Shown: in pieces, positions 1 through 64,000 of the stretch
How positions within the stretch are numbered: the stretch's first letter is position 1
How the letters are laid out: each line of letters starts with the position of its first letter
Virus record (IMG/VR): IMGVR_UViG_3300017987_000073
Span: 1 to 64,000 of that record
Length of the DNA: 64,000 nucleotides
Reading direction: 5' to 3' (one strand)
Origin: a virus
Program-made: the position numbers and the translations under genes
Notes under the pieces: model-generated
Told to the model about the DNA's origin: nothing
Seen by the model: the letters and a program-made list of their open reading frames with translations, nothing else
Database searches by the model: none

Positions 1-292
1 CGCGAACGTCCTCGTCGTAAGGTTTCAAGTTCTCCACCCGCTCCCAGTACACCCGGCCGAACTCCCACGCGACCGGAACCTCGTCCTCCGACCACCCCAC
101 CTTGATCAGGTGCTCGAGCACCTCGCCGCGACCCGGCTCCCGGGGGAAGGCGATCGACCCCGACCACGCCCGCGGGTCCGTCTGATCGAGGACCACCCCT
201 CGGTGGGGACGCCCCCAACAATCCGGGTGAGCGCCGGCGTACGGCCAACGCTCCGCCCCGACCTCGAGTCCCGGTTCGATCTTCGCGCTCAT
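1..292 (-). CDS. hypothetical phage protein, C-terminus outside window
   Basis: The reading frame starts at an ATG that overlaps the TGA of the preceding gene (ATGA) and stays open for 97 codons to the window edge. Visible pieces are HRGVVLDQTDPRAW at about residues 30-43 and VPVAWEFGRVYWERV at about 75-89. Tryptophan-rich segments like these occur in uncharacterised phage proteins. I do not recognise a function. It is translationally coupled to the 57-residue gene before it. Confidence 0.7.
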   Translation of the reverse strand, partial: MSAKIEPGLEVGAERWPYAGAHPDCWGRPHRGVVLDQTDPRAWSGSIAFPREPGRGEVLEHLIKVGWSEDEVPVAWEFGRVYWERVENLKPYDEDVR

Positions 293-462
293 CGCCACCC
301 CTCCCGCTCGCAGGACTCGACCAGCGCCCGGAGACACTCCAACGCCCCCGGCCGCGGCGCCCGACGCTCCCGCTCCCGCCGCTCCGCCGCCCTCCTCCGG
401 TTCTCAACCGCCCGCTCCCAACTCCGCCGCCCCAGATCCGTCCTGTGCTCGTACTCCTTCAT
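289..462 (-). CDS. small basic protein, 57 residues
   Basis: Translation from the ATG at 462 gives a protein very rich in Arg and Glu, with a helical RRRAAERRERERR stretch in the middle. A GAGGAGGG Shine-Dalgarno lies eight bases upstream, and the stop overlaps the next start (ATGA). Length, RBS and coupling support a real gene; the function is unknown. Confidence 0.6.
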   Translation of the reverse strand: MKEYEHRTDLGRRSWERAVENRRRAAERRERERRAPRPGALECLRALVESCEREGWR

Positions 463-477
463 CGTCACACCCTCCTC

Positions 478-497
478 GGGGGCCCCGGAGGGCCCCC
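478..497 (-). terminator. GC hairpin between genes, possible weak terminator
   Basis: A perfect 8-bp stem (GGGGGCCC/GGGCCCCC) with a four-base loop reading UCCG on the minus-strand RNA lies just after the TAG of the 508-855 gene. There is no U-tract. It may attenuate transcription or stabilise the mRNA end rather than terminate fully. Confidence 0.4.
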
Positions 498-507
498 CGT
501 CGAAGTT

Positions 508-855
508 CTACCTCGTGTAGTGGGCGACCCACGCCCGGATCCAGCTCGCCATCCGCGCGAGCCCCTCGTCCGAGGAGTCCCGCACGTGGGACCAGTCCCA
601 CAGCATCGTGGAGACCGACCCCGCGGGGAACACGCCCGAGGAGAGGTCCCCGAACCCGTCCGCCAAGAAGCGGACCGCCCCGTGCTCCTGGTTCGTCAAG
701 AGGGAGTAGAAGGTCCCGTCCCAGTGGAGGAACCGGAGGACCAGGTTCCAGTCGTCGTCGCCCGTCATCCGGGAGACGTCCAGGAGCCCCGCGGCCGCGG
801 CCGGGGAGATCGAGAAGTTGTCGTTGCGGGTCGGGAAGTTGAAGGAACTGGACAT
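508..855 (-). CDS. hypothetical protein, 115 residues, first gene of the leftward transcript
   Basis: The chosen start is the ATG at 855, with an AAGGAGG Shine-Dalgarno five bases upstream. An in-frame ATG at 903 coincides with the predicted transcription start and would add 16 residues. The protein (MSSSFNFPTRND...) is rich in aromatic residues, with a WDWSHVRDSSDEGL segment and a C-terminal tryptophan pair. I do not recognise the family. It is driven by a promoter divergent from the rightward genes and followed by a GC hairpin. Confidence 0.75.
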   Translation of the reverse strand: MSSSFNFPTRNDNFSISPAAAAGLLDVSRMTGDDDWNLVLRFLHWDGTFYSLLTNQEHGAVRFLADGFGDLSSGVFPAGSVSTMLWDWSHVRDSSDEGLARMASWIRAWVAHYTR

Positions 856-902
856 TTGGTCCTCCTTGGTTGGGGTTTGAAGTTCGTTTCGTCCGTCGCT
901 CA

Positions 903-937
903 TAATATAATCTTGACACGCGATAAGATTTAGTCAA
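903..937 (-). promoter_or_regulatory. leftward sigma70-type promoter
   Basis: On the minus strand TTGACT (937-932) is separated by 17 bp from AAGATT (914-909), and an ATG begins five bases after the -10 hexamer, at 903. The layout matches the three rightward cassettes, including an A-tract flanked by ATACACTT motifs upstream and the bases ATGAGCGACGG at the predicted start of transcription. Confidence 0.7.
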
Positions 938-1052
938 GGGGGAAGTGTATTTTTTTTTCAGAAAAGTGTATAGAAAAAATCCCCGAGTAGCTCCCTCTTC
1001 TAATTGTTCAGTCGTTGTCGATAGATACACTTTTTCAAAAAAAAATACAGTT
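938..1052. promoter_or_regulatory. operator-like region between divergent promoters
   Basis: This AT-rich stretch holds paired 8-mers upstream of each -35. For the leftward promoter they are AAGTGTAT at 943-950 and 964-971. For the rightward one they are ATACACTT at 1025-1032 and ATACAGTT at 1045-1052. The members of a pair start 20-21 bp apart, about two helical turns, with a run of nine A or T between them. The pattern fits a tandem repressor or activator site, or an UP element with A-tracts. The protein that binds is unknown. Confidence 0.5.
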
Positions 1053-1104
1053 TCCCTATTGACCTAATCTTTCCCTGTGCTAAGATTTAAATATGAACGA
1101 CGGA
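984..1104 (+). repeat. 121-bp promoter-bearing direct repeat, copy 1
   Basis: This stretch matches 1797-1917 with a single mismatch (C in TTTCCCTA here, A there). The repeat begins with CGAGTAG. In copy 2 those bases are the last codons and stop of a gene; here they are non-coding, which suggests this copy was duplicated from the end of a gene. Confidence 0.85.
1059..1093 (+). promoter_or_regulatory. rightward promoter, cassette 1
   Basis: TTGACC at 1059-1064 and TAAGAT at 1081-1086 are 16 bp apart, and an ATG starts seven bases after the -10, at 1093. That is where transcription would begin, so the mRNA may be leaderless at this ATG, while an SD-preceded ATG at 1126 lies in the same frame. 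Confidence 0.75.
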
Positions 1105-1125
1105 ACAACGACGAAGGAGAGCACG

Positions 1126-1620
1126 ATGAAAACCACGAAAGAGATCGCCCAGGGTATCCGAAAAGCCCTCAAGTCCCGCGGTTGGAGCGCGCGTCAGGTC
1201 AGCGTCCGGGTCCGTCACCTCGGCGTGGATTCCGGACTCGCGGTCAAAGTTCGCGACGCGGGCGTCCCCCTGGCGGAGGTCCGGGAGATCGCGAAGAGTC
1301 ACGAGAGCGTCGACCGCGATTCGGAGACCGGCGAGATCCTGCTCGGCGGGAACCTGTACGTCGACGTGGACTACACCTCGGAGGCGCTCGAGCCGACGAA
1401 AGCCGAGATCCTGGCGAAGCTGGAGGCGGCCGACGAGGGCGAGCTCGTGGAGCTCGAGAACGGGCTGAAGCTCCGGCGGATCGACCGGTACTACTGGCGG
1501 ATCGACCACGCGAAGTGGAACCGCGACCGGGTATGCTGGGGCGCCGATTTCGCCGCCCAGCAAGCGGCCGAGATCACCCTCGGCGAGGACGTCGAGAACC
1601 TGTACCCGATCGCGGAGTAG
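1126..1620 (+). CDS. LPD29-like hypothetical protein
   Basis: The start at 1126 has AAGGAG seven bases upstream; an in-frame ATG at 1093 would add 11 residues. The 164-residue protein opens with KEIAQGIRKALKSRGWSARQ, followed by strands with VSVRVRHLG and a GEILLGGNLYVDVDY segment. This resembles the LPD29 (large polyvalent protein associated) domain seen in phage and mobile-element proteins, whose role is unknown. It is the first gene of the rightward block, so probably early-expressed. The family link is from memory of the pattern, not from a search. Confidence 0.75.
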   Translation: MKTTKEIAQGIRKALKSRGWSARQVSVRVRHLGVDSGLAVKVRDAGVPLAEVREIAKSHESVDRDSETGEILLGGNLYVDVDYTSEALEPTKAEILAKLEAADEGELVELENGLKLRRIDRYYWRIDHAKWNRDRVCWGADFAAQQAAEITLGEDVENLYPIAE

Positions 1621-1629
1621 GGGGCCACG

Positions 1630-1803
1630 ATGAAGATCACAGTGACCGCCAAGTTCAAGCGCGCCGTGTTCACCTGGGACGAGGAGCTCGAGACCTGCAC
1701 CGTGGACGCGATCGGGTTCGAGGAGGGGGAGCTCGACCTCCTCGTGGAGGCCAAGGTCCACGAGGGGGCTGATCTGGAGGGGTACCTCGTGGAGGTCGAG
1801 TAG
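1630..1803 (+). CDS. short acidic protein, 57 residues
   Basis: The ATG lies nine bases after the stop of the LPD29-like gene, and the frame ends at TAG 1801-1803, inside repeat copy 2. The protein (MKITVTAKFKRAVFTWDEE...) has alternating strands and a Glu-rich C-terminus ending GYLVEVE. Upstream GGGG is a weak RBS, so coupling to the previous gene is likely. No family is recognised. Confidence 0.6.
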   Translation: MKITVTAKFKRAVFTWDEELETCTVDAIGFEEGELDLLVEAKVHEGADLEGYLVEVE

Positions 1804-1917
1804 CTCCCTCTTCTAATTGTTCAGTCGTTGTCGATAGATACACTTTTTCAAAAAAAAATACAGTTTCACTATTGACCTAATCTTTCCCTGTGCTAAGATT
1901 TAAATATGAACGACGGA
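1797..1917 (+). repeat. 121-bp promoter-bearing direct repeat, copy 2
   Basis: This is the same sequence as 984-1104 with one mismatch. It includes the final codons and stop of the gene at 1630-1803 and the promoter of the next gene. Recombination between the two copies would neatly delete the intervening two-gene cassette. Confidence 0.85.
1872..1906 (+). promoter_or_regulatory. rightward promoter, cassette 2
   Basis: TTGACC at 1872-1877 and TAAGAT at 1894-1899 are 16 bp apart, with an ATG at 1906 at the expected transcription start. The paired ATACACTT and ATACAGTT motifs sit upstream at 1838-1845 and 1858-1865. Confidence 0.75.
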
Positions 1918-1926
1918 GGGAACAAG

Positions 1927-2247
1927 ATGAACGACGCCACCCAGACCGCAGTCCTCGCCCTGACCGTTTACCAGACCGCCCTCGCCGCCCTCGGCCACAA
2001 GTTCTCCCTGGGGGTCGACGGCTCCGTCGAGCTCGAGGCGAACCCCGAGCGCGCCGGCCGCTGGGGCGAGGTGACCGAGGAGGACCACCGGATCGCGGAG
2101 GACGCGGTCCGCGCCGCCTGGGACGCCGGCGAGCGGTCCGGTCGGGTCCTCGGGGTGGTGCTCCACCCGGACACGGACGAGATCGTGCCCCGGAACGACG
2201 AGGTCCCCCCGCCCATCGGACAGTGGTCGACCTACCAGGAGGTGTGA
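1927..2247 (+). CDS. hypothetical early protein, 106 residues
   Basis: The start at 1927 is preceded by GGAGGG six bases away; the in-frame ATG at 1906 adds seven residues. An N-terminal helix (TAVLALTVYQTALAAL) is followed by an acidic segment, a second helix (HRIAEDAVRAAWDAGERSG) and a strand-rich tail. The stop is one base before the ATG of the next gene. The family is not recognised. Confidence 0.7.
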   Translation: MNDATQTAVLALTVYQTALAALGHKFSLGVDGSVELEANPERAGRWGEVTEEDHRIAEDAVRAAWDAGERSGRVLGVVLHPDTDEIVPRNDEVPPPIGQWSTYQEV

Positions 2248-2248
2248 G

Positions 2249-2500
2249 ATGAGCAATTTCAACGACTGGTTCGAGACCTTCCTGGAGGAGAAGAACCTCC
2301 CGTACGCGTCCTGGGAGCTCACCGCCCCTAACGGGACCCTCCACCTGATCGACTCGAACGTGGTGATCGAGGCGATCAAGGGCGCCCCGGCCGGGAAGCA
2401 AGCGGGGATCAAGGCGACGATCGTCAAGATCGACTTCCTGAACGGAGACGTCAACGACTTCTTCCGTCACCTCGCCCAAGCTTTAGTCAATAGATTCTAG
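2249..2500 (+). CDS. hypothetical phage protein, 83 residues
   Basis: This small acidic protein has the layout NDWFETFLEEKNLP, a tryptophan strand, LHLIDSNVVIEAIKGAP and a C-terminal IDFLNGDVNDFFRHLAQAL helix. Similar short proteins recur in phages without assigned function. GAGGTG overlaps the previous stop and acts as the RBS. The third base of codons turns AT-rich only in the last few codons, where the next promoter cassette begins. Confidence 0.75.
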   Translation: MSNFNDWFETFLEEKNLPYASWELTAPNGTLHLIDSNVVIEAIKGAPAGKQAGIKATIVKIDFLNGDVNDFFRHLAQALVNRF

Positions 2501-2502
2501 TT

Positions 2503-2582
2503 GATACACTTTTTCAAAAAAAAATACAGTTTCCCTATTGACCTAATCTTTCCCTGTGCTAAGATTTAAATATGAGCGACGG
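2503..2582 (+). repeat. 80-bp promoter repeat, copy 3 (shorter)
   Basis: This stretch matches 1024-1103 of copy 1 except for a G in ATGAGCGACGG. It lacks the upstream 40 bp shared by copies 1 and 2, so it belongs to the same family but has an older or separate junction. Confidence 0.85.
2538..2572 (+). promoter_or_regulatory. rightward promoter, cassette 3
   Basis: TTGACC at 2538-2543 and TAAGAT at 2560-2565 are separated by 16 bp, with an ATG at 2572 as the likely 5' end of the mRNA. It drives the six-gene run ending at 4141. Confidence 0.75.
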
Positions 2583-2604
2583 GGGAAACAAAAAGGAGGA
2601 CGAG

Positions 2605-2922
2605 ATGGAGTTCACGATCAACGCCCTGTTCCTGGTACTCAACGCCGACCTGATCGCCCGGTTCCACCGGGTGTGGAGGCTCCGCCTCCGCCGCGCCGAG
2701 CGCGCTTGGGCGCTCGGTCTCCCGACCTCCTCCTACGACCTCGGGCTGGAGACTCAGCTCGAGAACCTCCTCGCCGCCCACCCCGAGGTGGTCCACGCCG
2801 CGAGCTCCTCCTTCGACTGGGAGGGTGAGCGCGCGGCCGCGGAGCGCGCCTGTCTGAAGCGAGGCGAGTACTCCGACCTGACCCTCGAAGTTTACCCCGA
2901 GCTCGGTGAGGTGCTCCGATGA
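2605..2922 (+). CDS. hypothetical early protein, 105 residues
   Basis: The start at 2605 has AAGGAGG five bases upstream, and the in-frame ATG at 2572 would add 11 residues. The N-terminus is a hydrophobic MEFTINALFLVLNADLIARF helix followed by an Arg-rich stretch, and the rest is helical. It could be membrane-associated, but the hydrophobic stretch is short. The stop overlaps the next ATG. Confidence 0.65.
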   Translation: MEFTINALFLVLNADLIARFHRVWRLRLRRAERAWALGLPTSSYDLGLETQLENLLAAHPEVVHAASSSFDWEGERAAAERACLKRGEYSDLTLEVYPELGEVLR

Positions 2923-3161
2923 GACGCCGCCCCCTGGCCAATTACCGCCGCGAGATCTCCGAGACCCGGACCCGCCTGGAGGTCCGCGCCGCGGCCGAGA
3001 ACCTGCTCGCCGCCCTCGTCCTGGAGGACGGGGACCTGGACCCCCCGAGCCTCCCGACCCGGGAAGCTTGGGCGATCTTCCACGCCGAGTTTCACGAGAG
3101 TCACGCCCAACTGTTCGCGCGGAGCTGGAGAGCGGCGCGCGACTTCCTGAGAGGAGCGTAA
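2919..3161 (+). CDS. hypothetical helical protein, 80 residues
   Basis: It overlaps the previous gene by 4 nt (ATGA). The protein is Arg/Glu-rich and helical (ETRTRLEVRAAAENLLAALV), with a C-terminal FHESHAQLFARSWRAARDFL segment. Codon use is strongly GC3-biased like its neighbours. No function is recognised. Confidence 0.7.
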   Translation: MRRRPLANYRREISETRTRLEVRAAAENLLAALVLEDGDLDPPSLPTREAWAIFHAEFHESHAQLFARSWRAARDFLRGA

Positions 3162-3163
3162 AG

Positions 3164-3553
3164 ATGAAGTTGACCGTGTTCCGAACCGACGACCAGGGCG
3201 AGGTCCTCGCCCACTGCCGCTCGATCCGAGCGGTCCTCGGGTGCGCCCTGCGCGCCCCCCACCACACGGCCGGCCCGAAGGCGGTCGCCGGGGAGCTGGA
3301 GCTCGCCGCCGGCGGAGTCCTCCTCCTGGACGAGGCGGCCGACTTCCGGCGGGCCTGCTTCGAGGAGCTGGCCCGCCGGGTGGCGAGCCGGGTCCTCCGC
3401 GGGAAACCCCTCCCCCTGGCGATCGTCCTCCGGGTCGACGCCGACCCGAGCGAGCTCGAGCGCCTCGCCCGCGTCGCCTCCTCGATCCTCCACCCGGACG
3501 ACGTCGAGGCGCTCCGGCGCGAACCGACGGCGTCCAACCGGACCTGGAGGTGA
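3164..3553 (+). CDS. Mg-chelatase/YifB-like fragment protein with Walker B, no Walker A
   Basis: This 129-residue protein contains RAPHHTAGPKAVAGELELAA followed by GGVLLLDEAADF at about residues 27-60. The pattern matches the middle of the ComM/YifB and Mg-chelatase AAA+ domain, where an APHHT loop precedes a Walker B motif (GVLFLDE). No P-loop is present, and the length is far below the family's roughly 500 residues. It probably cannot hydrolyse ATP alone; it may interact with a host AAA+ ring or be a degenerate module. GAGGAG precedes the ATG by eight bases. Confidence 0.65.
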   Translation: MKLTVFRTDDQGEVLAHCRSIRAVLGCALRAPHHTAGPKAVAGELELAAGGVLLLDEAADFRRACFEELARRVASRVLRGKPLPLAIVLRVDADPSELERLARVASSILHPDDVEALRREPTASNRTWR

Positions 3554-3557
3554 CCCG

Positions 3558-3776
3558 ATGAGCCGGCGACCGAGAAGTCACTTCGGGCGAACCTGGATCG
3601 ACTGGAGCACGGGGGCGTGGTACCGGCCGGCGCCGGCGCGGGTCGGCGGAGTCTACACCTGCCGCGGGGGTTGGACGGACCGCGAGCGAGTCCTCCGGGC
3701 CCTCGACTACGTGGGGTCGAGTCCGGCGGAGGTCGAGATAATCCTGGCCTACCTGGGGCTGGAGGTGACGTCGTGA
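3558..3776 (+). CDS. hypothetical protein, 72 residues
   Basis: It starts four bases after the previous stop with GGAGGTG as RBS. The N-terminal half is Arg/Trp-rich (TWIDWSTGAWYRPAPARVGG) and the C-terminal half is a likely helical ERVLRALDYVGSSPAEVEII segment. It overlaps the next gene by 4 nt (GTGA). The family is unknown. Confidence 0.65.
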   Translation: MSRRPRSHFGRTWIDWSTGAWYRPAPARVGGVYTCRGGWTDRERVLRALDYVGSSPAEVEIILAYLGLEVTS

Positions 3777-4141
3777 GGAAGCGGATCGACTGGATCTTGA
3801 AGGGGAGGACGTTCACGTGCCCGGCGTGCGGCCGGAGCTTCCGGAGCCCGAGTCGAGCGGTCGCCCACGAGCGACGGGTCGGTCCGGAGGACGACGCCCG
3901 GCTCGCCGCGCTGGAGCGGGCCCTCGCGGGGGTGGAGGGTTGCCTCCGGACGATCGACGAGCTCGAGCGGGACCCCGACCACGTCCGCTTCGGGCCGAAC
4001 CTGGGGGAGCTCCGGAGCGCCCTGATCGACCGGCGGGTGACGCTCCTCCCGGACGTCCGCGCCGCCCGGAGGGCGGTCGAGCTCGGGTGTCGCGGGGAGA
4101 ACGCCGGCGCAACCGCTCAAAGAAAAACCGGGGGCGATTAG
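3773..4141 (+). CDS. zinc-finger-like protein, 122 residues
   Basis: The GTG start overlaps the previous TGA. Near the N-terminus, CPACGRSFRSPSRAVAHERR looks like a C2H2 finger that lacks an evident second His. The remainder is a helical, acidic stretch with conserved-looking GPNLGELRSALIDRRVTLL. It probably binds DNA or protein through the finger. It is the last gene of the rightward block; the converging helicase/zinc gene pair ends six bases on. Confidence 0.6.
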   Translation: MRKRIDWILKGRTFTCPACGRSFRSPSRAVAHERRVGPEDDARLAALERALAGVEGCLRTIDELERDPDHVRFGPNLGELRSALIDRRVTLLPDVRAARRAVELGCRGENAGATAQRKTGGD

Positions 4142-4147
4142 GTTTGC

Positions 4148-5068
4148 TCAAACGGTGCTTTTCTTCATCGAGAGGAACGACGGGAGGCCGCGGTCGTAAC
4201 GGTACTGACACGGATTACACCGCGCCTTGGATCCCAAGTTCGAAAAGACCTTCCCGCACCCGAGGCACGCCTTCAACCCGTCCGCCCGCCTCCTCCTCCG
4301 CTTCGTCGGCGTCACCGCCGCCTCCAGTGCGCTCATACCAGCGTTTATCCGCTCCCGGATCGTCCGCTGAGTCACCCCGAACGCCTCCGCAAGATCTCCG
4401 ACGGACATCCACCGACCGTTCACCTCGTGCCTCCCGAAGCACCTTCCACACCGCCGGGAGAGGCGGAGGTCACTCGAACGCCGGCGCGCCTCCGCCCCAC
4501 AACGAACGCACCTCACGAGGTAAAAATCAAGCCCCTCGACGGGGGCGAGCACCTCCCAGGTTCCACAAACGGTCCCAACCTCAAACCGCTCCCCCTCCGC
4601 TCTTTTCCTAACGGCGTCGAGACACTCCGCGCAACGCTTGTTCTTCCCCGCCTTCCCGTTCCCCTTCCCGTGAAACATCTCCGGCGGAAGCTCCCGCTTG
4701 CACTCCGGACAAACCCTCTTCGCGCGTGGCTTCGGCGCGGTTCGACGCGCGTCCTCCGCCGCCGCCTCGACGTCCATCCCATTCCGCTCCAGGCGGTACT
4801 CGAGCACGCTCCACGGAACGTCGAGAACGCGGGAGATCTCCGCGTGATCGACCCACTTCCCGCGAAACAGAATCTTCCCGGCGCAGGCGCCGCACCAACC
4901 GCCCCTGTTCTTCCGAACGTCAACGGCGGACCTCGCCGCGGTTGACCCGCAGCGCCGGCATCTAACTTCGTAGAGAACCCTGGAACCGCGTCGCGCCGGC
5001 CTCCCCGGCTGGATCTCCCGAATAACCTCCCAAATCCCGCAGACGTCACCGGGTTCAAGCCTGGGCAT
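4148..5068 (-). CDS. tandem-duplicated zinc-ribbon/HTH DNA-binding protein
   Basis: The 306-residue protein shows the order A-B-A'-B'. Module A (about 7-105) has GDVCGIWEVI, CRRCG, CGAC and then a helix-turn-helix of NUMOD type (WVDHAEISRVLDVPWSVLE). Module B (119-150) is a CPEC...CAEC ribbon. A' (166-252) repeats GTVCGTWEVL, CVRCG, CGRC and an HTH (MSVGDLAEAFGVTQRTIRER). B' (268-287) is CLGC...CNPC. These modules accompany HNH homing endonucleases, but no HNH or GIY-YIG catalytic core is seen, so this is probably a DNA-binding protein derived from one. It overlaps the helicase by 14 nt. Confidence 0.7.
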   Translation of the reverse strand: MPRLEPGDVCGIWEVIREIQPGRPARRGSRVLYEVRCRRCGSTAARSAVDVRKNRGGWCGACAGKILFRGKWVDHAEISRVLDVPWSVLEYRLERNGMDVEAAAEDARRTAPKPRAKRVCPECKRELPPEMFHGKGNGKAGKNKRCAECLDAVRKRAEGERFEVGTVCGTWEVLAPVEGLDFYLVRCVRCGAEARRRSSDLRLSRRCGRCFGRHEVNGRWMSVGDLAEAFGVTQRTIRERINAGMSALEAAVTPTKRRRRRADGLKACLGCGKVFSNLGSKARCNPCQYRYDRGLPSFLSMKKSTV

Positions 5069-6422
5069 CTTCCCAGACCGTAATCACGGAGTCGATCCAC
5101 GCCTCGTCGTTGTCCCCCCGTGCCGCGAGAAAACTCCGGAGCTTCCCCCGGATCTCCGCCTTCATCTTCGCGGTGAGCTCCACGAGCGGGATCCCCCGCT
5201 CCTCCCGCGGAACCGAGATCCGCTCGATGGAGGGGAGTTCCACGCCGCAGAACGAGCAGATCCGGTCCCTCCGCGGAACCGCGGCGCCGCACTCCGGACA
5301 GACCCTCGGAAGGTTCTCCTCCGGAAGCTGGTGAGCGCCGAACTCAAGCGTGAACGTCCGCTCCGCCTCCGGCAACCCGAAACGAAGAACATTCCGCGCG
5401 TGGTCCAGAACGATCGTCCGGAGACCATCCGAGCGCGGTCGCATCGCGCGCCCAACCTGCTGAAGGTAGAGAGTGAGGGAGCAGGTCGGCCTAGCCAGAA
5501 CGACCGCGTTGACCTCCGGGAAGTCGAAGCCCTCCGAGAGAACGCCGACGTTGACGACCACGCGCGTCTCCCCTCCCCTCAGTCGATCTCGGAGACCGTC
5601 CCGCTCGGAGATCGACGTCCGCGCCGTGATCACCTCGCTCGAGACCCCGGCGTTCAAAAACCGACGCGCCAGACGCTCCGCGTGCTCGACGGAAACCGCG
5701 AATACGACGCCAGTCCCGTCCGCCGGAACACGTCGGCGAAACGCGTCCACGACGTTCCCCACGATACCGCGGCGGAGAACCCGCGCCCGGAGCTTCCCCG
5801 GCTGCCAGTCCCCGCGGAGGAGCTGAAGCCCCGCCAGATCGGGCTGAAACTCCTCCTTCGCGACGAAGCAAACCGGACTCCCGAGGAACCCGTCCCGAAC
5901 GAGACGCCCGGTCCGCTCCGCGACGACCATCGAGTCGAAGTGAGCCCCCAACGGCTTCCCGTCCAACCTGACCGGCGTGGCGGTGAACCCGGCGACCCGC
6001 ACCCCCGGGTAGGACGAAACGAGCCGCGCGTAGGTCCGCGCCGCGACCCGGTGCGCCTCGTCGACCAGAAGAACGTCCGCCGGTGGTAACTCCCGCCTCC
6101 TGGCGAGAAGCGGGTGGGAGGCCACGAGGACGGGTTGTCCGTCGTACTCGGGAAACGGGGAGCCCGGGTAGAGCGCCGCGAGGTCCTCCGGCGGAACCCC
6201 AACCGCAACCGCGGAGTCCGCGAGCTGCCGGAGTATCTCCCGACGGTGGGAAACGAGCAGGACGGAGAGCCCGTCCGCGGAGAGCCGGCGGGCAAGCTCC
6301 GTCGCCACGTGGGACTTCCCGGACCCGGCGGCGGAGACGACAAGCGGTCTCCGCCCGCGCCCGAACTCCGAGAGAACCCCCCGCACCGCCCGCCGCTGAT
6401 AATCACGAAGTTCGATCGGCAT
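5055..6422 (-). CDS. SF2 DEAH-box helicase with C-terminal zinc ribbon
   Basis: The 455-residue protein starts at an ATG with GGAGGTG upstream; the longer reading frame to 6728 has no RBS and an unlikely composition. The helicase motifs are RDYQRRAVR (Q-motif-like), SAAGSGKS (Walker A, about 30-37), VDEAHR (Walker B), TATP (motif III), SEGFDFPEV and QQVGRAMRP (motif VI). A CPECG...CSFCG ribbon follows at about 380-405. This is the COG1061/SSL2-like organisation common in phages, acting in DNA unwinding, repair or recombination. Its upstream neighbour is a long non-coding gap, so it probably has its own promoter. Confidence 0.9.
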   Translation of the reverse strand: MPIELRDYQRRAVRGVLSEFGRGRRPLVVSAAGSGKSHVATELARRLSADGLSVLLVSHRREILRQLADSAVAVGVPPEDLAALYPGSPFPEYDGQPVLVASHPLLARRRELPPADVLLVDEAHRVAARTYARLVSSYPGVRVAGFTATPVRLDGKPLGAHFDSMVVAERTGRLVRDGFLGSPVCFVAKEEFQPDLAGLQLLRGDWQPGKLRARVLRRGIVGNVVDAFRRRVPADGTGVVFAVSVEHAERLARRFLNAGVSSEVITARTSISERDGLRDRLRGGETRVVVNVGVLSEGFDFPEVNAVVLARPTCSLTLYLQQVGRAMRPRSDGLRTIVLDHARNVLRFGLPEAERTFTLEFGAHQLPEENLPRVCPECGAAVPRRDRICSFCGVELPSIERISVPREERGIPLVELTAKMKAEIRGKLRSFLAARGDNDEAWIDSVITVWEDAQA

Positions 6423-6815
6423 CGTCGTCACCTCCTCCCCCGTGTAACCGGAATGAGCCGGATGCCGGTGACCCCCCTCGAACCCCGTACACTTTCTCAC
6501 CCGAGGCGAAACCCCGGGTCGGAATCGCCTCGTCGGGCGCCAACCCCCCGAGATCCCTCGACTCCCGAGCAAGTGTACGAAATCGGGCGATTCTCGCCGC
6601 GATGAGGGGCCGCGAAGCGCGAAACTCCAGTGATTCCAGGTGGATACAGTCTTGTATGGGTGGGTGTGTATGGACGCGGGCCCAGCCGAGGGGCGCACCG
6701 ATCGCTGCCTAGCCCCGGGGTGCGACACACGCCCACCTCGCCCGATCGGGCCCCACGCCCCCCTCGTCCGCTCGCCGGCGCGAGCCCCCGAGTCGCCCCC
6801 GGCGACCCCCCGCGA

Positions 6816-6833
6816 GGAGCTCCGCGGAGCTCC
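6816..6833. repeat. 18-bp perfect palindrome
   Basis: The sequence is its own reverse complement around a central GC (half-site GGAGCTCCG). It sits in the long non-coding gap in very GC-rich DNA, and its role is unknown. Confidence 0.6.
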
Positions 6834-6877
6834 CTCGGCCAGCTCCCCGGAACTCCAAGCCTTTGACTTGGTTGATA

Positions 6878-6899
6878 TACACTCCCTTTAGGGAGTGTA
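6878..6899. repeat. 22-bp palindrome, operator-like, near a TTGACT box
   Basis: The half-site TACACTCCCT is repeated inverted around a central TT. A TTGACT hexamer at 6863-6868 lies ten bases upstream, so the palindrome would cover a -10 region. The half-site shares TACACT with the motif seen at the other AT-rich promoters. It is a good candidate for a repressor or recombinase dimer site. Confidence 0.55.
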
Positions 6900-7204
6900 C
6901 ACAGGGGTCACCGAGACCGAGGTCTCGAACCCCCGGGGCGAGGCGCCCCGGACCCCGAGAAGGCGCAGTAAACGACATCCCCCTCCGTCGGGCCCCGTCG
7001 TCCCCCTCGGGGTCGGGTGGGGGGCGTCCTCTCCCCCGGTTCGGTTCAGTGAATTCGATTGGTTGCGAGTCGGTTGAGGGTGGGTGGGTTCGTCGGTTCG
7101 GTTCGTCCGTCCCCCGCGGTTCCCCCTCGTCGTTTCCCCCGGAACTCGTTCCACGCTGGAGGGTGGTCACCCTCCCCCCTGAGTTCGGTTCTGTTCTTTC
7201 CTCT

Positions 7205-7357
7205 TCATGAGGGCCTCCAGAACCACCTGATCACCCACTCGAGGACGCTCTTCGGAACTTCTTTGAGCGTCGTCCCGAACGTCTCCCCGGTGACGATCTC
7301 CACCTCCGGCTTCGCGTTGGTTCGGTGCGGGTGATTCCCCCTTCGTGCGATCCTCAC
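7205..7357 (-). CDS. short hypothetical protein, 50 residues
   Basis: The GTG start overlaps the TGA of the upstream zinc-ribbon gene (GTGA), the coupling style used throughout. The protein is basic at the N-terminus and ends in a Trp/Arg-rich VLEWVIRWFWRPS tail that could sit at a membrane. It is the last gene before the non-coding gap. Confidence 0.5.
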   Translation of the reverse strand: MRIARRGNHPHRTNAKPEVEIVTGETFGTTLKEVPKSVLEWVIRWFWRPS

Positions 7358-7578
7358 CTCGAGGCCCCCCTCGAGCACCTCGGGCACAGGTCCACGCGTT
7401 CGCTCTCCGTCCTCCTCCCGGTCCACTTCGGCGGCGGTTTCCCGTCCAGAAACCACTCCGGGGGCGGGTTCCTCTCGATCCTCCACCTCAACCCGCAACC
7501 GTCGCAGATCACCTCGGGTGGACCCGGAACCAACCCGAGCTTGCTCATCGACGCCCCCACTCCGCAGCGGTAGCTCAT
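7354..7578 (-). CDS. zinc-ribbon protein, 74 residues
   Basis: The ATG at 7578 has AAGGAGGG upstream. The protein carries CDGCGLRWRIER and, about 30 residues later, DLCPRCSRGA, together a four-cysteine ribbon. A PPPEWFLDGKPPPKW linker separates them. Such small ribbons often bind nucleic acid, but the role here is unknown. Confidence 0.65.
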   Translation of the reverse strand: MSYRCGVGASMSKLGLVPGPPEVICDGCGLRWRIERNPPPEWFLDGKPPPKWTGRRTESERVDLCPRCSRGASR

Positions 7579-7609
7579 CACTCCCTCCTTCGGTGCACTC
7601 CAACCCCCT

Positions 7610-8164
7610 TCAGTAGACTCTGACCTCCCACACGATCGCGTTCCTCCCCGGAAGGTCCCCCAGGTTCCCCTCGTACACGGAGACCTCGAGCGCGTGGTTC
7701 GGGAACCGCTCCAGCAGAGCCAGGTAATCCTCCCTCGAGCTCGGCGTCATCGGGCTCGTCAGCAGGCGGAACCCCCGCCACTCGTCCACCTCGAGGCTCT
7801 CCTCCCGCAGGGCGTCCCTCATCTGCGCCCTGACCGTGGTGTATCGTACGCTTCCCCCCGGCTCGTTCAGGTGCTCCCCCTGGATCACCACCCGGTGGTC
7901 CGGGGCCCGCTCGTTCACCGTGAACCTCCTCCGCTCGAACCCCTCGAGCGTCAGTCGATCCACCTCGAGCTCCACGTCCCCCTGGCGAACGTCGTACAGG
8001 CAGGGACCGCCGCCCCCCTCCCCCAGGTACCGGAGAACCACGTTCCCCTCGATCAGACCCGGGCGCCACTCCTCGAGCGTCCAGCTCCGGAGTCGGTTCC
8101 CGTACACTCCCCTCCGGAAGTTGGCGTGATTCCTGGCCTTGCTGGTCACCGGCGGGAAGTTCAC
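7610..8164 (-). CDS. hypothetical phage protein, 184 residues
   Basis: The start is a GTG overlapping the TGA of the preceding gene; the longer open frame to 8263 is not supported. Near the N-terminus is NFRRGVYGNRLRSWTLEEW, a pattern I associate with uncharacterised phage proteins. The C-terminus has EDYLALLERFPNHALEV and ends in a strand-rich tail. Function is unknown. Confidence 0.7.
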   Translation of the reverse strand: MNFPPVTSKARNHANFRRGVYGNRLRSWTLEEWRPGLIEGNVVLRYLGEGGGGPCLYDVRQGDVELEVDRLTLEGFERRRFTVNERAPDHRVVIQGEHLNEPGGSVRYTTVRAQMRDALREESLEVDEWRGFRLLTSPMTPSSREDYLALLERFPNHALEVSVYEGNLGDLPGRNAIVWEVRVY

Positions 8165-8496
8165 GATCCCCGCTCCGGGGGCCACTCGTCTGCGGCTTGC
8201 CTGATGAAGTGACCGGACGCGTCGGTCGGCAGATCGGGCAACCCGAAGGCGCGCCGAACGCACCTCTCGCCGTCCAGGTAAGCGAGGCGCGCCGCCTCCC
8301 CGGGCGTGCAGTGACTAACACCCGGCAGGATCCGTCCCAGCTCTCTAATGTGTTCGATCGCATCGAGCGCCGCTCTTTGCGCCTCCGTGAGCCGTTCCCT
8401 TGGAATCAGCGCCGGCGCCGGCGGCTCCGGTCTCGGCTCCCGCGGCGCCTCGTTCACCCCGCCCTTGCGGACCTTCCCCTCCTCGATCGTCGTCAT
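8161..8496 (-). CDS. hypothetical protein, 111 residues
   Basis: The ATG overlaps the upstream stop (ATGA). A Pro-rich linker (PREPRPEPPAPALIP) precedes a helical segment (RLTEAQRAALDAIEHIRELG), and the rest is mixed. The downstream gene starts at its stop. No family is recognised. Confidence 0.65.
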   Translation of the reverse strand: MTTIEEGKVRKGGVNEAPREPRPEPPAPALIPRERLTEAQRAALDAIEHIRELGRILPGVSHCTPGEAARLAYLDGERCVRRAFGLPDLPTDASGHFIRQAADEWPPERGS

Positions 8497-8783
8497 CTCC
8501 GCCTCCTCGGCTCGATCGGCGGGATCTCCGTCCCCTCGTCCTCGACCAGAATCACGAGATCCCGGTGCACCTTGGTGATCCTCGGCTGAAACCCGCACCT
8601 CTCGCAGGCGTCGAACTCCAGGTTCACCCCCGATTGCCAGTGACCCGAGACCGTGGCCAGCGTCCCCGCCGGAAACCGCCCGAACGCGTTGCTCAGCGAT
8701 CGCACGATCCGAACCCTCCGACCCACCAGTTGACTCATCTTCAGCTCGAGCGTCCGCCCGAGCGTCGTCTTGACCTTCGCCAC
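8493..8783 (-). CDS. hypothetical beta-rich protein with CxxC
   Basis: It starts at GTG 8783 with AGGTGG seven bases upstream. The 96-residue protein has strands (GRRVRIVRSL, GTLATVSGHW) that resemble a small beta-barrel, then ACERCGFQPRITKVHRDLVI. The CERC pair could bind zinc with another ligand. It begins just downstream of the tRNA-like element. Confidence 0.65.
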   Translation of the reverse strand: MAKVKTTLGRTLELKMSQLVGRRVRIVRSLSNAFGRFPAGTLATVSGHWQSGVNLEFDACERCGFQPRITKVHRDLVILVEDEGTEIPPIEPRRRR

Positions 8784-8804
8784 TCGTTCACCACCTGATA
8801 GAAA

Positions 8805-8882
8805 GCCGACGGGCGGACGCTACTCACGCCATCTTCCCCCCGGTTCCCCGGGGGGTGCTCTAAGCATTTGAGCTACGCCGGC
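8805..8882 (-). ncRNA. tRNA-like fold lacking an anticodon arm
   Basis: Read on the minus strand, the 78 nt begin GCCGGCGTAGCTCAAATGC. A 7-bp acceptor-like stem pairs GCCGGCG with CGTCGGC. A D-arm (GCTC/GAGC, nine-base loop) follows with standard TA and A linkers. Where the anticodon arm should be there is an 8-bp hairpin (CCCCCCGG/CCGGGGGG) capped by GGAA. A four-pair stem (GGCG/CGCC) with an 11-base loop sits in the T-arm position and abuts the acceptor strand. No GTTCRA T-loop, anticodon or CCA is present. It could be a decayed tRNA, a processing signal or coincidence. It lies between two genes of one operon. Confidence 0.35.
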
Positions 8883-8886
8883 ATAA

Positions 8887-9309
8887 TTACTTCTCTCCGT
8901 TCAACTTGTCGATCGTCTCCTCGGCCGAGAACGGAACCAGCTTGACCCGACTCGCCTCGAACGAGGCGAACGCCGCCAGGCGGACGTCGCTCTCCCGGTC
9001 CTCGAGCGCCGCGAGGACCCGCTCCACCCGCTCGCGGTCCCCATCCTCGACCTCCGGCTCCAGGTACGACCGCAGGTGAGCCCGGACCGACTCCAGGTGC
9101 CCCTCGAACGCCTCGGCGTGCTCCCGGACGCCCTTCAGCCAGAAGTCCAGGAACCGCTCGCTCTGCGCCTCCGTGAGCCGCCCGCCGCCGGCGAGCTCCG
9201 CGGTCGCAATGTTCGCCTTCCGGATCAGCCTCTCCCGCTCCTTGGGGTGCGGTTCGCGGGGGATCGACTCCACCGCCCTCTCGAGGACCTCCTTCGTGAG
9301 CTTCGTCAT
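8887..9309 (-). CDS. hypothetical helical protein, 140 residues
   Basis: The protein is almost entirely helical and charged, with segments ERERLIRKANIATAELAGGG, RLTEAQSERFLDFW and DRERVERVLAALEDRES. No catalytic motif is seen. Its start overlaps nothing upstream by more than 4 nt, and the stop is followed closely by the tRNA-like element. Confidence 0.7.
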   Translation of the reverse strand: MTKLTKEVLERAVESIPREPHPKERERLIRKANIATAELAGGGRLTEAQSERFLDFWLKGVREHAEAFEGHLESVRAHLRSYLEPEVEDGDRERVERVLAALEDRESDVRLAAFASFEASRVKLVPFSAEETIDKLNGEK

Positions 9310-9503
9310 CTCGCCCCCTTGGCGTCCAGGATCAAAGCGAGGGCGGTCGTCTCGCTCACTCGTTCGTTGACCGACCCCTTCCGCACCGACCAGTGAACTC
9401 CGCCGACGTGCTCCGTCGGCTGATCCTTAACGTTCGCCAGCAACACGAGCTCCCACCCGTTCCGAAGCGTTCGCTTGCAGATCTCCTCGGTCTTGACGCT
9501 CAT
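9306..9503 (-). CDS. small protein, 65 residues
   Basis: ATG at 9503 overlaps the upstream TGA; the open frame to 9980 is a shadow. The sequence has strands GWELVLLANV and VHWSVRKGSV and ends LALILDAKGAR. Function is unknown. Confidence 0.6.
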   Translation of the reverse strand: MSVKTEEICKRTLRNGWELVLLANVKDQPTEHVGGVHWSVRKGSVNERVSETTALALILDAKGAR

Positions 9504-9988
9504 CTTCGCCTCCTGACCCGCGGCGCGAACTCCCGCCCGTCCCCCGGGCAAGGTTGACCGCGCTTCCTCCGGTCGTCCAGCACGTAGTCCCCGCCGATCC
9601 CGAACCGCTTCGACCGCTCCCCGCAGACCTCGCATCGGTAGGTGTCGTAGATCGCCTTCCCCCGCCGCAAAGTGAAGAGGTTCGTCTTCTCCCAAACGTG
9701 CTTCCTCGGAGGCGCCCGGTCCGGGGGGACGTAGTATACCGCCATCAGCTCCCGCGGGGGCTCCCCCGACTTCAAGGTATCGTTGAACCACTCCAGCGTC
9801 TCCTCCGACCACCGCCGCGGGTCGTCCGTCCACTCCCGGTGAATCTCCTCGAACGTCTGCTCCGAGCCCACCTCCCGCCAGACCAGCGCGAAGGTCCGCG
9901 AGGCGACCTCTCGACTCCCCTCCCCGCACGCCGGGCAAGGTGTGATCAAACCGGGGTTCTCGTGCCAGGGGTGGTCGCACTCGCTCAT
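9500..9988 (-). CDS. hypothetical zinc-binding protein, 162 residues
   Basis: The start at ATG 9988 has GGAGGCG upstream and overlaps the previous stop. Two CxxC pairs are visible: TPCPACGEG near residue 20 and YRCEVCGERSKRFG near 120, with HPWH at the N-terminus as additional possible ligands. A central ETLEWFNDTLKSGEPPREL helix separates them. No enzyme family is recognised. Confidence 0.7.
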   Translation of the reverse strand: MSECDHPWHENPGLITPCPACGEGSREVASRTFALVWREVGSEQTFEEIHREWTDDPRRWSEETLEWFNDTLKSGEPPRELMAVYYVPPDRAPPRKHVWEKTNLFTLRRGKAIYDTYRCEVCGERSKRFGIGGDYVLDDRRKRGQPCPGDGREFAPRVRRRR

Positions 9989-10278
9989 AATCGCCTCCTC
10001 CGGTCCACTATCCTCCGCTCGGTCTCCGTCATCCGCCGAGCGTCGAGCAACTTCAGTCCCCCGATCCAGCGGAGGAGCTTCCGAAACGTCGATAAACGTA
10101 TACAGACCCACCCACCGCGCGAGTCCTCGATCGTCAGGGTGAGGAACTGACTCCGGGCCCGCTGGAGAGCGTCGTCGGTCTGGACCAACTGCCCCACCTT
10201 GGCGACCACGTGGTCGCTCAATCGCCGCTCCCAGATCGTCACGTTCAGCGCCTCGACCTCCTCCCTCAACGTCGGCAT
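9985..10278 (-). CDS. hypothetical protein, 97 residues
   Basis: A charged helical N-terminus (LREEVEALNVTIWERRL) leads to strands (FLTLTIEDSRGGWVCIRL) and an Arg-rich C-terminus. It overlaps the next gene by 4 nt. The family is unknown. Confidence 0.65.
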   Translation of the reverse strand: MPTLREEVEALNVTIWERRLSDHVVAKVGQLVQTDDALQRARSQFLTLTIEDSRGGWVCIRLSTFRKLLRWIGGLKLLDARRMTETERRIVDRRRRL

Positions 10279-10279
10279 T

Positions 10280-10558
10280 CTAAAGCTCCTCGAACAAGTT
10301 CTCCTCCAGGTCGAGCGCGACCTGGTCGCCGATCGACCCGATCACCTCCTCCTCGAAGGTCCGCCTCCGGGGAGGTCTCCCGCGACGTCTCCGCCGCTTC
10401 ACTGGCACGGTGAGGCGGAACCGGTGTCCCCCGAGCTCCAGGAGAAGCAGGGCGTCCGAACCCGATATCCGCGCCGCCAGGAGCCGCAGGGAGGGGATCC
10501 CGAGCGTCTCCCGCGCCCTCGCGACCTCCGCCTCCGCCCACTCCCTGAACTCGCTCAT
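10280..10558 (-). CDS. hypothetical protein, 92 residues, strongly basic middle
   Basis: Helical start (FREWAEAEVARARETLG), strands around LLLLELGGHRFRLTVPV, then RRRRRGRPPRRR and an acidic helix ending LEENLFEEL. The basic patch may contact nucleic acid. Overlap with the upstream gene is 4 nt. Confidence 0.65.
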   Translation of the reverse strand: MSEFREWAEAEVARARETLGIPSLRLLAARISGSDALLLLELGGHRFRLTVPVKRRRRRGRPPRRRTFEEEVIGSIGDQVALDLEENLFEEL

Positions 10559-10836
10559 TTGGAGAACCTAAAACCGCTCACGAGTGGGTAGGGAGCGATC
10601 CTCCACCTGGATACTCGCCCGTACTCCACCGTGATCAGACCGCGAGCCCGAAGTCGGTGGAGCACCTTCGCCGCGTTTCGGGCGAGCGACTGCACCCCTC
10701 GACCGTTGGGTCGACTCCACCCCTCGGAGTCCGGCCAAAGCGCCTCGGCGACCTCGACGTTCGTCCTGGGCCCCACGTAGACCTCGAACAGAGCTCTCAG
10801 CTCCACCTCCGACAGGTCAGCGGGGAGAACTCTCAT
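10555..10836 (-). CDS. winged-helix-like DNA-binding protein
   Basis: The 93-residue protein has LSEVELRALFEVYVGPRTNV, then VEVAEALWPDSEG, NAAKVLHRLRARGLI and TVEYGRVSRWRIAP. That is the helix, turn, recognition helix and wing layout of small phage wHTH regulators. It is presumably a transcription regulator or DNA-binding accessory factor, with unknown targets. Confidence 0.6.
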   Translation of the reverse strand: MRVLPADLSEVELRALFEVYVGPRTNVEVAEALWPDSEGWSRPNGRGVQSLARNAAKVLHRLRARGLITVEYGRVSRWRIAPYPLVSGFRFSK

Positions 10837-11360
10837 TCCTCACCTCGCGACATCAACTCGGCGTAATTGAACGGAGAACCCAGGGCTTCCTCGATCGTGA
10901 TACGCTCCTCCGACCACCCCAGAACCTGATTATTATACAGGTGGACGCGCTTGGGGATCGAGATTCGGTTGTGAACGAACCGAATTCCCTTCTCGGTCGG
11001 TTTCCACAAACCGGACGTCTTCGTCTGACCGTCGTCGTCCTCCGGGTCGTGCGGTTTCTGCATCAACAGACCCCAGTGTCTCGTCGTTCCGTACTCCTTG
11101 GTCCGGAGTACAAAACGCGGCGCGTCGCGAGGAACGTTGATCCAGTCCCGCTCACGCTCGTAACGTCGAACGATCCAAATCAACGCAGCCGACATCCCGC
11201 TGTTGAGTTTTCGTTTGTAGAGCTTGCAGAACTGACCGCAACACGGACAGAAGCTCCCATTATCCAGGTTGGCGAACACCCGATCCCGAGCTTGATCGAG
11301 CGTTCCTCGATATCTCCTCTCTTTCCGTCTCTCTCCCTCCTCGAACATCGATAGTTGCAT
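10833..11360 (-). CDS. conserved phage zinc/winged-helix-like protein
   Basis: The 175-residue protein contains CPCCGQFCKLYKRKLN, a single zinc-ribbon-like cysteine cluster, then MSAALIWIVRRYERERDWIN. After that comes a segment with W, H and K residues ending TSGLWKPTEKGIRFVH, similar to an S/T-rich winged helix. I recall CPCCGQxxKLYKRKLN as a conserved phage pattern of unknown function. Codon GC is somewhat lower than the neighbours. Confidence 0.7.
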   Translation of the reverse strand: MQLSMFEEGERRKERRYRGTLDQARDRVFANLDNGSFCPCCGQFCKLYKRKLNSGMSAALIWIVRRYERERDWINVPRDAPRFVLRTKEYGTTRHWGLLMQKPHDPEDDDGQTKTSGLWKPTEKGIRFVHNRISIPKRVHLYNNQVLGWSEERITIEEALGSPFNYAELMSRGEE

Positions 11361-11665
11361 CAGAGGTACCCCTTCATCCAGACCGAGACGCTCCGGAGCG
11401 CGTCGTAGATCGCGTACGACCTCCGCGCCTCGTCCACGTTGATCAACATCCGGTTGGTCGCCTCCTGATGCGCCTGAGAGTCGATCGACTTCAGCTCGGG
11501 AACGTTCTCCGTCACGTTCTCGCGGATCTGATCCAGGCGCTCCTCGTACCGCTCCAGAACGCTACGCATCGTGTCCTCGACCTTGGCCTTGAGCTTCCCC
11601 CACCGCTCGAGCGCCCTCCGGAGGCGGTCTTCCGCGTCCTCCAGGAACTCCTCGAGGTCCTCCAC
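11360..11665 (-). CDS. helical protein, possibly the C-terminal part of the upstream gene
   Basis: A GTG at 11665 has GAGGGAG six bases upstream, giving a 101-residue helical protein (VEDLEEFLEDAEDRLRRALE...). The frame stays open upstream, and restoring one G at about 11697 would join it to the DUF7768-like protein as ...RTIEGWSEPEKRAREF... A separate gene and a broken fusion are both possible. Confidence 0.55.
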   Translation of the reverse strand: MEDLEEFLEDAEDRLRRALERWGKLKAKVEDTMRSVLERYEERLDQIRENVTENVPELKSIDSQAHQEATNRMLINVDEARRSYAIYDALRSVSVWMKGYL

Positions 11666-12018
11666 CGAGAACTCCCTCGCGCGCTTCTCCGGCTCGCTCC
11701 ACCCTCGATCGTCCGGTACTCCACCGCGTGACCGTACTCCCGCGCGCTCTCGACCCCGAGCTCCATCCCCTCGGTCACCCCCAGGTCGGTGTAAATCGCC
11801 GTCGCGTGCGCCGCCCGGCGCCACTCGAACCCGGCCCGGATCCCGAGCTTCCGCTCCGCCTCGACCGCGTCGTTCAGGACCCCCCGCTGAGTGTAGAGCA
11901 GGTGCGACGCGTAGGGCGACTCCCCGCGGCCGATGCAGTCCCGGAGCGCCGCCCTTGCGTACGCCACGTTGAGCCGAACGTTCCCCTTGTAGGGGGACTC
12001 GACGATCACTCTCCTCAT
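11512..12018 (-). CDS. DUF7768-like nucleotide-binding-type protein, 3' end probably frameshifted
   Basis: Residues 1-107 (MRRVIVESPYKGNVRLNVAY..., SPYASHLLYTQRGVLND, ATAIYTDLGVTEGME) match the DUF7768 pattern, which resembles nucleoside 2-deoxyribosyltransferase-like folds. After RTIEGG at 11698 the frame continues in Ser/Arg-rich sequence that is the wrong-frame reading of the next gene. The genuine protein probably ends differently. Possible roles include nucleotide salvage, unproven. Confidence 0.65.
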   Translation of the reverse strand: MRRVIVESPYKGNVRLNVAYARAALRDCIGRGESPYASHLLYTQRGVLNDAVEAERKLGIRAGFEWRRAAHATAIYTDLGVTEGMELGVESAREYGHAVEYRTIEGGASRRSARGSSRWRTSRSSWRTRKTASGGRSSGGGSSRPRSRTRCVAFWSGTRSAWIRSART

Positions 12019-12302
12019 TTACCACCTCTCGGGAGCTCAAACGTCTCGACGTCAACCACCTCCTCGCACGTCACGAGGTGGGTGAACTCCCCGGCCGCCG
12101 AGACCGCCGGCTCCGGCTTGGACAGGATCCTCCAGACGCCCGGTCTCCGCCCGTCCGAGTCCTCGAACCTGGCCAGGTCCCCGGGAACCAGGGTCTCGAA
12201 TGGGACCTCCTTCCACGTCTCCCCGTCCCTCTGGAGCACGAAGGTGTGGATATCCGTCGGAACCCGATTGAATTCATCCGTTTCGCTTCGCTCGTTCGTC
12301 AT
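12015..12302 (-). CDS. hypothetical beta-rich protein, 95 residues
   Basis: Residues 18-75 alternate strands and turns (IHTFVLQRDGETWKEVP, LVPGDLARFEDSDG, GVWRILSKPEP), which resembles a small beta-barrel. It is acidic overall. The stop overlaps the start of the DUF7768-like gene by 4 nt. Function is unknown. Confidence 0.65.
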   Translation of the reverse strand: MTNERSETDEFNRVPTDIHTFVLQRDGETWKEVPFETLVPGDLARFEDSDGRRPGVWRILSKPEPAVSAAGEFTHLVTCEEVVDVETFELPRGGK

Positions 12303-12303
12303 C

Positions 12304-12609
12304 TCAACACTCGAACCTCTTGAACCAATTCGCCCAGCAGTCGTCGCAGAGCTCCGGAGCGTCGTCCGCGGCCCCCTCCGACCAGGGCTTGACCTCCCCG
12401 CAACCCGGGCAGGTCCAGCTCCGCTCGATCTCCACCCGCGTGGAGTCGATCACCTCCGTGATCACGAACGTCCCCGGGTACTCCCTCCGTCGGCGGAGCA
12501 CCTTGGTCTCGATCCACCACCACAGACGCCTCCACCACGGCGTGCGAAACACGAGCGGCCGCCCCACGTCGAACTTGGAGAAGTCCCCGACCCCGTGGAA
12601 GACGTCCAT
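12304..12609 (-). CDS. zinc-ribbon protein, 101 residues
   Basis: It starts at ATG 12609, sharing bases with the upstream TGA. A Trp/Arg-rich segment (RTPWWRRLWWWIETKVLRRR) could associate with a membrane. The C-terminal half carries CPGCGEVKPW and CDDCW, four cysteines for zinc. No function is recognised. Confidence 0.65.
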   Translation of the reverse strand: MDVFHGVGDFSKFDVGRPLVFRTPWWRRLWWWIETKVLRRRREYPGTFVITEVIDSTRVEIERSWTCPGCGEVKPWSEGAADDAPELCDDCWANWFKRFEC

Positions 12610-13241
12610 CACCACACCCCCAGTCCACCACCAGGGCGAGTCGGACGCTTCAGGAACATCCGATCGTCGTAGACCTGCACGAGCTCCCACCCGTCCTCGC
12701 CCAGGGCGTCCAGCTTCTCCTCCGCGAGTTCCACGGTCCCCGGGAGGTCCAGAACGTGGTACGCGAACCGCGGCGGCTCGTACTGAAACTTCGTCTCCGC
12801 GCTCTTCGGTCCGTCCTCGACCTTCTCCCCCTCCCAGAGTCGACTCATCTCCCGAGCGGCCCGCGGCAACTCGAACTTGCTGGCCTTCTCCCGCGGCTTC
12901 GACTCGCCCGCCGGCCAGCCCGGCCAGGGCTCCCTGGAGCGAATCTTCGCCCCCATCGAGAACCCGCCGAGCTCCCCGAACCGAATTTTGTCCGCGATCG
13001 CCCTCGTGGTCCGCATCGTCAGATCGACGTCGATCAAATCGTCCTCTCGCTTTTCGCGCTCGAATTCAACTCGAACCCGCCGATCGGTGACCCTCGAGTT
13101 CAAGTCGTCGACCAACTTCTGGAGCGCGACGGGATCACCCTTGACCAGCTCGATCTCCGCGCGCTCCTCCCACCGAAGGACCCCGTTCTCCACCGTGATC
13201 AAGGCGACCGCCCCCTCGGTGTTAATCGTTCGCTCTTCCAT
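12609..13241 (-). CDS. DUF4177-like C-terminal domain protein, 210 residues
   Basis: The N-terminal half is strand-rich and charged (VALITVENGVLRWEERAEI). The C-terminus ends with AEEKLDALGEDGWELVQVYD and RMFLKRP, the DUF4177 pattern found in small bacterial and phage proteins. The region between them is acidic and probably flexible. The role is unknown. Confidence 0.7.
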   Translation of the reverse strand: MEERTINTEGAVALITVENGVLRWEERAEIELVKGDPVALQKLVDDLNSRVTDRRVRVEFEREKREDDLIDVDLTMRTTRAIADKIRFGELGGFSMGAKIRSREPWPGWPAGESKPREKASKFELPRAAREMSRLWEGEKVEDGPKSAETKFQYEPPRFAYHVLDLPGTVELAEEKLDALGEDGWELVQVYDDRMFLKRPTRPGGGLGVW

Positions 13242-13443
13242 CTCGCTCGGCCTCCACGCACGGACAGGAGTTGTCCTCCCGCGTGCACCACTTCCCGCAG
13301 GTGTTGCACTGGCTCATCTCACCGCAAATCGGGCAGATCCCGCGGTAGTTGCCCCGGATCACCCCGACCCCGACGTCCACCTCGTCGTAATCCAGGTCGA
13401 ACCCCTCCGACCCGCAGATCGGGCACTTCGTCTCGTCAGGCAC
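13222..13443 (-). CDS. cysteine-rich zinc-binding phage protein, 73 residues
   Basis: Three pairs, CPICGSEGF, GICPICGEMSQCNTCGKWC and SCPCVEAERDG, give nine cysteines in 73 residues, enough for two zinc sites. It overlaps the next gene by 20 nt. The pattern recurs among small phage zinc proteins; the partner is unknown. Confidence 0.75.
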   Translation of the reverse strand: MPDETKCPICGSEGFDLDYDEVDVGVGVIRGNYRGICPICGEMSQCNTCGKWCTREDNSCPCVEAERDGRAND

Positions 13444-13678
13444 TGGGCAAACCTCCCCCCTCGATCAGCAGGACGCGGAGGTCCACGTCCATCCCGTTGA
13501 TCCGTCCCCGCGCGGCCCCCACCTCCTGGACCCCGAGCGCGAAGATCTCGGCGCAAGCCCCGCAGAGGAGGTGAGACTGACCGTCTCGCAGGATCAAACC
13601 CGGCTTCCCGGCGTCCAGGAGCCGATTCCTGCACCCCGCCGCCTCGCAGAGCGGGAGCACGTGTCGCGCGAACTTCAC
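13436..13678 (-). CDS. hypothetical zinc-binding-like protein, 80 residues
   Basis: The GTG start overlaps the previous TGA. LPLCEAAGCRNRLL and SHLLCGACAEIF provide CxxxxC and CxxC cysteine groups. An EIFALGVQEVGAARGRI helix follows. The longer open frame to 14050 has no support. Confidence 0.6.
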   Translation of the reverse strand: MKFARHVLPLCEAAGCRNRLLDAGKPGLILRDGQSHLLCGACAEIFALGVQEVGAARGRINGMDVDLRVLLIEGGGLPSA

Positions 13679-14028
13679 GGCGGGTCCTCGTCCCCGAGGA
13701 ACCTCGCGACCGCGTCGAGCTGCTCCTCGCCGATCGCGTCGTCCCGACCGTTGAGCACCTCCCCGAGCCGGTGGGTCGCCTCCGAGGTCACCGCGTCCGC
13801 GACCCGCTGAACCTGCCTCGGGAGCGTCTCCGCGCTCGCCTGGGCGTCCTCGAACGCCTCGATCTGCTCGGTCCCGATCTCGAACCACTCCCCGAGGTCC
13901 ACCTCCCACGCCGGGACGAACTGCGGCTCCGGCGACTCCGGCGCCTCCTGCTCGACCAGGGCCCGCTTGACGAACTTCACCCGGAGATCGAGCCGCGCCC
14001 CGACCTGAATCCTCCGCCGCGGCCTCAC
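13675..14028 (-). CDS. hypothetical protein, 117 residues
   Basis: The GTG at 14028 overlaps the upstream TGA and is preferred over a GTG at 14040. The N-terminus is basic (RPRRRIQVGARLDLRVKF), the middle acidic with W residues (PAWEVDLGEWFEIGTEQ) and the end helical. No family is recognised. Confidence 0.6.
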   Translation of the reverse strand: MRPRRRIQVGARLDLRVKFVKRALVEQEAPESPEPQFVPAWEVDLGEWFEIGTEQIEAFEDAQASAETLPRQVQRVADAVTSEATHRLGEVLNGRDDAIGEEQLDAVARFLGDEDPP

Positions 14029-14318
14029 AGCGACACCCACGGCCGATCACCGCCCACCCGGATCCAGCGCCGACCAGTCCCCGGGTCGAACAGCGTCAGG
14101 TTGCTGTGCTCGAACTCCGATGCTATCGCCCATGCTCCGAAGAGCGTCAGCTCCCCCTCGAAAAGCTCGTAGTCCCCCCGACCGTTCGAGATCCTCGCGC
14201 AGGTCGGCGTCAACCACGCCCCACCGCAGATCACCACCGCCTTCGTGGGGACCCCCTCGGGTACCTTCAGGGTGACCTTGCGGTCCTCGTCCGTCGTGAC
14301 CTTGACCTCTCCGTTCAT
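14025..14318 (-). CDS. hypothetical protein, 97 residues
   Basis: Mostly strands with a polar start (MNGEVKVTTDEDRKVTLKV), then AVVICGGAWLTPTC and an aromatic stretch FEGELTLFGAWAIA. It ends RRWIRVGGDRPW. No signature is recognised. Confidence 0.65.
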   Translation of the reverse strand: MNGEVKVTTDEDRKVTLKVPEGVPTKAVVICGGAWLTPTCARISNGRGDYELFEGELTLFGAWAIASEFEHSNLTLFDPGTGRRWIRVGGDRPWVSL

Positions 14319-14539
14319 CTGGACCTCCCTCGGCTCGGCATCTTCGTCGGCTCGACCTTCCCCTCCCGGTAGAACATGATCAGCGAGAGGCAGTGGAACT
14401 CGCTGTCCGAACTCTGGACCACCTGGCGGTCCACCACGTTCGGACGCTCCCTCTTGATCCAGTCCGTGACCCGCTCCCCGAGCGACTCCCGCTCCTTCGC
14501 CTTGGTCGCCGAGAACACTTTCACTCCGTCGAACTCCAT
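14315..14539 (-). CDS. conserved small phage protein, 74 residues
   Basis: The ATG at 14539 follows an AGGAGGGA Shine-Dalgarno; the 556-residue open frame that continues upstream is a shadow. The protein runs VKVFSATKAKERESLGERVT, then NVVDRQVVQSSDSEFHCL and SLIMFYREG, a pattern I recall in many unnamed phage proteins. It is probably a small single domain; function unknown. Confidence 0.75.
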   Translation of the reverse strand: MEFDGVKVFSATKAKERESLGERVTDWIKRERPNVVDRQVVQSSDSEFHCLSLIMFYREGKVEPTKMPSRGRSR

Positions 14540-14550
14540 CTTCGTCCCTC

Positions 14551-15162
14551 CTAACCGAAATGAGCGCGGATCACGTCCTCCGCCGCTCGTTGGTAGGCTC
14601 TGACCGCCCACGGTCGCGGCCAGGCCCACAGGTAGTTGCCCCCGGAGAGCCGCTCGGCTCGGTGGGTGGCGTTCGCTCGGATCTCCTCCGGCGTGATCAA
14701 CCCTCGCTTCATACACTCCCTCCACGCGGCCTTGTCCGCGTCCAACTCCAGATAGAACCGTCCCGCCGCCAACCCGACGGGCAGGGGGAGCACGAAGTAG
14801 GCGAGCGCGAACCCCGGCGCCCCGAGCCAGGCCCGGAGCCGCCGGTTGATCCAAGCGACCGGGAATAAGATCCACCCGAACCAGGTCGCCTGCGTCGTGT
14901 GACGCCCCTCGTGGAAGATCAGGCGCTCGCTCAGGCTCTCCCAGAGTCGCGAGTAACCCTGCCGCGTGATCAGGGTCGTCGCGTACTCGTCCAGGAACGT
15001 CCGACGCGAGATCCCGAGCGCCAGTAGCCCCAACGTCAGGACCGCCCCGGTCCACCACAGGGCGCTCCAGTACCACGCGTCCTTCGTCTCGACCACCGCC
15101 ACCGGTTCGACCGACTCGACCAGCGCCTGGTAGCGGTACCTCTCGTTCGTCCAGCTTCTCAT
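14551..15162 (-). CDS. membrane protein with HExxH metalloprotease-like motif
   Basis: The 203-residue protein has a transmembrane stretch at about 32-52 (WSALWWTGAVLTLGLLALG), the sequence FHEGRHTTQ with HEGRH at 84-88, and a second hydrophobic segment at about 117-135. A further acidic cluster, YLELDADKAAWREC, lies near residue 143 and could give the third metal ligand. The HExxH plus acidic ligand suggests a zinc peptidase-like protein. It might be inactive or structural. Its neighbours are nucleotide genes, so the context gives no function. Confidence 0.55.
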   Translation of the reverse strand: MRSWTNERYRYQALVESVEPVAVVETKDAWYWSALWWTGAVLTLGLLALGISRRTFLDEYATTLITRQGYSRLWESLSERLIFHEGRHTTQATWFGWILFPVAWINRRLRAWLGAPGFALAYFVLPLPVGLAAGRFYLELDADKAAWRECMKRGLITPEEIRANATHRAERLSGGNYLWAWPRPWAVRAYQRAAEDVIRAHFG

Positions 15163-16014
15163 CTAACCCTCCAGGTCGTACACCTCGGCGATCCTCCGAC
15201 CGATTATCTTGAGCCCGAGATCCCGCGCCACCTCGAACGCCGCCTCCGGGTCGAGCCGCCCCCTCCGAAACGTCACCGGGACGTCGTGGAGCGAGACGAG
15301 GAACCTCATCAACCCGACGTGCTCCCGCCCGGCCGCCCGGAGCTTCTTGACCAGCCCCTCCAACTCCCGCGGGATATCCCCCTGGGGGTGCCCCAGCGCC
15401 ATCATCTCCGGCACGACGGAGGGGTTCCACCCCAGCAGGGCGACGGCCTTCTTCTCCCCGATCCCGGGCACCCCGGGCACGTCGTCCCCGGTGTCCCCCG
15501 CCAACGCCTTGTAGTCCCGAAACAGTCGGAGCGGGACCGGGAGCCGATCGTTCGCCTCCAGGACGTCGACGACGCTCTCCTCCGACCCTATCCGAAGCAA
15601 GACGTGAACCTCGCGCGAGACGAGCTGAAGGAGGTCCTGGTCCCGCGTGAGAACCAGGACCGGTTGAGGGAGACACCTCGCGAGCGTCCCGATCACATCG
15701 TCCGCCTCCCACCCCACCGACCACGCCTGGTCGATCCCCAGGTGCGTGAGCAGACCGAGGAGGTCGTGGAGCTCGCCCCGGTACTCCTCGTCCGGCTCCT
15801 TGCCCCTCCTCGACTTCTTGTAGTCCGGGAACCGCTCCACCCGCTTCGAGACGTTGTCCTCCGGGTCCCAACAGACCACGAGCCGACGCTCCGGGTCGAG
15901 CTCCTGAAGCTTCAGGACCCGCTGAAGGAACCGGTGCGCGAGGGTCCGCCTCCCCGGCACGTAGGCGGCCTTCGCGAACCCGCACCCGTCCATCAGAGCG
16001 GTCTTGTACCTCAC
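15163..16014 (-). CDS. 5'-3' exonuclease, FEN/Pol I N-terminal type
   Basis: The 283-residue protein starts at a GTG overlapping the thyX stop. It carries the FEN/PIN acidic residues: ALMDGCGF near residue 9, VCWDPEDNVSKR, WEADDVIGTLA, TRDQDLLQL and GDTGDDVPGVPGIGEKKA, which includes the helix-hairpin-helix. These acidic groups bind two metal ions, and family members remove RNA primers and 5' flaps. The size fits T5/T4-type phage exonucleases. Confidence 0.9.
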   Translation of the reverse strand: MRYKTALMDGCGFAKAAYVPGRRTLAHRFLQRVLKLQELDPERRLVVCWDPEDNVSKRVERFPDYKKSRRGKEPDEEYRGELHDLLGLLTHLGIDQAWSVGWEADDVIGTLARCLPQPVLVLTRDQDLLQLVSREVHVLLRIGSEESVVDVLEANDRLPVPLRLFRDYKALAGDTGDDVPGVPGIGEKKAVALLGWNPSVVPEMMALGHPQGDIPRELEGLVKKLRAAGREHVGLMRFLVSLHDVPVTFRRGRLDPEAAFEVARDLGLKIIGRRIAEVYDLEG

Positions 16015-16760
16015 TCGACCACCTCGCCGCCCAGCGTCGTGACCCCCTCCGTGACCAGCGGGAGGTTCTCCTTGAAGTACTCGAACACGTCCCGGACGCA
16101 CCCGCGGATCTGCCACTGCGCGTGGGCGTCCAGCCTCATCTTGAAGACGTGGCGCCACTGGCGAAGGTTGAAGGTCGTGTAGACCTCGGTCTTCGTCGCG
16201 TTCGGCAGGAGCTCCCGAGCGTCCTCCGAGGGCACGCTCCGAAGTCTCAGCTCCTGGTAACCCTCGTACGCCGCGAGAGTTTTCTGGCAGAAGACCTCGA
16301 ACTTGTGGGTGATTTCCTGGTAACCCTCGACAAAGACGCCACCACCCTCCGTCCGCCGGATCACCGTCCCCTCGGACACCTCGGCGATCGACGGCGGGAC
16401 GATCACCCGGAGCCGCCCCGACTCCTCCCCCGCCGGCGCGTAGTCGCAGTACCTTTGACTCTCCTGGGTGAACGCCGCGAGCCGGTGGCGGACGAGCTGG
16501 TGACTCATCGAACGCGAGCCCACGAAGCACGCCGTGAAGACCGCGTGCTCCAGGATCGACTCGTGCTTCCACTTGATCCCCACCTTCCGGATGAAGGGAG
16601 CCGCGCTCCCCGACTCGATCCGGTCCTCGGACTTGTGCGAGACCCGCCCGCACTCCTCGACCAGCCGGAGGGCGTGATCCGCCCACGCCGAGTCGTACTT
16701 CGGGGTGATCATCTCGGCGTGGGGTCTCACCACGACCAGCTCCGCTCTCTTCTCGGTCAT
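16011..16760 (-). CDS. thyX: FAD-dependent thymidylate synthase ThyX
   Basis: The 249-residue protein has the ThyX motif RHRLAAFTQESQRYCDY at 91-107 (RHR-x7-S), HQLV ahead of it and FKMRLDAHAQWQIR near the C-terminus, which also binds substrate. ThyX methylates dUMP to dTMP with methylene-tetrahydrofolate, FAD and NADPH. It follows dCMP deaminase in one operon, so dCMP to dUMP to dTMP is encoded in order. ATG at 16760 is 4 nt before the upstream stop ends. Confidence 0.95.
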   Translation of the reverse strand: MTEKRAELVVVRPHAEMITPKYDSAWADHALRLVEECGRVSHKSEDRIESGSAAPFIRKVGIKWKHESILEHAVFTACFVGSRSMSHQLVRHRLAAFTQESQRYCDYAPAGEESGRLRVIVPPSIAEVSEGTVIRRTEGGGVFVEGYQEITHKFEVFCQKTLAAYEGYQELRLRSVPSEDARELLPNATKTEVYTTFNLRQWRHVFKMRLDAHAQWQIRGCVRDVFEYFKENLPLVTEGVTTLGGEVVE

Positions 16761-17389
16761 AACAGCCTCCCTTTCAACCGCTCGACGCCCAGTTGCGCGA
16801 GCTCGACCCCGGCGCGCCGGAGCAGTTTGCAAGCCTCCTCCGAGAGCCCGTACCGGCTCCCGTAGTCCTCGGCGAAGACGACCCGCGAGATCCCGACCCG
16901 AAGGAACCGCTTCGAGCAGTCCCAGCAGGCGCTCGCCGTCGTGTAGACCGTCCCGCCCTTCGGGGACACCCCGTCGAGCGCGCACTGGAGGAGCGCGTTC
17001 TCCTCCGCGTGAAGCGTCCGAACGCAGTGACCCCCGCTCATCAGGTGCCCCCCGACCAACTTCGCCCCGCACTCGGGGCAGAGCGGCGGTCCGTCGTCCC
17101 GCGGCCTCACCTCCAGGTTGGGCGCGGCCGCGATCAACTCGACCTCCGCTCGATCGGCCTCCCACTCGCACTCGGGACAACGATACTCGTCGCAGTGGGG
17201 CTCCCCCGGGGGGCTCCCGTTGTACCCCCCGGCGATTATCCGGTTGTCCACCGTGATCACAGCCCCGACCCCGTGCCTCCCCGGGTCGAAGAGGAGCTCC
17301 GGTCCGCGGTCGCAAGTGGAGCGCGTCGCCGCCAGATGAGCGTGCAGCATGAAGAACTCGTCCCAGGGGAGACGTGGAATTCTGAACAT
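16757..17389 (-). CDS. dCMP deaminase-like protein with zinc ribbon insertion
   Basis: The 210-residue protein contains GAVITVDNRIIAGGYNGSPP, HAEENALLQCA (His127, Glu129) and ACWDCSKRFL (Cys155, Cys158), the zinc deaminase signature of the dCMP deaminase/ComEB family. The segment 66-107, with Cys71/74 and Cys104/107, is an extra ribbon. Function: dCMP to dUMP for ThyX. The family usually has PCxxC; here it is ACWDC. It is coupled to thyX by 4 nt. Confidence 0.9.
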   Translation of the reverse strand: MFRIPRLPWDEFFMLHAHLAATRSTCDRGPELLFDPGRHGVGAVITVDNRIIAGGYNGSPPGEPHCDEYRCPECEWEADRAEVELIAAAPNLEVRPRDDGPPLCPECGAKLVGGHLMSGGHCVRTLHAEENALLQCALDGVSPKGGTVYTTASACWDCSKRFLRVGISRVVFAEDYGSRYGLSEEACKLLRRAGVELAQLGVERLKGRLL

Positions 17390-17398
17390 CTCAACCTC

Positions 17399-17908
17399 CT
17401 ACACCACGTTGGGGGCGGTCGCCGCCTTCCTCCAGATCTCGAGGTCCAGCTCCCGCGGGGTCTGTCCCCGTCGATCGGCCTCCTCCAGGAACTCGCGCTC
17501 GAGCTCCTCGTACTCCCGGACTGTTTTGGGGGGTCGAGCGTTCATCCACCGTAACACGTGTCGATCGAGGACCGCGAACCGCGCTTCCGGTCGCGTCCAT
17601 ACGACGAAGAACCGGCTCGTCTTTGGTCCGATCCCGGGAATCCGCTCCAACTCCCTCGGGTGACAAGTCCTCAGTTCCGGTTGTCTCCGGGAGAACTCGA
17701 GAAACGCCTTCTCGAGAATTCCATACCGCCCCGCGTTCGCCGCTCGAAGATCCTCCGGATGCGCAACCAAGTGATTGATTGGACTCCCCTCACCTCGAGC
17801 GAGGTGTATCTCCTTTAGTCGAGCGATCACCACGTTAGCGAATCGCGCCGACTTCCCGGCCACCACGATCGCGTAGATCAGGTGCCACTCGAGCTCGACT
17901 TCGCTCAT
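17399..17908 (-). CDS. HhH-GPD DNA glycosylase, AGOG-like
   Basis: The 169-residue protein has the helix-hairpin-helix RIPGIGPKTSRFFVVWTRP at 89-107 with Lys97 and, after it, AVLDRHVLRWM with Asp115. These positions match catalytic Lys and Asp of HhH-GPD glycosylases, and the KTSRFF and VLDxHVLRWM wording is closest to thermostable 8-oxoguanine DNA glycosylase (AGOG). It would excise oxidised or otherwise damaged bases from phage DNA. No iron-sulfur cysteine cluster is present. Confidence 0.8.
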   Translation of the reverse strand: MSEVELEWHLIYAIVVAGKSARFANVVIARLKEIHLARGEGSPINHLVAHPEDLRAANAGRYGILEKAFLEFSRRQPELRTCHPRELERIPGIGPKTSRFFVVWTRPEARFAVLDRHVLRWMNARPPKTVREYEELEREFLEEADRRGQTPRELDLEIWRKAATAPNVV

Positions 17909-18300
17909 CTACGCCCCCTGTTCAGGATCGCCCGGCACTCGTGGCAACGTGGTTGCAGATCCACGACTCCCGGCGCCGTCACCCGGAGCCCGACCCGCTG
18001 GACCGTCTTCCACCTCCCGCACCCCCCGCACTTCACCTTGACCCGCGCCTCCGTCTCGCCCGGGGAACCGCTCTCCTTGTTCGCGAACGTCCGCAGGAAG
18101 CGGAGGTCCACCCTCGCCCCGTTCACGAGCACACTCGTTCCGTTCACGCTCATCAGCTCGGGCGTCTCGTCCTCCAGGCCCAGCTCGATCAACCCTCGAC
18201 GCAACGACCGCACCTCCGCCGCGCTCAGGTGCCAGGACCGGCTCCCGACCCTCAGCTTGTACCGCTTCCCGTCGCTCGCCCGCTCGATCTCAATCGCCAT
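17905..18300 (-). CDS. hypothetical protein with C-terminal zinc ribbon
   Basis: N-terminal strands (IEIERASDGKRYKLRVGSRS) precede a helix (LSAAEVRSLRRGLIELGL). The C-terminal portion has CGGCGRWKTV and PRCHECRAI, two CxxC pairs separated by about 25 residues. It overlaps the next gene by 4 nt. It could be a DNA- or RNA-binding accessory protein. Confidence 0.65.
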   Translation of the reverse strand: MAIEIERASDGKRYKLRVGSRSWHLSAAEVRSLRRGLIELGLEDETPELMSVNGTSVLVNGARVDLRFLRTFANKESGSPGETEARVKVKCGGCGRWKTVQRVGLRVTAPGVVDLQPRCHECRAILNRGRR

Positions 18301-18697
18301 CGAGGACCTCCTCCACGCGGTTGACCGCCTCCGCCATCTGGTGATGCGCCTCGCCTCCGATTGTCTTCATCCGCCGAACCATCAGGCGCCCGGCGGCGAC
18401 CCGAGCCGTCAGGCGCACCGCCGCGATCGTCTCCTGCTCCTCCGGAGAGATCGCCTCCCCGTCCTTGATCTCCTCCGCGGCCCTAAGAAGCGAACGACAA
18501 GCGGCGATAAACGTCCGAATCGGCGCCTTCCTGTCCTCCCGCTTGGCGACCACCGCGACCGGCGTCTTCCGCCCGAAGAGCCCGAGCTCCGCCACGCGGT
18601 AACCCGCCGCCTCGAGCTCCCGCTGGAGCCGCTTCAGAGCCGCCACCTCCGCGGGGTCGAACCCCACCGCCAGCAACTTCGTCTCGCTCTCGTTCAT
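18290..18697 (-). CDS. hypothetical helical protein, 135 residues
   Basis: ATG 18697 has a GGAGGTCGAG Shine-Dalgarno. The N-terminus is strand-helix (LLAVGFDPAEVAALKRLQ), then basic and helical, with a late HHQMAEAVNRVEEV segment. No motif is recognised. Downstream overlap is 11 nt, larger than usual. Confidence 0.65.
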   Translation of the reverse strand: MNESETKLLAVGFDPAEVAALKRLQRELEAAGYRVAELGLFGRKTPVAVVAKREDRKAPIRTFIAACRSLLRAAEEIKDGEAISPEEQETIAAVRLTARVAAGRLMVRRMKTIGGEAHHQMAEAVNRVEEVLDGD

Positions 18698-18740
18698 CTC
18701 GACCTCCACCCCTTGTAACGGCGTATGCGCCCGCTGGAGG

Positions 18741-18757
18741 CGCCGGTGACCCCGGCG
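18741..18757 (-). terminator. GC hairpin in intergenic space after the RNR gene
   Basis: The stem CGCCGG/CCGGCG with a five-base loop lies within the 125-bp gap between the RNR stop (18823) and the next start (18697). No T-tract follows on the minus strand, so it may be a weak terminator or a mRNA stabiliser. I see no convincing promoter in this gap. Confidence 0.35.
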
Positions 18758-18822
18758 TCCCTTCCCTCGTCCTCGGTCGTTATGAGCGCCCCAAGGGGCC
18801 AGATTTGGACGGAACCGACCCT

Positions 18823-21534
18823 CTAGCCGCAACCGTTGGTGGTGCCGCACGTGGGGCACCGGTGACAAGCGCCGTTCGGCTCCATGATCGAGCCGCAGTT
18901 CGAGCAGGGTGGGCCCGAGACGTGTCGGTGTCGATTACTCGGAACCTCCTCCACCTCGATCGACGGCGTCCTCTCCCCTCGCCGCACCCCGTCCGGAAAC
19001 TCGATCTCGAGCCATCGGAAGATGTAGTCCAGGACGGAGGTAGTCAGTCCGATCTCCTGGTTCGAGCTGTACCCCGCCGGCTCGAACCGGGTCCGGACGA
19101 ACTTCTCCTTCAGCACCTCGAACGGGGCTCCATACTGGAGCGCGATCGACGTCGAGGTCGCCCACGCGTCCAGGAGCCCGGAGACCGTGCTCCCCGTCTT
19201 CGCCATCACCACGAAGATCTCCCCGAGTCGTCCGTCGTCGTGCATCCCCGCCGTCACGTACCCCTCGTGACCGGCGACGTCGATCTTGTGCGTCAAGCTC
19301 CGCCGCGTCCCGGGGAGCTTCCGCCGACCGATCACCTTCTCCGGGGGCGTCCACGCGAGGTCGAGCGTTCGCTTGTTCCCGTTTCCGTTCTTCTTCTTGA
19401 CCTTGGTCTCGAGCGGCTGGGACTCCTTCGACCCGTCCCGGTAGATGGCGATCGACTTCAGTCCCAGGTGCCACGACAGGTCGTAGACCGCCTTGACGTC
19501 CTCCACCGTGGCGTCGGCCGGGAGGTTGACCGTCTTCGAGATCGACCCGCTCAGGAACGGCTGAACCGCCCCCAGCATCCGGACGTGCCCCTCCCAGGGG
19601 ATCGACCTCCCCGCCGTGTCGGGGAGCGCGCAGTCGAAGACCGGGAGGTGCTCCTCCCTCACGACCCCGTCGAGGCGCCCCGTCTCCCGGAGCTGGCGAA
19701 CGGCTCGCTTCATATCACCCACCGGGTACCCGAGCCGCAGGAGCGCCCGATCGACCGCCCGGTTCTCGTAGGTCATCTCCCCGCCCCCGACCAGCTTCTT
19801 CGTCTTCAGAAGCGCCAGATCCGGCTCGATCCCCGTCGTGTCGCAGTCCATCATAAACGCGATCGTCCCCGTCGGCGCGAGTAGGGTCGTTTGAGCGTTC
19901 CGAAACCCGTGCTCCCCCCCGAGCTCGACCGCCTCGTCCCACGCCTCCCGAGCGCGGACGACCAGGTCCACCGGGGCGAGGGCGTACTCCTCCTGAATCG
20001 CCGTCCGGTGCCGATCGATCACGCCCCGCATCGCCGCGGCGTTCGCCGCGTACCCGACGAAGGGCCCCTTGACCGCGGCGATCTCCGCCGCGCGCCGGTA
20101 GGCGACCCCCGTCATCAGAGCGGTCACCCCCGCGGCGAACTCCCGGCCGGCCTCCGAGTCGTAGGGGAGACCTCTCGCCATCAAAGTCGCCCCGAGGTTC
20201 GCGTACCCGAGCCCCAGCGGTCGAAACGTCCGACTGTTCTCGTGGATCCCCTTGGTGGGGTAGCTCGCCCGGTCGACCAGGATCTCCTGGGCGAGGATCA
20301 ACGTCTCCACCGCGTGGGTGAAATGATCGATCAGGAACCCTCCCCCCGAGTCCAAGAACTTCAGGAGGTTGATCGAGGCGAGGTTGCAGGCGCTCTCGTC
20401 CAGGAACATAAACTCCGAACATGGGTTCGAGGCGTTGATCCTCCCGTCCGTCGGGCAGGTATGCCAACGGTTCGCCGCGTCGTCGAACTGGAGTCCAGGA
20501 TCCCCGCACGCGTGCGACGTCTCCGCGATCAGGTCCAGGAGCTCGCGAGCGTTCACCTCCCCGACCTCCTCGCCCGTCTTCCGCGCGATCAGCGGCCACC
20601 TCTCGCCGGCGTCCGCCGCCCGCATAAAGGCGTCCGTCACCCGAATCGAGTGGTTCGCGTTCTGGAAGAACACCGACGCGTAAGCCTCCCCGTCGATCCC
20701 CTCGCCGTACCCCGCCCGCACGAGCGCCCGCGCCTTCTCCTCCTCGGCGCGCTTGCACTTGACGAACTCCACGATGTCCGGGTGGTCGACGTTCAACGAG
20801 ACGATCTTCGCCGCCCGTCGCGTCCGACCCCCCGACTTGATCACGCCGGCGAACGCGTCGTAACCCTTCATAAAGGAGATCGGACCGGACGCGGTCCCGC
20901 CCGTCGAGAGCTGCTCCTCCCGACCGCGCAGGTTGGATAGGTTCACGCCGGCGCCGCTCCCGTACTTGAAGATCATCCCCTCGGTCTTCGCCAGGTCGAG
21001 GATCGACTCCATCGTGTCCTTCACGTGGTTGATGAAGCACGCCGAGCACTGCGGCCGCTCCTCCACCCCCACGTTGAACCAGACCGGGGAGTTGAACGCC
21101 GCCCGCTGCGTCACCAGGAGGTGGGCGAGCTCGGCCTCAAACGCCCCTCGATCTTCACCCACCTCGAAGTACCCGTCCGCCAACCCCCAGTCGGCGATCG
21201 TCCGGACGACCCGCTCGATCAACCCCCGAACCGAGTCCTCCCGCTCCGGCGTCCCGAGGCGCCCGCGAAGGTACTTCGAAGCGACCACGTTGACCGCCAT
21301 CTGACTCCAGTTCTCCGGCGCCTCGACCCCCGTTTGCTCGAAGACCACCCCGCCCTTCCCCTCGATCCTCGCGTCGCGTCGCTTCCACGGTCCCGCCCCC
21401 TCGAAGACCCGATCCAACCATTCACCCCTCTCGGTGAAGAGTCGCTTGACCCTCCTCCGAGGTCCCATCTCCTCGCGCGTCTCCGTCCTCCTGACTTCCT
21501 TGACTTCCGTCGTGACCGTGAGCTCCGGTGCCAT
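18823..21534 (-). CDS. nrdJ: class II (vitamin B12-dependent) ribonucleotide reductase
   Basis: The protein is 903 residues, with ATG at 21534 after a GGAGGAGA Shine-Dalgarno. Recognisable parts are FNSPVWFNVGVEERPQCSAC, GSGAGVNLSNLRGREE, NPCSEFMFLDESACNLASIN and the long barrel with ASTSIALQYGAPFE. The C-terminus has CSNCGSIMEPNGACHRCPTC, the zinc-binding tail of the NrdJ type. It makes deoxyribonucleotides using adenosylcobalamin, so it needs no separate NrdB and functions with or without oxygen. No intein is visible at this length. Confidence 0.95.
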   Translation of the reverse strand: MAPELTVTTEVKEVRRTETREEMGPRRRVKRLFTERGEWLDRVFEGAGPWKRRDARIEGKGGVVFEQTGVEAPENWSQMAVNVVASKYLRGRLGTPEREDSVRGLIERVVRTIADWGLADGYFEVGEDRGAFEAELAHLLVTQRAAFNSPVWFNVGVEERPQCSACFINHVKDTMESILDLAKTEGMIFKYGSGAGVNLSNLRGREEQLSTGGTASGPISFMKGYDAFAGVIKSGGRTRRAAKIVSLNVDHPDIVEFVKCKRAEEEKARALVRAGYGEGIDGEAYASVFFQNANHSIRVTDAFMRAADAGERWPLIARKTGEEVGEVNARELLDLIAETSHACGDPGLQFDDAANRWHTCPTDGRINASNPCSEFMFLDESACNLASINLLKFLDSGGGFLIDHFTHAVETLILAQEILVDRASYPTKGIHENSRTFRPLGLGYANLGATLMARGLPYDSEAGREFAAGVTALMTGVAYRRAAEIAAVKGPFVGYAANAAAMRGVIDRHRTAIQEEYALAPVDLVVRAREAWDEAVELGGEHGFRNAQTTLLAPTGTIAFMMDCDTTGIEPDLALLKTKKLVGGGEMTYENRAVDRALLRLGYPVGDMKRAVRQLRETGRLDGVVREEHLPVFDCALPDTAGRSIPWEGHVRMLGAVQPFLSGSISKTVNLPADATVEDVKAVYDLSWHLGLKSIAIYRDGSKESQPLETKVKKKNGNGNKRTLDLAWTPPEKVIGRRKLPGTRRSLTHKIDVAGHEGYVTAGMHDDGRLGEIFVVMAKTGSTVSGLLDAWATSTSIALQYGAPFEVLKEKFVRTRFEPAGYSSNQEIGLTTSVLDYIFRWLEIEFPDGVRRGERTPSIEVEEVPSNRHRHVSGPPCSNCGSIMEPNGACHRCPTCGTTNGCG

Positions 21535-21542
21535 CTCTCCTC

Positions 21543-21902
21543 CTAGAATCCGCAGGCGTCCAGGCGCCTGATGAACTTGGTTTTGAACTGCTCGAGCGTC
21601 CAGCTCGACGCCGGCGTGCTCCCCCCCTCGAACTCCTCGGAACAGAATCGGGCGATCTCGCCGGCGATCCGCCGATCCTCCGGCGCCAATCTCTTGATGA
21701 ACAGCGAAACGTCGAAGATCCCCTCCTCCACCGGACTCCACCGGATCAACGACGACAACTTCTCCAGGTCGTACCGCCGCGCGAACGACGGTCGCTCCCA
21801 CTTCCCGAACCTCTTGACGAACTCCTCGTCCCCCTCCGTCGCCTCCCTGACCCGCTGCACCGCGCTCTCGACCAAATTGTCCACGACCGAACCCTTCGAC
21901 AT
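21543..21902 (-). CDS. hypothetical protein, 119 residues
   Basis: This helical protein (VVDNLVESAVQRVREATEGD, RYDLEKLSSLIRW) ends LEQFKTKFIRRLDACGF. The stop lies eight bases before the RNR start, so it shares the RNR transcript. No motif is recognised. Confidence 0.65.
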   Translation of the reverse strand: MSKGSVVDNLVESAVQRVREATEGDEEFVKRFGKWERPSFARRYDLEKLSSLIRWSPVEEGIFDVSLFIKRLAPEDRRIAGEIARFCSEEFEGGSTPASSWTLEQFKTKFIRRLDACGF

Positions 21903-21918
21903 TCGGCTCCTCCTCTCG

Positions 21919-22125
21919 TTACTGGTTGCAGTCGCCGCAGACGTAGATCCGCGGCGAGTCGGGTCCGGCGTTGGGTGGGATCGTCTTGAGCTTGGAGGCG
22001 GGGAACTCGCGACCGCAGCGAACGCAGGTGATCAGCTTCTCACCGAACAGAGATCCCGGATCTTCCTCCGGTTTCGATCTCCTCGGTCTTATTGCGTTTC
22101 TCCTGCCGGATGGCGCGATCTTCAC
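21919..22125 (-). CDS. zinc-ribbon protein, 68 residues
   Basis: The GTG at 22125 has AGGAG eight bases upstream. The C-terminal half carries CVRCGREFPASKLK and CGDCNQ, a four-cysteine ribbon, after a basic N-terminus. Function is unknown. Confidence 0.6.
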   Translation of the reverse strand: MKIAPSGRRNAIRPRRSKPEEDPGSLFGEKLITCVRCGREFPASKLKTIPPNAGPDSPRIYVCGDCNQ

Positions 22126-22199
22126 GGAACGAACTCCTCGCGAACCCTCCCAGCTTACCCACCCGCTGGACCCTTCGACAGGTTAATGGTTTCATAAAA

Positions 22200-22889
22200 T
22201 CAAGGTGTGATTATCCGCCGCTCACCCGGGGGCGGGAGCTTCGGTCCACCCTCCTCGTCCAGCTTCGCCAGCCGCGACTCGAGCTGCTCCACGAGCTCGC
22301 TCACCTCCTTCGAGAGGGCGATCCCAGAAGCCCGAACCTCCTCGACGAACTCCCGCGCCCGCTCCAGATCCCGCGCCTGGAGGTACAGCGAGAGCACCAT
22401 CGGCACGTCCACCGCCTCCGAACCGAGCTCCCCGGAGAGCTCCCGGAGCCGCGCGGCGATCTCGAGCCGCCGGTCGTTCTCGACCCCCTCGCTCTGCGCC
22501 TCCTGCGCCAGCGCGGCGCGCTCCTTCATCAGGTCCGCCTTCCGCTGCACCGCCTCGCGCGTCCCGCCGTCCCACCCCGCGTGGTTGGCGTCGAGCCACT
22601 GCTCGATACAGTTGATCACCGTCGAGGCGGAGTTGTTCGCCCGCACGAGCTCCCGAACGGTCTTCGAGATCTTGTTCTGCTCCGCCGCGAAGGTGTGGAA
22701 GTTCGTCGTCAAGTCGTCGACCTTCCGAACGAGCGCCGGGAACTCCCCCTCGAGCCGCGCCACCTTCTCCGCGAGCTCCTTTCTCTTCTTGCCCTCCAGT
22801 TGCGCCCCGAGGACCTTGATGTCGCTCAACTGCTCCTTGACCTCGGCGATCTCCTTCTCCAGATCTCGCTTCGTTTTCGTCGCGCTCAT
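22200..22889 (-). CDS. coiled-coil protein, 229 residues
   Basis: The protein is mainly heptad-like helix (RDLEKEIAEVKEQLSDI, RKELAEKVARLEGEF) with a central globular stretch (NNSASTVINCIEQWLDANHA) and a second coiled region ending LEQLESRLAKLDEEGG. No ATPase motifs are seen, so it is not an SMC protein. It may be structural or a recombination accessory. Confidence 0.7.
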   Translation of the reverse strand: MSATKTKRDLEKEIAEVKEQLSDIKVLGAQLEGKKRKELAEKVARLEGEFPALVRKVDDLTTNFHTFAAEQNKISKTVRELVRANNSASTVINCIEQWLDANHAGWDGGTREAVQRKADLMKERAALAQEAQSEGVENDRRLEIAARLRELSGELGSEAVDVPMVLSLYLQARDLERAREFVEEVRASGIALSKEVSELVEQLESRLAKLDEEGGPKLPPPGERRIITP

Positions 22890-23233
22890 TCGCTCCCTCC
22901 TATCAGGCGAAGCACCGCCTCCGCCTCGTTGGTCATCATCGCGTGCACCACCCGGGCCACCACCCGCCAGAACGCCCCGCCCTGGCGGTCCCGCGGAAGA
23001 TCGAGATCCCGGTCGTCCTGGAGGAGCTCGAGGTGTTGATCCACCGAAAGCACCGGCCCGAGCGTCCGGAGCCTCTCCTCCGGCTCCGGAGCCGAGACGT
23101 TCCCCGCGACCAGCGCCTTCCCCAGGTCCCGCGCCACCTCCTCCGGGCAGTCCCTCAGCTCGCCCTCGACCCGCGCCCGCTCCAGGAGCCAGGCGAGCGT
23201 CGAGCTTCTGATCACCGCGTAGCCGTCGCTCAT
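22886..23233 (-). CDS. hypothetical helical protein, 115 residues
   Basis: It starts at ATG 23233, overlapping the upstream stop (ATGA). Helices: STLAWLLERARVEGELRDC, PEEVARDLGKALVAG, FWRVVARVVHAMMTNEAEAV. A Q-rich DQHLELLQDDRDL region sits between. No family is recognised. Confidence 0.65.
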   Translation of the reverse strand: MSDGYAVIRSSTLAWLLERARVEGELRDCPEEVARDLGKALVAGNVSAPEPEERLRTLGPVLSVDQHLELLQDDRDLDLPRDRQGGAFWRVVARVVHAMMTNEAEAVLRLIGGSE

Positions 23234-23913
23234 TCCAACCCCCTCGCGTCGAACCGCGCCGGTCCGAGCCCGACCCCCGGGAAGTGCTTGTGACGCTCCG
23301 TCCCGTCCGCCAAGTCGACCAACTTCTTCGCGGCCCCCTCCACCGGCGCCGTCTCCGCGTCCACCGGGACCTCCGCCTCGGGCAGTCGCCGCACCCCGAC
23401 CAGCTCCGGAGCCAGCAGGTGGTAGACCCCCAAGTTCGGCGGTCGGTGCCAATAGTCGAGGGCGATCCGGAGCGCGTGGTCCATCACCTCGTGGATCTGC
23501 ACCTTCGCCCGCGTGGTGAAGGACGAGGGCTCACTCGTCGTCCCCAGCGTCACGAACCGCTTGACCGGCGCGCCGGCGTTCACCAGGTTCAGGAGAAGGT
23601 CGACCCCGCCGTTGACGTACCCGCTCCACGCCACCCGGTAGAGGGCCCACTCCCGCTCCACCGGGTGTCGACACGCCAGGTGAATCACCGCCTCGACCTC
23701 CCCGAACCGCTCCACCTGGAAGTGCGCGTGGTTCACGTCCGCCCGGACGTAGGTCACCGAATGCTGTGGGTTCCGGAACTTCGGCTCCTCCCCCTCGTCC
23801 AGCCAGCACGTCGAGTGATCGTCCACCACGATCGCTCGGTGCCCCCGCTCGACCAACTCGTCGACCACGTGGGACCCCACGAATCCGCACCCACCCGGGA
23901 TCAGAACGATCAT
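23230..23913 (-). CDS. truncated extended-SDR NAD-dependent epimerase-like protein
   Basis: The N-terminus has the Rossmann motif GGCGFVGSHVVDELV (GxxGxxG) at 7-21, VVDDHS after strand 2, and VIHLAC. The family normally has a catalytic YxxxK after a Ser/Thr; here the matching region reads TLGTTSEPSSFTTRAKVQIH, and no YxxxK is present. Length is 227 residues against about 310 for the family. It binds NAD by fold but may be catalytically inactive or altered. Epimerases modify nucleotide sugars, possibly for a glycan or DNA glucosylation pathway. Confidence 0.75.
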   Translation of the reverse strand: MIVLIPGGCGFVGSHVVDELVERGHRAIVVDDHSTCWLDEGEEPKFRNPQHSVTYVRADVNHAHFQVERFGEVEAVIHLACRHPVEREWALYRVAWSGYVNGGVDLLLNLVNAGAPVKRFVTLGTTSEPSSFTTRAKVQIHEVMDHALRIALDYWHRPPNLGVYHLLAPELVGVRRLPEAEVPVDAETAPVEGAAKKLVDLADGTERHKHFPGVGLGPARFDARGLE

Positions 23914-24260
23914 CGGTGAGCTCCGATCCGGCGCTTCCGCCGCGTCGTCTTCCTCACCCGCTTTGCGCTCCGCTTCGGCTTCAGAGTGATCGTCTGCGCG
24001 ATCACGTCGACGCTAGCCACCTCCATCCACCACCCCTTTACCGGCCCGACTTCGTCGCCGACGTTGAACCGGGGCCACCCGTCGGGAACGGCGGTTCCCG
24101 GGAGCGGCTCGCTGTCCGGCTCGAGCTCCTCCACCCTCTTCTTCGCTCGAGCGAGCACCTGCTCCACCGTCTCCGGAGGCTTCCTCGGCGGGAGGATTTT
24201 CTCCACCCCGTCCTTCAGGTCCTTCGCCACCTCGTGCAACCTTCCAGTATCTGGGTTCAT
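23910..24260 (-). CDS. hypothetical protein, 116 residues
   Basis: The ATG at 24260 is preceded by an AAGGAG seven bases upstream. Residues 1-50 are helical (LHEVAKDLKDGVEKILP...), then a strand segment GWPRFNVGDEVGPVKGWWME and a very basic KRSAKRVRKTTRRKRR tail. The tail suggests nucleic-acid binding. It may be joined upstream to the frame at 24375 by a one-base indel. Confidence 0.6.
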   Translation of the reverse strand: MNPDTGRLHEVAKDLKDGVEKILPPRKPPETVEQVLARAKKRVEELEPDSEPLPGTAVPDGWPRFNVGDEVGPVKGWWMEVASVDVIAQTITLKPKRSAKRVRKTTRRKRRIGAHR

Positions 24261-24375
24261 TTTCCATCTCCTTCAACTTCGCGAAAACCGGGGTCGCGTC
24301 CGGCGCGTGTTTCTTCAGGAGCTCGCGGAGCTCCCGGATCTCACGACGTCCGTCCTCCAGGTGGAAGGTCGTCAA
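24013..24375 (-). CDS. overlapping open frame, probable frameshift remnant
   Basis: A TTG at 24375 overlaps the upstream TGA. The first 43 codons (LTTFHLEDGRREIRELRELL..., PDATPVFAKLKEMENEPRYW) look coding. Beyond that, the frame runs out of phase through the next gene with a Gly/Arg-rich composition. Either a short protein ends there after an indel, or it continues in the frame of the next gene. I think the 3' portion is not real. Confidence 0.35.
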   Translation of the reverse strand: MTTFHLEDGRREIRELRELLKKHAPDATPVFAKLKEMENEPRYWKVARGGEGPEGRGGENPPAEEASGDGGAGARSSEEEGGGARAGQRAAPGNRRSRRVAPVQRRRRSRAGKGVVDGGG

Positions 24376-24608
24376 CCGATCGACGCTCTCGTCCAGAGGA
24401 GCGCGACCACCTCCTCCTCCATCCGATCGGTCTGCTCCCCCTCCCCGGTCCGGGCCCGCTGGAGCGCCAAGCGGAGCGCCTCCCGCGCCGGTGAGTTGTT
24501 CACCTGCGTCTCGTCGTCGAGACCGATCAGATCCTCGTCCACCTCGATCTCGAACTCGTGCATCACCGCCGGCCGGTACACCCGGACGTAGAACGAGCTA
24601 ACTCCCAT
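24372..24608 (-). CDS. small acidic protein, 78 residues
   Basis: ATG at 24608. Strands (VRVYRPAVMHEFEIEVDEDL) are followed by helices (SPAREALRLALQRARTGEGE). It is acidic overall. No signature is recognised. Confidence 0.6.
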   Translation of the reverse strand: MGVSSFYVRVYRPAVMHEFEIEVDEDLIGLDDETQVNNSPAREALRLALQRARTGEGEQTDRMEEEVVALLWTRASIG

Positions 24609-24924
24609 AGCTCTCCTCCCAGTAGTGAGGCGACTCCAAGGCGAGCGCCTCGAGCTCCTCCACCGTCCGCTCCTCCGTCCCCGCGTCCTTGGCTTCGTCG
24701 CACATGAACTCCCCGTGCCAGCACGCGGCCCGGTGACAAGCGGCACAGACCGTCACCGTCCGCACCTCCTCACACCACGACGTCACCCCAAGGTTGTCCA
24801 GGAGGTTCCACAGAACCTCGTTCAACGCCTTCGGATCCTCCTCCTCGAGATCGACCGTGGTCTCCGCCGTGTCCTCGTTCCCGTTTCCCCGCGAAACCGA
24901 GACACCCACCTTGAACCGCTTCAC
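24598..24924 (-). CDS. hypothetical protein with Cys-rich C-terminus
   Basis: The GTG start at 24924 overlaps the endolysin stop. Strand-rich N-terminal part (KVGVSVSRGNGNEDTAETTV) leads to CAACHRAACWHGEFMCDEA, a dense Cys/His cluster that may bind zinc or haem-like cofactors, although CxxCH here is CAACH. It ends in an acidic helix. It sits at the end of the lysis gene. Confidence 0.6.
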   Translation of the reverse strand: MKRFKVGVSVSRGNGNEDTAETTVDLEEEDPKALNEVLWNLLDNLGVTSWCEEVRTVTVCAACHRAACWHGEFMCDEAKDAGTEERTVEELEALALESPHYWEESYGS

Positions 24925-26066
24925 TTGATCCTCCAGGACTTCAACTCGCGGTCGAGTCGCCCGTTCGTCGCCGGCCCGGCGTCCCCGTCCACCTTCAACC
25001 CTCGCCCTCGCTGGAAGATCCGCACCGATCGTCGAACCAGGTTCGGGTCGGCCTCGACCCCTCCCACGTAGTAACCGAGGCGATGCAGCGCCTCGATCGT
25101 CTCGTGGGGCGTGTCGATCACCCCCTCGATCCTCCGGGGATCGAAGTCGTCGATATCCTCCTCCGCCCGATCGGCCTGACGCTCGTCGAGCTCCTGGATC
25201 ATCCACGGATCGTCGTCGTCCTTGAATCCGTCCTCGACGTCGTCGTACTCGGCGAGCCAGACCAGATCGTCCACGTGCGTCTTGTCGAAGAGCACCGCGT
25301 TCCGGAGCTCGTGGAGATCCACCGGGAGGACGACGTCGTTCTTGTGGGGGTTCACGTTGTGGTGAGCGAGCATCCAGAGCGGATCTAGCGACTCGGGGTA
25401 CAACGCGTTCAGGTACCGCAGGATCGTGATCACCGTGGCCAACGACCCGCGGGAGAACGACTCCCAGAAGGACACGCCGCCCGACGTCTTGATCCGGATC
25501 ACCTTCATCCCCGCCGGGATCTTGGTCGTCCACTGCTCAGGCCACCAGTAGAAGTCGAGATCCTCGACGTCGTGACTCCCGAACTTGAAGAACTCGTCCC
25601 GCGTGATGTTCTCCGGGTTCGGACTCTTTCCCTTCAGGCACGGACGCAGAATCCCCGCGTTGCGAATCTCGGTCCCCGCGAGGTACCGATTGACGTGCCC
25701 CGCGTGCCACGAGGGTTGATAGGGGGGAACCACCTGCACAGCCTCCGCCCGGAGGTCATTGTCGAGCTCGAGCTCCTTCCGGAGCGCGTCGAAGCGCCGG
25801 TCGAGCGCCTTCGCGATCACCCAGTTGGAGGACGCCCGGTGCCCGAGCACGAAGTGTCGGATCGTCCCGGAGTACTTGACCCCCGCCGTGAAGTGGAGTA
25901 TGTGCCCGATCGGGTGCTCGTACAGCCACTCGTCGTAGCAATTCCCCGTCGGCCAGTGGGGGTGAAGCGTCTTCATCGCGACCCGAACGTACTCGGCCGA
26001 GTAGGCGGCGAACCTCTCGAAGAAGTCCTTCGCCTCCGCCTTGGTGTAGTGCGTCACTCTGTTCAT
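24921..26066 (-). CDS. endolysin: N-acetylmuramoyl-L-alanine amidase plus peptidoglycan-binding domain
   Basis: The 381-residue protein has an amidase_2-like N-terminal part: HPIGHILHFTAGVKYSGTIR, SSNWVIAKALDRRF, QPSWHAGHVNRYLAG, then LAHHNVNPHKNDVVLP. The His in HFTAG and in HHNVNPHK fit zinc ligands, and WHAGH is typical. The C-terminal 60 residues (TIEALHRLGYYVGGVEADPN, SVRIFQRGRGLKVDGDAG) are PG_binding_1. It cleaves the amide between MurNAc and L-Ala during lysis. The middle segment 260-320 is acidic and unassigned. Confidence 0.85.
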   Translation of the reverse strand: MNRVTHYTKAEAKDFFERFAAYSAEYVRVAMKTLHPHWPTGNCYDEWLYEHPIGHILHFTAGVKYSGTIRHFVLGHRASSNWVIAKALDRRFDALRKELELDNDLRAEAVQVVPPYQPSWHAGHVNRYLAGTEIRNAGILRPCLKGKSPNPENITRDEFFKFGSHDVEDLDFYWWPEQWTTKIPAGMKVIRIKTSGGVSFWESFSRGSLATVITILRYLNALYPESLDPLWMLAHHNVNPHKNDVVLPVDLHELRNAVLFDKTHVDDLVWLAEYDDVEDGFKDDDDPWMIQELDERQADRAEEDIDDFDPRRIEGVIDTPHETIEALHRLGYYVGGVEADPNLVRRSVRIFQRGRGLKVDGDAGPATNGRLDRELKSWRIK

Positions 26067-26458
26067 TCTCGTCTCCTGTCCACGACCACGATCACGTCGT
26101 ACACTCGCACGGGCGGACCGGGGTCGACGAAGTCCCTTATCCAGTGATCCGTCTCCTCGTTCCTCCGCTTCCGGAGGAGAAGTCGAATCTCGATCATCGT
26201 CAACCGAACGAACCCCGGGGGGTTGCCCCTAACCCTGGTCCGCCTCCGGATCTGACTCCGGACGCGGGAGAGGATCTGGTGAACCCGCTTGACCGGAGGC
26301 GAGGCGTACCCGTACCCCGGACACTCCTTGCACGTCGCCCCGCAACTCGGGCACCGACACCCCCGATCCACGAGGGGTCGATCCGGTGGCGTCGGGCAGT
26401 CACACGCCATCTTCCTCAGTCGCCCCGCCTGCAAAGCGAAGTTGTCGTCCACGTCCAT
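26063..26458 (-). CDS. cysteine-rich zinc-binding-like protein
   Basis: A CDCPTPPDRPLVDRGCRCPS and CGATCKECPGYG cluster contributes eight cysteines near the N-terminus, followed by a basic helical part (QILSRVRSQIRRRTRVRG) and strands (VRVYDVIVVV). The cysteines probably bind zinc. It overlaps the endolysin start by 4 nt. Confidence 0.6.
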   Translation of the reverse strand: MDVDDNFALQAGRLRKMACDCPTPPDRPLVDRGCRCPSCGATCKECPGYGYASPPVKRVHQILSRVRSQIRRRTRVRGNPPGFVRLTMIEIRLLLRKRRNEETDHWIRDFVDPGPPVRVYDVIVVVDRRRE

Positions 26459-26489
26459 CTTGCAGTACAGTTCCCGATCCTCCCCGGCT

Positions 26490-26924
26490 TCACTTCGACC
26501 GGTAGTACAACGTGACCTCGCTCAACGCCCGAGGTTTCCCGAGTTTCCTCCAGAGTCCCACCGAGAGGTCGACTACCGCGCGCCACCTCCACCCCGGGGG
26601 CGGCCGCCGCTTCACCCAGACCTTCCACCGTCCCTCGGCGACCGCCCGCTTCAGCTTCCCGCGGTAGATCCCGAAGGGCCCGGCGTCCTGCACCGTCGCC
26701 CACTCGCATCTCTTCGTCCGCCTCGCGCAGACCAGAACCGGCGTCCCGCACCCGATCCGCCACCACTTCCGGTGAGCAATGTGAACCTGATCCTCCGTGA
26801 ACTCCCCGCCGCAGGCCAGCTCGCCGGAATTGAACCCGTCCCCCGGTCGATAGACCGAGAGTCGCCCCCGCTCCATCTCGTACCCCGAGGAGAGCAGGCT
26901 CAGGATCACCGCCACCCAACTCAT
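26490..26924 (-). CDS. RlpA-like double-psi beta-barrel protein with N-terminal hydrophobic segment
   Basis: The N-terminus MSWVAVILSLLSSG resembles a short signal or anchor. Then come ELACGGEFTEDQVHIAHRKW, RIGCGTPVLVCARRTKR and WATVQDAGPFGIYRG, the RlpA/expansin DPBB pattern with its invariant VxDxGPF. RlpA members cleave glycan strands in septal peptidoglycan. It lies beside the amidase, so it may be a second lysis or cell-wall enzyme. Length 144 fits a single DPBB domain. ATG 26924 overlaps the upstream stop. Confidence 0.75.
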   Translation of the reverse strand: MSWVAVILSLLSSGYEMERGRLSVYRPGDGFNSGELACGGEFTEDQVHIAHRKWWRIGCGTPVLVCARRTKRCEWATVQDAGPFGIYRGKLKRAVAEGRWKVWVKRRPPPGWRWRAVVDLSVGLWRKLGKPRALSEVTLYYRSK

Positions 26925-27169
26925 CGAACCCGCTCCAACCAACGGTCGACGCCCCCGCGGATCCCGCGGAGCGCCGCGTCCTGCTTCTCCGTAACGTGGG
27001 ACTCCGTGTCGATCCACTCCACGATCCCCTCCACCTTCTCCTGAACCTCCTCCGCGAACTCCTCGGCCCCCAGCGGGAGCCGCCCGCTCTCCGCGTGCTC
27101 CCTCAACAGGTTGAGATCCGCGACCAACTCCTCACCGAAGTCGACCGCCTCGTCCGGTGTTATCATCAT
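26921..27169 (-). CDS. small helical acidic protein, 82 residues
   Basis: Two adjacent ATGs (27169 and 27166) exist; I take the first. The protein is acidic and helical (EAVDFGEELVADLNLLREHA), with a VTEKQDAALRGIRGGVDRWL tail like that of small phage proteins. Function is unknown. Confidence 0.6.
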   Translation of the reverse strand: MMITPDEAVDFGEELVADLNLLREHAESGRLPLGAEEFAEEVQEKVEGIVEWIDTESHVTEKQDAALRGIRGGVDRWLERVR

Positions 27170-27558
27170 TGCACCTCCGCTAACCGCTTGACCCGCGGTT
27201 TCCGCTGCATCTTAACCCGAGTTACACCCTTCTCCGCAAGCGTTCGATGTAAGGTTTCGTACACCTCGAGCCGCCGGCGAACCTCCCGCACGATCGCCGG
27301 CGGGAGAAGTTCCCACCCCCGACGTCCGAGCTCGTCTATCAACTCCGACGCCGGGAGCCGCCGCGGGATCTGCCCGAGCACCGTCGAGACGATCTCCGCC
27401 CCCACCTTCTTCCCGATCTTGTCCCCGGAGTAGCTCTCGACCACCTCGGCGACCGCACCCTCGACCGCCGACTCGAGGGAGTCCCGGAAGAGTCCCGTCG
27501 CGACGTCCTCGAGCTCCACGCGGTCCCCGCCCCGCAAGTCGTCGTACATCTCAGCCAT
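27166..27558 (-). CDS. hypothetical helical protein, 130 residues
   Basis: It has an acidic beginning (DDLRGGDRVELEDVATG), helices with GAVAEVVESYSGDKIGKKVG and a basic C-terminal tail (RVKMQRKPRVKRL). Overlap with the next gene is 4 nt. No motif is recognised. Confidence 0.65.
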   Translation of the reverse strand: MAEMYDDLRGGDRVELEDVATGLFRDSLESAVEGAVAEVVESYSGDKIGKKVGAEIVSTVLGQIPRRLPASELIDELGRRGWELLPPAIVREVRRRLEVYETLHRTLAEKGVTRVKMQRKPRVKRLAEVQ

Positions 27559-28069
27559 CTCCGACCTCCTTCGCGAACGGCTGATCCAGCACGTTCACGG
27601 GTTGCTGCTTCGTCGTCCGCAGGAAGCCCCGACGCTCCGACTCCGGGAGGTCCTCCAGCTTCACCTCACCGGCGCGGATCCGGAGCTCCGTCCGAAGGAG
27701 CTGGGCGATCACGTAGGCGTCCGCCACGTTCCCCGCGGCCCCGTCCGTCTTCCCGAACTCCAGGAAGTTCCGACCCTCCCACTTGTCCCGACACGCGAGG
27801 ACCATGTCCGCCTTCTCGGCGTCCCCCCGCCCCGTAGCGAAGATCTTGACCCCCTGGACGTCGTAGGCCCTGAAGGGGATCCCCAGAAGCAGGAGCTCGA
27901 TCCTCACGAGCCCCCCGACCTCTCCGAGCGAGTGCGCGAACGCCTTCCGCGCCAGAGCGTAGTCCTCGAGCGCCGCGTGGGTCGGCTTCCACTTCGCCAG
28001 GAACGCCCCCAGGTTGACCCGCAGGTCCGCCAACCGAAGCACTCGCCCGAGCTCGTCCCCCGCCTTCAC
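27551..28069 (-). CDS. ruvC: RuvC-like Holliday junction resolvase, C-terminal part (frame-broken)
   Basis: This segment contains THAALEDYALARKAFAHSLG (catalytic Glu), ADMVLACRDKWE and DGAAGNVADAYVIA (the D..D/H end), as in RuvC. It lacks the N-terminal VGIDQS, which is present in the next upstream frame. Joining the two needs one base at about 28105, so the complete resolvase would be about 230 residues. It cuts Holliday junctions. Confidence 0.75.
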   Translation of the reverse strand: MKAGDELGRVLRLADLRVNLGAFLAKWKPTHAALEDYALARKAFAHSLGEVGGLVRIELLLLGIPFRAYDVQGVKIFATGRGDAEKADMVLACRDKWEGRNFLEFGKTDGAAGNVADAYVIAQLLRTELRIRAGEVKLEDLPESERRGFLRTTKQQPVNVLDQPFAKEVGDG

Positions 28070-28242
28070 CTCCCGCGGCGCGAGCGCGCCGAGTTCCCTC
28101 TGCTTCTTGCGGCGGTCTTGTTGTCGGCGTAGTACATCAGATCGACCAGCGCGCCGTCGACCAACGCGACGGCCGCCGTCCCGCGCGCCGACTGATCGAT
28201 CCCGACCAACGGTCCGGACCCCGCTCCGATCAGTCGCTTCAC
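28066..28242 (-). CDS. ruvC: RuvC N-terminal part in a different frame
   Basis: It starts at GTG 28242 overlapping the methyltransferase stop, reads PLVGIDQSARGTAAVALVDG (catalytic Asp in GIDQS) and reaches a stop at 28066. The natural continuation (KKQRELGALAPREVKAGDE) is found in the frame of the next gene, shifted by one base within GCAAGAAG. Probably an A was lost or miscalled. Confidence 0.65.
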   Translation of the reverse strand: MKRLIGAGSGPLVGIDQSARGTAAVALVDGALVDLMYYADNKTAARSRGNSARSRRGR

Positions 28243-29105
28243 CGCTTCCTCCTGTCTTCCATCAACCGCCTCGCCGCGGCCCGCACCTGCTCCGGATCCC
28301 GCTCCACGTAGTAACAGACCCGCTTCGCTCGATCCGCCGCGACCAACGTCGTCCCCGTCCCCCCGAAGAGGTCCATAACCAGACCCCCCTGGGTGCTCCC
28401 GGTCCGTACGAGCTTCTCGATCACGTCCAGCGGCTTCTGAGCTCGGTTCAAGAACTCCCCGTCCTCCCTCCGAAGTCGCTCGACGGTGTGCACCACCGGC
28501 CGCTCGACCCACCACGGGCAAACCACCGGGAAGAACTCCCCGTCTGGCGCCGCGACGAACCAGCTCCGCTGCTTCGGGAGGTTGTCCAGATAGAAGGGAG
28601 CCCCGACCCCCGAGCTCATCACCAGGAATTCGCATGCCGAGGCGACGCAGGCCTTTCTGATCGAGTGTGGCGGGTTCGACTTGGCCCACACGTAGGTGGG
28701 CCACACCTTGAGACCCACCGACCGGAGCGCCCGCTTCACGTCGGAGAGCCACCAGTCCGAGGTCCAGACCCACACGTTCGCGTGTGGCGCCAGACGTCCC
28801 GCCGCGGACGCCAACCGCTGGAGGAGTTCCTCCATCTGCGCGTCGTCGACTTTGTCCCACTTCTCCTCGAAGTGCTGGTCCTTCCGATCCCTCCGCTCCT
28901 TGGAGTTGGTCTTCAGGGACGTCAATCGACTCGCCACGTCGGCGAGTTGGTAGGGCGGATCGGCGACCACGAGCTCGACGTTCCCGATCCCGATCAGGTC
29001 CTTCAGGAACTTCGCGTCCGTGGCGTCCCCGCAAGCGACCACGTGACCCACCTCCGGGTCCTCCCAGACGAACCCGGGAGCTATCTCCGCGCGCAGGTTC
29101 TTCAT
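28239..29105 (-). CDS. DNA N6/N4 methyltransferase, beta-class order
   Basis: The 288-residue protein has VVADPPYQL (motif IV, DPPY) near residue 48 and VMDLFGGTGTTLVAADRAKR (motif I, FxGxGxT) near 245, so IV precedes I. Such enzymes transfer a methyl from S-adenosylmethionine to N6 of adenine or N4 of cytosine. No restriction enzyme is adjacent, so it is a solitary phage methyltransferase, perhaps protecting against host restriction. Confidence 0.85.
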   Translation of the reverse strand: MKNLRAEIAPGFVWEDPEVGHVVACGDATDAKFLKDLIGIGNVELVVADPPYQLADVASRLTSLKTNSKERRDRKDQHFEEKWDKVDDAQMEELLQRLASAAGRLAPHANVWVWTSDWWLSDVKRALRSVGLKVWPTYVWAKSNPPHSIRKACVASACEFLVMSSGVGAPFYLDNLPKQRSWFVAAPDGEFFPVVCPWWVERPVVHTVERLRREDGEFLNRAQKPLDVIEKLVRTGSTQGGLVMDLFGGTGTTLVAADRAKRVCYYVERDPEQVRAAARRLMEDRRKR

Positions 29106-29108
29106 CGG

Positions 29109-29528
29109 TTAGAAGGGGATATCGTCGTCGAAGGGTGAGTCGCCGTATTCTTTCCCATCGCCTCGATCGGACTCCTCGGACGTCCGCTCCGACTTGGGCT
29201 TACCCAGGAAGATCACGTTCTCCGCGACGACCTCGGTGATCCACCGCCGTTCGCCGTCCTTGTCCTCCCAGCTCCGAGTCTCGATCCGTCCCTCGACGTA
29301 AACTTGCTGACCCTTCACGAGCCACTCGTGACACTTCTCCCCGAGCGCCCCCCACGCGACGACCTTGTGCCAGGTGGTCTTCTCGTTCCAGTTGTCGTCC
29401 TTGCCCTTCCACGACCGACTCGTCGCAATCGCGAAGTTGCAGATCGCCGTCCCGCTCGAGATGTACCGAAGCTCGGGGTCCGCCCCGAGCCGTCCGAGCA
29501 AGGTCACCTTGTTGACCGTCTTCTCCAT
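29109..29528 (-). CDS. ssb: single-stranded DNA-binding protein
   Basis: The 139-residue protein begins VNKVTLLGRLGADPELRYIS and continues WHKVVAWGALGEKCHEWLVK and GQQVYVEGRIETRSW, the OB-fold of bacterial SSB. It ends with an acidic tail DSPFDDDIPF, which recruits partner proteins. It coats ssDNA in replication and recombination. Confidence 0.95.
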   Translation of the reverse strand: MEKTVNKVTLLGRLGADPELRYISSGTAICNFAIATSRSWKGKDDNWNEKTTWHKVVAWGALGEKCHEWLVKGQQVYVEGRIETRSWEDKDGERRWITEVVAENVIFLGKPKSERTSEESDRGDGKEYGDSPFDDDIPF

Positions 29529-29538
29529 CGAATCCTCC

Positions 29539-31740
29539 CTAATCGGTCCAGACCGCGGACCGATCCTCGTCGTCCCACCGGTGCACCGTCACGACCGAGT
29601 CGAACTCGCGCCGCACGTCCGCGTGGGTGATCAGGAGCACTTGCCTGATCCCGAGGTCGTTCATCTTTCGCCTCAAAAGCCCGTGGAGCGCCGCTCGGTT
29701 CGGCTCGTCCAGCGCCCCGTCCGGTTCGTCGATCAGCAGGTGCTCGCACCGCACCGCCCGGATCGCCCCGGGCAACGTCGCGAGTCCCAGCCTCGCCCCG
29801 AGCGAGAGGAGGACCTTCCCACCCCCCGAGTCCAACTCGAAGGAGCTCTCGTTTCCCCCGTCCTCCACCTCCAGACGGAGCTCGTCCCGCCGGCGCTTCC
29901 GCCGCGGCGCCCCGCAAACCTTGCACACGTGCGTCCGCTCGCCCTTCTCGAACGCCTCGCCGCACGCCAGACACCCCGGCTCCCAGTCCTTGAGCTCACG
30001 GGTCGGCTCGAACCGGAGACGAAGCGTCGTCCCGAGCACCTCGAGCACCGAGTTCATCGCGTCCTCCGCCACCCCGAACGCGTTCTCGAGCTCCCGACTC
30101 GGAATCCCACTCGCGCCGAACGCGTAGCTCGTCCAGGCCAGCCTAGAGATCCGCTCCCTGATCTCCTCTCGCTCGGACGCGATCCCATCGAGCTGCTCCC
30201 TCGCGCGCTCGTACTCGGCGACCGCGGCGCGAGCGTCCGCCGCCCGCCGCTCCAAGTCGTCCCGGTGCTGCACCGCTCCGTCGCACCGCTCCACCGCCTC
30301 GGCAAGGTCTCGCACCACCCGAGCGTCGATCCCCGGGATCTCCTCGATCCGCTTCTCCAGTCGCTCCAGGTCGCGCTCGATCGGGTCCTCTCGCTCCAGA
30401 GCCGCGCTCGCCTCCTTCAACTTCCGCTCCACCTCCGCGAAGTTCCGCTCCGCCTCCTCCGTCCCCGGGCGCTTCCGCGCCTCCTCGAGCTCGTCGACGG
30501 AGCTTTCCAACTTTCTCCGGAACCTCGAAGCCTCGCTCGACCGATCCTCGGCCGCCTCGATCTCCCGCTCCAGGCGCTCGAGCGCCCGACGCGTGGTCAG
30601 ACCCTCCCGCTTGATCTCGTCGAGAACCGACGAGTCCGCCTCGATCCGGTCGCACGCCTCGCGCAGTACCGGACACACTCCCGTTCTGGTCTTCTCGAGC
30701 TCCTTGTACTTCTCGAGCAGGGAGTTCCGTCGATCGGCGTTCTCGTCCCGCTCCCGCTTCAAGCGGATCACCTCGTCCCGGACTTTGGCGAGATCGTCGC
30801 GCACCGCCCGGAGCGCCTCCTCCTCCACCTCGAGCGTCCGAACTCGCTCGTCCCGCTCCCTGGCCTCCCTCACCGCTTGCTTGGCCCTGGTCAACGCGAA
30901 CTCCGCGTTCCGGTGGTCGCTCTCCTTCTTCCGAGATCGTCGGTCCCACTCCTCCCGAAGATCCTCGAGCTCGCGCTCGAGCTCCCGTCGGCGACCTTGC
31001 TCCTCGTCCTCCGCCTTCATCGCCGCCTTGAGCTCGCGAACCCGCTCCTCAGCCCGATCGACCTCGACCCTCGACCTATCGAGCTCCGCGACCAGTCCCT
31101 CGAGCTCCTCGGCCCGAGCGTCCCCGTCGTTCAACACCTCCTCGAGCTCTCGCTCCCGACGATCCAACGCGCGCAGGTCCGATCGCGCCGCGTTCAACCG
31201 CTTCCGCGCCAGGTCGGCGCGAGGTACCCACCTATCCGTCCGGAACCAGGGGGAGACGATCCGCCGCTTCTCCGCCGGCGTCGCCTTCAGGAACCCGTGG
31301 ATCTCCCCCTGGACGAACGCGTTCGTGTTCAGGTACTCGTCATAGGTCAACCCGAGGATCTCCCGCTCGACCGCCCGCTTCAGATCCTCGTCCGAGATCT
31401 TCGATCCGTTGAGCTCTCTAATCGGGTCTCCACCGGCGGTCCGCCCCCGCTTGATCGACCACTCCCGAGCGTCCGAGCTCTCGACCTCCACCTCGACGAA
31501 CGCGTCCTCCTGCCCTCGAGCGAGTCGGTGGGCGAAGTCGTCCACCCGCTTCCCCCGGAACTCCCCGTGGAGCGCGTACATCGGAGCGTCCACCGCGAAG
31601 AAAGACTTCCCCGCCCGGTTGCTCCGAACCTCGCTGTCCTCGTACCTGGCGATCACCACGGTGGGCCCGAGCGGAAGCTCGACCGACCACTCCCCCAGAA
31701 ACGGCCCGGCGTTCGTCACTCCTATCCGTCGATAGATCAC
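29539..31740 (-). CDS. SbcC/Rad50-like ATPase
   Basis: The 733-residue protein has an N-terminal P-loop SNRAGKSFF near residue 40, about 500 residues of coiled-coil arms (KRLNAARSDLRALDRRERE..., REARERDERVRTLEVEEE...), and a C-terminal ABC signature SGGGKVLLSLGARLG with Walker B LLIDEPDGALDE. The hinge zinc hook is unusual: CPVLREAC rather than CxxC. An extra CLACGEAFEKG..CKVCG ribbon lies near residue 585. With the neighbouring SbcD-like nuclease it would process DNA ends and hairpins. Confidence 0.85.
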   Translation of the reverse strand: MIYRRIGVTNAGPFLGEWSVELPLGPTVVIARYEDSEVRSNRAGKSFFAVDAPMYALHGEFRGKRVDDFAHRLARGQEDAFVEVEVESSDAREWSIKRGRTAGGDPIRELNGSKISDEDLKRAVEREILGLTYDEYLNTNAFVQGEIHGFLKATPAEKRRIVSPWFRTDRWVPRADLARKRLNAARSDLRALDRRERELEEVLNDGDARAEELEGLVAELDRSRVEVDRAEERVRELKAAMKAEDEEQGRRRELERELEDLREEWDRRSRKKESDHRNAEFALTRAKQAVREARERDERVRTLEVEEEALRAVRDDLAKVRDEVIRLKRERDENADRRNSLLEKYKELEKTRTGVCPVLREACDRIEADSSVLDEIKREGLTTRRALERLEREIEAAEDRSSEASRFRRKLESSVDELEEARKRPGTEEAERNFAEVERKLKEASAALEREDPIERDLERLEKRIEEIPGIDARVVRDLAEAVERCDGAVQHRDDLERRAADARAAVAEYERAREQLDGIASEREEIRERISRLAWTSYAFGASGIPSRELENAFGVAEDAMNSVLEVLGTTLRLRFEPTRELKDWEPGCLACGEAFEKGERTHVCKVCGAPRRKRRRDELRLEVEDGGNESSFELDSGGGKVLLSLGARLGLATLPGAIRAVRCEHLLIDEPDGALDEPNRAALHGLLRRKMNDLGIRQVLLITHADVRREFDSVVTVHRWDDEDRSAVWTD

Positions 31741-31768
31741 GCCATCCTCCTGAGTCTCGAACTCCGCT

Positions 31769-32161
31769 TCATTCTCGATCCCCCGAGTCCGCGGCCCGGG
31801 CGAGCTTCGCGGCGAACTTCACCAGCCCCTTCGGGTCGCTCGGCTTCGTCTCCTCCGCGAAGAGACGGAGCGACTCCTCGATCGTCAGCTCCACCTCGTG
31901 GCGCGCGTCCCGCTTCACCTTCCGCCGCGCGACGTGCACCGTCGGCACCTTGCAGTAAATCGCGCCGGCCTCCAGGATCTCCGTCCGGAGCCCGTGGCGA
32001 TCCACCTGGTCGGAGAGCTCCTCCGACACGTAGACCACCGGCTTGACCCGAGCACCGGCGACCGACTCCGGGATCGCGAACCTCCCGTTCCACCCCGTGT
32101 CGAGCTCCCACCTAACCTCGAGCGTCGGGTCCGCCCCGGTTTCGATGAAGCGATCCCTCAT
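31769..32161 (-). CDS. hypothetical protein between the SbcC- and SbcD-like genes
   Basis: The 130-residue protein is strand-rich (LEVRWELDTGWNGRF, VKPVVYVSEELSDQVD) then charged (ARRKVKRDARHEVELTIEES) and ends acidic-helical. Start ATG 32161 overlaps the upstream stop. No signature is recognised; position suggests a role near the nuclease complex. Confidence 0.6.
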   Translation of the reverse strand: MRDRFIETGADPTLEVRWELDTGWNGRFAIPESVAGARVKPVVYVSEELSDQVDRHGLRTEILEAGAIYCKVPTVHVARRKVKRDARHEVELTIEESLRLFAEETKPSDPKGLVKFAAKLARAADSGDRE

Positions 32162-32430
32162 ACCCCCTCCTGATCTCGCATCACCTCGAGCACGTCGTTG
32201 AACTCTCGGCGAAGCTCCGAGAAGAGCCGCTTGACCCCGTCCGGAACCGTGTCCCCCGGCTCCAGGGTAACCGAGGCCCCCAAGTTGATCGCGAGGGACT
32301 CGAATTCGGCGACCCGGTACTTCCGCTCGAGCGAGAGCCACACTCGATCCTGCTCCACCGGCGCGCTCGGAGCCTGGACCCCGAATCCCCCCGGTGGTGG
32401 TTTCAACTTCTTCAACCTCTTCTCGTCCAT
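32158..32430 (-). CDS. hypothetical protein, 90 residues
   Basis: It runs LERKYRVAEFESLAINLGAS then DGVKRLFSELRREFNDVLEV, resembling short phage proteins that carry an FESL...G segment. A basic N-terminus precedes a Pro-rich linker. It overlaps the next gene by 4 nt. Confidence 0.65.
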   Translation of the reverse strand: MDEKRLKKLKPPPGGFGVQAPSAPVEQDRVWLSLERKYRVAEFESLAINLGASVTLEPGDTVPDGVKRLFSELRREFNDVLEVMRDQEGV

Positions 32431-32431
32431 C

Positions 32432-33169
32432 TCATACCTCCGCTAAGATCATCCCCTTCGGATCGTCGGCCTCCCCGAAGTCCACGTGAATCGAGGAGCC
32501 CACGACATTCACCTTCCCGACCTCCTGGTGCTTGTGCACGTGCCCGGCGTACACCCGGATCACCTTCTTGCTCTTGATCAGACGCGCCGGGATCGAGACA
32601 CCCGTGTCCCGCTGCACCGGGTCGAACTCCCCGAGCTTGACCCCCGGGACCTCCAGGTGCGAGAAGACGACGATCGGGAGGTCGGCCTTCTTCAGGATCT
32701 CCTTGGAGCTCTCCTCCAGGTACTCCTCCGCGCTCCCAGCCTCGCGCCGGAGCGCCCGGTCGTCCGTCACGTGGGGCAGGAAGACCAGAAGGTGGTCCTC
32801 CACCCGGTGACTCGAGACCCACTCCTCCACCGAGACCCGGTCGAAGTATCCCTCCAGCGGAACGAAGGGGTCGAGCGGGTGCGACAACCCCCGAGTCGGG
32901 TGGTCGTGGTTCCCGACCAGAAGGAACGCGCGCCCCGAGGTCCTGGAGGCCCACTCGGCGACCTCGACGAAGTACCTCATCGCCACCTCGTAGACCGCCG
33001 GCGTCGGGCGCGAGTTGTGGAAGAGATCGCCCAGGTCGACGTAGACGTCCGGTCGCTCCCGCCTGAGCACCTCCACGATCCCCCCGAGCACCCGCTCCTG
33101 CTCCTCGAGTCGCTCCATCCCGTCCGAGACGAGCCCGAGGTGCTTGTCCCCGCTGATCAAGATCCTCAC
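32432..33169 (-). CDS. SbcD/Mre11-like nuclease
   Basis: The 245-residue calcineurin-like phosphoesterase shows all metal motifs: ISGDKHLG (DxH), VDLGDLFHN (GDLxH), LVGNHDHPT (GNHD), VFSHLEVPG (H) and YAGHVHKHQ (GHxH). Starting at GTG 33169 (overlapping the previous TGA) gives the standard start. It is short for SbcD (about 400), so it lacks the capping domain. It would work with the SbcC-like gene to cut hairpins and resect ends. Confidence 0.85.
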   Translation of the reverse strand: MRILISGDKHLGLVSDGMERLEEQERVLGGIVEVLRRERPDVYVDLGDLFHNSRPTPAVYEVAMRYFVEVAEWASRTSGRAFLLVGNHDHPTRGLSHPLDPFVPLEGYFDRVSVEEWVSSHRVEDHLLVFLPHVTDDRALRREAGSAEEYLEESSKEILKKADLPIVVFSHLEVPGVKLGEFDPVQRDTGVSIPARLIKSKKVIRVYAGHVHKHQEVGKVNVVGSSIHVDFGEADDPKGMILAEV

Positions 33170-33456
33170 GACTCCCCCCTCGTCTCGAGCACCGCCTTCA
33201 AGATCTCTTCCTCGCGGAAGTCGAGCTCGACCTCCCCGAGCGCGATCTTCTTGACCTCCCGGAAGTACGCGACCGTGGCGGCCGCCAGCTTCAGGAGCTT
33301 CCGGTCCTCGTCCGGCAGACCGAACTCCCCCGCGAGCGTCAGCGCCGCGCAGACCAGATCCGCCGCGTGCAGAACGTCCGACCCGAGGTCCCCCCTCCAG
33401 TTGCACGCCCGGAGGAACGCCTCGAAGCGCGTCAACCTACTCTCTGAACTCGTCAT
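33166..33456 (-). CDS. hypothetical helical protein, 96 residues
   Basis: It has helices with LRACNWRGDLGSDVLHAADL and KLLKLAAATVAYFREVKK, and ends acidic. It sits between RecA-like and SbcD-like genes and overlaps both. It may be a recombination accessory; function unknown. Confidence 0.6.
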   Translation of the reverse strand: MTSSESRLTRFEAFLRACNWRGDLGSDVLHAADLVCAALTLAGEFGLPDEDRKLLKLAAATVAYFREVKKIALGEVELDFREEEILKAVLETRGES

Positions 33457-34615
33457 TCAACTCCTCCGCCATCTTCTCCCAGTTGCGCTTGACCGCGCCG
33501 TTCTCGTCCGGCGGCGCCTCCTCCTTGAGCCAGGTCAGAAACTCCGCCTTGCTCCCGGCGAGCCGCTCGTCGCCCTTGAAGTACCCCTTCCCCGTCCGGT
33601 GCTTCACCAAACCGCGCGTGATCGCCTCCTCCCGCACCTCGCGGGCGAAGTCGAGTCCCAGGGGCGTTTGATTCGTCGCCCCCACTGACGAGTAGAAGTA
33701 GGCTACCTCGTTCAAGTGCGGCCCGAGGGAGTTCTTGACCACCTCGAGCTCGTGCTTCTCACCCACGAGGACCTTGTCATCCTTGTTCTTCACCTCCGCC
33801 TTGACCCGGCCGCAGGACGTCACCCGACAGATCCACCCCCCGTCGTAGATCGGGGACTCCCCGCCCTTGACTTTGTAGGTCCTCTGCCCGGGCATCGTGT
33901 CCATCCGCTTCGACTCCCGCTGAACGAAGACGAGGATCTCGTCTCTGTTCAACGTGGGGATCAACTTGTCGAGCCACTTGGAGGTCAGGAGGGCCCGAAG
34001 CGGATAGCCCCGCGCCTCGACCTTCCCCTTCAGGAGCTCCTCGAGCTCGCTGGAGGGCGTCAATCGGTTGACGGAGTCCACCGCGATCGCCAGGAACGCC
34101 CCCTCCGGGAGTTCCCCGCCCTCCTTGGCCTTCTTGAACTTGGCCCGGTACTCCTCGATCTTGGCGATGCACTCCTCGTAGGTCCGCGGCTTGTAGTAGG
34201 CCACCTCGTCGAGCGCCCCGCAGATCGTCGAGAACCACTTGAGGTCAACCGCCCGACACTCCGCGTCAACGAAGAGCCCCCACCCCCCGGTGGCCCACGC
34301 GTCGTAGAGCACCTCGGCCGCGAAGAGCGTCTTCCCACCCTGGCTCGGTCCGTGGACCACCCCGAGCATCCCCCCGGGTATCCCGCCACACTTCAGCCCC
34401 CGGTTCAACGAGGTGAAGCGCGTGGGACACACGAGGGGCGGCGGGATCTCGCTCCAGAGCTGGAAACCCTCGATCGACCTCACCGCCTTGGAGAGCGTCT
34501 TGCTCCGAGCCGAGACGGGCGGGGGACGAACCGAGGCCACCTCCTCGGAGGTCGCCGGCTCGGCGGCCTCGGTCGTCTCCCGCTTCACTCGGCGGGACTT
34601 GCCCTTCTGCGCCAT
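33437..34615 (-). CDS. RecA-like recombinase/ATPase
   Basis: The 392-residue protein has a Walker A GPSQGGKT at 89-96, a Walker B LAIAVDSVNRL near residue 175 and the L-loop-like region EILVFVQRESKRMDTMPG. The core is RecA-type, and the start (RFTSLNRGLKCGGIPGGMLG) matches the RecA N-terminal part. It promotes strand exchange in phage recombination and replication. It is 4 nt from the 467-residue acidic protein, which suggests joint action. Confidence 0.85.
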   Translation of the reverse strand: MAQKGKSRRVKRETTEAAEPATSEEVASVRPPPVSARSKTLSKAVRSIEGFQLWSEIPPPLVCPTRFTSLNRGLKCGGIPGGMLGVVHGPSQGGKTLFAAEVLYDAWATGGWGLFVDAECRAVDLKWFSTICGALDEVAYYKPRTYEECIAKIEEYRAKFKKAKEGGELPEGAFLAIAVDSVNRLTPSSELEELLKGKVEARGYPLRALLTSKWLDKLIPTLNRDEILVFVQRESKRMDTMPGQRTYKVKGGESPIYDGGWICRVTSCGRVKAEVKNKDDKVLVGEKHELEVVKNSLGPHLNEVAYFYSSVGATNQTPLGLDFAREVREEAITRGLVKHRTGKGYFKGDERLAGSKAEFLTWLKEEAPPDENGAVKRNWEKMAEELNDEFRE

Positions 34616-36018
34616 CAGAAGGGACTCCCGTCGTCCGGCGCGTACTTGGCGTCACAGTCGGGGTGAGGACACTCGATCGCGTCCTGGGGCACCGGCTCCC
34701 GGCACTTCGGGCAGATATCGTAATCCTCACCCTCGCCGGGGGTCCATCCGAGCTTCTTACTCGGAGCCTCCTCCTTGACCATCTTCTCCCGTGGCTTGCG
34801 CTCGGTCTTCTTCTCCAGCTTCTTCTCCTCCTTGGGCTCCTCCTTCTTCGCCCGCCGCTTCGACTTCTCCTCCTTGGGCTCCTCCTTCTTCCGACGAGTC
34901 CGTCGCTCGACCTTCGGCGGAGGCTCCTCCTCCTTCTCCTCCTCGCCCTGGTCGTCCTCGCCCTGGTCCTGGTCGTCCTCGCCCTGGTCGTCCTCGCCCT
35001 GGTCGTCGCCCTGGTCCTGGTCGTCGCCCTGGTCCTGGTCGTCCTCGCCCTGGTTGTCGCCCTGGTCCTGGTCGTCCTCGCCCTGGTCGTCGTCACCGTC
35101 CTTCGCGCGCTTCGACTTCCCGCCCTTCGACTCCTCCTCCTTCGGCTTCTTGAACGTTGCCGCGTCCACCTCGACCTCGAAGTCGTCGAGCACGATCGCG
35201 GCGTTGAGCACCGCGCACATCGCGTCGGGATCGTCGAGCTTGATCTCGTCGTCGAGGTCCGGCGGCTCGGCGTCGAGGATCGCCATCAGCTTGGAGTCCT
35301 TCTCCAGACGCTTCGCCTCCTGCGGCCGCGCCCTGGCGGAGTACATATCAGTCCCCTGCTCGTTCTCGTCGAACGTCAGGATAAACGGATACGGTGTGAT
35401 AAAGGGGTTCCCCTCCTCCTCGCCGCTCTCGTCGATCTCCGACTCGATCTCCTTCCGGATGTCGTTCCCGAGCGACTTCGCCCCGGATAGAATCTCGGCC
35501 TTGAGATCGGGCGGGCGGTTACCCTTCGAGTCCTCCACCATCACCGCGACGCAGACGAAGTCGCTCTGCGGGACCAGTCGCTTCCGGAAGTTGTACCCCT
35601 CCCAGCCGAGGATCTCACCTTTGCAGAGATCCATTTTGTTCCGCCCGCTCCCCACCGAGATCACGATATCCTCCGCGTCGATGCTCTTGTCCTCCTTGAG
35701 CATCTTCCGGAGCTTGGCGAAAGGATCCTCCTTCGGATCGTTCGAGACGTTGTAAGGCACCGTGACGACCTTGACCTTCGGTTTCCGCTTCGAGTCGTCA
35801 CGCTTCCGCTTGCCCTCACCTTCGCCCTCCTTCTCCTTGACCTCGACCTCCTTCGGAAACCAGACCCGAAGTCGATCCACGATATCCGTGTCCGGGTGAA
35901 GCACGACCTTCGCCTTCGGTCGCCAGTCCATCCGATCGGTCCTCGAGCGCGTTTTGGTCGCCTTGCGGAGCTTCTCCATCTTCTCCCGAGCTCGCTTGAT
36001 CCTTTCTTCCTTCGTCAT
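34615..36018 (-). CDS. acidic low-complexity protein with C-terminal zinc ribbon
   Basis: ATG at 36018 overlaps the upstream stop. Residues 40-300 look globular (VVLHPDTDIVDRLRVWF, DAEDIVISVGSGRNKMDLCK, YNFRKRLVPQSDFVCVAVM, FILTFDENEQGTDMY). Residues about 335-395 are a run of DDQGEDDQDQG repeats, then KEEPKEEKSKRRAKK, and the C-terminus has CPKCREPV..CPHPDC. The length is 467. Phages often carry an ssDNA-binding or recombination mediator next to RecA; the acidic/zinc tail is compatible, but the fold is not recognised. Confidence 0.7.
   Translation of the reverse strand: MTKEERIKRAREKMEKLRKATKTRSRTDRMDWRPKAKVVLHPDTDIVDRLRVWFPKEVEVKEKEGEGEGKRKRDDSKRKPKVKVVTVPYNVSNDPKEDPFAKLRKMLKEDKSIDAEDIVISVGSGRNKMDLCKGEILGWEGYNFRKRLVPQSDFVCVAVMVEDSKGNRPPDLKAEILSGAKSLGNDIRKEIESEIDESGEEEGNPFITPYPFILTFDENEQGTDMYSARARPQEAKRLEKDSKLMAILDAEPPDLDDEIKLDDPDAMCAVLNAAIVLDDFEVEVDAATFKKPKEEESKGGKSKRAKDGDDDQGEDDQDQGDNQGEDDQDQGDDQDQGDDQGEDDQGEDDQDQGEDDQGEEEKEEEPPPKVERRTRRKKEEPKEEKSKRRAKKEEPKEEKKLEKKTERKPREKMVKEEAPSKKLGWTPGEGEDYDICPKCREPVPQDAIECPHPDCDAKYAPDDGSPF
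34946..35095 (-). repeat. short tandem repeats coding an acidic DDQGEDDQDQG tract
   Basis: The minus strand here consists of repeated 9-15 bp units of the kind GACCAGGGCGAC, giving the Asp/Gln/Gly-rich tract. The repeat is imperfect and stays in frame, so length can change without frameshift. Confidence 0.75.
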
Positions 36019-36596
36019 TTCGTCTTCTCCTCGCCCCTCCGGGGCAGCATATCCGGTGAAATTCCACGACGGCGCTCGACTAAATCCGCCTGCTTCCTCA
36101 AGCTGGCCGACCTCGACTCCCACGCGGCGTGCATCTGCTTACACATATTCCGCTCGCGCTCGAGCTCACGCCTCGCCCGCCTCCACTCCCGGTAGTCGTT
36201 GACGTGCGCCGCGATCCAGTTCTCGATCAGGTCGGTCGTGATCTGACCGCTCATCCGCTTCTCGCGCTTGTCCCGCTCGAGCGCGTCCCGGGCGTGTTGC
36301 GACCACTCGGCGAACGCCGCACGCCAGTGAATCTCGAACTCGTCGAGCTCCTCGATCGCTACCTGGAGTAACATCCCAGAGCGCCGGAGGTTCGCCTCCC
36401 CCTCGTCGAGTGCCCTCAAAATCCTCTCAGCCGAGGCCCGCCCGTCCCCGAGCGAGAGGTCCCCCTCCAGCTTCTCCCAGACCTGCTCGATGTTCACGTT
36501 TCGTAGCCGCTGGTTGAGGAACGCGAACCGCTCGCCCCGCTTCTTGTGCTCGTCCAGCGCCGCGGACGAGGTCAATTTCTTCGTTCGTCTTCTCAT
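36015..36596 (-). CDS. coiled-coil/helical protein, 193 residues
   Basis: The protein is helical throughout, with RRLRALDEGEANLRR-type segments, an EELDEFEIHWRAAFAEW stretch and REWRRARRELERERNMC. No catalytic motif is visible. It sits between PolB and the acidic protein, all coupled. It may be a replication accessory. Confidence 0.65.
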   Translation of the reverse strand: MRRRTKKLTSSAALDEHKKRGERFAFLNQRLRNVNIEQVWEKLEGDLSLGDGRASAERILRALDEGEANLRRSGMLLQVAIEELDEFEIHWRAAFAEWSQHARDALERDKREKRMSGQITTDLIENWIAAHVNDYREWRRARRELERERNMCKQMHAAWESRSASLRKQADLVERRRGISPDMLPRRGEEKTK

Positions 36597-36597
36597 C

Positions 36598-39411
36598 TCA
36601 CCCCTCTATAACCGCGATGCGGACGCGCGGCGACCTGCGGAGTTCGTCCAGCTCTGGAGGTCCGAGAACCCCCTTCGGGTTCGCCCGGATCTGATCGATC
36701 GCCTTCTGGACCTTCTTCGGGTCCCGAAGCCACTTCTTGTAACGATCGACCAACTTGACTCGTCGCTTCCGCTGCGAGACGAGCCACCGCGTCCAGTCCT
36801 TGCCCGGGTAAACCACCTCCAGGATCCGCTGAGACGCCGGATAAATCACCTTGTCCCAGTAGTACTCGGGGTCGTAGGTGATCTCGTCGCTCTCCTCGTA
36901 CTCGTCCCTGGTCACCCCCTGGAGAGGAGACCCGGACTTCGTCACCACGTACTCAACCTTCATCCCGACGAAGAACTCCCGCCCGTGCTCCCGGATCTGC
37001 TCCGCCAACTTCACGTGGAGGGATTGACTCTTGTACCTGTCCGGCTCCTTGCTGATCCCCTTCCCGATCACCACGTCGTCGACCGTGAGCTCCCCGGCCA
37101 GACAACTGTCGAACGCCGGCTCGACGATCTCCCGCTCCATCTCGTCCGCGTCGATCCCCTTCATCAGGATCGCGTCGAGCACCGCCTTCTGGAGAACCCG
37201 CGTCTTCCCCGAGCAGTCCGAGCGCATCACCTCGAGCCCCTTGACCTCGACGTGGTCGGTCTTCCCGCCCTTGTGAGACAGCATCCGGCCGGCGTACCGC
37301 TTCTTCTTGACGAAGAAGATCCGGTCGAAGATATCCTCGAACTCCAGGAGGATCGCGTTCCACTCCAGGTTGCAGTTGCACTCCTTCAGGATCTCGACGT
37401 ACCGCTCCTGACAGTAATCGACGAACCGCTCCCCGATCGCGTTGAGCTCGGCGATCCGCTCCTCCTCCGTCGCCCACTCCTGGTCGGTCGGCGCCAGTTG
37501 GATGTACACCGAGTCCGTGTCACCGTAGAGCGGCGCGAACCCGTTGGCCCGGGCGAACTTCTCGGTCAGTTTGATGAAGAACTGACCGGAAAGGGTGATC
37601 GCCTCCGCTAACTCCGTGTCGTAGAACCGACTCCTCGAGTTCCCCATGTCACCGTAGAAGGACAGCCCGAGCCTCTTGAACGAGTAGGCGAGTCGGTAGT
37701 ACAGGAGGAACAGATCGTCCTGAGTCGTCCCCACCACCTCGAGCCGCTGCTTCTGGAGGTCGGTGTACTTCTTCCGCCGCTCGAGCGTCCTCTCGAACAT
37801 CTGGGAGATGTACCCCTGTTGATCGATCCGAAAGGTTGTCCCACCCTTGTGAACGACGACCGGCGACCCATCTTCACCCACCTTGTCCAGATCTATCTCA
37901 GGGATCCTGCACAGTTGCGTGGGGTCGAAATCCGGCCGAGATTCGGTCTTGACTATCGTCTCCGGCGAAATGTTGAAAGCCCGCACCATCGACGGGTACA
38001 GGCTCTTGAAGTCGAACGCCGCCACGTTTCGGTGCATCCCCACCTGGGGCGGGAAGACGTAAGCCCCCTCGTACTGGTCCGGCTTCCTCGGCGACCAGTA
38101 CCTCGTCCGGAAGTGATGACCCTCCTTGAAGCCCTTCTTCAGGAGAAGCTGATCCACCTTGGTGGAGATCTGGAAGTCGTTGGGAAACCCGTTGGCGATC
38201 CGGCAGAAGAGCTGCTCCACCATCACGAACCCGGTGAACGCCTCGAGCTTCCGGAGGATCGTCGAGTCCAACCGGTTGTACTCCTCCAGAAGCTCCGGCT
38301 CGTACCGGTACAGGTTGATGAACTTCGGCGTGATCCCCGGCCGCCGCTCCCGGAAGATCGTCCTCCAGTCCAGCTTCTTGATCTTCAGGACCTTGTCCCC
38401 GATCGAGTCCAGCGAGAACGAGATCGCGTCCCCACCGGCGCGGACGTAGTGCCGCTTGAAGATCGGCAGGGGGTCCACGAGGAGGTTGTACCTCCAGTCG
38501 ACGAAGATCTTGTGGTGGTAGAATCGATAGATCAGGACCGGGAAGTCGAACCCCGTCCCGTTCCACGCGCAGTGGACGTCGTACTTGCTCAGGCACCGCC
38601 TCTTGAACTCGAGAAGCATCTCCCGCTCGGCCTCGTCCGTCTCCTCCCGCAGGATCACGAAGCCCTGGTCGTCGGGGTCGTCCTCGACCCGGTCCCCCTC
38701 CCACGCTATCGACAGGATCCGGTTGTGCTCCTTGTTGTCGAAGCCACCGACGGAGTCGTCCGTCTCGATGTCGATGAATCCCATGTGAAACTTGGGGTTG
38801 ATCCGAATATCGTAGTCCGTGAGGAAGCGTTGCTTCGGCGTCAGGTCCGCCTCGAGCGGCTCGACTCCCTTCCGGTCGCACCACCGGAGCGTCCAGTGAA
38901 CGTCGGTCCACCGGTCCCGGTCCTGCGGAAACCTCACCGCCTGCGGCCGCTCCCCGAGCCAGAAGGCGTCGGCCCAGTGACCCCCGTACTCCGGGTCCCC
39001 TACCCGCTGAAAGTACCGCTTCCGGTTGAACTTGGGGAAGTTCTGCTCGATGTAAACTCGATAGTAAAGCTCCGGAAAACGCGGATCAGGCTCGACCCGC
39101 TTCGCGTGGTTTCGACAGAGCCAGGCCCACTTATCCTCGGGCACCTTCCGGTAGTCCTCCGCCGTGATGTAGAAGTACCACTCGAACGGGTGGACCTCCT
39201 TCACCCGCCTCCCGGTCGCCGGGTCCCTCGTCAGGAGGACGATATCCTTCCCGTCCGACCACCCGTGGTAGTAGTAGGTGTGAGGGTTGAAGACGAAGGA
39301 GGAGTCCTTCATCTCGTCGAAGTCAGCCGCCTCCGCGAGGTCCTCGAACGCCCGCTTGTCCTTGACCTTCTTGGAGTCGATCGCCTGCTCGTACTGGGCC
39401 CGGTGCTCCAC
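36598..39411 (-). CDS. family B DNA polymerase with 3'-5' exonuclease
   Basis: From GTG 39411 the protein is 937 residues. Exonuclease motifs: GFIDIETD (Exo I), CAWNGTGFDFPVL (Exo II), YNRLDSTIL (Exo III). Polymerase motifs: DFKSLYPSM (A), FKRLGLSFYGDMGN (B) and YGDTDSVYI (C). All catalytic Asp are present. It is a phage replicative polymerase. The frame upstream stays GC3-coding to a CTG at 39462 that overlaps the previous TGA, while the first ATG is at 39312, so the start is uncertain. No intein is visible. Confidence 0.95.
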   Translation of the reverse strand: MEHRAQYEQAIDSKKVKDKRAFEDLAEAADFDEMKDSSFVFNPHTYYYHGWSDGKDIVLLTRDPATGRRVKEVHPFEWYFYITAEDYRKVPEDKWAWLCRNHAKRVEPDPRFPELYYRVYIEQNFPKFNRKRYFQRVGDPEYGGHWADAFWLGERPQAVRFPQDRDRWTDVHWTLRWCDRKGVEPLEADLTPKQRFLTDYDIRINPKFHMGFIDIETDDSVGGFDNKEHNRILSIAWEGDRVEDDPDDQGFVILREETDEAEREMLLEFKRRCLSKYDVHCAWNGTGFDFPVLIYRFYHHKIFVDWRYNLLVDPLPIFKRHYVRAGGDAISFSLDSIGDKVLKIKKLDWRTIFRERRPGITPKFINLYRYEPELLEEYNRLDSTILRKLEAFTGFVMVEQLFCRIANGFPNDFQISTKVDQLLLKKGFKEGHHFRTRYWSPRKPDQYEGAYVFPPQVGMHRNVAAFDFKSLYPSMVRAFNISPETIVKTESRPDFDPTQLCRIPEIDLDKVGEDGSPVVVHKGGTTFRIDQQGYISQMFERTLERRKKYTDLQKQRLEVVGTTQDDLFLLYYRLAYSFKRLGLSFYGDMGNSRSRFYDTELAEAITLSGQFFIKLTEKFARANGFAPLYGDTDSVYIQLAPTDQEWATEEERIAELNAIGERFVDYCQERYVEILKECNCNLEWNAILLEFEDIFDRIFFVKKKRYAGRMLSHKGGKTDHVEVKGLEVMRSDCSGKTRVLQKAVLDAILMKGIDADEMEREIVEPAFDSCLAGELTVDDVVIGKGISKEPDRYKSQSLHVKLAEQIREHGREFFVGMKVEYVVTKSGSPLQGVTRDEYEESDEITYDPEYYWDKVIYPASQRILEVVYPGKDWTRWLVSQRKRRVKLVDRYKKWLRDPKKVQKAIDQIRANPKGVLGPPELDELRRSPRVRIAVIEG

Positions 39412-39458
39412 CTTCTCCGAGAGGTCGTCCTCGAGCGCCTGGGTGTCCGAGTCCTGGA

Positions 39459-40046
39459 TCAGGTCAGCGCCGGCTCGAAAGCCTCCCTGATCCTCCTCGC
39501 GTCCCTCTCCAGGTTCGTCCACTTCCGAAGCGTCGAGATCGGGTGACGCAGGAGCACCGCCTCCGCGAGCGTCCCGTCCACCCTCCTCCGACTCCCGAAG
39601 TCGCTTAACCCGAGGGGGGCGCCCGCCGCCCTCCCGAAGACCAAAACCCTCCTCAAGTTCGGAAGGATCTCCAGTTCTCTCCTCAAGTGAATCTTCCAGC
39701 ACGTCTCGACCTCCTCCGGTCTGAGTTCTCGGTTCCCCGGCGTCGCGCACTTCACCGCGTTCGTCGCGTAGACCTCCCGAAGGTCCAGCTCGGCGACCCT
39801 CGACAGATGCCAGAACGCCCGCGCCGCCCCGCGGAGCTTCAGCGCGGCCGCCCTGGACCCGAGCCGCCCGAGGAGCGGCGCCAAAAAGCACCCCACGCAC
39901 CCCCACCCCTCGGCCACGACAGATGGGTTCAACCCCACGACCGCGATCCTCGCCCCCGCCGGCCCGTACCCGACGCACCTCGGGAGACCGAGGTCACCGA
40001 GCCCGCAGGCGCGGCAAGCTCCGGTTCTTCTCAAGAGCACTCGCAC
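39459..40046 (-). CDS. uracil-DNA glycosylase superfamily, type 4/5-like
   Basis: The 195-residue protein has CRACGLGDLGLPRCVGYGPA, RIAVVGLNPS and, later, TNAVKCATPGNRELRPEEVE with a final LLRHPIS motif. This is the family 4 UDG layout, with cysteines that could hold an Fe-S cluster. It excises uracil, or possibly another base, from DNA. It overlaps the kinase gene by 53 nt; GTG 40046 is one of several close starts. Presence alongside ThyX and dCMP deaminase suggests uracil surveillance. Confidence 0.8.
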   Translation of the reverse strand: MRVLLRRTGACRACGLGDLGLPRCVGYGPAGARIAVVGLNPSVVAEGWGCVGCFLAPLLGRLGSRAAALKLRGAARAFWHLSRVAELDLREVYATNAVKCATPGNRELRPEEVETCWKIHLRRELEILPNLRRVLVFGRAAGAPLGLSDFGSRRRVDGTLAEAVLLRHPISTLRKWTNLERDARRIREAFEPALT

Positions 40047-40569
40047 CCAAGATCCCCGCGTTCAACGCCGTCTCGACCCCTCGGATCAACTCCTCCCTCG
40101 CCTTCGTCCGATCCGAGGTCTCGATCCCCAGCAGGTTTCCCCCGAGCTTCAGCCACTCGTTCGCCACCTGGTAAAACGAACTCTGAATCTTTATCTCCGT
40201 CTCCAGCGTCCGCCGCGGAACCCCGTCCCGCTCGATCACCCGACGCCGAGCCGCTTCGACCGGACAGTCCAACAGGAAAACCCACACGCTCGCTGCGAGG
40301 TACCGCTTCAGGTCGTGGGAGTACCCCCTCATACCGTCGTACACGACCGAGGAGAGCGCCCAGCGGTCCGCCACGAAGTCGAAGCGCCGCGAGAACGCCA
40401 GCAGATCGAAGTTGCACTGAATCCCCAGCTTGTAGATCTCCACGTCCGAGAGCTCCCCGATCGCCCCGTGCCGCACCGAGTCGCGGAAGACGAAGAACCC
40501 GAACTGCTTCAGCGCCTCGCACGCCGTGGTCTTCCCCACGCCGTCGATCCCCTCGATCGCGATCAGCAC
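39994..40569 (-). CDS. dTMP kinase-like deoxynucleotide kinase
   Basis: The 191-residue protein (GTG start at 40569) has the P-loop EGIDGVGKTTACEALKQFGF, a DRWALSSVVYDGMRG segment (DR motif) and FLLDCPVEAARRRVIERDG as a lid/base-binding region, in the order of thymidylate or deoxynucleoside kinases. It phosphorylates dTMP or a related nucleotide. The start could also be CTG 40566 (CTGA overlap). It lies amid base-modification-type genes. Confidence 0.8.
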   Translation of the reverse strand: MLIAIEGIDGVGKTTACEALKQFGFFVFRDSVRHGAIGELSDVEIYKLGIQCNFDLLAFSRRFDFVADRWALSSVVYDGMRGYSHDLKRYLAASVWVFLLDCPVEAARRRVIERDGVPRRTLETEIKIQSSFYQVANEWLKLGGNLLGIETSDRTKAREELIRGVETALNAGILGASALEKNRSLPRLRAR

Positions 40570-40802
40570 GACGCCACCCCCTCCGAGGGTTGTCCGGACG
40601 GCCCGGCCCAAAAGCCCGCCTTGCCATCGACCTCGAAGAGCTGTCGATCGGTCCTCGCCAGGTCCTCGAAGGTGACGTCCTCCGGTCGATCCTCCTTCGC
40701 ACCCGGTATCACGATTCCTAGCTGCCTGGAGATCGTCTCCCGATCCGAGCACGCCTCGTTGAACTGCGCGACGTTCGGATCAGCGGGACCCGGACCCTTC
40801 AC
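40563..40802 (-). CDS. small protein in the nucleotide cluster, 79 residues
   Basis: GTG at 40802 overlaps the TGA of the ThyX-like gene. It contains NVAQFNEACSDRETISRQLG and a C-terminal FEVDGKAGFWAGPSGQ segment. Position suggests a role with the kinase or ThyX-like protein. No family is recognised. Confidence 0.6.
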   Translation of the reverse strand: MKGPGPADPNVAQFNEACSDRETISRQLGIVIPGAKEDRPEDVTFEDLARTDRQLFEVDGKAGFWAGPSGQPSEGVASC

Positions 40803-41623
40803 CTGGTTCCGCCACACGATCGGTACAGACACCCGAACGCCTCCGCCGTCGTGTGCGCCCGGTGGTAGCAGCACGCCTCGACGAAGTCGCACCGCGGCCG
40901 GAGCCACTTCGAGAGGTAGGGAAACGCGTCGTCCTTCCCGAGCCTGTCCCGCAGGAGCCACGCCACCGCGACCGTGTCCTCCGCCTCGCTGAACGTCATC
41001 CGCTTGGCGCAGAGGTTCTTCAGCGCGGCGTAGTTAATCGACATCACGAACCGGTGCACGCACGAGATCGGGAGCAACTCCCGCGCCTCCTGCCAGGAGG
41101 TCACCCCGTCCGACAGAAACTGACCGTAAGCTCGCTTCGCGTGCTCCGCCACGTCGATCGCCTTCTTCAGCTTCATCGGATCCCGCCACGTCGACTCGTG
41201 GAACCGAAAGGGGACGTCCGCGTGGTTGTTGTCCCGCGTCCCGAGCGACGCGAAGACCACCCCGAGCCTCGCCCGGGCGATCTGGTCGAAGCTCCACCTC
41301 GAGAGCCCCTGCACCGCGAAGGTGAACTTCGGCGCCTCGAGCGCCAGGGGAAGCGCCCGCCCCATAAGCACCGACCGCACCACCTCGAATCGGTGCTCCG
41401 GCTTTGTCCGATCCCACCTTATCGCCTGGTTCGAGACCGCCGATCCCCAGGTCGCCACCGCCATCGTGAAGAGCGACCGGTAGGGGTTCATCGGCGCGTC
41501 GATCAGATCCACCTGAATCCCCTCGACCCCTCGGAAGTACCGCGTCTTGACCCGCGGCGCCTGGTGAGGGAGCGTCCCCAGTTGCTCCCGTATTTCCCTG
41601 ATTATCTCCGCTCTGCTTCTCAT
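40799..41623 (-). CDS. divergent ThyX-like protein, active-site motif altered
   Basis: The 274-residue protein has FTFAVQGLSRWSFDQIARAR followed by LGVVFASLGTRDNNHADVPF, which lines up with the ThyX core FxIxxxxxxxRQxxRHR...S. The RHR is RAR here. The rest (HEST, SCVHRFVMSINYAALKNLC) also resembles ThyX. It could be an inactive or changed enzyme, for instance one acting on a different acceptor (dUMP hydroxymethylation is one idea). It is 25 kb away from the canonical ThyX. ATG 41623 overlaps the upstream stop. Confidence 0.65.
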   Translation of the reverse strand: MRSRAEIIREIREQLGTLPHQAPRVKTRYFRGVEGIQVDLIDAPMNPYRSLFTMAVATWGSAVSNQAIRWDRTKPEHRFEVVRSVLMGRALPLALEAPKFTFAVQGLSRWSFDQIARARLGVVFASLGTRDNNHADVPFRFHESTWRDPMKLKKAIDVAEHAKRAYGQFLSDGVTSWQEARELLPISCVHRFVMSINYAALKNLCAKRMTFSEAEDTVAVAWLLRDRLGKDDAFPYLSKWLRPRCDFVEACCYHRAHTTAEAFGCLYRSCGGTR

Positions 41624-42576
41624 CTCGACCCCTCCAAAATTCTGCTCACCTCCTCGAGCGCCCGCCCAAGGTCGGAGACCTTCGTCGCCCCCTCCACGTC
41701 GATCCCCCGGTTCAACTCCCCGGCCACCAGCACCACCCGCCGACCGATCCCCACGACGTCGGACGCGACGACCGGGTCGTCCTCCACCATCGCCACGAGT
41801 CCCGGGAAGTCGTCGAGGATCTTCCGGTGCTTCTCCGGGTGGAAGAGGATCCCGTCGAACCGAAGTTTGTTTGAGTTGAGCCACTCCAAAGTGTCGGCGT
41901 AAATCCGACTGAAGCGCCAGTAAGGACGACGCGAGAGGAGAACCACCGTCCCACCGGCCGCGCGAATCCCGTCCAGGAGCTCCTTCGCCCCCTCCTTCAC
42001 CCCCTGGAACCGTTTCTCCCCGCTCCGACGGTAGTGATCCTTGCTGATTTCGTAACCCTCCGCCCCGATACTCGCCTTCAAATCGGCTCGCGTCTCCGCG
42101 TTCACGTCGTTCGGAAGTGACTTCCGCGCGAACTTCAGGTACGAGGTCGGCCAGTCGTTAAGAACCCCGTCGACGTCCACCCCGACGATCGGGTCGCTCG
42201 GAGAGATCGCCCGGAGCCGCCGCTCCATCCCGTACCGACACTCCACGACCTGACTCTTCCTCCCGAACTCCTCGAAGACCTCGGCCGCCGTGAAGCCCCA
42301 GACGTTCGCCAGGCCCAGCAGGAACTTGAAGCAGTCGACCCACTCCTCGAGCGCGTTGGACCGCACCACCTCCCCGCCTCCGGCTTGGTGCATCTTCCAG
42401 GGCGTCTCCCGGAGGAACTCGTGGAGCTCCCCCTCCACGTGAAGAACGAATTGCTTCGTCCACTCCACCCGGCCCGCCTTCGAGAGCTCGTCCAGGTCGA
42501 GCCGGTGGTCCTGGAACACCCTCCGATTGAACTCCCGTTGACGATCGAAGATCTCGTCCAGTCTATCCGATTGCAT
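41620..42576 (-). CDS. all-alpha NTP pyrophosphatase/HAD-type phosphatase fusion
   Basis: The 318-residue protein starts at ATG 42576. Residues about 1-125 contain FVLHVEGELHEFLRETPWKM and NALEEWVDCFKFLLGLANVW, the EExxE/ExxD pattern of dUTPase-2/MazG-type pyrophosphatases. Residues about 130-310 have VGVDVDGVLNDWPTSY (DxDG), GTVVLLSRRPYWRF and MVEDDPVVASDVVG, a HAD phosphatase like 5'-deoxynucleotidase. The protein may clear dUTP or dCTP and dephosphorylate the product, shaping the pool. Confidence 0.75.
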   Translation of the reverse strand: MQSDRLDEIFDRQREFNRRVFQDHRLDLDELSKAGRVEWTKQFVLHVEGELHEFLRETPWKMHQAGGGEVVRSNALEEWVDCFKFLLGLANVWGFTAAEVFEEFGRKSQVVECRYGMERRLRAISPSDPIVGVDVDGVLNDWPTSYLKFARKSLPNDVNAETRADLKASIGAEGYEISKDHYRRSGEKRFQGVKEGAKELLDGIRAAGGTVVLLSRRPYWRFSRIYADTLEWLNSNKLRFDGILFHPEKHRKILDDFPGLVAMVEDDPVVASDVVGIGRRVVLVAGELNRGIDVEGATKVSDLGRALEEVSRILEGSR

Positions 42577-43522
42577 ACAACTCCTCCGCGACGTCGTGGA
42601 TCCGGATCGCGTGGTCCCACCGCGCCATCCGTCCGACGTGTCTGACCAGACCTCCCCACTCCTCCGCCTCCCTCGAGTCCCCGAGCACCTGCACCCGTGC
42701 GCTCGGTCCAACGTGCACCGCCTCGACCGCCTCGCAGAACCCCAACGGGGCGTCGATCGAGTTGAACTCGTAGACGCACCCCCGCGCGGGAGGCCCGCAG
42801 AGGAACTTCACCCGGTCGAAAAGAAGCGCCGGCTCCACGTTGTACAGAAACTCCCGAACACCCCGCCGCCGCTCCTTGGCGATCCCCACGTTGAACGGCT
42901 TCCCCACGACCCACGTCTTCCACCCCGCTGAATACTCCCGCCGATCTCGGAACCCCTGGGTATTGGTGAATTCGGGGGTCAGAGAGTCCCAGATCGGCGC
43001 CGGGAGGGTGTTGATCACCCGAGTCGCCCGAACGGGTTCCTCCAACCCCTGGACCCGAAGAAACGCCTCCACGGCCCCGGAGCTCGTGACCTCGAGCACG
43101 CGTCCAGGAACAATCGTCACTCGCGCCTCGAGACGCCGAACCAGTTCATCCACCGAGACGTCGAACGTCTCGATCCCACCCGAGCGCCCCGAGCTCGCCG
43201 CCGAGTCCGGAACCAGCGTCTTCAGACCCTTCAACCCTCGACTCCGGCGGTAGTAGTAGGCGCGGAGTTCCTCGGGCACTCGGTCCACCACCTCACCACC
43301 CGGGGCGATCCAACCGAACCGCACCGTCCGAGGGCGAAACCCTCCCCCTCCAACCTCCTTCAGGAGCCGCTCCGTCGCCGGAGTCCTCCACAGGTAAGTC
43401 GGGGCTAACTCCCGAAGTCGAGAATCACCACCGACGTTGTCCCCGATCACGAGGTCCGCGCGCAGTATCGCCGCGGCCACGAGCCCGACCGGACCCGCTC
43501 CCAACACCACCGTTCTGTTCAT
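42563..43522 (-). CDS. FAD/NAD(P)-binding oxidoreductase-like protein
   Basis: The 319-residue protein begins TVVLGAGPVGLVAAAILRAD, the GxGxxG dinucleotide fold. Further parts are FNVGIAKERRRGV, ATRVINTLPAPIWDSL and DVSVDELVRRLEARV, which resemble flavin amine oxidase/UDP-galactopyranose-mutase-like enzymes. The substrate is unknown. Its coupling to the NTPase/HAD gene by 14 nt and proximity to the ThyX-like gene suggest nucleotide chemistry. Confidence 0.65.
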   Translation of the reverse strand: MNRTVVLGAGPVGLVAAAILRADLVIGDNVGGDSRLRELAPTYLWRTPATERLLKEVGGGGFRPRTVRFGWIAPGGEVVDRVPEELRAYYYRRSRGLKGLKTLVPDSAASSGRSGGIETFDVSVDELVRRLEARVTIVPGRVLEVTSSGAVEAFLRVQGLEEPVRATRVINTLPAPIWDSLTPEFTNTQGFRDRREYSAGWKTWVVGKPFNVGIAKERRRGVREFLYNVEPALLFDRVKFLCGPPARGCVYEFNSIDAPLGFCEAVEAVHVGPSARVQVLGDSREAEEWGGLVRHVGRMARWDHAIRIHDVAEELYAIG

Positions 43523-43525
43523 GGA

Positions 43526-44236
43526 TCACCCGGAGTAACGACGCATCACGCGAAGACAGATCGCGATCACGTCCTTCGCGATCTCCCCCACGTAGAAGTA
43601 ATTGGACCTCCCGAGATGACGACGCTTTCGCTCGACCGCGTCGTGAAACTCCAGCCCGTCGATCTCGTCCAGAAAACCGTCGTCAACCGAGAAGTGGACG
43701 TTGAGACCACGACGAAACACCGCGAATCTCCTCACGAGGTTGTTGTCGTAGTAGGTCGTATATTGACCGTTTCGCTTCTTGGTCCAGCCGTCCGGCAGGT
43801 GCTCGGCGAGCTTCTCGTTGATCTGATCCGCCTCGATCCCGGAGAGGTCCGATTGTCGGGTCTTGTCCCGCCGCTCCTTCTCCTTGCGCTCGACCTCCTC
43901 GACCACCTCGTTTCGGTCCCGACCGTCGACCTGAACCCCGACCTTCTTCGCCCGCTTCTGGAGTTCCTCGGCGTCGATCTGCGGGTCCTCCGTGTCGTCC
44001 AGCACCACCCCGCACGCCCAGCACACCTCGATATCCCCGTCGATCGGCGACTGACACTTCCCGCAGACGTAGGGAAGGTCGTGCTCCTCCTCCTCGAGCT
44101 TCTTCAGCACCTCCGTGTGGGCGGTCTGAAGCTGGCGTGCCCTGGGCTTCCACCCGAAGGCTTTCTCGCAACTATCCTTGAGGGTCTTCAAGTTCAAAAC
44201 CTTGAATCGCGGTCCCTCCAGTTCCGGTGTCGTCAT
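43526..44236 (-). CDS. protein with zinc ribbon, SAP/HeH-like helix and conserved C-terminal domain
   Basis: ATG 44236 has AGGAGGTG upstream; an ATG at 44257 has none. Of 236 residues, 80-98 contain CGKCQSPIDGDIEVCWACG. The next part (AEELQKRAKKVGVQVDGRDR) resembles an SAP/HeH fold. The last third (NGQYTTYYDNNLVRRFAVFR, then RRHLGRSNYFYVGEIAKDV) is a strand-rich domain. It probably binds DNA or RNA. Function is unknown. Confidence 0.65.
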   Translation of the reverse strand: MTTPELEGPRFKVLNLKTLKDSCEKAFGWKPRARQLQTAHTEVLKKLEEEEHDLPYVCGKCQSPIDGDIEVCWACGVVLDDTEDPQIDAEELQKRAKKVGVQVDGRDRNEVVEEVERKEKERRDKTRQSDLSGIEADQINEKLAEHLPDGWTKKRNGQYTTYYDNNLVRRFAVFRRGLNVHFSVDDGFLDEIDGLEFHDAVERKRRHLGRSNYFYVGEIAKDVIAICLRVMRRYSG

Positions 44237-44271
44237 CTTCACCTCCTGTCCCTTCATATCCGAAAATGTAC

Positions 44272-44859
44272 CTACTCGATCAAATCCTCGAACGCCGCTC
44301 TCAGTTCGGAGATGATCGGATCGCCCGGCTCCAGAGGTGAGTCGTCTACCTCCAGGATCTTGGCGATCACCACGCGAGCCTCCGCGCTCAGCTTGCGCTC
44401 TGCCCCCCGGATCAGGAGCTCGACCGCGAACTCCTCCTCCGTGTGGATCGACCCAAGGTCCCCGTCCGTGATCTCGGTCGGCGTCTCCGGGTTGACCAAC
44501 CGGCGCGCCTGCCACCACATCGCGGTCCGCGCCGAGCACTCGACGAACGTCCCGAGCGTCACGAGCTCCGAGACGCCCCGGATCCCGTGCTCCTCGAGCG
44601 CGTGTTCCACGAGGTCCCTCCGCTGGAGGAAGACCTCGCCGCACCTGGAGCAGAACCAGACGAATCGGCGCGTGCTCTTCGAGATCGACAGGAGACCCTC
44701 GTTCACGAGGTCGTCCGCGGTCGCGGACGGGAGGGTGGGAAACTTCTGGAGGGTGACGTTCGCGGTCCTCTTCAACCACTCCCCGTACTCGACCGCCACC
44801 TGATTAAACGTGTTGTTGCTTGGCTTTGCCCGATACTCCCTCAGCACGGACTCGTTCAT
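44272..44859 (-). CDS. sigma-factor-like protein with zinc-finger insertion
   Basis: The 195-residue protein has TADDLVNEGLLSISKSTRRF, which fits sigma70 region 2, then FCSRCGEVFLQRRDLVEHAL (C2H2-like), FVECSARTAMWWQARRLVNP, and LSAEARVVIAKILEVDDS, reminiscent of region 4. The zinc finger is inserted inside region 2. It may direct RNA polymerase to late genes or act as an anti-sigma/regulator. It has its own strong promoter. Confidence is moderate since the match rests on pattern. Confidence 0.45.
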   Translation of the reverse strand: MNESVLREYRAKPSNNTFNQVAVEYGEWLKRTANVTLQKFPTLPSATADDLVNEGLLSISKSTRRFVWFCSRCGEVFLQRRDLVEHALEEHGIRGVSELVTLGTFVECSARTAMWWQARRLVNPETPTEITDGDLGSIHTEEEFAVELLIRGAERKLSAEARVVIAKILEVDDSPLEPGDPIISELRAAFEDLIE

Positions 44860-44884
44860 AGGCGACCTCCTTTGAGAAGGTCGC

Positions 44885-44913
44885 GTCTTATCGCATACCT
44901 TATTATTTGTAAA
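44885..44913 (-). promoter_or_regulatory. sigma70-type promoter of the sigma-like gene
   Basis: On the minus strand TTTACA (44913-44908) and TAAGAC (44890-44885) are separated by 17 bp. Upstream, CTACACTT (44941-44934) resembles the shared operator 8-mer. An AAAGGAGGTCG Shine-Dalgarno precedes the ATG at 44859. It is a strong candidate for an independently controlled gene. Confidence 0.7.
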
Positions 44914-44943
44914 GCTTAAAGTGAAGGGTCGAGGAAGTGTAGT

Positions 44944-45660
44944 CTAACCGGCGACTTGTGCGGCCTCCTCCTCCGCCTTGAGCCGAGAGAGACGCTCGTA
45001 GGTCAGGAGGACGGACCGCACGTTCGAGGCGTACCAGATCCCCCCGTTTTTCGACTTCACGCCCCGGTTGTTCAGCCGCTCGGCGATCGCGTGGTAAGGG
45101 AACCCGCTCTCCCGGAGCTGCACCATCCGCAGGAGAACCTTCATCTCGGGCCCGTGCTCGACGAGCTGCTTCCCCTCCTTGGCGAACCCGAAGGGCGTCT
45201 TCCCGTAGACCCGCCGCTGGCGCGCGCACCGCTCCGAGGCGTCCCGGCACCTCCGGGAGATCTGCTCCCGCTCCATCTCGGCGACCGCAGCGAGGATCGT
45301 GAGGGTGAATCTCCCGTGAGGCGTCGAGGAGTCGATCTGCTCCCGGACACTCACGAACCCGCGACCAGCGCGCTGGAGCTGGGATACCAACCCCAAAAAG
45401 TCCAGCACCGACCGGGAGAGTCGATCGATCGCGTAGACGATCAGGGCGTCCGCCTCCCCGTCCAGGACCCGCTCGAACGCCTCCCGCACCCCCGGCCGGT
45501 TTAGAGACTTCCCGCTCTTCCCCTCGTCCCGGATCACGTCCACGATCTCCGCGTCGACCAGGTCGGCGTAGGACCTTATCTTCGCCTCCTGGTCCGCGAG
45601 GGAAACCCCGTTCTTCGCTTGGTGAGCCGTAGATACCCGAATATACGAGATTAGCTTCAT
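44944..45660 (-). CDS. serine recombinase (resolvase/invertase-type)
   Basis: The 238-residue protein opens KLISYIRVSTAHQAKNGVSL (catalytic Ser in RVST), has DEGKSGKSLNRPGVREAFER and YAIDRLSRSVLDFLGLVSQL, and then FSLT-like and FGFAKEGKQLVEHGPEMKVL parts of a recombinase domain, ending with an HTH-like LNNRGVKSKNGG. It is shorter than large serine integrases (about 450 or more) and longer than Tn3 resolvases (about 185). It may integrate, resolve or invert DNA. RBS is GGGAGGTGG. Confidence 0.85.
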   Translation of the reverse strand: MKLISYIRVSTAHQAKNGVSLADQEAKIRSYADLVDAEIVDVIRDEGKSGKSLNRPGVREAFERVLDGEADALIVYAIDRLSRSVLDFLGLVSQLQRAGRGFVSVREQIDSSTPHGRFTLTILAAVAEMEREQISRRCRDASERCARQRRVYGKTPFGFAKEGKQLVEHGPEMKVLLRMVQLRESGFPYHAIAERLNNRGVKSKNGGIWYASNVRSVLLTYERLSRLKAEEEAAQVAG

Positions 45661-45675
45661 CTCTCCACCTCCCTT

Positions 45676-45734
45676 ATACACTTATTGTAGCAGTTTAATA
45701 CAGTTTGTAAAGGGAAGTGTACAACTAAGTGTAC
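45676..45734. promoter_or_regulatory. four operator-like 8-mers around the recombinase promoter
   Basis: ATACACTT at 45676-45683, ATACAGTT at 45698-45705, and AAGTGTAC at 45715-45722 and 45727-45734 form pairs facing each other. Two cover the promoter core and two lie upstream. This fits autoregulation, or the recombinase's own crossover/accessory sites (res-like). Confidence 0.5.
45684..45711 (-). promoter_or_regulatory. sigma70-type promoter of the recombinase
   Basis: TTTACA (45711-45706) and TACAAT (45689-45684) are separated by 16 bp on the minus strand. It starts the mRNA about 17-20 nt before ATG 45660. Confidence 0.65.
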
Positions 45735-45735
45735 G

Positions 45736-46350
45736 TCACTCGACGTAGGTCTTCCGGAGGGCGTCGACGTCGCGCGAGGAGAAGGCGGTTCCGCCGCCGT
45801 CGAGAGTGGGGTACATGATCGAGGACCTCTCCCGATCGTGGTCGAGCCCGAAGACGTGCCCGAACTCGTGGAGCGCGGCCCGCCGGAGGGTCTCCCCCTC
45901 GAGCTCGCGGTCGAAGCTCACCGTCGCGGAGAGGATCCTCCCGTCCCGCTTGTCGAAGCGGTGCTGAGTCACCGCCCCGTGGCTCTCGACGTCCTCCTCG
46001 GCGTCCCGGAGCTTGAGGTAAACCGACCCGTCCGGAGCCCACCTGAGCGCCTCCTGGAGCGCCCAGGGGACGCAGGGACCCAAGAGGTCGCCGACCTCCC
46101 GCTTGACCTCCTGGCGGACGCTCTCGTAAGCCTCCAGGTACTTCCCGGGCAGGTCCGCCGCGTGGAAGCAGGAGATCGGAAGGTCCGAGCGCGTCCACTT
46201 GAGCTCGTGTCCGTCCCGCTCCAGAAAAGTGAGGTCCCCCGGCCGGACGATCAGAGCGTAGATCACCCCACCGACCGAGAGTATCGCGATCGCCGCGCCG
46301 ATCCACGCCGTCCAAGGGTCAGTTTTGAACAAGCTCAGCAACCACTTCAC
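45736..46350 (-). CDS. membrane-anchored metzincin-type metalloprotease
   Basis: The 204-residue protein (GTG 46350 overlapping the upstream stop) has an N-terminal hydrophobic helix at about 16-35 (WIGAAIAILSVGGVIYALIV). A HEFGHVFGLDH motif (161-171) and downstream SIMY Met-turn (177-180) match the matrixin/metzincin zinc site HExxHxxGxxH. The region before is matrixin-like (LSATVSFDREL). Phage matrixin-like proteins are uncommon. It may cleave surface proteins or act on host envelope. It lies next to the recombinase. Confidence 0.8.
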   Translation of the reverse strand: MKWLLSLFKTDPWTAWIGAAIAILSVGGVIYALIVRPGDLTFLERDGHELKWTRSDLPISCFHAADLPGKYLEAYESVRQEVKREVGDLLGPCVPWALQEALRWAPDGSVYLKLRDAEEDVESHGAVTQHRFDKRDGRILSATVSFDRELEGETLRRAALHEFGHVFGLDHDRERSSIMYPTLDGGGTAFSSRDVDALRKTYVE

Positions 46351-46574
46351 GACGCCTTCTCCATTTCCACGCGCCGGTCGTACCCGTCGAGGTACGCCTT
46401 CGCGTCGCTCACGTGGATCAACCACCCTCGACTACCGGGCGGCCGACTCGCGCGCAGTTTCCCGGATCTGATGTCGTACAGAACCGCGACGCGCGTGATC
46501 CCCCGCGCCGCGGCCACCTCCGGGAGGGTGATGAAGTTTCTGTTGGGGTGTCTGGTCGCTCTCTCTTCGCACAT
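46347..46574 (-). CDS. excisionase/MerR-type HTH DNA-binding protein
   Basis: The 75-residue protein has ITLPEVAAARGITRVAVLYD, IRSGKLRASRPPGSRGWLIH and VSDAKAYL, the HTH_17/excisionase arrangement (helix-turn-helix then K/R strand). With the serine recombinase 0.7 kb away, it could be a directionality factor. Alternatives are a regulator or initiator-accessory. Confidence 0.7.
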   Translation of the reverse strand: MCEERATRHPNRNFITLPEVAAARGITRVAVLYDIRSGKLRASRPPGSRGWLIHVSDAKAYLDGYDRRVEMEKAS

Positions 46575-46575
46575 C

Positions 46576-47724
46576 TCACGATCTCCTGACCCCGGTCCGA
46601 AACCTGACCCTGACCCGAGCCACCTCCGCCGGCGGACGAAGCGCGTCCAAGATCACCGCCTCGTCCGCGTCCCCCGGGTCGGTTCCCGCCGGGAGTTGCC
46701 TCACCGCAACCCGGGTGAAACTCCCGAGTTGCTCCTCCACCGTCTTAGCGAGAGTTTCGCCGCCCTCGTCTCCGTCGGCCATATGGATGAGGAAAGGCGC
46801 CGTCCGGAGGTGCTTCGCCTGCGCCGCGTAGAGACGCCCACCGAGCGTCGCCGCGACCGAGTAGTCGAAGCCGTGGTTTTCCACGATCCCACGTACCCGC
46901 TCGGCGTCGAAGTTCCCCTCGACCAGAACCACCGGCCTCCCGGGAACGATCCCGTCGGGCGCCCAGAGCACTCCGGCGCCCTTCCCCAGCGGGAGCCCGG
47001 GGCAGTATCGCCCCTTCAGGTTCGATGCTAGCCGTTTGGTCGTCCCCCGCAGGTACCAGTTGACGACCCGCCCCTCCCACCTAATCGGGAAGAGAACCCC
47101 CGGGACCGTCTTCCCGATCGCCGTCTTGAGCCGTTCCCCCGCGTTGTACACCACCCGAACGTCGAGCTCCCGCGCCCGCTCGGGTGAAATGAACCTCCGC
47201 TCCAGGTACCGCTGGAAACTCTCCTCCGCCTCATCGATCGGCTTGTTCGGCGGGAAGAGGAGCTCCGTCCAGTCCGCCGACCGGATCCGACGATTCTCGA
47301 TCTTTGGGTCGGAGGTCCCGAATCCCTCCCGGTTCAGAAACTCCCTCCGAATCCAGGCGGCCGCCGCCGACCGTTGCTCCTCGTTCGGCCAATTCAACTT
47401 TCCGTCCTCGCGCTCCCCCCACAGGTCGAACTTGATCTTCGCGACCAGGTCGAGGAAGTTGAACCCCCTCATCGAGTCGTCCGGGTGCGACCAGCAGTTG
47501 AACCACCCGAGCCGACACCTCCCTTCGTCGTTCTCCTCGTCCTCGACGCAGACGTGGAAGCTCGGGTGCTCGTCCTCGTGGTCCGGATCCGGACACTCCG
47601 CGTAAACGTCAGGCCCGTTGTACCAGAGCACCTCGATCCCGAGCTCCTCGAGCACCTCCTCCATATCCACTTTCCGGAGGAGCCGCTGCACCCGCTCCAG
47701 ATCCCGGTCCCGCCTCGACGTCAC
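46576..47724 (-). CDS. DnaG-type DNA primase
   Basis: The 382-residue protein has a zinc-binding domain at about 43-85 (AECPDPDHEDEHPSFHVCVE, GWFNCWSHPDDSMRGFNFLD), similar to CHC2, and a TOPRIM fold with VVLVEGNFDAERVRG and HMADGDEGGET. It lacks a clear helicase-interacting C-terminus. It lays RNA primers. It follows DnaB in the same transcript. Confidence 0.85.
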   Translation of the reverse strand: MTSRRDRDLERVQRLLRKVDMEEVLEELGIEVLWYNGPDVYAECPDPDHEDEHPSFHVCVEDEENDEGRCRLGWFNCWSHPDDSMRGFNFLDLVAKIKFDLWGEREDGKLNWPNEEQRSAAAAWIRREFLNREGFGTSDPKIENRRIRSADWTELLFPPNKPIDEAEESFQRYLERRFISPERARELDVRVVYNAGERLKTAIGKTVPGVLFPIRWEGRVVNWYLRGTTKRLASNLKGRYCPGLPLGKGAGVLWAPDGIVPGRPVVLVEGNFDAERVRGIVENHGFDYSVAATLGGRLYAAQAKHLRTAPFLIHMADGDEGGETLAKTVEEQLGSFTRVAVRQLPAGTDPGDADEAVILDALRPPAEVARVRVRFRTGVRRS

Positions 47725-49049
47725 TTGCCCCCCTTGCCCCCGAAGTAGTCGTCTGTGTGCTTTCCGATCCGACAGATCTCCGGCTGGAACTCGAACCCGA
47801 CCGTCACGTTCTGCGGCCCGCGCCGCTGCTTCGCGATCTTCACCTCGAGCACGTCCTCGTCGTCCTCCTCCGGGTTGTAGTACGCCGACCGATGGAGCAG
47901 GAGGACCAGGTCGGCGACCTCCTCGTACCCCCCGGAGTTCTTCAGCTCGTGGAGGTGCGGCCGCGGGTTCTTCACCCGTTTGATCCTCCTGATCTGCTGC
48001 ACCACCACCGCGCAGAACTTCCGCCGCTTGGCGAGCTTCTTGAGGCGCCGGAGCTCAGCGGTCACGTAAGCGGCGTCCAGCTCCCCCTGGAGGAGGTACT
48101 CGAAGAGGTCCAGGATCACCACGTCGAAGTCCTCCTGCTCCACCGTCGCCTCGAGCTCGTCCAGGTTGCTCATCTGATCGTCGAACACGACCCTCTCGTC
48201 CGCGAGAAGCTCCCGCGCCTTCTTCCGGAGACCCGACAACTCCTCCCCGGTGAGTTCGTCCGGAGTCTTGATCACCTTCTCCGCCTTGACCCGAGCCCTC
48301 ATACACGCGATCTGCTCGACCACCGACTCCGTCCCGGCCTCCACCGGAACCGAGAGCACCCGCTTTCCGTGGTTCACGAGCCGAGAAGTCAGGTTCGAGC
48401 AGAAGGTCGACTTCCCCATTCCTGGACGACCTGCGACCACGACCACCCTCCCCGGCCTCAACCCCTCGTAGAGTTGATCGTCCAACCCGGAGAAGTGCGT
48501 GGGAACGAAGTTCTCCGTCCTCCGGTTGGCGAGCTCCAGGAGCTCCCCGTACCACTCGTTCAGGAGACCAGTCCCCCTCCGTGAGCGGGAGTCCGCCGAA
48601 CTCCCCTCACGGAGCTTTCGGAGGACCTCCATCGCGACCGCCTCGGCGTCCTCGACGCTCGCGTGGACGTCGTCCAGCGTGTCGTAGAGCCGAGAGAACG
48701 GCTCCGCCGCCGCGTACTTCGTCGCCCCCGCCCGGAGGAGCTCCAGGTGAATCCGAAAGTTCTCCGCGCTCAGGGCCCCGAAGTTGTCCTCCAGGTCCCG
48801 GAGGTACTTGTACTTGACCACCTCCCCGGTGATCTGGATCACCGAGTCCGCCGCGTAGCTCGCCCCCCGCTTCCTCAGCTCCCGAAGCGCCTCCATCGTC
48901 GCCCGGTGCGTCGGGTGAGTGAATAGCTCGGGGTCGATCCGGAGGACCTCCCGCTCGAACGTCTCCGGGTCCCCGACCAGCGCCCCGAGAACCACCTGCT
49001 CGTTCCCCGTGTTGACGTCGATCACCAGGTTCGTCTTGTCCTCACCCAC
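47721..49049 (-). CDS. DnaB-type replicative helicase
   Basis: From GTG 49049 the protein is 442 residues. The N-terminal domain (NEQVVLGALVGDPETFEREV, TMEALRELRKRG) is DnaB-like, and the RecA core has VVVVAGRPGMGKSTFCSNLT (Walker A), FDVVILDLFEYLLQGE (Walker B) and AKQRRGPQNVTVGFEF (arginine finger region). Start 49073 is less likely for lack of RBS. It forms the hexamer at the fork and is preceded by its loader gene. Confidence 0.95.
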   Translation of the reverse strand: MGEDKTNLVIDVNTGNEQVVLGALVGDPETFEREVLRIDPELFTHPTHRATMEALRELRKRGASYAADSVIQITGEVVKYKYLRDLEDNFGALSAENFRIHLELLRAGATKYAAAEPFSRLYDTLDDVHASVEDAEAVAMEVLRKLREGSSADSRSRRGTGLLNEWYGELLELANRRTENFVPTHFSGLDDQLYEGLRPGRVVVVAGRPGMGKSTFCSNLTSRLVNHGKRVLSVPVEAGTESVVEQIACMRARVKAEKVIKTPDELTGEELSGLRKKARELLADERVVFDDQMSNLDELEATVEQEDFDVVILDLFEYLLQGELDAAYVTAELRRLKKLAKRRKFCAVVVQQIRRIKRVKNPRPHLHELKNSGGYEEVADLVLLLHRSAYYNPEEDDEDVLEVKIAKQRRGPQNVTVGFEFQPEICRIGKHTDDYFGGKGGK

Positions 49050-49689
49050 GGTTCCGCTCCCTTCGCGTCTCACCGATCATCAGGATCTCCTCGAACCGAC
49101 CCAAGAAGTCGTAGAACCTCGGAGATTGACTTTTGAGCTCCTCGTCCGACAGGTTGCAGGTCAGCACGGTCGAGAGCTCCTCGTCGTACCGGTGCTCGAT
49201 CACCCTCTCGAGGAAGTCTCGCTCCCCCTTGTAGTCCGCGATCCGCCCGATGTCGTCGATCACCAGGAACGCGCAGTTGAACAACCGCCCCCTGATCTGC
49301 TCGTAATCCTCCGAGTCCTCGTCGTCCACCACCCGGTTGAACCGGTACTCCCCGATCTCGGACGCCCGAGCGAAGAGGGGCACCCGCTCCGCGTCGAAGA
49401 AGTGGATCCCCCGACTCTTGATCCCCAGGTACGCGCGCCGGAGCAGGCACGCCGAGCTCATCGTCTTCCCCGTCCCGAAGTTCCCGCCGATCAGCAGGTG
49501 GACCGGGTCCTCCAAAAACGACCCCTCCAGCAGATCGTCGGCGAGCTCCTCGAGTCGCTTCAGCGACTTCGCGTAACCTTTCCCGCCGAGGTCCCGCATC
49601 TCCGAGACCTCCACCGCGGCGAGCCGAGATGGTATCCGCAATCGGCGGGCGATCCTTCGGCACCGCTCCTCGTCAACTCCGTCCTTCAT
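49042..49689 (-). CDS. DnaC/DnaA-like helicase loader AAA+
   Basis: The 215-residue protein has Walker A GGNFGTGKT (68-76), Walker B AFLVIDDIGR and sensor motif VLTCNLSD, the DnaC/IstB/phage loader type. Residues 1-55 form the helicase-binding end. It overlaps dnaB by 8 nt. Next to an initiator with iterons, it corresponds to the lambda P-like step. Confidence 0.9.
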   Translation of the reverse strand: MKDGVDEERCRRIARRLRIPSRLAAVEVSEMRDLGGKGYAKSLKRLEELADDLLEGSFLEDPVHLLIGGNFGTGKTMSSACLLRRAYLGIKSRGIHFFDAERVPLFARASEIGEYRFNRVVDDEDSEDYEQIRGRLFNCAFLVIDDIGRIADYKGERDFLERVIEHRYDEELSTVLTCNLSDEELKSQSPRFYDFLGRFEEILMIGETRRERNRG

Positions 49690-50950
49690 TTCTCCTTCGC
49701 TCCCTCTCTGCGATCACGCGCTCCCAGTTCTCTCGAGTCCCGGCCCGGTCGTTGACCTCCCGAAGCGTCTCGCGCCGACCGCCGGCGTTCCTTCCCCTTC
49801 TATCCAAAATGTCCAGAAGCGTCTGAGGATTACTCGGGGTGAAAAAGTAGTTGAAGCTCACCGGTTGCCCCCGAGCTTCCGCCCGCTCCAGAATCGCGTC
49901 GATCGCGTCCCTCGCTCGAGCTCGATCCCCCTTCAGGTGTCGGTTCGTGAAGCTCGCCGCGTTCTTCGCCGAGGCGGCGATCGCCCGGTTCTTCACCCCG
50001 GCCGCGTAGAAGTTCTCGTCCTCCTCCCCAAACGCCGCCAGGTACTTCGTCACCCAGTACCCCACGAGGTCCATCCCGGACCACATCTTCACCAACCTCG
50101 AAGCGTGAGCGGAGAGTTCCCACCGCTTCGAGGGGGTTTCTGCGAGCTCGGGTCCGCTCGGGGGTCGAAGTTGCTTCACCCTCCTCCCCGAGCTCCTCGC
50201 CTCCCTCTCCGCGATCTTTTCCGCGGCCCGCTTCAAACCCTCGGGCGAGTCCTTGTCGTGAGTGTCCTCGATCTCCTCGTCCCCCAACTCCTCGTCTCCG
50301 GATTCCTCGAGCTCGTACACTTTCTTTCCTCGTCCGGGGTGTGTATCAGATTTCTCCTCGTTCACTTTCGCTCGAGGTGATTCACCTCGAGCTAACATAG
50401 AACTCTTATCCTCTACTCTTAAAGATCTCTTATTGGGGGTGTCAGTTTGACGCACCCCCCTGTGTTGTTTTGACGCACCCCCCCTGTGTTGTTTTGACGC
50501 ACCCCCTTCGTCCTCTTGGGGTGCGTCGTTTTGACGCACCCCCCTGCGTTGATTCGCCGCACCCCCCTCTGTACACTTGCTCTCGTCTAGGGTCTGTACG
50601 CGATCATCAGCGGTCCGATCGCGGGCCTTCTCGGTGAGGAACTTCTCGTTCGAGGGGTCGTCCAACCACTCCGGCCAGAGCGGCTTGACGTCCACGAGGT
50701 GCATCCCGCGCCTCCGCTTCCGCCGGCGCTCGACCAGGCCGAGGTCCTCCAGCTTGTCGAGGATCCGATTCACGTTTCTGCGGTCGTCGATCCCGGACAC
50801 CTCGGCCAACTTCTTGATGCTGAGGTTGTTTCTCTTCATCTCGTCCCACGTGTGGATCACCGACCAGAGGTACTTGTCCCGAAAGGTCAGATCCTTGCAG
50901 TGAGCGATCGGAGCTGGGATCTGATAGAATACGTAATCCTTGGAGTTCAC
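49673..50950 (-). CDS. replication initiator-like winged-helix protein with iterons in its gene
   Basis: The 425-residue protein starts at GTG 50950, overlapping the upstream TGA. Residues 1-90 form a winged helix (DKYLWSVIHTWDEMKRNNLS, LAEVSGIDDRRNVNRILDKL, EDLGLVERRRKRRRG). Residues about 125-175 are repeated GGASKQHRG, coded by the iteron repeats. The C-terminus (NYFFTPSNPQTLLDILDRRG) looks DnaD-like or adaptor-like. As with lambda O, it would bind the repeats and recruit the loader-helicase. Overlap with the loader is 17 nt. Confidence 0.75.
   Translation of the reverse strand: MNSKDYVFYQIPAPIAHCKDLTFRDKYLWSVIHTWDEMKRNNLSIKKLAEVSGIDDRRNVNRILDKLEDLGLVERRRKRRRGMHLVDVKPLWPEWLDDPSNEKFLTEKARDRTADDRVQTLDESKCTEGGAANQRRGVRQNDAPQEDEGGASKQHRGGASKQHRGVRQTDTPNKRSLRVEDKSSMLARGESPRAKVNEEKSDTHPGRGKKVYELEESGDEELGDEEIEDTHDKDSPEGLKRAAEKIAEREARSSGRRVKQLRPPSGPELAETPSKRWELSAHASRLVKMWSGMDLVGYWVTKYLAAFGEEDENFYAAGVKNRAIAASAKNAASFTNRHLKGDRARARDAIDAILERAEARGQPVSFNYFFTPSNPQTLLDILDRRGRNAGGRRETLREVNDRAGTRENWERVIAERERRRNEGRS
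50380..50580. other. putative replication origin: iterons plus AT-rich stretch
   Basis: Five copies of a TGACGCACCCCC-type element start at 50448, 50471, 50495, 50532 and 50554, and an inverted GGGGTGCGTC copy lies at 50517-50526. The spacing is 22-24 bp except for one 37-bp interval filled by the inverted copy. An AT-rich segment at 50391-50432 adjoins them. The repeats lie within the initiator gene, as in lambdoid phage origins. The role is inferred from layout. Confidence 0.65.
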
Positions 50951-51315
50951 GGTCGCACCTCCCCCTCCTCGAACGTGTCCCAGTCGTCGTACATCTCCCC
51001 GTCCTCGTCGATCACCGTGACCCACCCGTCGCAAGCGTAGGCGGCCGCTTCCTGGGCCAGCCACTCGGGACAACGGATCCGGTACCCGCGCTTCTCCACG
51101 CTCCAACTGATCACCAGCCCCTTACCCTTCAGATCCTCCATCACCTCGAACAAACGCTCGACGGTGACGCCGACCCGTCCGGCGATCTCCCCCCAGTCGG
51201 CCGGTCGATCGGTGTAGGTCCAGGTGTCCAGCGAGCCGAAGACCGCCTTCTCCTCGAAGGTCAACCGCTCGCTGGCCATCACCTCCAGCGGCGTCAAGAA
51301 TAACGGGAAATTCAT
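50947..51315 (-). CDS. winged-helix protein, 122 residues
   Basis: N-terminal segment ERLTFEEKAVFGSLDTWTYT then WGEIAGRVGVTVERLFEVME and LKGKGLVISWSVEKRGY give a wHTH. The C-terminus is acidic (IDEDGEMYDDWDTFEEGE). It overlaps the initiator start by 4 nt. It may help initiate or regulate replication. Confidence 0.7.
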   Translation of the reverse strand: MNFPLFLTPLEVMASERLTFEEKAVFGSLDTWTYTDRPADWGEIAGRVGVTVERLFEVMEDLKGKGLVISWSVEKRGYRIRCPEWLAQEAAAYACDGWVTVIDEDGEMYDDWDTFEEGEVRP

Positions 51316-51346
51316 CGGACCCTCCTCCGCGAAAGTTTGACGAGGT

Positions 51347-51376
51347 GTTGTACCGCGTCCCCTGTTCAGTTGTTAA
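51347..51376 (-). promoter_or_regulatory. candidate promoter of the replication operon
   Basis: TTAACA (51376-51371) and TACAAC (51352-51347) are 18 bp apart on the minus strand. It is a fair match (5/6 and 4/6). It ends about 30 bp before the ATG at 51315, with GGAGGAGGG as RBS. Confidence 0.4.
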
Positions 51377-51702
51377 CGCGATGTTCGCGGGGCGTGATCC
51401 GAGCAGAAGCGGAGGGGCCCGCCGAGGACGTCCGAGGTCGAGGCTTCCGAGCAACCGGCGACGCCGCAGAGTCGGATCGCGTGCCGCGGCCGCACCTTGG
51501 CGTGGAAGAACCGCCCCTTGCTCTCGCTCGCGACCAGGGCGTGGAACAGGTCCCGAGCTCCGGGGTAACGGTAGGCGGGTCCGGCCTTGAACCAGACGAT
51601 CAGGTCCTCCCCTATCACCCCGGCCGCGGCCAGGTTCGAGCTCTCGACCTCGGCGAACTCCTCCACGAGCTCGCGGTCGGTGTCCAGGTACTTGGCGTTC
51701 AC
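51373..51702 (-). CDS. KTSC-like domain protein, 109 residues
   Basis: GTG 51702 overlaps the previous stop. The stretch IVWFKAGPAYRYPGARDLFH then ALVASESKGRFFHAKVRP matches the KTSC domain seen at the C-terminus of some lysyl-tRNA synthetases and in small phage proteins. A CGVAGCSEAS...CSDH tail could bind zinc. KTSC is thought to bind RNA or proteins; function unknown. Confidence 0.7.
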   Translation of the reverse strand: MNAKYLDTDRELVEEFAEVESSNLAAAGVIGEDLIVWFKAGPAYRYPGARDLFHALVASESKGRFFHAKVRPRHAIRLCGVAGCSEASTSDVLGGPLRFCSDHAPRTSR

Positions 51703-52121
51703 GGTTTCACCTCCTCCTCTTTGGCGTCCAGCAGGCGGGCCTCCCGAACGTGTTTCTTGGCCTCCTCGATCACCGCCGCTCGAGCCGCGTCCGCCAGCCC
51801 GAACAGGACGTTCGCTCGCTCCCACGCCTGAAGGTTGTGGAACCTCCTTCGATCCCGCGCGAGAACCTCCGCGTCCGACCCGAAGACCGGCGTCCGGACG
51901 AGGTTAAAGATCCGCTCGACGACGTGCGGAGCCGCCGCCCCACCCTCCAGGAGCTCGGCGACGAACTCCTCGACCCGTCCGAGGTCGTACTTCTCCTCCT
52001 CAATGGCGTACAGCGGGCGATCGGGGTCGAACCCGGGGCAGATCGACACCCCGTCGATCTCGATCGAACCGTCCTCTCGTCGCCAGCCGCTCAACTCGAA
52101 GTGCGCGTTCGCCTTCTTCAT
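51699..52121 (-). CDS. hypothetical protein, 140 residues
   Basis: ATG 52121. The N-terminal half is strand-rich (HFELSGWRREDGSIEIDGVS), the rest helical (VVERIFNLVRTPVFGSDAEV, AARAAVIEEAKKHVREAR). It overlaps neighbours by 4 nt. The family is unknown. Confidence 0.6.
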   Translation of the reverse strand: MKKANAHFELSGWRREDGSIEIDGVSICPGFDPDRPLYAIEEEKYDLGRVEEFVAELLEGGAAAPHVVERIFNLVRTPVFGSDAEVLARDRRRFHNLQAWERANVLFGLADAARAAVIEEAKKHVREARLLDAKEEEVKP

Positions 52122-52390
52122 CGTCGACCTCCCCCCAGCGGATCGAAGTGCCACTGAGCCGCCGTCGAGCAGCACCTCGCGATCCGCTCCGGCGTGAATC
52201 CGTTTCGCTTCAGAAGCTCCACGGCCAGGTCGATCAGAACCACCGCCGCGGTCACCTTGTCCAACCTCGCTCGGCTCGCGTTGACCAGCACGTGGCGCTG
52301 GAAGACGTCGGCGACGTCCTCGTCCACCGTGGGACCCTCGCCCGGTACGAAGAACCGGGGCGCGTGCCCCGGGAGCACGATCTTACCCAT
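52118..52390 (-). CDS. hypothetical protein, 90 residues
   Basis: It has an extended start (LPGHAPRFFVPGEGPTVDED) and a helical remainder (KVTAAVVLIDLAVELLKRNG). It overlaps the helicase by 8 nt. No motif is recognised. Confidence 0.65.
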   Translation of the reverse strand: MGKIVLPGHAPRFFVPGEGPTVDEDVADVFQRHVLVNASRARLDKVTAAVVLIDLAVELLKRNGFTPERIARCCSTAAQWHFDPLGGGRR

Positions 52391-54014
52391 TCAAAACCTC
52401 CCTCTCGAGCTCTCGCACGAGCTCGGGCGTCAGGGGTTCGCGCGACTCCGGCGTCTCCGAGTACCACACCCGGTGGGGCGCCCTCACCGCTCGGAAGACC
52501 TCCCGCAGGTGGCCCTTTAAACCTCGGACTTTCTTATCCCAAAAGTAAAAGTAGGTCGCGTCCCCCTTCGTCGGGTGCTTCCGCTTGAAACGCCCGAGCT
52601 GCTGCGTCAAGCGCCCGGGGTTGCTCGCCGTCGGCGTGCACCCGAATCCGCGGGCCAGACGCCCGATGTCCATCCCCTCGTCCCCGACCGTGGTCCCCAC
52701 CGCGACCAGGAGCGACCCGTCCCCGAGGCGCTCCGCCGTCCGGTCCTGCTCCTTGGAGTTCTTGCCCGCCATCAGACGACCGCAGTCCACCTTCCGGCGC
52801 TTCAGCCACGCCTGGAGCTCCAGGCAGAACTCCCGGCGGTCCGCCAGGAGGAGACACGTCCGCCCCGAGTGGATCTCCGGGAGGAGGTACTCCAGGATCC
52901 GCGCCTGGCGCCCCCGGTCCCGGGACATCTCGTCGAGCATCTCCCCGTGGGTGTTCAGCGGGCCGTCGAAGAGCGTTTTCCCGGCCCACCGCTTGACCGC
53001 GGCGACCGCCGACTCCCGCTCCCTCCGGTCGAAGCCCTCCCGCTCGAGAAACCCCTCCAGGTTCAGGTCGAACTCGAAGTCCGTCGGGACCACCACCACG
53101 TCCACCGGGATGATCCGACCGTAACGGTCGAGGTCCTCGTCCCGGATCTGGAACAGGACCCTCGGCCCGACCGTCCGCCCCTCGCCCCGCTTCTTCCGGG
53201 TGTACTCCGACCCGAAGGAGTCGAAGAAGAGGACCTCCTTCCCGTCCTTCCGCTTCGGGGTCGCGGTCGCCGCGATCCTCCACCTCGCCGGAAACGAGTT
53301 CACGAGCTCGGCGAAGGTCGTCGCCGGCGCGTGGTGCGCCTCATCCAGGACCAGACACCCCCACCGCCTCGCGAAGCTCGGGTCCCTCCGAACCAGGTTC
53401 AGCACCGTCTTGACCATCCCGATCGTCAGGTTCCGCTCCCGCTTCGCCTTCCCGTACAGAACCCCGATCTCACTCTCCTCGACGAAGAACCGCTCCGCCG
53501 CCTTCTGGAGCCACCCCTTCAGGATCCGCTCCGTGTGCACGAGCACGAGGGCGCGTTCGCCGGCGTCGCTGATTAACTTCAGGAGGATCTCCGTCTTCCC
53601 GCTCGCGCAGGGCCCGAGGATCACCCCCTGGCGCCGGAGGAGCGCCTGCCGCGCCGCGCTCAACTGGTCGGCCCCGAGGTTCCACTCGCTCGGCTCGGCG
53701 TAGGTGACCCCGAGCGGTCCGGTCCCGCGGACCGTTCGGTCGTCCACCGCCGGCTCCGCACCGTTCCTCCGGAGGATCTCGACGAACCGGTCCCACCCTC
53801 CGCGGGGAAGGAGGAGCTCCTCCGGGGTCACCTCGACCAGTCCGATCGTCCGCGGCGTGTCTCCGGTGTAGAACCCGAGGCGTTTCTTCTTCCAGAAGTC
53901 CGGGTTGTCGTACTCGAAGGCGTCGCGGAACTCGCGGATCTTGAACCCCTTGTCCAGGAGTTCCTCTTTAGATAATCGTAACTTGGCGTCTATCGTGACG
54001 TTGATTCGTTGCAT
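52383..54014 (-). CDS. UvsW-like SF2 helicase
   Basis: The 543-residue protein has LGADQLSAARQALLRRQGVI, then GPCASGKTEILLKL (Walker A), VLDEAHHAPATTFAELV (DEAH), AATATPKRKDG (motif III), GTTVGDEGMDIGR and LTQQLGRFKRKHP (motif VI). An N-terminal 120-residue part precedes the core. UvsW resolves branched DNA and rewinds. No SD precedes the ATG, and a TATAAC box lies five bases before it, so it may be leaderless. It is the second SF2 helicase in the window. Confidence 0.85.
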   Translation of the reverse strand: MQRINVTIDAKLRLSKEELLDKGFKIREFRDAFEYDNPDFWKKKRLGFYTGDTPRTIGLVEVTPEELLLPRGGWDRFVEILRRNGAEPAVDDRTVRGTGPLGVTYAEPSEWNLGADQLSAARQALLRRQGVILGPCASGKTEILLKLISDAGERALVLVHTERILKGWLQKAAERFFVEESEIGVLYGKAKRERNLTIGMVKTVLNLVRRDPSFARRWGCLVLDEAHHAPATTFAELVNSFPARWRIAATATPKRKDGKEVLFFDSFGSEYTRKKRGEGRTVGPRVLFQIRDEDLDRYGRIIPVDVVVVPTDFEFDLNLEGFLEREGFDRRERESAVAAVKRWAGKTLFDGPLNTHGEMLDEMSRDRGRQARILEYLLPEIHSGRTCLLLADRREFCLELQAWLKRRKVDCGRLMAGKNSKEQDRTAERLGDGSLLVAVGTTVGDEGMDIGRLARGFGCTPTASNPGRLTQQLGRFKRKHPTKGDATYFYFWDKKVRGLKGHLREVFRAVRAPHRVWYSETPESREPLTPELVRELEREVLNG

Positions 54015-54019
54015 AACCC

Positions 54020-54025
54020 GTTATA
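54020..54025 (-). promoter_or_regulatory. candidate -10 box for the leaderless helicase gene
   Basis: TATAAC on the minus strand lies five bases before the ATG at 54014, inside the palindrome GTTATAAC. No good -35 is present at 16-18 bp. It would put transcription at or near the start codon. Confidence 0.3.
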
Positions 54026-54087
54026 ACCGAGCGATGTGAATGGTCCGTTTACAGGGGAGGTTTTCAAAAAGTCGAGGGGGGAACGTT

Positions 54088-54109
54088 GAAAAGTTCGGGG
54101 ACCCCGACC
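54088..54109 (-). terminator. Rho-independent-like terminator after the lysis/tail operon
   Basis: On the minus strand, TCGG/CCGA with a GGTCC loop (GTCGGGGTCCCCGAAC) is followed by TTTT. It lies about 40 bp after the stop of 54137-54577 and would separate lysis/tail transcription from the helicase gene. Confidence 0.5.
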
Positions 54110-54136
54110 CGCGGCGACGATCCGGACCGGGGCCCC

Positions 54137-54577
54137 CTAGTGGGCCATCTTTTGAACTTGCTCCAAAGAATCCGCAGGTTTTCTCAACTTCGGACGCGCG
54201 ACGCGCTTCTCGACCGCGGCGAGCGGCTTCCGCTTGGTGAGTTCGGCGAGGTCCTTCTCCGGGATCGGGGCTTGCCGGCGGGGACTCCGCGCTAACTTCA
54301 CCAGGAGCCCCACGAGCTCCCGGCGGTCGTTCGCCGCCTCCCTCCGGATCTCCGCGAGCTCGCGCCGAGCGGCCTCGAGCTCCGCCTTGTTGGCCCTCAC
54401 CCACTCCTGGAGGCGGACGATCTGGTCGGCCTTCTCGCGATTCACCGCCGCGACCGTCGTGGTCTCCGCCTGGTACTGACTCCGCACCGCCGAGTAGGCC
54501 CCCGGCAGCGCCACGATCGCGTAGGCGATCACCTTCCCGATCGCGCGCCGGCGGCGCGTCCTCGCGTCCTCGCTCAT
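54137..54577 (-). CDS. single-pass membrane protein with coiled-coil, spanin- or tail-lysis-like
   Basis: The 146-residue protein has a basic N-terminus, a hydrophobic helix (AIGKVIAYAIVALPGAY) and a coiled coil (QIVRLQEWVRANKAELEAAR...). Such an N-in, coiled-coil-out layout suits an inner-membrane spanin or a holin-associated protein. It is last in the tail/lysis transcript. Confidence 0.55.
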   Translation of the reverse strand: MSEDARTRRRRAIGKVIAYAIVALPGAYSAVRSQYQAETTTVAAVNREKADQIVRLQEWVRANKAELEAARRELAEIRREAANDRRELVGLLVKLARSPRRQAPIPEKDLAELTKRKPLAAVEKRVARPKLRKPADSLEQVQKMAH

Positions 54578-54590
54578 CTCGACCTCCCGG

Positions 54591-54974
54591 TCACTCGTCG
54601 CCGTTGGCCGCCAGCATCTCCGCGGTCACCGCGGGGTGCTCCTGCCCGGTGAGTTTCTTCCGGGTCACCGTGGATTCGCTGCGGGTCGCCGCGGCGAGCT
54701 GAACCACCTTGGTCGAGCTGATCTTCGCCAGCTCGGCGGCGGCCAGGGCCCGCACGTGCGGACGGCGACTTCTCAGACCCTCCTGGGCGTGGAGAGCGAC
54801 CTTCAGTTGACCCTCGTCGATCAGACCTCGATTCAAGAGGAGCTCCCCCAGGATTCGGTCCTCGCTCATTCGGCTCTGCTCCCGGAGGACGTTACCCAAC
54901 TCCGACCGCGAGATCGCCTTCATCCGAACGAGGATCGACCCCAGGGAGTGAACCCCCGTGTCGTCTCTGCTCAT
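54591..54974 (-). CDS. GspE/MshE N-terminal-like domain protein, 127 residues
   Basis: Residues 10-65 (LGSILVRMKAISRSELGNVL, then LGELLLNRGLIDEGQLKVAL) form two repeats of the MshEN/GspII_E_N motif, which in host secretion ATPases can bind c-di-GMP. No ATPase core follows. C-terminal helix with SSTKVVQLAAATRSESTV. It may interact with host machinery. It lies between the two small membrane-protein genes. Confidence 0.6.
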   Translation of the reverse strand: MSRDDTGVHSLGSILVRMKAISRSELGNVLREQSRMSEDRILGELLLNRGLIDEGQLKVALHAQEGLRSRRPHVRALAAAELAKISSTKVVQLAAATRSESTVTRKKLTGQEHPAVTAEMLAANGDE

Positions 54975-55198
54975 GGTTGCTGACTCCTGCGGATCTCCTT
55001 CACGTCCTCCCTGACCTGCTGCAAGGTGGAGTGAACCTGCTCGTCCTTCTTCACCTGGGCGACCGCCAACTCGTAGAGCTTGTCCGACAGTGAGACGGAA
55101 CGCCTCCAGAGCGCGACGACCCCGACGAGCAAGGTCGCGCAGAGCAACCCCCAGGGGGCGCCGGACTCGAGGAGTCCCTTCAACAGCGAGTGCGTCAT
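54971..55198 (-). CDS. holin-like single-TM protein, 75 residues
   Basis: ATG start at 55198. An N-terminal TM (WGLLCATLLVGVVALW, about 16-31) is followed by a charged coiled coil (LYELAVAQVKKDEQVHSTLQ) and a basic end. Size and layout suit BhlA/UviB-type holins. It is next to other small membrane proteins. Confidence 0.55.
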   Translation of the reverse strand: MTHSLLKGLLESGAPWGLLCATLLVGVVALWRRSVSLSDKLYELAVAQVKKDEQVHSTLQQVREDVKEIRRSQQP

Positions 55199-55275
55199 TC
55201 ACTTCTCCAGAGCGAGGGGGCGGCGTCACCCTTACAGGGTACCTCAAAAAGTCCACTTTCCAAGAGGGAGATGAA

Positions 55276-55752
55276 TCAGCGAGCGGCGCTCACGCCGGTG
55301 CAGACCCCGCCGGAGATCAACGCCCCGGTGATGAACGCGAGGTACCGGCTCTTGTACCACGGGGGGGAGGCGCTGGCGCCGTCCAGGGCCTTCTCGTAGA
55401 TCAGCTTCTGTCGGTCTAGGTCCCGGCGGAGCGCCTCGTACTTCGCCCGCTCAGCGGCGACCTCGGCGGCGTGGATCGCCGTCAACTTCTCGAGCCGCGC
55501 CTTGGTCTTCTCACGCTCGGCCTCGAGCTCGAGCTTGATCTTCCCGACGTCGGACTCGAGCTCGGTGACCAGCTTCGCCAGGGCGGCGGGGGTGAACAGA
55601 ACCCCGGTGAAGGGGACCTTCCCCCCCTCCTTCACCTCCGCCCGGCGAACGTCGAGTTTCGGTGGGTCAGCGCCGAAGGATCTCGTCGACGCGAGCGAGC
55701 AGAGCGTCGGGATCGTCAGTGAGATCACGAAACTTCTTAGCAGTCTGTTCAT
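55276..55752 (-). CDS. secreted coiled-coil protein with C-terminal TM, spanin candidate
   Basis: An N-terminal signal (FVISLTIPTLCSLAST) is followed by strands (EGGKVPFTGVLFTPAALAKL), a coiled coil (LEKLTAIHAAEVAAERAKYE) and a C-terminal TM (YLAFITGALISGGVCTGVS). 158 residues. It overlaps the next gene out of frame by 86 nt, reminiscent of Rz/Rz1 pairs. Lipobox is unclear (IPTLC). Confidence 0.6.
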   Translation of the reverse strand: MNRLLRSFVISLTIPTLCSLASTRSFGADPPKLDVRRAEVKEGGKVPFTGVLFTPAALAKLVTELESDVGKIKLELEAEREKTKARLEKLTAIHAAEVAAERAKYEALRRDLDRQKLIYEKALDGASASPPWYKSRYLAFITGALISGGVCTGVSAAR

Positions 55753-56005
55753 CGAGCTCCTCCAGTCGCTTCTTCTTACGCTCGGCGATCGCGCGGAGCT
55801 CGGCTTCGAGCTCCTTAACCTGTTTCTCCGCGATCGCGCGCGCCTTGGTCTCCGCGTTCTTCTCCTCGACCAAACGGGTCCGCTCGGAGTCGATCAACCC
55901 CGAGCGGTCCACACGCGGTCGGTTTCGGTGGATCAGGTACCAGATCACCCCGACCACCGCTGCGCCGACGCCGACGCCGATCAAAATCCAACCCCAGGTA
56001 GGCAC
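55667..56005 (-). CDS. TM plus coiled-coil protein, i-spanin-like
   Basis: The 112-residue protein starts WGWILIGVGVGAAVVGVIWY (TM, about 4-23) and continues with coiled coil (KNAETKARAIAEKQVKELEA). It overlaps the next gene by 86 nt in another frame. Typical of inner-membrane spanins. Confidence 0.6.
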   Translation of the reverse strand: MPTWGWILIGVGVGAAVVGVIWYLIHRNRPRVDRSGLIDSERTRLVEEKNAETKARAIAEKQVKELEAELRAIAERKKKRLEELDEQTAKKFRDLTDDPDALLARVDEILRR

Positions 56006-56008
56006 GAC

Positions 56009-56617
56009 TCACCCCACCTTCGGCTTCGTGGCCTCGGCCGCGGCGACCTTCGCCTCCGCCTCCGGGATCTTGGCGAGGATCATCCCGCGGAGCTTGGCCT
56101 TGATCCGCTCCACTCCCTTCAGTTTGGCGTCGACCTGGTCGACGAACTCCCAGGCCCACTCCTCCTTCTTGGCCCCGTCGCTCTTCACCCCCTTCTCTCT
56201 GAGGTAAGCGGCTCCCTTCTTCTCCGCGTAGGTCGCCGCCTTGTCCGCGATCCCGTCGAGCGTCTCGAGTTCGACTTTCAGACCCATCTTCCGCAGAAGC
56301 CAGAAGACGAGGACCGACAGAACCGGGATCAGAATCGGCACCACCAGCTTGAAGATCACGTCGTAGAGCAGCGCCTGCCACCAGGTTTGTGTGGGCTCCT
56401 GAGCGGCCGCAGGGGCGGTCGCCGGCGCGGTGGTGCTCTCGCCCACGTGAGGCGCCGCGGGCGTCGTGGCGGGCGCCGACGGCGCCGGAGCGCCCGAATC
56501 CACGACCGCCCCGGCCGCGGGTTGGGTAGCGGTTCCCACGTCCGGGGCGGCTAGGATAGGTGCGGCTAAGCTAAGAGCGGTCACGATAACCAGAATTTGT
56601 GCAATTTTACGAGTCAT
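56009..56617 (-). CDS. LLH-like holin with signal peptide and Pro/Ala linker
   Basis: It has a signal peptide (IAQILVIVTALSLAAPILAA), a Pro/Ala/Thr-rich linker to about residue 75, a TM (LVVPILIPVLSVLVFWLL) and a C-terminal part with KAATYAEKKGAAYLREKG, EEWAWEFVDQVDAKL, like the phage_holin_LLH family. 202 residues. It probably acts in membrane disruption for lysis. Confidence 0.65.
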   Translation of the reverse strand: MTRKIAQILVIVTALSLAAPILAAPDVGTATQPAAGAVVDSGAPAPSAPATTPAAPHVGESTTAPATAPAAAQEPTQTWWQALLYDVIFKLVVPILIPVLSVLVFWLLRKMGLKVELETLDGIADKAATYAEKKGAAYLREKGVKSDGAKKEEWAWEFVDQVDAKLKGVERIKAKLRGMILAKIPEAEAKVAAAEATKPKVG

Positions 56618-56641
56618 TTCACTCTCCTTTTCGAAAGTTGG

Positions 56642-57097
56642 TCACTGCGGGGCGTGTTCCCCGCAGGTGCTCACGTTCTCGGTGTCCGGGGTGACCGGCG
56701 CGAGGGTGGCGGCCGGGCGCGCCGGGCGCGTCGACTCCGGGAGACTCGACGCCGACGGGTCCGAGGTGGGCGCCGCCCCGGTCGGGATCGACAGCTTCTT
56801 CGCGGCGACCTTCTCGATCACCCGCTTCGCCAGGCCCTCGACCCGCTCGACGGGCTTCCCGTTCTCGATCCGCTCCACCTTCGACTCCTCGAGCGCGACC
56901 GGGAGGACCTCCCGCTCGGCGTGGTCGACGGCGTCGAGCAGAGCGGAGACCGAGAGCTTGACTCGCCGCGCGCAGGTGGGACACAACGCGTTGTGGATCG
57001 ACCTCGTGCCCCGCCGACGGAGCTCCCGGAGGTCCTCCAGGGGGATCTCGACCTCGAAGTCGTGCCCGTCGCAGGGCACCGTGAAGGTTTGAATCAT
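56642..57097 (-). CDS. hypothetical protein with zinc-like cysteines, 151 residues
   Basis: N-terminal part has PCDGHDFEVEIPLEDLRELR and ALCPTCARRVKLSVSAL, giving C..H..CxxC zinc-like ligands. The last 60 residues are Pro/Ala/Ser/Thr-rich and probably disordered. It follows the tail protein, whose stop is 12 bases before its ATG. Confidence 0.65.
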   Translation of the reverse strand: MIQTFTVPCDGHDFEVEIPLEDLRELRRRGTRSIHNALCPTCARRVKLSVSALLDAVDHAEREVLPVALEESKVERIENGKPVERVEGLAKRVIEKVAAKKLSIPTGAAPTSDPSASSLPESTRPARPAATLAPVTPDTENVSTCGEHAPQ

Positions 57098-57109
57098 CTC
57101 GTCCTCCGA

Positions 57110-60100
57110 TCAGGGGTGCTGCAAGTTGTGGGAGTTCCCGAACCTACCGACCACCGCCTCCTTGTCCCAGAACTCCCAGTAATCCAGGACCACGTTCTTA
57201 GCCGCCGCGGCCTGCGTCTGGAGCCAGATCGACGGCGCCACCATCGCGGGGTCCCCCGCGAGCGAGGCGTGGAAACCCGACTCGCCCCCGTAGGAGTTGG
57301 CGACGTGGTTCTTCTTCTCGATCGTCCAAAACGCCATCGTCCCGGTGATCTCGATCTCGAACCACTGGTACTCATCGACCGACAGTCCGCAGATCGGGTC
57401 GGTGACGTACCAACTCGAGGGAGGCTCGAGCCACCCGCCGCGCCACGTTCCGATCGGGTCGCCGGCGTAGTTGAGGACGAAGTACCACCTCCGGTTGCTC
57501 CCGCCGCTGTTCTGGTAGAAGCCGTGGACGAGTTGCATGTCGGTGAACGAGGAGACCTTGACCCTCGAGCGGTACATCCACCGGAAGTCGTGGTCGCTGT
57601 CCACGTTGCAGGGGAGGAGATCCAGCCCCATTTCCGCGACGTCCGAGATCGAGGTCCCCGTGATCAGCTCGACGCACCCGTGCCCGAACCCAGCTCCGTC
57701 CGTGACGTCCCGAACGTAGGCGCTCCCACCCCCCACGAAGTTGGTGTAGTAGGGTCCGAGGGAGGTGAAGGGACTCCCCGTCCGCGGGTAGGTCAGGAAG
57801 TCGTCCCGGAAGTGGGGACCTCGATCCACCGCGCCGTTGGTCTGGACCGCGAACGTCGGCCAGGTGTGCTGCGTCGGGATCAACTCCGGGAAGCCGTAAT
57901 CCACGACCAGGGCGAACGCCGTGTCCCGGTCGGAGAGCAGCCCGCCGGCGTTGTAGATCCGGAGCCCGTCGCGCGAGTAGTAGTCCTCCTCACCGGTCGC
58001 CCCGGTCGCCACCCCGCCGTTGATCAGGACCGACCGCAGGAACTTGATCGGCCAGTCGATCGGGTCGGCTCCGACCTTGCTCGGGTCGATCACGATCATC
58101 TCGCGCGGCTCGTAGTACTGCGACGCCCCCGACTTCGAGTGGTCGTAGACCACGATCTTCCCGGCCTCGGTCAGGATCCGGAGATCCGCGGCGTTCCGCT
58201 GTCCGTCCTGGAGGGTGAGGATCGTCCCCTGCCACCACTCCGCGTTGCCTCCCCCGAACGGCGCCGAGTTGGCCACCGTGAAGCGCGGCATCAGAACGCT
58301 GCACTTGCACGAACCCCCCACGAAAGTCTTCGCGATCCCGTCGAGACGTCGGAGATCGAACGTGTTCGTCGTGAAGGCGTCGATCACGTACAGCCCCTCG
58401 TCCGACTCGTCGTCCGCGTCGAACACCCACACGAGGTGCATCTTCGCGTTCAGACGAAGAGCGAGCGCCTCCAGATCCACCCCCGAGCGGTTCAGGGTGA
58501 GCGTCCAGCTCGACGTCGAGAGGGTGCAGTCCGTCTCCTCGTTCAGGAGGTCCGTCCCGGAGTTGATCGGCTGGACGCACGCGATCGGGATCGCCGAGAC
58601 GTCGCCCATCTCGGCCAGCATCATAAACTGGCCGTAGTCGCTCGACCCGTACTTGCTCAGGGTCAAGAGACTGTTCCTCGGCCCACCGGTCTCCGCCAGG
58701 GAGGTAACCCGGATCGTGCCGTGCTTCGTGATCCTCCCGTGGACCTCGTCGCCGGCGTTGCTCATGAACTCCGCGGCGTCCGAGGAGTTCCGCCCGTAGA
58801 TCCGGAGCGGCGCCGGAGCACCCTCCACGTTCCCGCCGGTGAGCGTCAGGGCCCGGGTAACCGCCTTGTGCTGGTCCGCCGCGATCGACTCCCCGCTGGC
58901 CATCACCGCCCGGAGGATCGAGACGTTCCCCGTCTCGGAGCTCCCCCAGGGCGTGGTCACCGCCGATCCGTCCAGGTTCTCGAGAGTCAGGACCGCCGCC
59001 GCGATCGAGGTGATCTTGTAGAGTCGGTTCATCCCGCTCGTCGCGAAGTCCCACAGGAGGACGAAGTCGGCGTCCTCGTCCACGTTCGCGGTCACCGCGT
59101 CCGCTCCCCCGCGGGTCAGGTTCACCGTACCCGCCGCCCCGGTCGTCCCCGGTTCGTCCTCCTGGAGCACCGTGGAGTGGACGATCGGCGTCAGGTTGCA
59201 GAGCGCGACCCCCGTCTGGCGCTCGTTGATCAGGGTCAGCGAGAGCGGAGCGCCCTCGGTCGCCCCCTTCCGGTCGAGGACCAGGAGGGAATTCATCGAG
59301 TCGCCGGAGTCCGAGCTCTGGATCCGCACCGCCCCGCCGTAGGTCGAGCTCGGGGTGATCGTCCGACCCGAGGTGTAGGCTTCCTGGAGGTCCGGGTTGA
59401 TCCCGTCGGAGACGTCCACCTGGTCGATCACCGAGTACCCACCGGGGACGTTTCCCGCGCCCCCGCCGGTCACGATCCCCACGAACGCGTAGGGCGAGGT
59501 CGACCGAAGGTCCGTCTTCCGCACCGTCACCCCCTGGGCGTGGACCTGGTAGTCCGCGACGTCGGTCGACGCCGCCCCGCTCGCCTGCCCCAGGAGCCCC
59601 GCCGTCTGGACGTAGTTCTTCGACCCGTCCCACTGAACCAGGAGGTTCCGCTCGATCGCGACCGAGTCGTCGATCGTCTTCGCCCGGCGGAGCCAAACCG
59701 TCGCCAGCCGCCCGGCGTGCGTCACCCCGGACTCGAAGACCGAGTCCACCTGGATCGTGAGCTGCCCGCTCGCCTCCGTCACCGCGTCCGGCTCGTCCAC
59801 CTCGCCGATCGCGTCCACCTCCACGTCGTAGAACATCGCCGACGAGATCCGCGGGTTCCGAAGAACCCCGTCCGGGACCAGGCAGTGACGCACCGCCACG
59901 TAGTAGGGGACCCCGAGCGAGTTCTCGAAGTAAATCGCCGTCCCGTCCGCCCCGTCCAGCGTCAAGATGTTCCCGTCGCCGTCGAGCCAGTCCTTCGGGA
60001 GGTTCGAGACCGTGAATCGGTCCGTTCCCCCGGAGACGATCGAGCACGACCCGAAGCAACCCCGTTGACTCCCCCAGACCCGCTGAGAGATCTCCCGGAG

Positions 60101-60196
60101 CCGGAGCTCGAGGTAGTCGAAGAAGGTGTCCTTTATCCGCTGTTGACCGAGGTTCCGCTTGTCCTCGAAGTAGGTTCTCTCTTCACCCGTCGACAT
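57110..60196 (-). CDS. large tail/baseplate or receptor-binding protein, 1028 residues
   Basis: A helical N-terminus (NLGQQRIKDTFFDYLELRLR) is followed by long beta-rich sequence with no recognised enzyme motif (SVFESGVTHAGRLATVW..., TITPSSTYGGAVRIQSSDSG). The C-terminal 250 residues (FRDDFLTYPRTGSPFTSLG to FWTIEKKNHVANSYGGESGF) resemble a lectin-like or jelly-roll domain. Probably a fibre or receptor-binding protein. Stop and start are separated by about 10 nt from neighbours. Confidence 0.7.
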   Translation of the reverse strand: MSTGEERTYFEDKRNLGQQRIKDTFFDYLELRLREISQRVWGSQRGCFGSCSIVSGGTDRFTVSNLPKDWLDGDGNILTLDGADGTAIYFENSLGVPYYVAVRHCLVPDGVLRNPRISSAMFYDVEVDAIGEVDEPDAVTEASGQLTIQVDSVFESGVTHAGRLATVWLRRAKTIDDSVAIERNLLVQWDGSKNYVQTAGLLGQASGAASTDVADYQVHAQGVTVRKTDLRSTSPYAFVGIVTGGGAGNVPGGYSVIDQVDVSDGINPDLQEAYTSGRTITPSSTYGGAVRIQSSDSGDSMNSLLVLDRKGATEGAPLSLTLINERQTGVALCNLTPIVHSTVLQEDEPGTTGAAGTVNLTRGGADAVTANVDEDADFVLLWDFATSGMNRLYKITSIAAAVLTLENLDGSAVTTPWGSSETGNVSILRAVMASGESIAADQHKAVTRALTLTGGNVEGAPAPLRIYGRNSSDAAEFMSNAGDEVHGRITKHGTIRVTSLAETGGPRNSLLTLSKYGSSDYGQFMMLAEMGDVSAIPIACVQPINSGTDLLNEETDCTLSTSSWTLTLNRSGVDLEALALRLNAKMHLVWVFDADDESDEGLYVIDAFTTNTFDLRRLDGIAKTFVGGSCKCSVLMPRFTVANSAPFGGGNAEWWQGTILTLQDGQRNAADLRILTEAGKIVVYDHSKSGASQYYEPREMIVIDPSKVGADPIDWPIKFLRSVLINGGVATGATGEEDYYSRDGLRIYNAGGLLSDRDTAFALVVDYGFPELIPTQHTWPTFAVQTNGAVDRGPHFRDDFLTYPRTGSPFTSLGPYYTNFVGGGSAYVRDVTDGAGFGHGCVELITGTSISDVAEMGLDLLPCNVDSDHDFRWMYRSRVKVSSFTDMQLVHGFYQNSGGSNRRWYFVLNYAGDPIGTWRGGWLEPPSSWYVTDPICGLSVDEYQWFEIEITGTMAFWTIEKKNHVANSYGGESGFHASLAGDPAMVAPSIWLQTQAAAAKNVVLDYWEFWDKEAVVGRFGNSHNLQHP

Positions 60197-60207
60197 TCAG
60201 CCCTCCT

Positions 60208-63156
60208 TTAAGGCCACTCCGCGCACTCGTTGGAATCCGGTGGATCCCCGTCCGGCGGCGGTCCGATCCGAGCGTACTCGTGGGGGCAGACCGAGACGTC
60301 CACCAGTCTGCACGTCGCCTCCTGCCCGGTCAACGACGCGATCGCCAGCTTCCCCTCGTGTCTCTCGTCGTTCGTCGCCTCGAGCACCTTGTCGCCGTCC
60401 AGGAACCCCTTGATCAGGAGCGTCGGACCGGCGACTATCTCGGTCTGTACCATCAGATTGTAGTAGATATCCTCCCGGAAGTTCGCCGGGTAGACCCGCG
60501 AGTCGAGCTCGGTCCGCACGCCCCCGATCACCTTGTCCAGGTAGACCTTCCGGTTCGCCCCCAGCGGGTCGAAACCGATCGCGTGAAAGTTGTCCTCGTC
60601 GAGGTAGTCGAAGCGGAGCTCGCATCGACCGCCCGGCACGTCCGAGAACTTCACCTGGATCCACGCCGTGAGGTTCGTCCAGTTCGCGTCGAGGTTCGCG
60701 TCCGTCTTGAACACGCACCCCGCCGGAAGCGTGATCTCCCCCGCGTCGAAGTCCTCGACCGGAGTCCCGCTCACCGTGAGCCACGCCCCCGACCGCTTGA
60801 ACTTGTCCTGAAAGGCGAGCCACCGGACGAAGATACGCTCGTTCGCCGGCCTCATCACCCGAACCAGGTTCTCGATCAGGTCGCGGTCGACGTCCCCGTC
60901 GTCCACCACCCGCACGTCCGAGCAGAACTCGTCGGGGTCCACCCCGACCCGGAAATCGTTCAGCGTGTCCGTCGAGAGCGGCGCCGGCAGCCCGAACCCG
61001 TCCGTCACGTGGCACCGGTTCGCGCTCCCGTCCCAGAAGGAGTAGACCGTCCGGACCACGTTCTTCGGGACGTACTTCACCCGCACCCGGTGGGGGACCG
61101 CCTCCGTCGTCCCGAGGAGCGTCGAGAGGTCGAAGTCCAGGGTCGGGAGCGGCCCGACGTCGTCCCAGTGCACTCCCCAGGTCTGCACCGCCGAGACGTC
61201 GTTGTAACCGAAGGTGTACCCCGACCAGGCGCTCGCCGCGAACGTCGACGCGTTCACGTTTCCGAACACGTCGATCCCGTTGATCGACGCCTTGACGTAG
61301 GTCCCCGTCCGCTGGATCCTCATCCGGTACGTCTCCCCCGCCACGAACCGGTAGTTGATCGGACCGGCTCGCACCGTTCCTCCGGCGTCCACCAGAGCGA
61401 CCGTCACGTCCGACCACTGGAGGAAGTACTCCCTCACCCCGTCCCCGAGCCCGATCCTCCACGGGCGCCCGTTCAGGGAGACCACGTCGGTCCCCGTCCA
61501 CCTCGCCCCGAACTCCGCCGCCGTCGGGTCCAGCGCGGCGTCCTCCCGCGTGTAGTAACCTCCCTCGTCGTTCCCCACGTGTTGGTCGTGGTAGAGCCGC
61601 CCCGCCGAGAGCGAGAAGTGCGTCCCCTCCGCCCCACCGTTCACCGCGTGGTACGTCCACCCCGGATCGTCCGCCGAGGGTAGGAGGTCCATCTCGAGCA
61701 CCCCGTCGACCTCCAGCGCGTCGGGGTACGTCGAGGGACTCATCCCCGGCTCGTCCAGGAGCCACACGTCCGGGTAGAGCTCGGCGTGACCGATCTCCAT
61801 CTCCTCGATCAGCACCCGGAAGTGGAACCAATTCAACGTCCGGACCTGCTTCGCGCTCATCGACTCGAGCGTCTCGACCAGACCTTTCGACGTCCCCTTG
61901 TACTTCCACATCCGCGCCGCGATCGAGATCAAGCGCCGGAGGTCCGCTTCCGCCAGCCCTCCGGTCAGGTAGTCCAGCTTCGAGGTCAAACCTACGATCC
62001 ACTTCAGGTACTGGAGCGCGTCCGCCGGCGTCTCCGCCGGGTCGTTGATCTTCATCAGGGACTTGATCCGCGCGTAGGTCGCCTCCCACTCCTTCTGAGG
62101 CCCGCGGAGCCACCGCCAGACGAGCAGGTCCCCGTAGTGACGATCCAGGTCCCTCATAGACTGCATCAGGAACCGCCAGATGTCCCACGAGAACTCGGCC
62201 TCCGTCGTGAAGCTCCAGCTCTCCGTCGCGCTCAACCCCATCGCGTCCTCGACGTAGACCTGGACCAGGAACGTCGAGGACCCGTCGACCGGGTCGGTCG
62301 GGACCAGCGAGACGTTGTAACCGTTGATCGCGTTCGGGTCGATGACGCTCCCCGACCACGCCGCGTCCCAGCTCGAGCCGTCGTAGATCTCCTGCCCGTC
62401 CCAGTAGACCTTGATCAACACCACCCCGACGTTGTCCCCCACCGCGAACTCGAAGGGCCCGTCCCGCGGGACGTCCGTCGAGCCCGCCGCCGGGTCCTGG
62501 TCCGTCACGTAGGGCGGCGTCGAGTCGAGCTCCTTCGTCTCGAAGGTGTAGGAGTAGCACTCGAAGAACCGGAGCCCGTCCCAGACCTCCACCCGAACGC
62601 TGATCAGGGAGTCGTCCGGGAGGTCGCTCGGCGGCGTCAGCTCGTAGTCGAAGCCGTACTCGTCGTTCGCCGGCTTCGAGGCGCTCCAGCCGTTCTGAGC
62701 GGCCCCGTTCTCGTAGACCGACAACCACCCCCCGCCGCCCCCGTCGTCCACTGAGACCTTCACCAGGGTGTCCTCGACCCCGATCGACTCCACGTCCGCG
62801 TGGGTCTCCCCCAGGACGTTCACCCCCCGCTTCTCCGTCTCCGGCACGATGTCCCCGAGCGGAATCACCAGCGAGAGCCCCTGCGGATCCACCTCCGTCT
62901 CGCCGGCGTAAGGCGCCAAGCTCGCCGTGATCACGTAGGGGTTGGTCTCCGGAGTCGGAACTCGCTCGATCGAGAAGCTCGTCGCCTCCCCCACGTACTC
63001 CGACCAGATCGGGACCTCCCCCTGCCGCTCCAGGTCCCCGACGAAGAGGTAACTCGCGATCGTCTCCTCGACGTACTCGTCCCCCCACAGGGGGACCTCA
63101 CCCTGGCGATCCAGGGTGGCGACGTCGAAGGTCGAGGTTTTTCCGGTCCAGGTCAT
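60208..63156 (-). CDS. baseplate-like protein: Ig-like repeats, P2 gpI-like domain, LamG-like region
   Basis: The 982-residue protein has Ig/BIG-like domains near 200-310 (TPPYVTDQDPAAGSTDVPRD, GVVLIKVYWDGQEIY), a P2 gpI-like segment near 380-440 (ADLRRLISIAARMWKYKGTS), then lectin-like parts (WTYHAVNGGAEGTHFSLSAG, VYLDKVIGGVRTELDSRVY). It probably forms part of a contractile-type baseplate. No lytic motif is seen. Confidence 0.75.
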   Translation of the reverse strand: MTWTGKTSTFDVATLDRQGEVPLWGDEYVEETIASYLFVGDLERQGEVPIWSEYVGEATSFSIERVPTPETNPYVITASLAPYAGETEVDPQGLSLVIPLGDIVPETEKRGVNVLGETHADVESIGVEDTLVKVSVDDGGGGGWLSVYENGAAQNGWSASKPANDEYGFDYELTPPSDLPDDSLISVRVEVWDGLRFFECYSYTFETKELDSTPPYVTDQDPAAGSTDVPRDGPFEFAVGDNVGVVLIKVYWDGQEIYDGSSWDAAWSGSVIDPNAINGYNVSLVPTDPVDGSSTFLVQVYVEDAMGLSATESWSFTTEAEFSWDIWRFLMQSMRDLDRHYGDLLVWRWLRGPQKEWEATYARIKSLMKINDPAETPADALQYLKWIVGLTSKLDYLTGGLAEADLRRLISIAARMWKYKGTSKGLVETLESMSAKQVRTLNWFHFRVLIEEMEIGHAELYPDVWLLDEPGMSPSTYPDALEVDGVLEMDLLPSADDPGWTYHAVNGGAEGTHFSLSAGRLYHDQHVGNDEGGYYTREDAALDPTAAEFGARWTGTDVVSLNGRPWRIGLGDGVREYFLQWSDVTVALVDAGGTVRAGPINYRFVAGETYRMRIQRTGTYVKASINGIDVFGNVNASTFAASAWSGYTFGYNDVSAVQTWGVHWDDVGPLPTLDFDLSTLLGTTEAVPHRVRVKYVPKNVVRTVYSFWDGSANRCHVTDGFGLPAPLSTDTLNDFRVGVDPDEFCSDVRVVDDGDVDRDLIENLVRVMRPANERIFVRWLAFQDKFKRSGAWLTVSGTPVEDFDAGEITLPAGCVFKTDANLDANWTNLTAWIQVKFSDVPGGRCELRFDYLDEDNFHAIGFDPLGANRKVYLDKVIGGVRTELDSRVYPANFREDIYYNLMVQTEIVAGPTLLIKGFLDGDKVLEATNDERHEGKLAIASLTGQEATCRLVDVSVCPHEYARIGPPPDGDPPDSNECAEWP

Positions 63157-63165
63157 CTAAGCCTC

Positions 63166-64000
63166 TCAGTGCTGCGGCGTCACCTCGGGCCACTCGAAGG
63201 CGATCCCGTCCCTGAAGTGAATGAAGTCCGACGCCCCCGAGCTCGCCTCGTCGAACGTCGTCCGGTCCCCGATCCCCTCGCGCACCGAGTAAAGTCCGGA
63301 GATCTTCCCGACGATGCTGTACAGGTTGTTCTCGTTCTGCGGGTCCGCGATCACGTAGGTCCCGGCGATCACGTCCTCCTGGGTGAAGCCCGACGCGTTC
63401 GAGCGCCGCGCGTTGCTCTCCCTCGAGCTCCACTGCGTCAGCGTGTCCGAGTACCCCGAGGCGCTCAGGTCCGCCATCCAGAGGTCCACTTGCCCGGCGC
63501 GGTCCCACCACTGGTACCCGTGCCCGACGTTCCGGCCCTCGACGTCGTACCCCCGGTTGAACCGGTCCTCCGTCGCCTCGTAATCCGACCCCTTGCACCC
63601 CATCAGAGCCACCTGCTCCGCCGTCGCGAGCCCGTAGTCCGCCGGGATCAAGTTCGAAACGATCGCCCCCAGGTACTGACCCCCCGTGTCGTTGTGAACC
63701 GCCACCGTGAGGTACTCGCCGGCGTCGTCCCCGAACGCGTAGAGCCAGAGGTCGTTGGAGGCGTCCGCCCCGAACTTCACCGGCCCGATCACCTTCCCCG
63801 ACCCCGGAGTCCAGTCCGCGTTGGTCGAGACCCGGAACTCCAGGTGCTGGTACCCACCCTCCGCGCTCCCGCGGTAGGCGACCTCCACCTCCCATCCGTT
63901 GGCGTGCGGCGTCCGACACCGGAAGAAGTTCCCGTCCATCGACCCCATCGTACCGCCGCTCATCCCGGAGACCCCGAACCGGGAGCTCTCGATCGTCTTG
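63166..64000 (-). CDS. tail/structural protein, N-terminus outside window
   Basis: The frame remains open past ATG 63963 to the window end, so the true start is upstream. Visible sequence is Gly/Ser/aromatic-rich beta structure (FFRCRTPHANGWEVEVAYRG, EFRVSTNADWTPGSGKVIG). The C-terminal 70 residues include DPQNENNLYSIVGKIS. It is likely a virion component co-transcribed with the next tail gene. Confidence 0.65.
   Translation of the reverse strand, partial: KTIESSRFGVSGMSGGTMGSMDGNFFRCRTPHANGWEVEVAYRGSAEGGYQHLEFRVSTNADWTPGSGKVIGPVKFGADASNDLWLYAFGDDAGEYLTVAVHNDTGGQYLGAIVSNLIPADYGLATAEQVALMGCKGSDYEATEDRFNRGYDVEGRNVGHGYQWWDRAGQVDLWMADLSASGYSDTLTQWSSRESNARRSNASGFTQEDVIAGTYVIADPQNENNLYSIVGKISGLYSVREGIGDRTTFDEASSGASDFIHFRDGIAFEWPEVTPQH

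Follow-up and report, generated by a model that had tools for sequence, protein, structure and literature searches.

We found that an AT-rich promoter cassette, present in four copies, three on the plus strand and one on the minus strand, near the left end of the window (the whole stretch of DNA analysed, 64,000 nt), probably carries a promoter-linked dual-initiation leader, in which a leaderless ATG or GTG (RTG) at the predicted transcription start (+1) and a Shine-Dalgarno (SD)-led start further downstream would be locked in one reading frame by selection. The window comprises bases 1–64000 of a record of 80,562 bases in total, with a GC content of 66%. The family-B DNA polymerase, class II ribonucleotide reductase, tape measure, and baseplate wedge matched by PHROG and Pfam indicate that the phage is tailed, and it is probably a myovirus. 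The nearest relatives of the family-B DNA polymerase in the window are haloarchaeal viruses. For that reason, an archaeal TATA promoter was considered; it was ruled out, as the −35, the extended −10, and the strong SDs fit a bacterial system.

The cassettes and their promoter elements are as follows.

984..1104, plus strand: copy 1 of the AT-rich promoter cassette, taken as the reference for the repeat
1024..1058, plus strand: AT-rich element upstream of the −35 in copy 1, TACACTTTTTC-A9-TACAGTTTCCC
1059..1086, plus strand: copy 1 promoter, −35 TTGACC (1059–1064) and −10 TAAGAT (1081–1086)
1066–1087, plus strand: inverted repeat AATCTT-N10-AAGATT in the copy 1 promoter
1797..1917, plus strand: cassette copy 2, 99% identity to copy 1 over 121 nt
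1872–1877 and 1894–1899, plus strand: −35 and −10 hexamers of copy 2
2503..2582, plus strand: cassette copy 3, 99% identity over 80 nt
2538–2543 and 2560–2565, plus strand: −35 and −10 hexamers of copy 3
892–971, minus strand: diverged cassette copy, 78% identity over 80 nt to the plus-strand copies
910..937, minus strand: promoter of this diverged copy, −35 TTGACT (932–937) and −10 CAAGAT (910–915), the latter extended by TGn

All four cassettes share the same arrangement of a TTGACC or TTGACT −35, a 16-bp spacer, a TAAGAT or CAAGAT −10 with an extended TGn, 6 nt, and an ATG. The AT-rich element recurs in copies 2 and 3 and in the minus-strand copy, stands out as an island against a genome of 66% GC, and may be either an UP-element-like sequence or a regulator site. 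Taking a TTGACA-like −35 and a TATAAT-like −10 spaced by 16–18 bp as the marks of a sigma-70/SigA-type promoter, we found the whole promoter family, including relatives, to be of this type (TTGACC/TTGACT or TGGACA, 16 bp, TAAGAT/CAAGAT, and usually an extended TGn −10). Each cassette is followed by a pair of starts and an open reading frame.

901..903, minus strand: first ATG of the minus-strand cassette (5′-terminal, predicted +1), 6 nt past the −10
861..867, minus strand: SD AAGGAGG of its second start
853..855, minus strand: its second ATG, 48 nt downstream, in frame, stop-free
508..903, minus strand: its ORF, 131 aa from the first ATG and 115 aa from the second
1093..1095, plus strand: first ATG of copy 1 (5′-terminal, predicted), 6 nt past the −10
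1114..1119, plus strand: SD AAGGAG of copy 1
1126..1128, plus strand: second ATG of copy 1, 33 nt downstream, in frame
1093..1620, plus strand: copy 1 ORF with dual starts, 175/164 aa, no known family
1906..1908, plus strand: first ATG of copy 2 (5′-terminal, predicted)
1915..1919, plus strand: SD GGAGG of copy 2
1927..1929, plus strand: second ATG of copy 2, 21 nt downstream, in frame
1906..2247, plus strand: copy 2 ORF with dual starts, 113/106 aa
2572..2574, plus strand: first ATG of copy 3 (5′-terminal, predicted)
2593..2599, plus strand: SD AAGGAGG of copy 3
2605..2607, plus strand: second ATG of copy 3, 33 nt downstream, in frame
2572..2922, plus strand: copy 3 ORF with dual starts, 116/105 aa, no known family

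The initial annotation had placed the first ATGs at 1093, 1906, and 2572 (plus) and 903 (minus) and the second at 1126, 1927, 2605, and 855; these coordinates and sequences are correct, and the spacers of 33, 21, 33, and 48 nt, in frame, free of stops, and ending in an SD-preceded ATG, were re-derived as claimed. The first ATG had been described as lying 5–6 bases after the −10, at the expected transcription start. The position was right, and each of the four gaps measures exactly 6 nt; therefore, the A of the ATG is the predicted +1. The accompanying estimate that four in-frame pairs would arise by chance about once in 80 is unsound, because three of the cassettes are recent, near-identical duplications that carried the first ATG along, and the four are not independent. 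The linkers past the repeat are partly distinct and thus retain some information, yet relatives were needed.

The polymerase search led to the records G002, G003, and G004, of which G002 overlaps G003, and a pattern that included the ATG led to G001. For the main search, the pattern spanned only the promoter (−35 to −10) and left the downstream sequence unconstrained (TKGAYNNNWTCTTNNYNNRTGYYAAGAT). It was then run with mismatches across whole records; it matched all 8 records, and the reversed control pattern gave 0 matches. These promoter searches added G005 (210 kb), G006 (39 kb), and L062, a 6-kb contig binned with a 5.1-Mb MAG whose RpoB shows 43–59% identity to the aligned reference RpoBs. 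In these 8 records of related uncultured phages, 2 of them overlapping, every SD-preceded start within 75 nt was listed automatically. A relaxed promoter scan returned, besides the known contigs, AT-rich chance matches only, and the 34 promoter matches in genome contigs were mostly chance occurrences inside genes, for example in a conserved actinobacterial coding stretch. The promoter was absent from L032–L040, the loci that contain 2249-gene homologues, and the product of the 1093 gene, used as a protein query, had no relatives among viral contigs or annotated phages.

In the 8 related records, 24 promoters of the family precede an SD start. A +1 RTG is present in 17 of them, exactly 6 nt past the −10 and on 7 distinct contigs; every one of these shares the frame of the SD start over a stop-free leader of 18–51 nt, and the second start has an SD match of 4–7 nt at standard spacing in every case. 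The +1 triplet is not a start codon in the other 7, four of which carry RTC (GTC three times, ATC once), and none of these is in frame. The leader lengths are given below, the window being part of G000.

G000, +1 RTG: 33, 21, 33, 48 nt
G001, +1 RTG: 21 nt
G003, +1 RTG: 21 nt (identical sequence in G002, counted once)
G004, +1 RTG: 36 (GTG), 21 (ATG), 18 (GTG) nt
G005, +1 RTG: 21 nt
G006, +1 RTG: 45, 42, 51, 48, 39 nt (all GTG)
L062, +1 RTG: 30, 45 nt
G001, non-RTG: ATC/20 (not a multiple of three)
G005, non-RTG: AGT/13, AGG/16, GTC/19, GTC/20, GTC/17 (no multiple of three)
G004, non-RTG: AGG/11 (not a multiple of three)

Three more G005 sites lie outside these 24; two have an ATG 7 nt past the −10 and look purely leaderless from their sequence, and the third is without a clear SD start. 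The association between a +1 RTG and an in-frame leader (17/17 versus 0/7) gave a Fisher p of 2.9e-6, with many of the 17 sites being paralogues or close relatives through descent and duplication. When homologous leaders were collapsed to 8 families against the 7 controls, p was 1.6e-4, and when G005, the single record that supplies 5 of the 7 out-of-frame controls, was left out, p was 0.0065. As a baseline, an RTG located 18–51 nt upstream of an SD start in the same phages is in frame in 40% of cases and both in frame and open in 26%. The check proposed in the initial annotation, whether relatives keep the frame between the two ATGs, thus yielded 13 further +1 RTG cases (from G001, G003, G004, G005, G006, and L062), all in frame and open. 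The proposal of leaderless plus SD-driven dual starts is supported as far as sequence alone goes, because promoter relatives that are out of frame never carry a +1 start codon.

The leaders themselves vary in a manner that preserves the frame. Within a leader family, the lengths differ only by multiples of three (21, 21, 33, 33, and 48 in G000/G001; 39, 42, 45, 48, and 51 in G006; 30 and 45 in L062). The five G006 leaders have GTGAGCGGGAA in common and then diverge, in lengths of 39–51 nt by threes. The motif ACGACGG begins at index 4 in G000 and at index 6 in G004, G005, and L062, and is accordingly read in different frames; the 21-nt total is maintained in G004 and G005 despite this shift of two bases from the start codon, which points to compensating indels that conserve the frame and not the peptide. 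At the same position, ATG is replaced by GTG in G004 and G006. Two sister cassettes of G001 differ at the third leader base, and their linkers differ by a single nucleotide in length: one has ATGAACGACGGAGGGAACGAG-ATG with 21 nt, in frame, and the other (27982) has ATCAACGACGGAGGGACGAG-ATG with 20 nt, out of frame, with ATC in place of ATG. These patterns bear on the extremely unlikely reading that the ATG was merely copied along with the promoter and that the frame is coincidental. The three near-identical duplications in the window are what such copying would leave, but the linkers past the repeat come in several lengths whose differences are always multiples of three, seven contigs agree, the probability for the collapsed leader families is (1/3)^8 = 1.5e-4, and members lacking a start codon are never in frame. 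We regard this reading as largely refuted.

The leaders are also much less structured than stretches drawn at random from the respective genomes (mean MFE of −5.4 versus −14.2 kcal/mol) and rank in the least-structured 0–12% of genome windows. There is no room for an SD before +1 at the +1 RTG sites. After the SD region was removed, the third-position GC bias of the linkers was weak (0.46/0.57/0.65), too weak to prove translation. The 5′-terminal AUG could in principle serve as a standby site that captures ribosomes and passes them on to the SD start while itself staying untranslated, as has been proposed for E. coli ptrB, where downstream 30S binding needs the 5′ AUG and where changing this AUG to AUC left less than 8% of downstream expression, compared with 40% in a start-stop mutant (PMC4965119). 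A standby site requires neither a frame nor an open linker, however, and both are kept in 17 of 17 cases over spacers of 18 to 51 nt, so that we consider this explanation quite improbable.

The main rival is a passive frame lock, in which the +1 RTG reflects a promoter preference for a purine and T at +1/+2 and is unavoidably translated, and selection purges only the out-of-frame cases that interfere, the leaderless start having no benefit of its own. RT is indeed common at +1/+2 even without a start codon, the out-of-frame members with such a dinucleotide have RTC and not RTG, and the extension peptide is not conserved, all of which this explanation accommodates. A neutral RTG, however, predicts some in-frame leaders with RTC, RTA, or RTT, whereas RTG is found in 17 of 17, and in-frame leaders are over-represented (17/24 versus about one third). 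We judge the passive explanation unlikely, because in-frame leaders always have RTG though RTC evidently suffices for the promoter.

Homologues of the cassette genes suggest where the gene proper begins. The homologue of the 1093 gene, L062_4929 (44% identity), is second in an operon and overlaps the preceding gene by ATGA; it starts with MTTKEAAAELRGRLKDVGFNARAVSVRVRHLG (MTTKE...), the equivalent of the second ATG of the 1093 gene, MKTTKEIAQGIRKALKSRGWSARQVSVRVRHLG (MKTTKE...). The homologue of the 1906 gene, G006_14608- (66% identity over 95 aa), is likewise second in an operon, and its start lies only a few residues away from the equivalent of the second ATG. The extension is absent from both of these operon-internal homologues and therefore travels with the promoter and not with the protein. 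The C-terminal part of the minus-strand ORF shows 49% identity over 43 aa to L062_5498, which is likewise a cassette gene. From these alignments, the extension is probably not part of the protein proper and is tied to a promoter-proximal position. A single long open frame does run from the first RTG in every case, as it would if that RTG were the sole start in use and the second ATG with its SD an internal accident. This is very unlikely, given that an SD-led ATG or GTG is present in 17 of 17 cases and is the sole start in the 7 members without a +1 RTG, and that the two operon-internal homologues begin at or near its equivalent. The initial annotation had offered N-terminally extended isoforms or a built-in initiation aid as the outcome. 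The isoforms are probably a by-product, as the extension peptide is not conserved and operon-internal homologues lack it; the initiation aid with dual starts is the better half of that suggestion.

In the dual-initiation reading, a sigma-70-type promoter built on the core TKGAY-N17-AAGAT, in most cases with a TGn-extended −10, would set an ATG or GTG 6 nt past the −10, and the transcript, judging from this spacing, should open with its own start codon. Leaderless initiation at the 5′-terminal RUG would then read 6–17 unstructured, hydrophilic codons through the SD into the gene, and other ribosomes would start conventionally at the SD-preceded ATG or GTG. Selection would keep both starts in one open frame, so that leaderless initiation adds more of the same protein without a clash, the product of the first start being a slightly N-extended isoform. 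We infer that transcription begins at the predicted site and that both starts are in use; the benefit would be robust early, promoter-proximal gene expression whatever the state of the initiation machinery of the host. A broader proposal, which we offer tentatively, is that promoter, +1 RTG, and SD leader form a mobile, reusable dual-mode start module that is copied before different genes with one frame selected, so that early genes might be translated via both 70S leaderless and 30S SD initiation. If true, such a module would be useful where infection brings changes, made by the phage or the host, to initiation factors or ribosomes.

The role of a 5′-end start codon on SD-led messages has been probed only in a few, out-of-frame E. 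coli genes. The 24 related promoters form a natural series in which the frame and the +1 start codon change together, including in the G001 sister pair. The series indicates that leaderless initiation from such messages would be strong enough to be seen by selection, and its leaders are ready test constructs. It also carries a warning for the annotation of start codons in these phages, which will place N-termini wrongly.

With lambda cI, the cassettes share a phage regulatory promoter yielding a leaderless message (predicted here), and we know of no second SD start described as paired with it in frame. The lambda cI leaderless mRNA is used as a purely leaderless control (PMC4965119). According to a 2022 review, how phage-induced changes in initiation factors affect leaderless translation has yet to be studied (PMC9031893). 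In Shigella virF, two N-terminal forms arise from one gene, one of them via a leaderless mRNA; there, the leaderless mRNA gives the shorter form (PMC5101355), whereas a single predicted 5′ end would give the longer form in our case.

For mycobacteria, Shell et al. (2015, PMC4633059) found a +1 RTG to be both required and sufficient for leaderless initiation, and in-frame upstream leaderless starts that extend annotated genes have been reported (PMC4633059). The phage promoters resemble these leaderless genes in that an RTG at the first transcribed base (predicted here) defines the start, and the GTG-for-ATG swaps in G004 and G006 fit the mycobacterial rule (PMC4633059). They differ in that mycobacteria have hundreds of out-of-frame or uORF cases (PMC4633059), whereas the phage family has in-frame cases only, its out-of-frame members having no RTG. 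Beck, Fleming and Janssen (2016, PMC4965119) found that the 5′-terminal AUGs of SD-led E. coli mRNAs are translated as well as bound by 70S ribosomes, and in some genes the 5′-terminal AUG raises expression from the SD start (PMC4965119). The likeness lies in an AUG at or near the 5′ end (predicted here) together with a downstream SD-led start. In E. coli, the thirteen AUGs put to the test had been selected as out of frame (PMC4965119), whereas the phage cases are all in frame, include GUG, and belong to a reused promoter module. There are thus precedents for leaderless starts, for 5′-terminal AUGs on SD-led messages, and for N-terminal isoforms. We found no reused phage promoter cassette with a strictly frame-locked +1 RTG and SD start in the open-licence papers retrieved; what is new here is such a strictly frame-locked, reused phage cassette accompanied by natural out-of-frame, start-less controls.

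Three genes in the records of the related uncultured phages G004 and G005 appear to be purely leaderless.

G004 102921, minus strand: apparently purely leaderless gene
G005 123766, plus strand: apparently purely leaderless gene
G005 88406, minus strand: apparently purely leaderless gene

The ATG of each gene lies 6–7 nt after the -10, and no clear in-frame SD start was found shortly 3′ of it, as judged partly by eye. Read from sequence, these genes are consistent with leaderless translation in the hosts of these phages.

Two further elements recur among the window promoters.

1066-1087, 1879-1900 and 2545-2566: inverted repeat AATCTT-N10-AAGATT in the promoter core, overlapping the -10
1024-1058, 1837-1871, 2503-2537 and 938-971: TACACTT-like motifs around an A-tract, upstream of the -35

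The inverted repeat is conserved in the promoter core of the three plus-strand window copies and of loci L096 and L099 of G005, and a near-perfect form (ATCTTAGC-GCGT-GCTAAGAT) occurs in G005 near 194413. It resembles an operator common to phages otherwise unlike each other. The TACACTT-like motifs on either side of the A-tract are spaced by approximately 20 nt. More AAGTGTA/TACACTT copies are present at 45629-45754, upstream of the resolvase-like gene near 45690.

Four other window features were recorded.

2249-2500: small protein, PHROG 6004
36598-39978: family-B DNA polymerase
44944-45681: serine recombinase; Pfam match to the Resolvase N-terminal domain, E 1.6e-36
50433-50572: at least three copies of a repeat containing TTTTGACGCACCCCCC, in an AT-rich gap

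Many mycobacteriophages, LeBron, Archie and Thonko among them, carry counterparts of the PHROG 6004 protein at 40–47% identity. At about 5960-6003 of locus L032, which belongs to an unrelated AT-rich phage, ATGATAAACAAACACAACAAACAGGAGCAAAACATG precedes a homologue of the 2249 gene; the spacing is 33 nt and in frame, as in two of the window cassettes. The promoter there is unlike the window cassette promoter and its +1 is ambiguous; this arrangement could be chance.

Because of the serine recombinase gene, the phage may be temperate or bear an inversion system. The TTTTGACGCACCCCCC repeats are a possible origin or operator array. The top annotated-phage matches of the DNA polymerase are haloarchaeal viruses (about 27% identity), in contrast to which the window promoters look bacterial.
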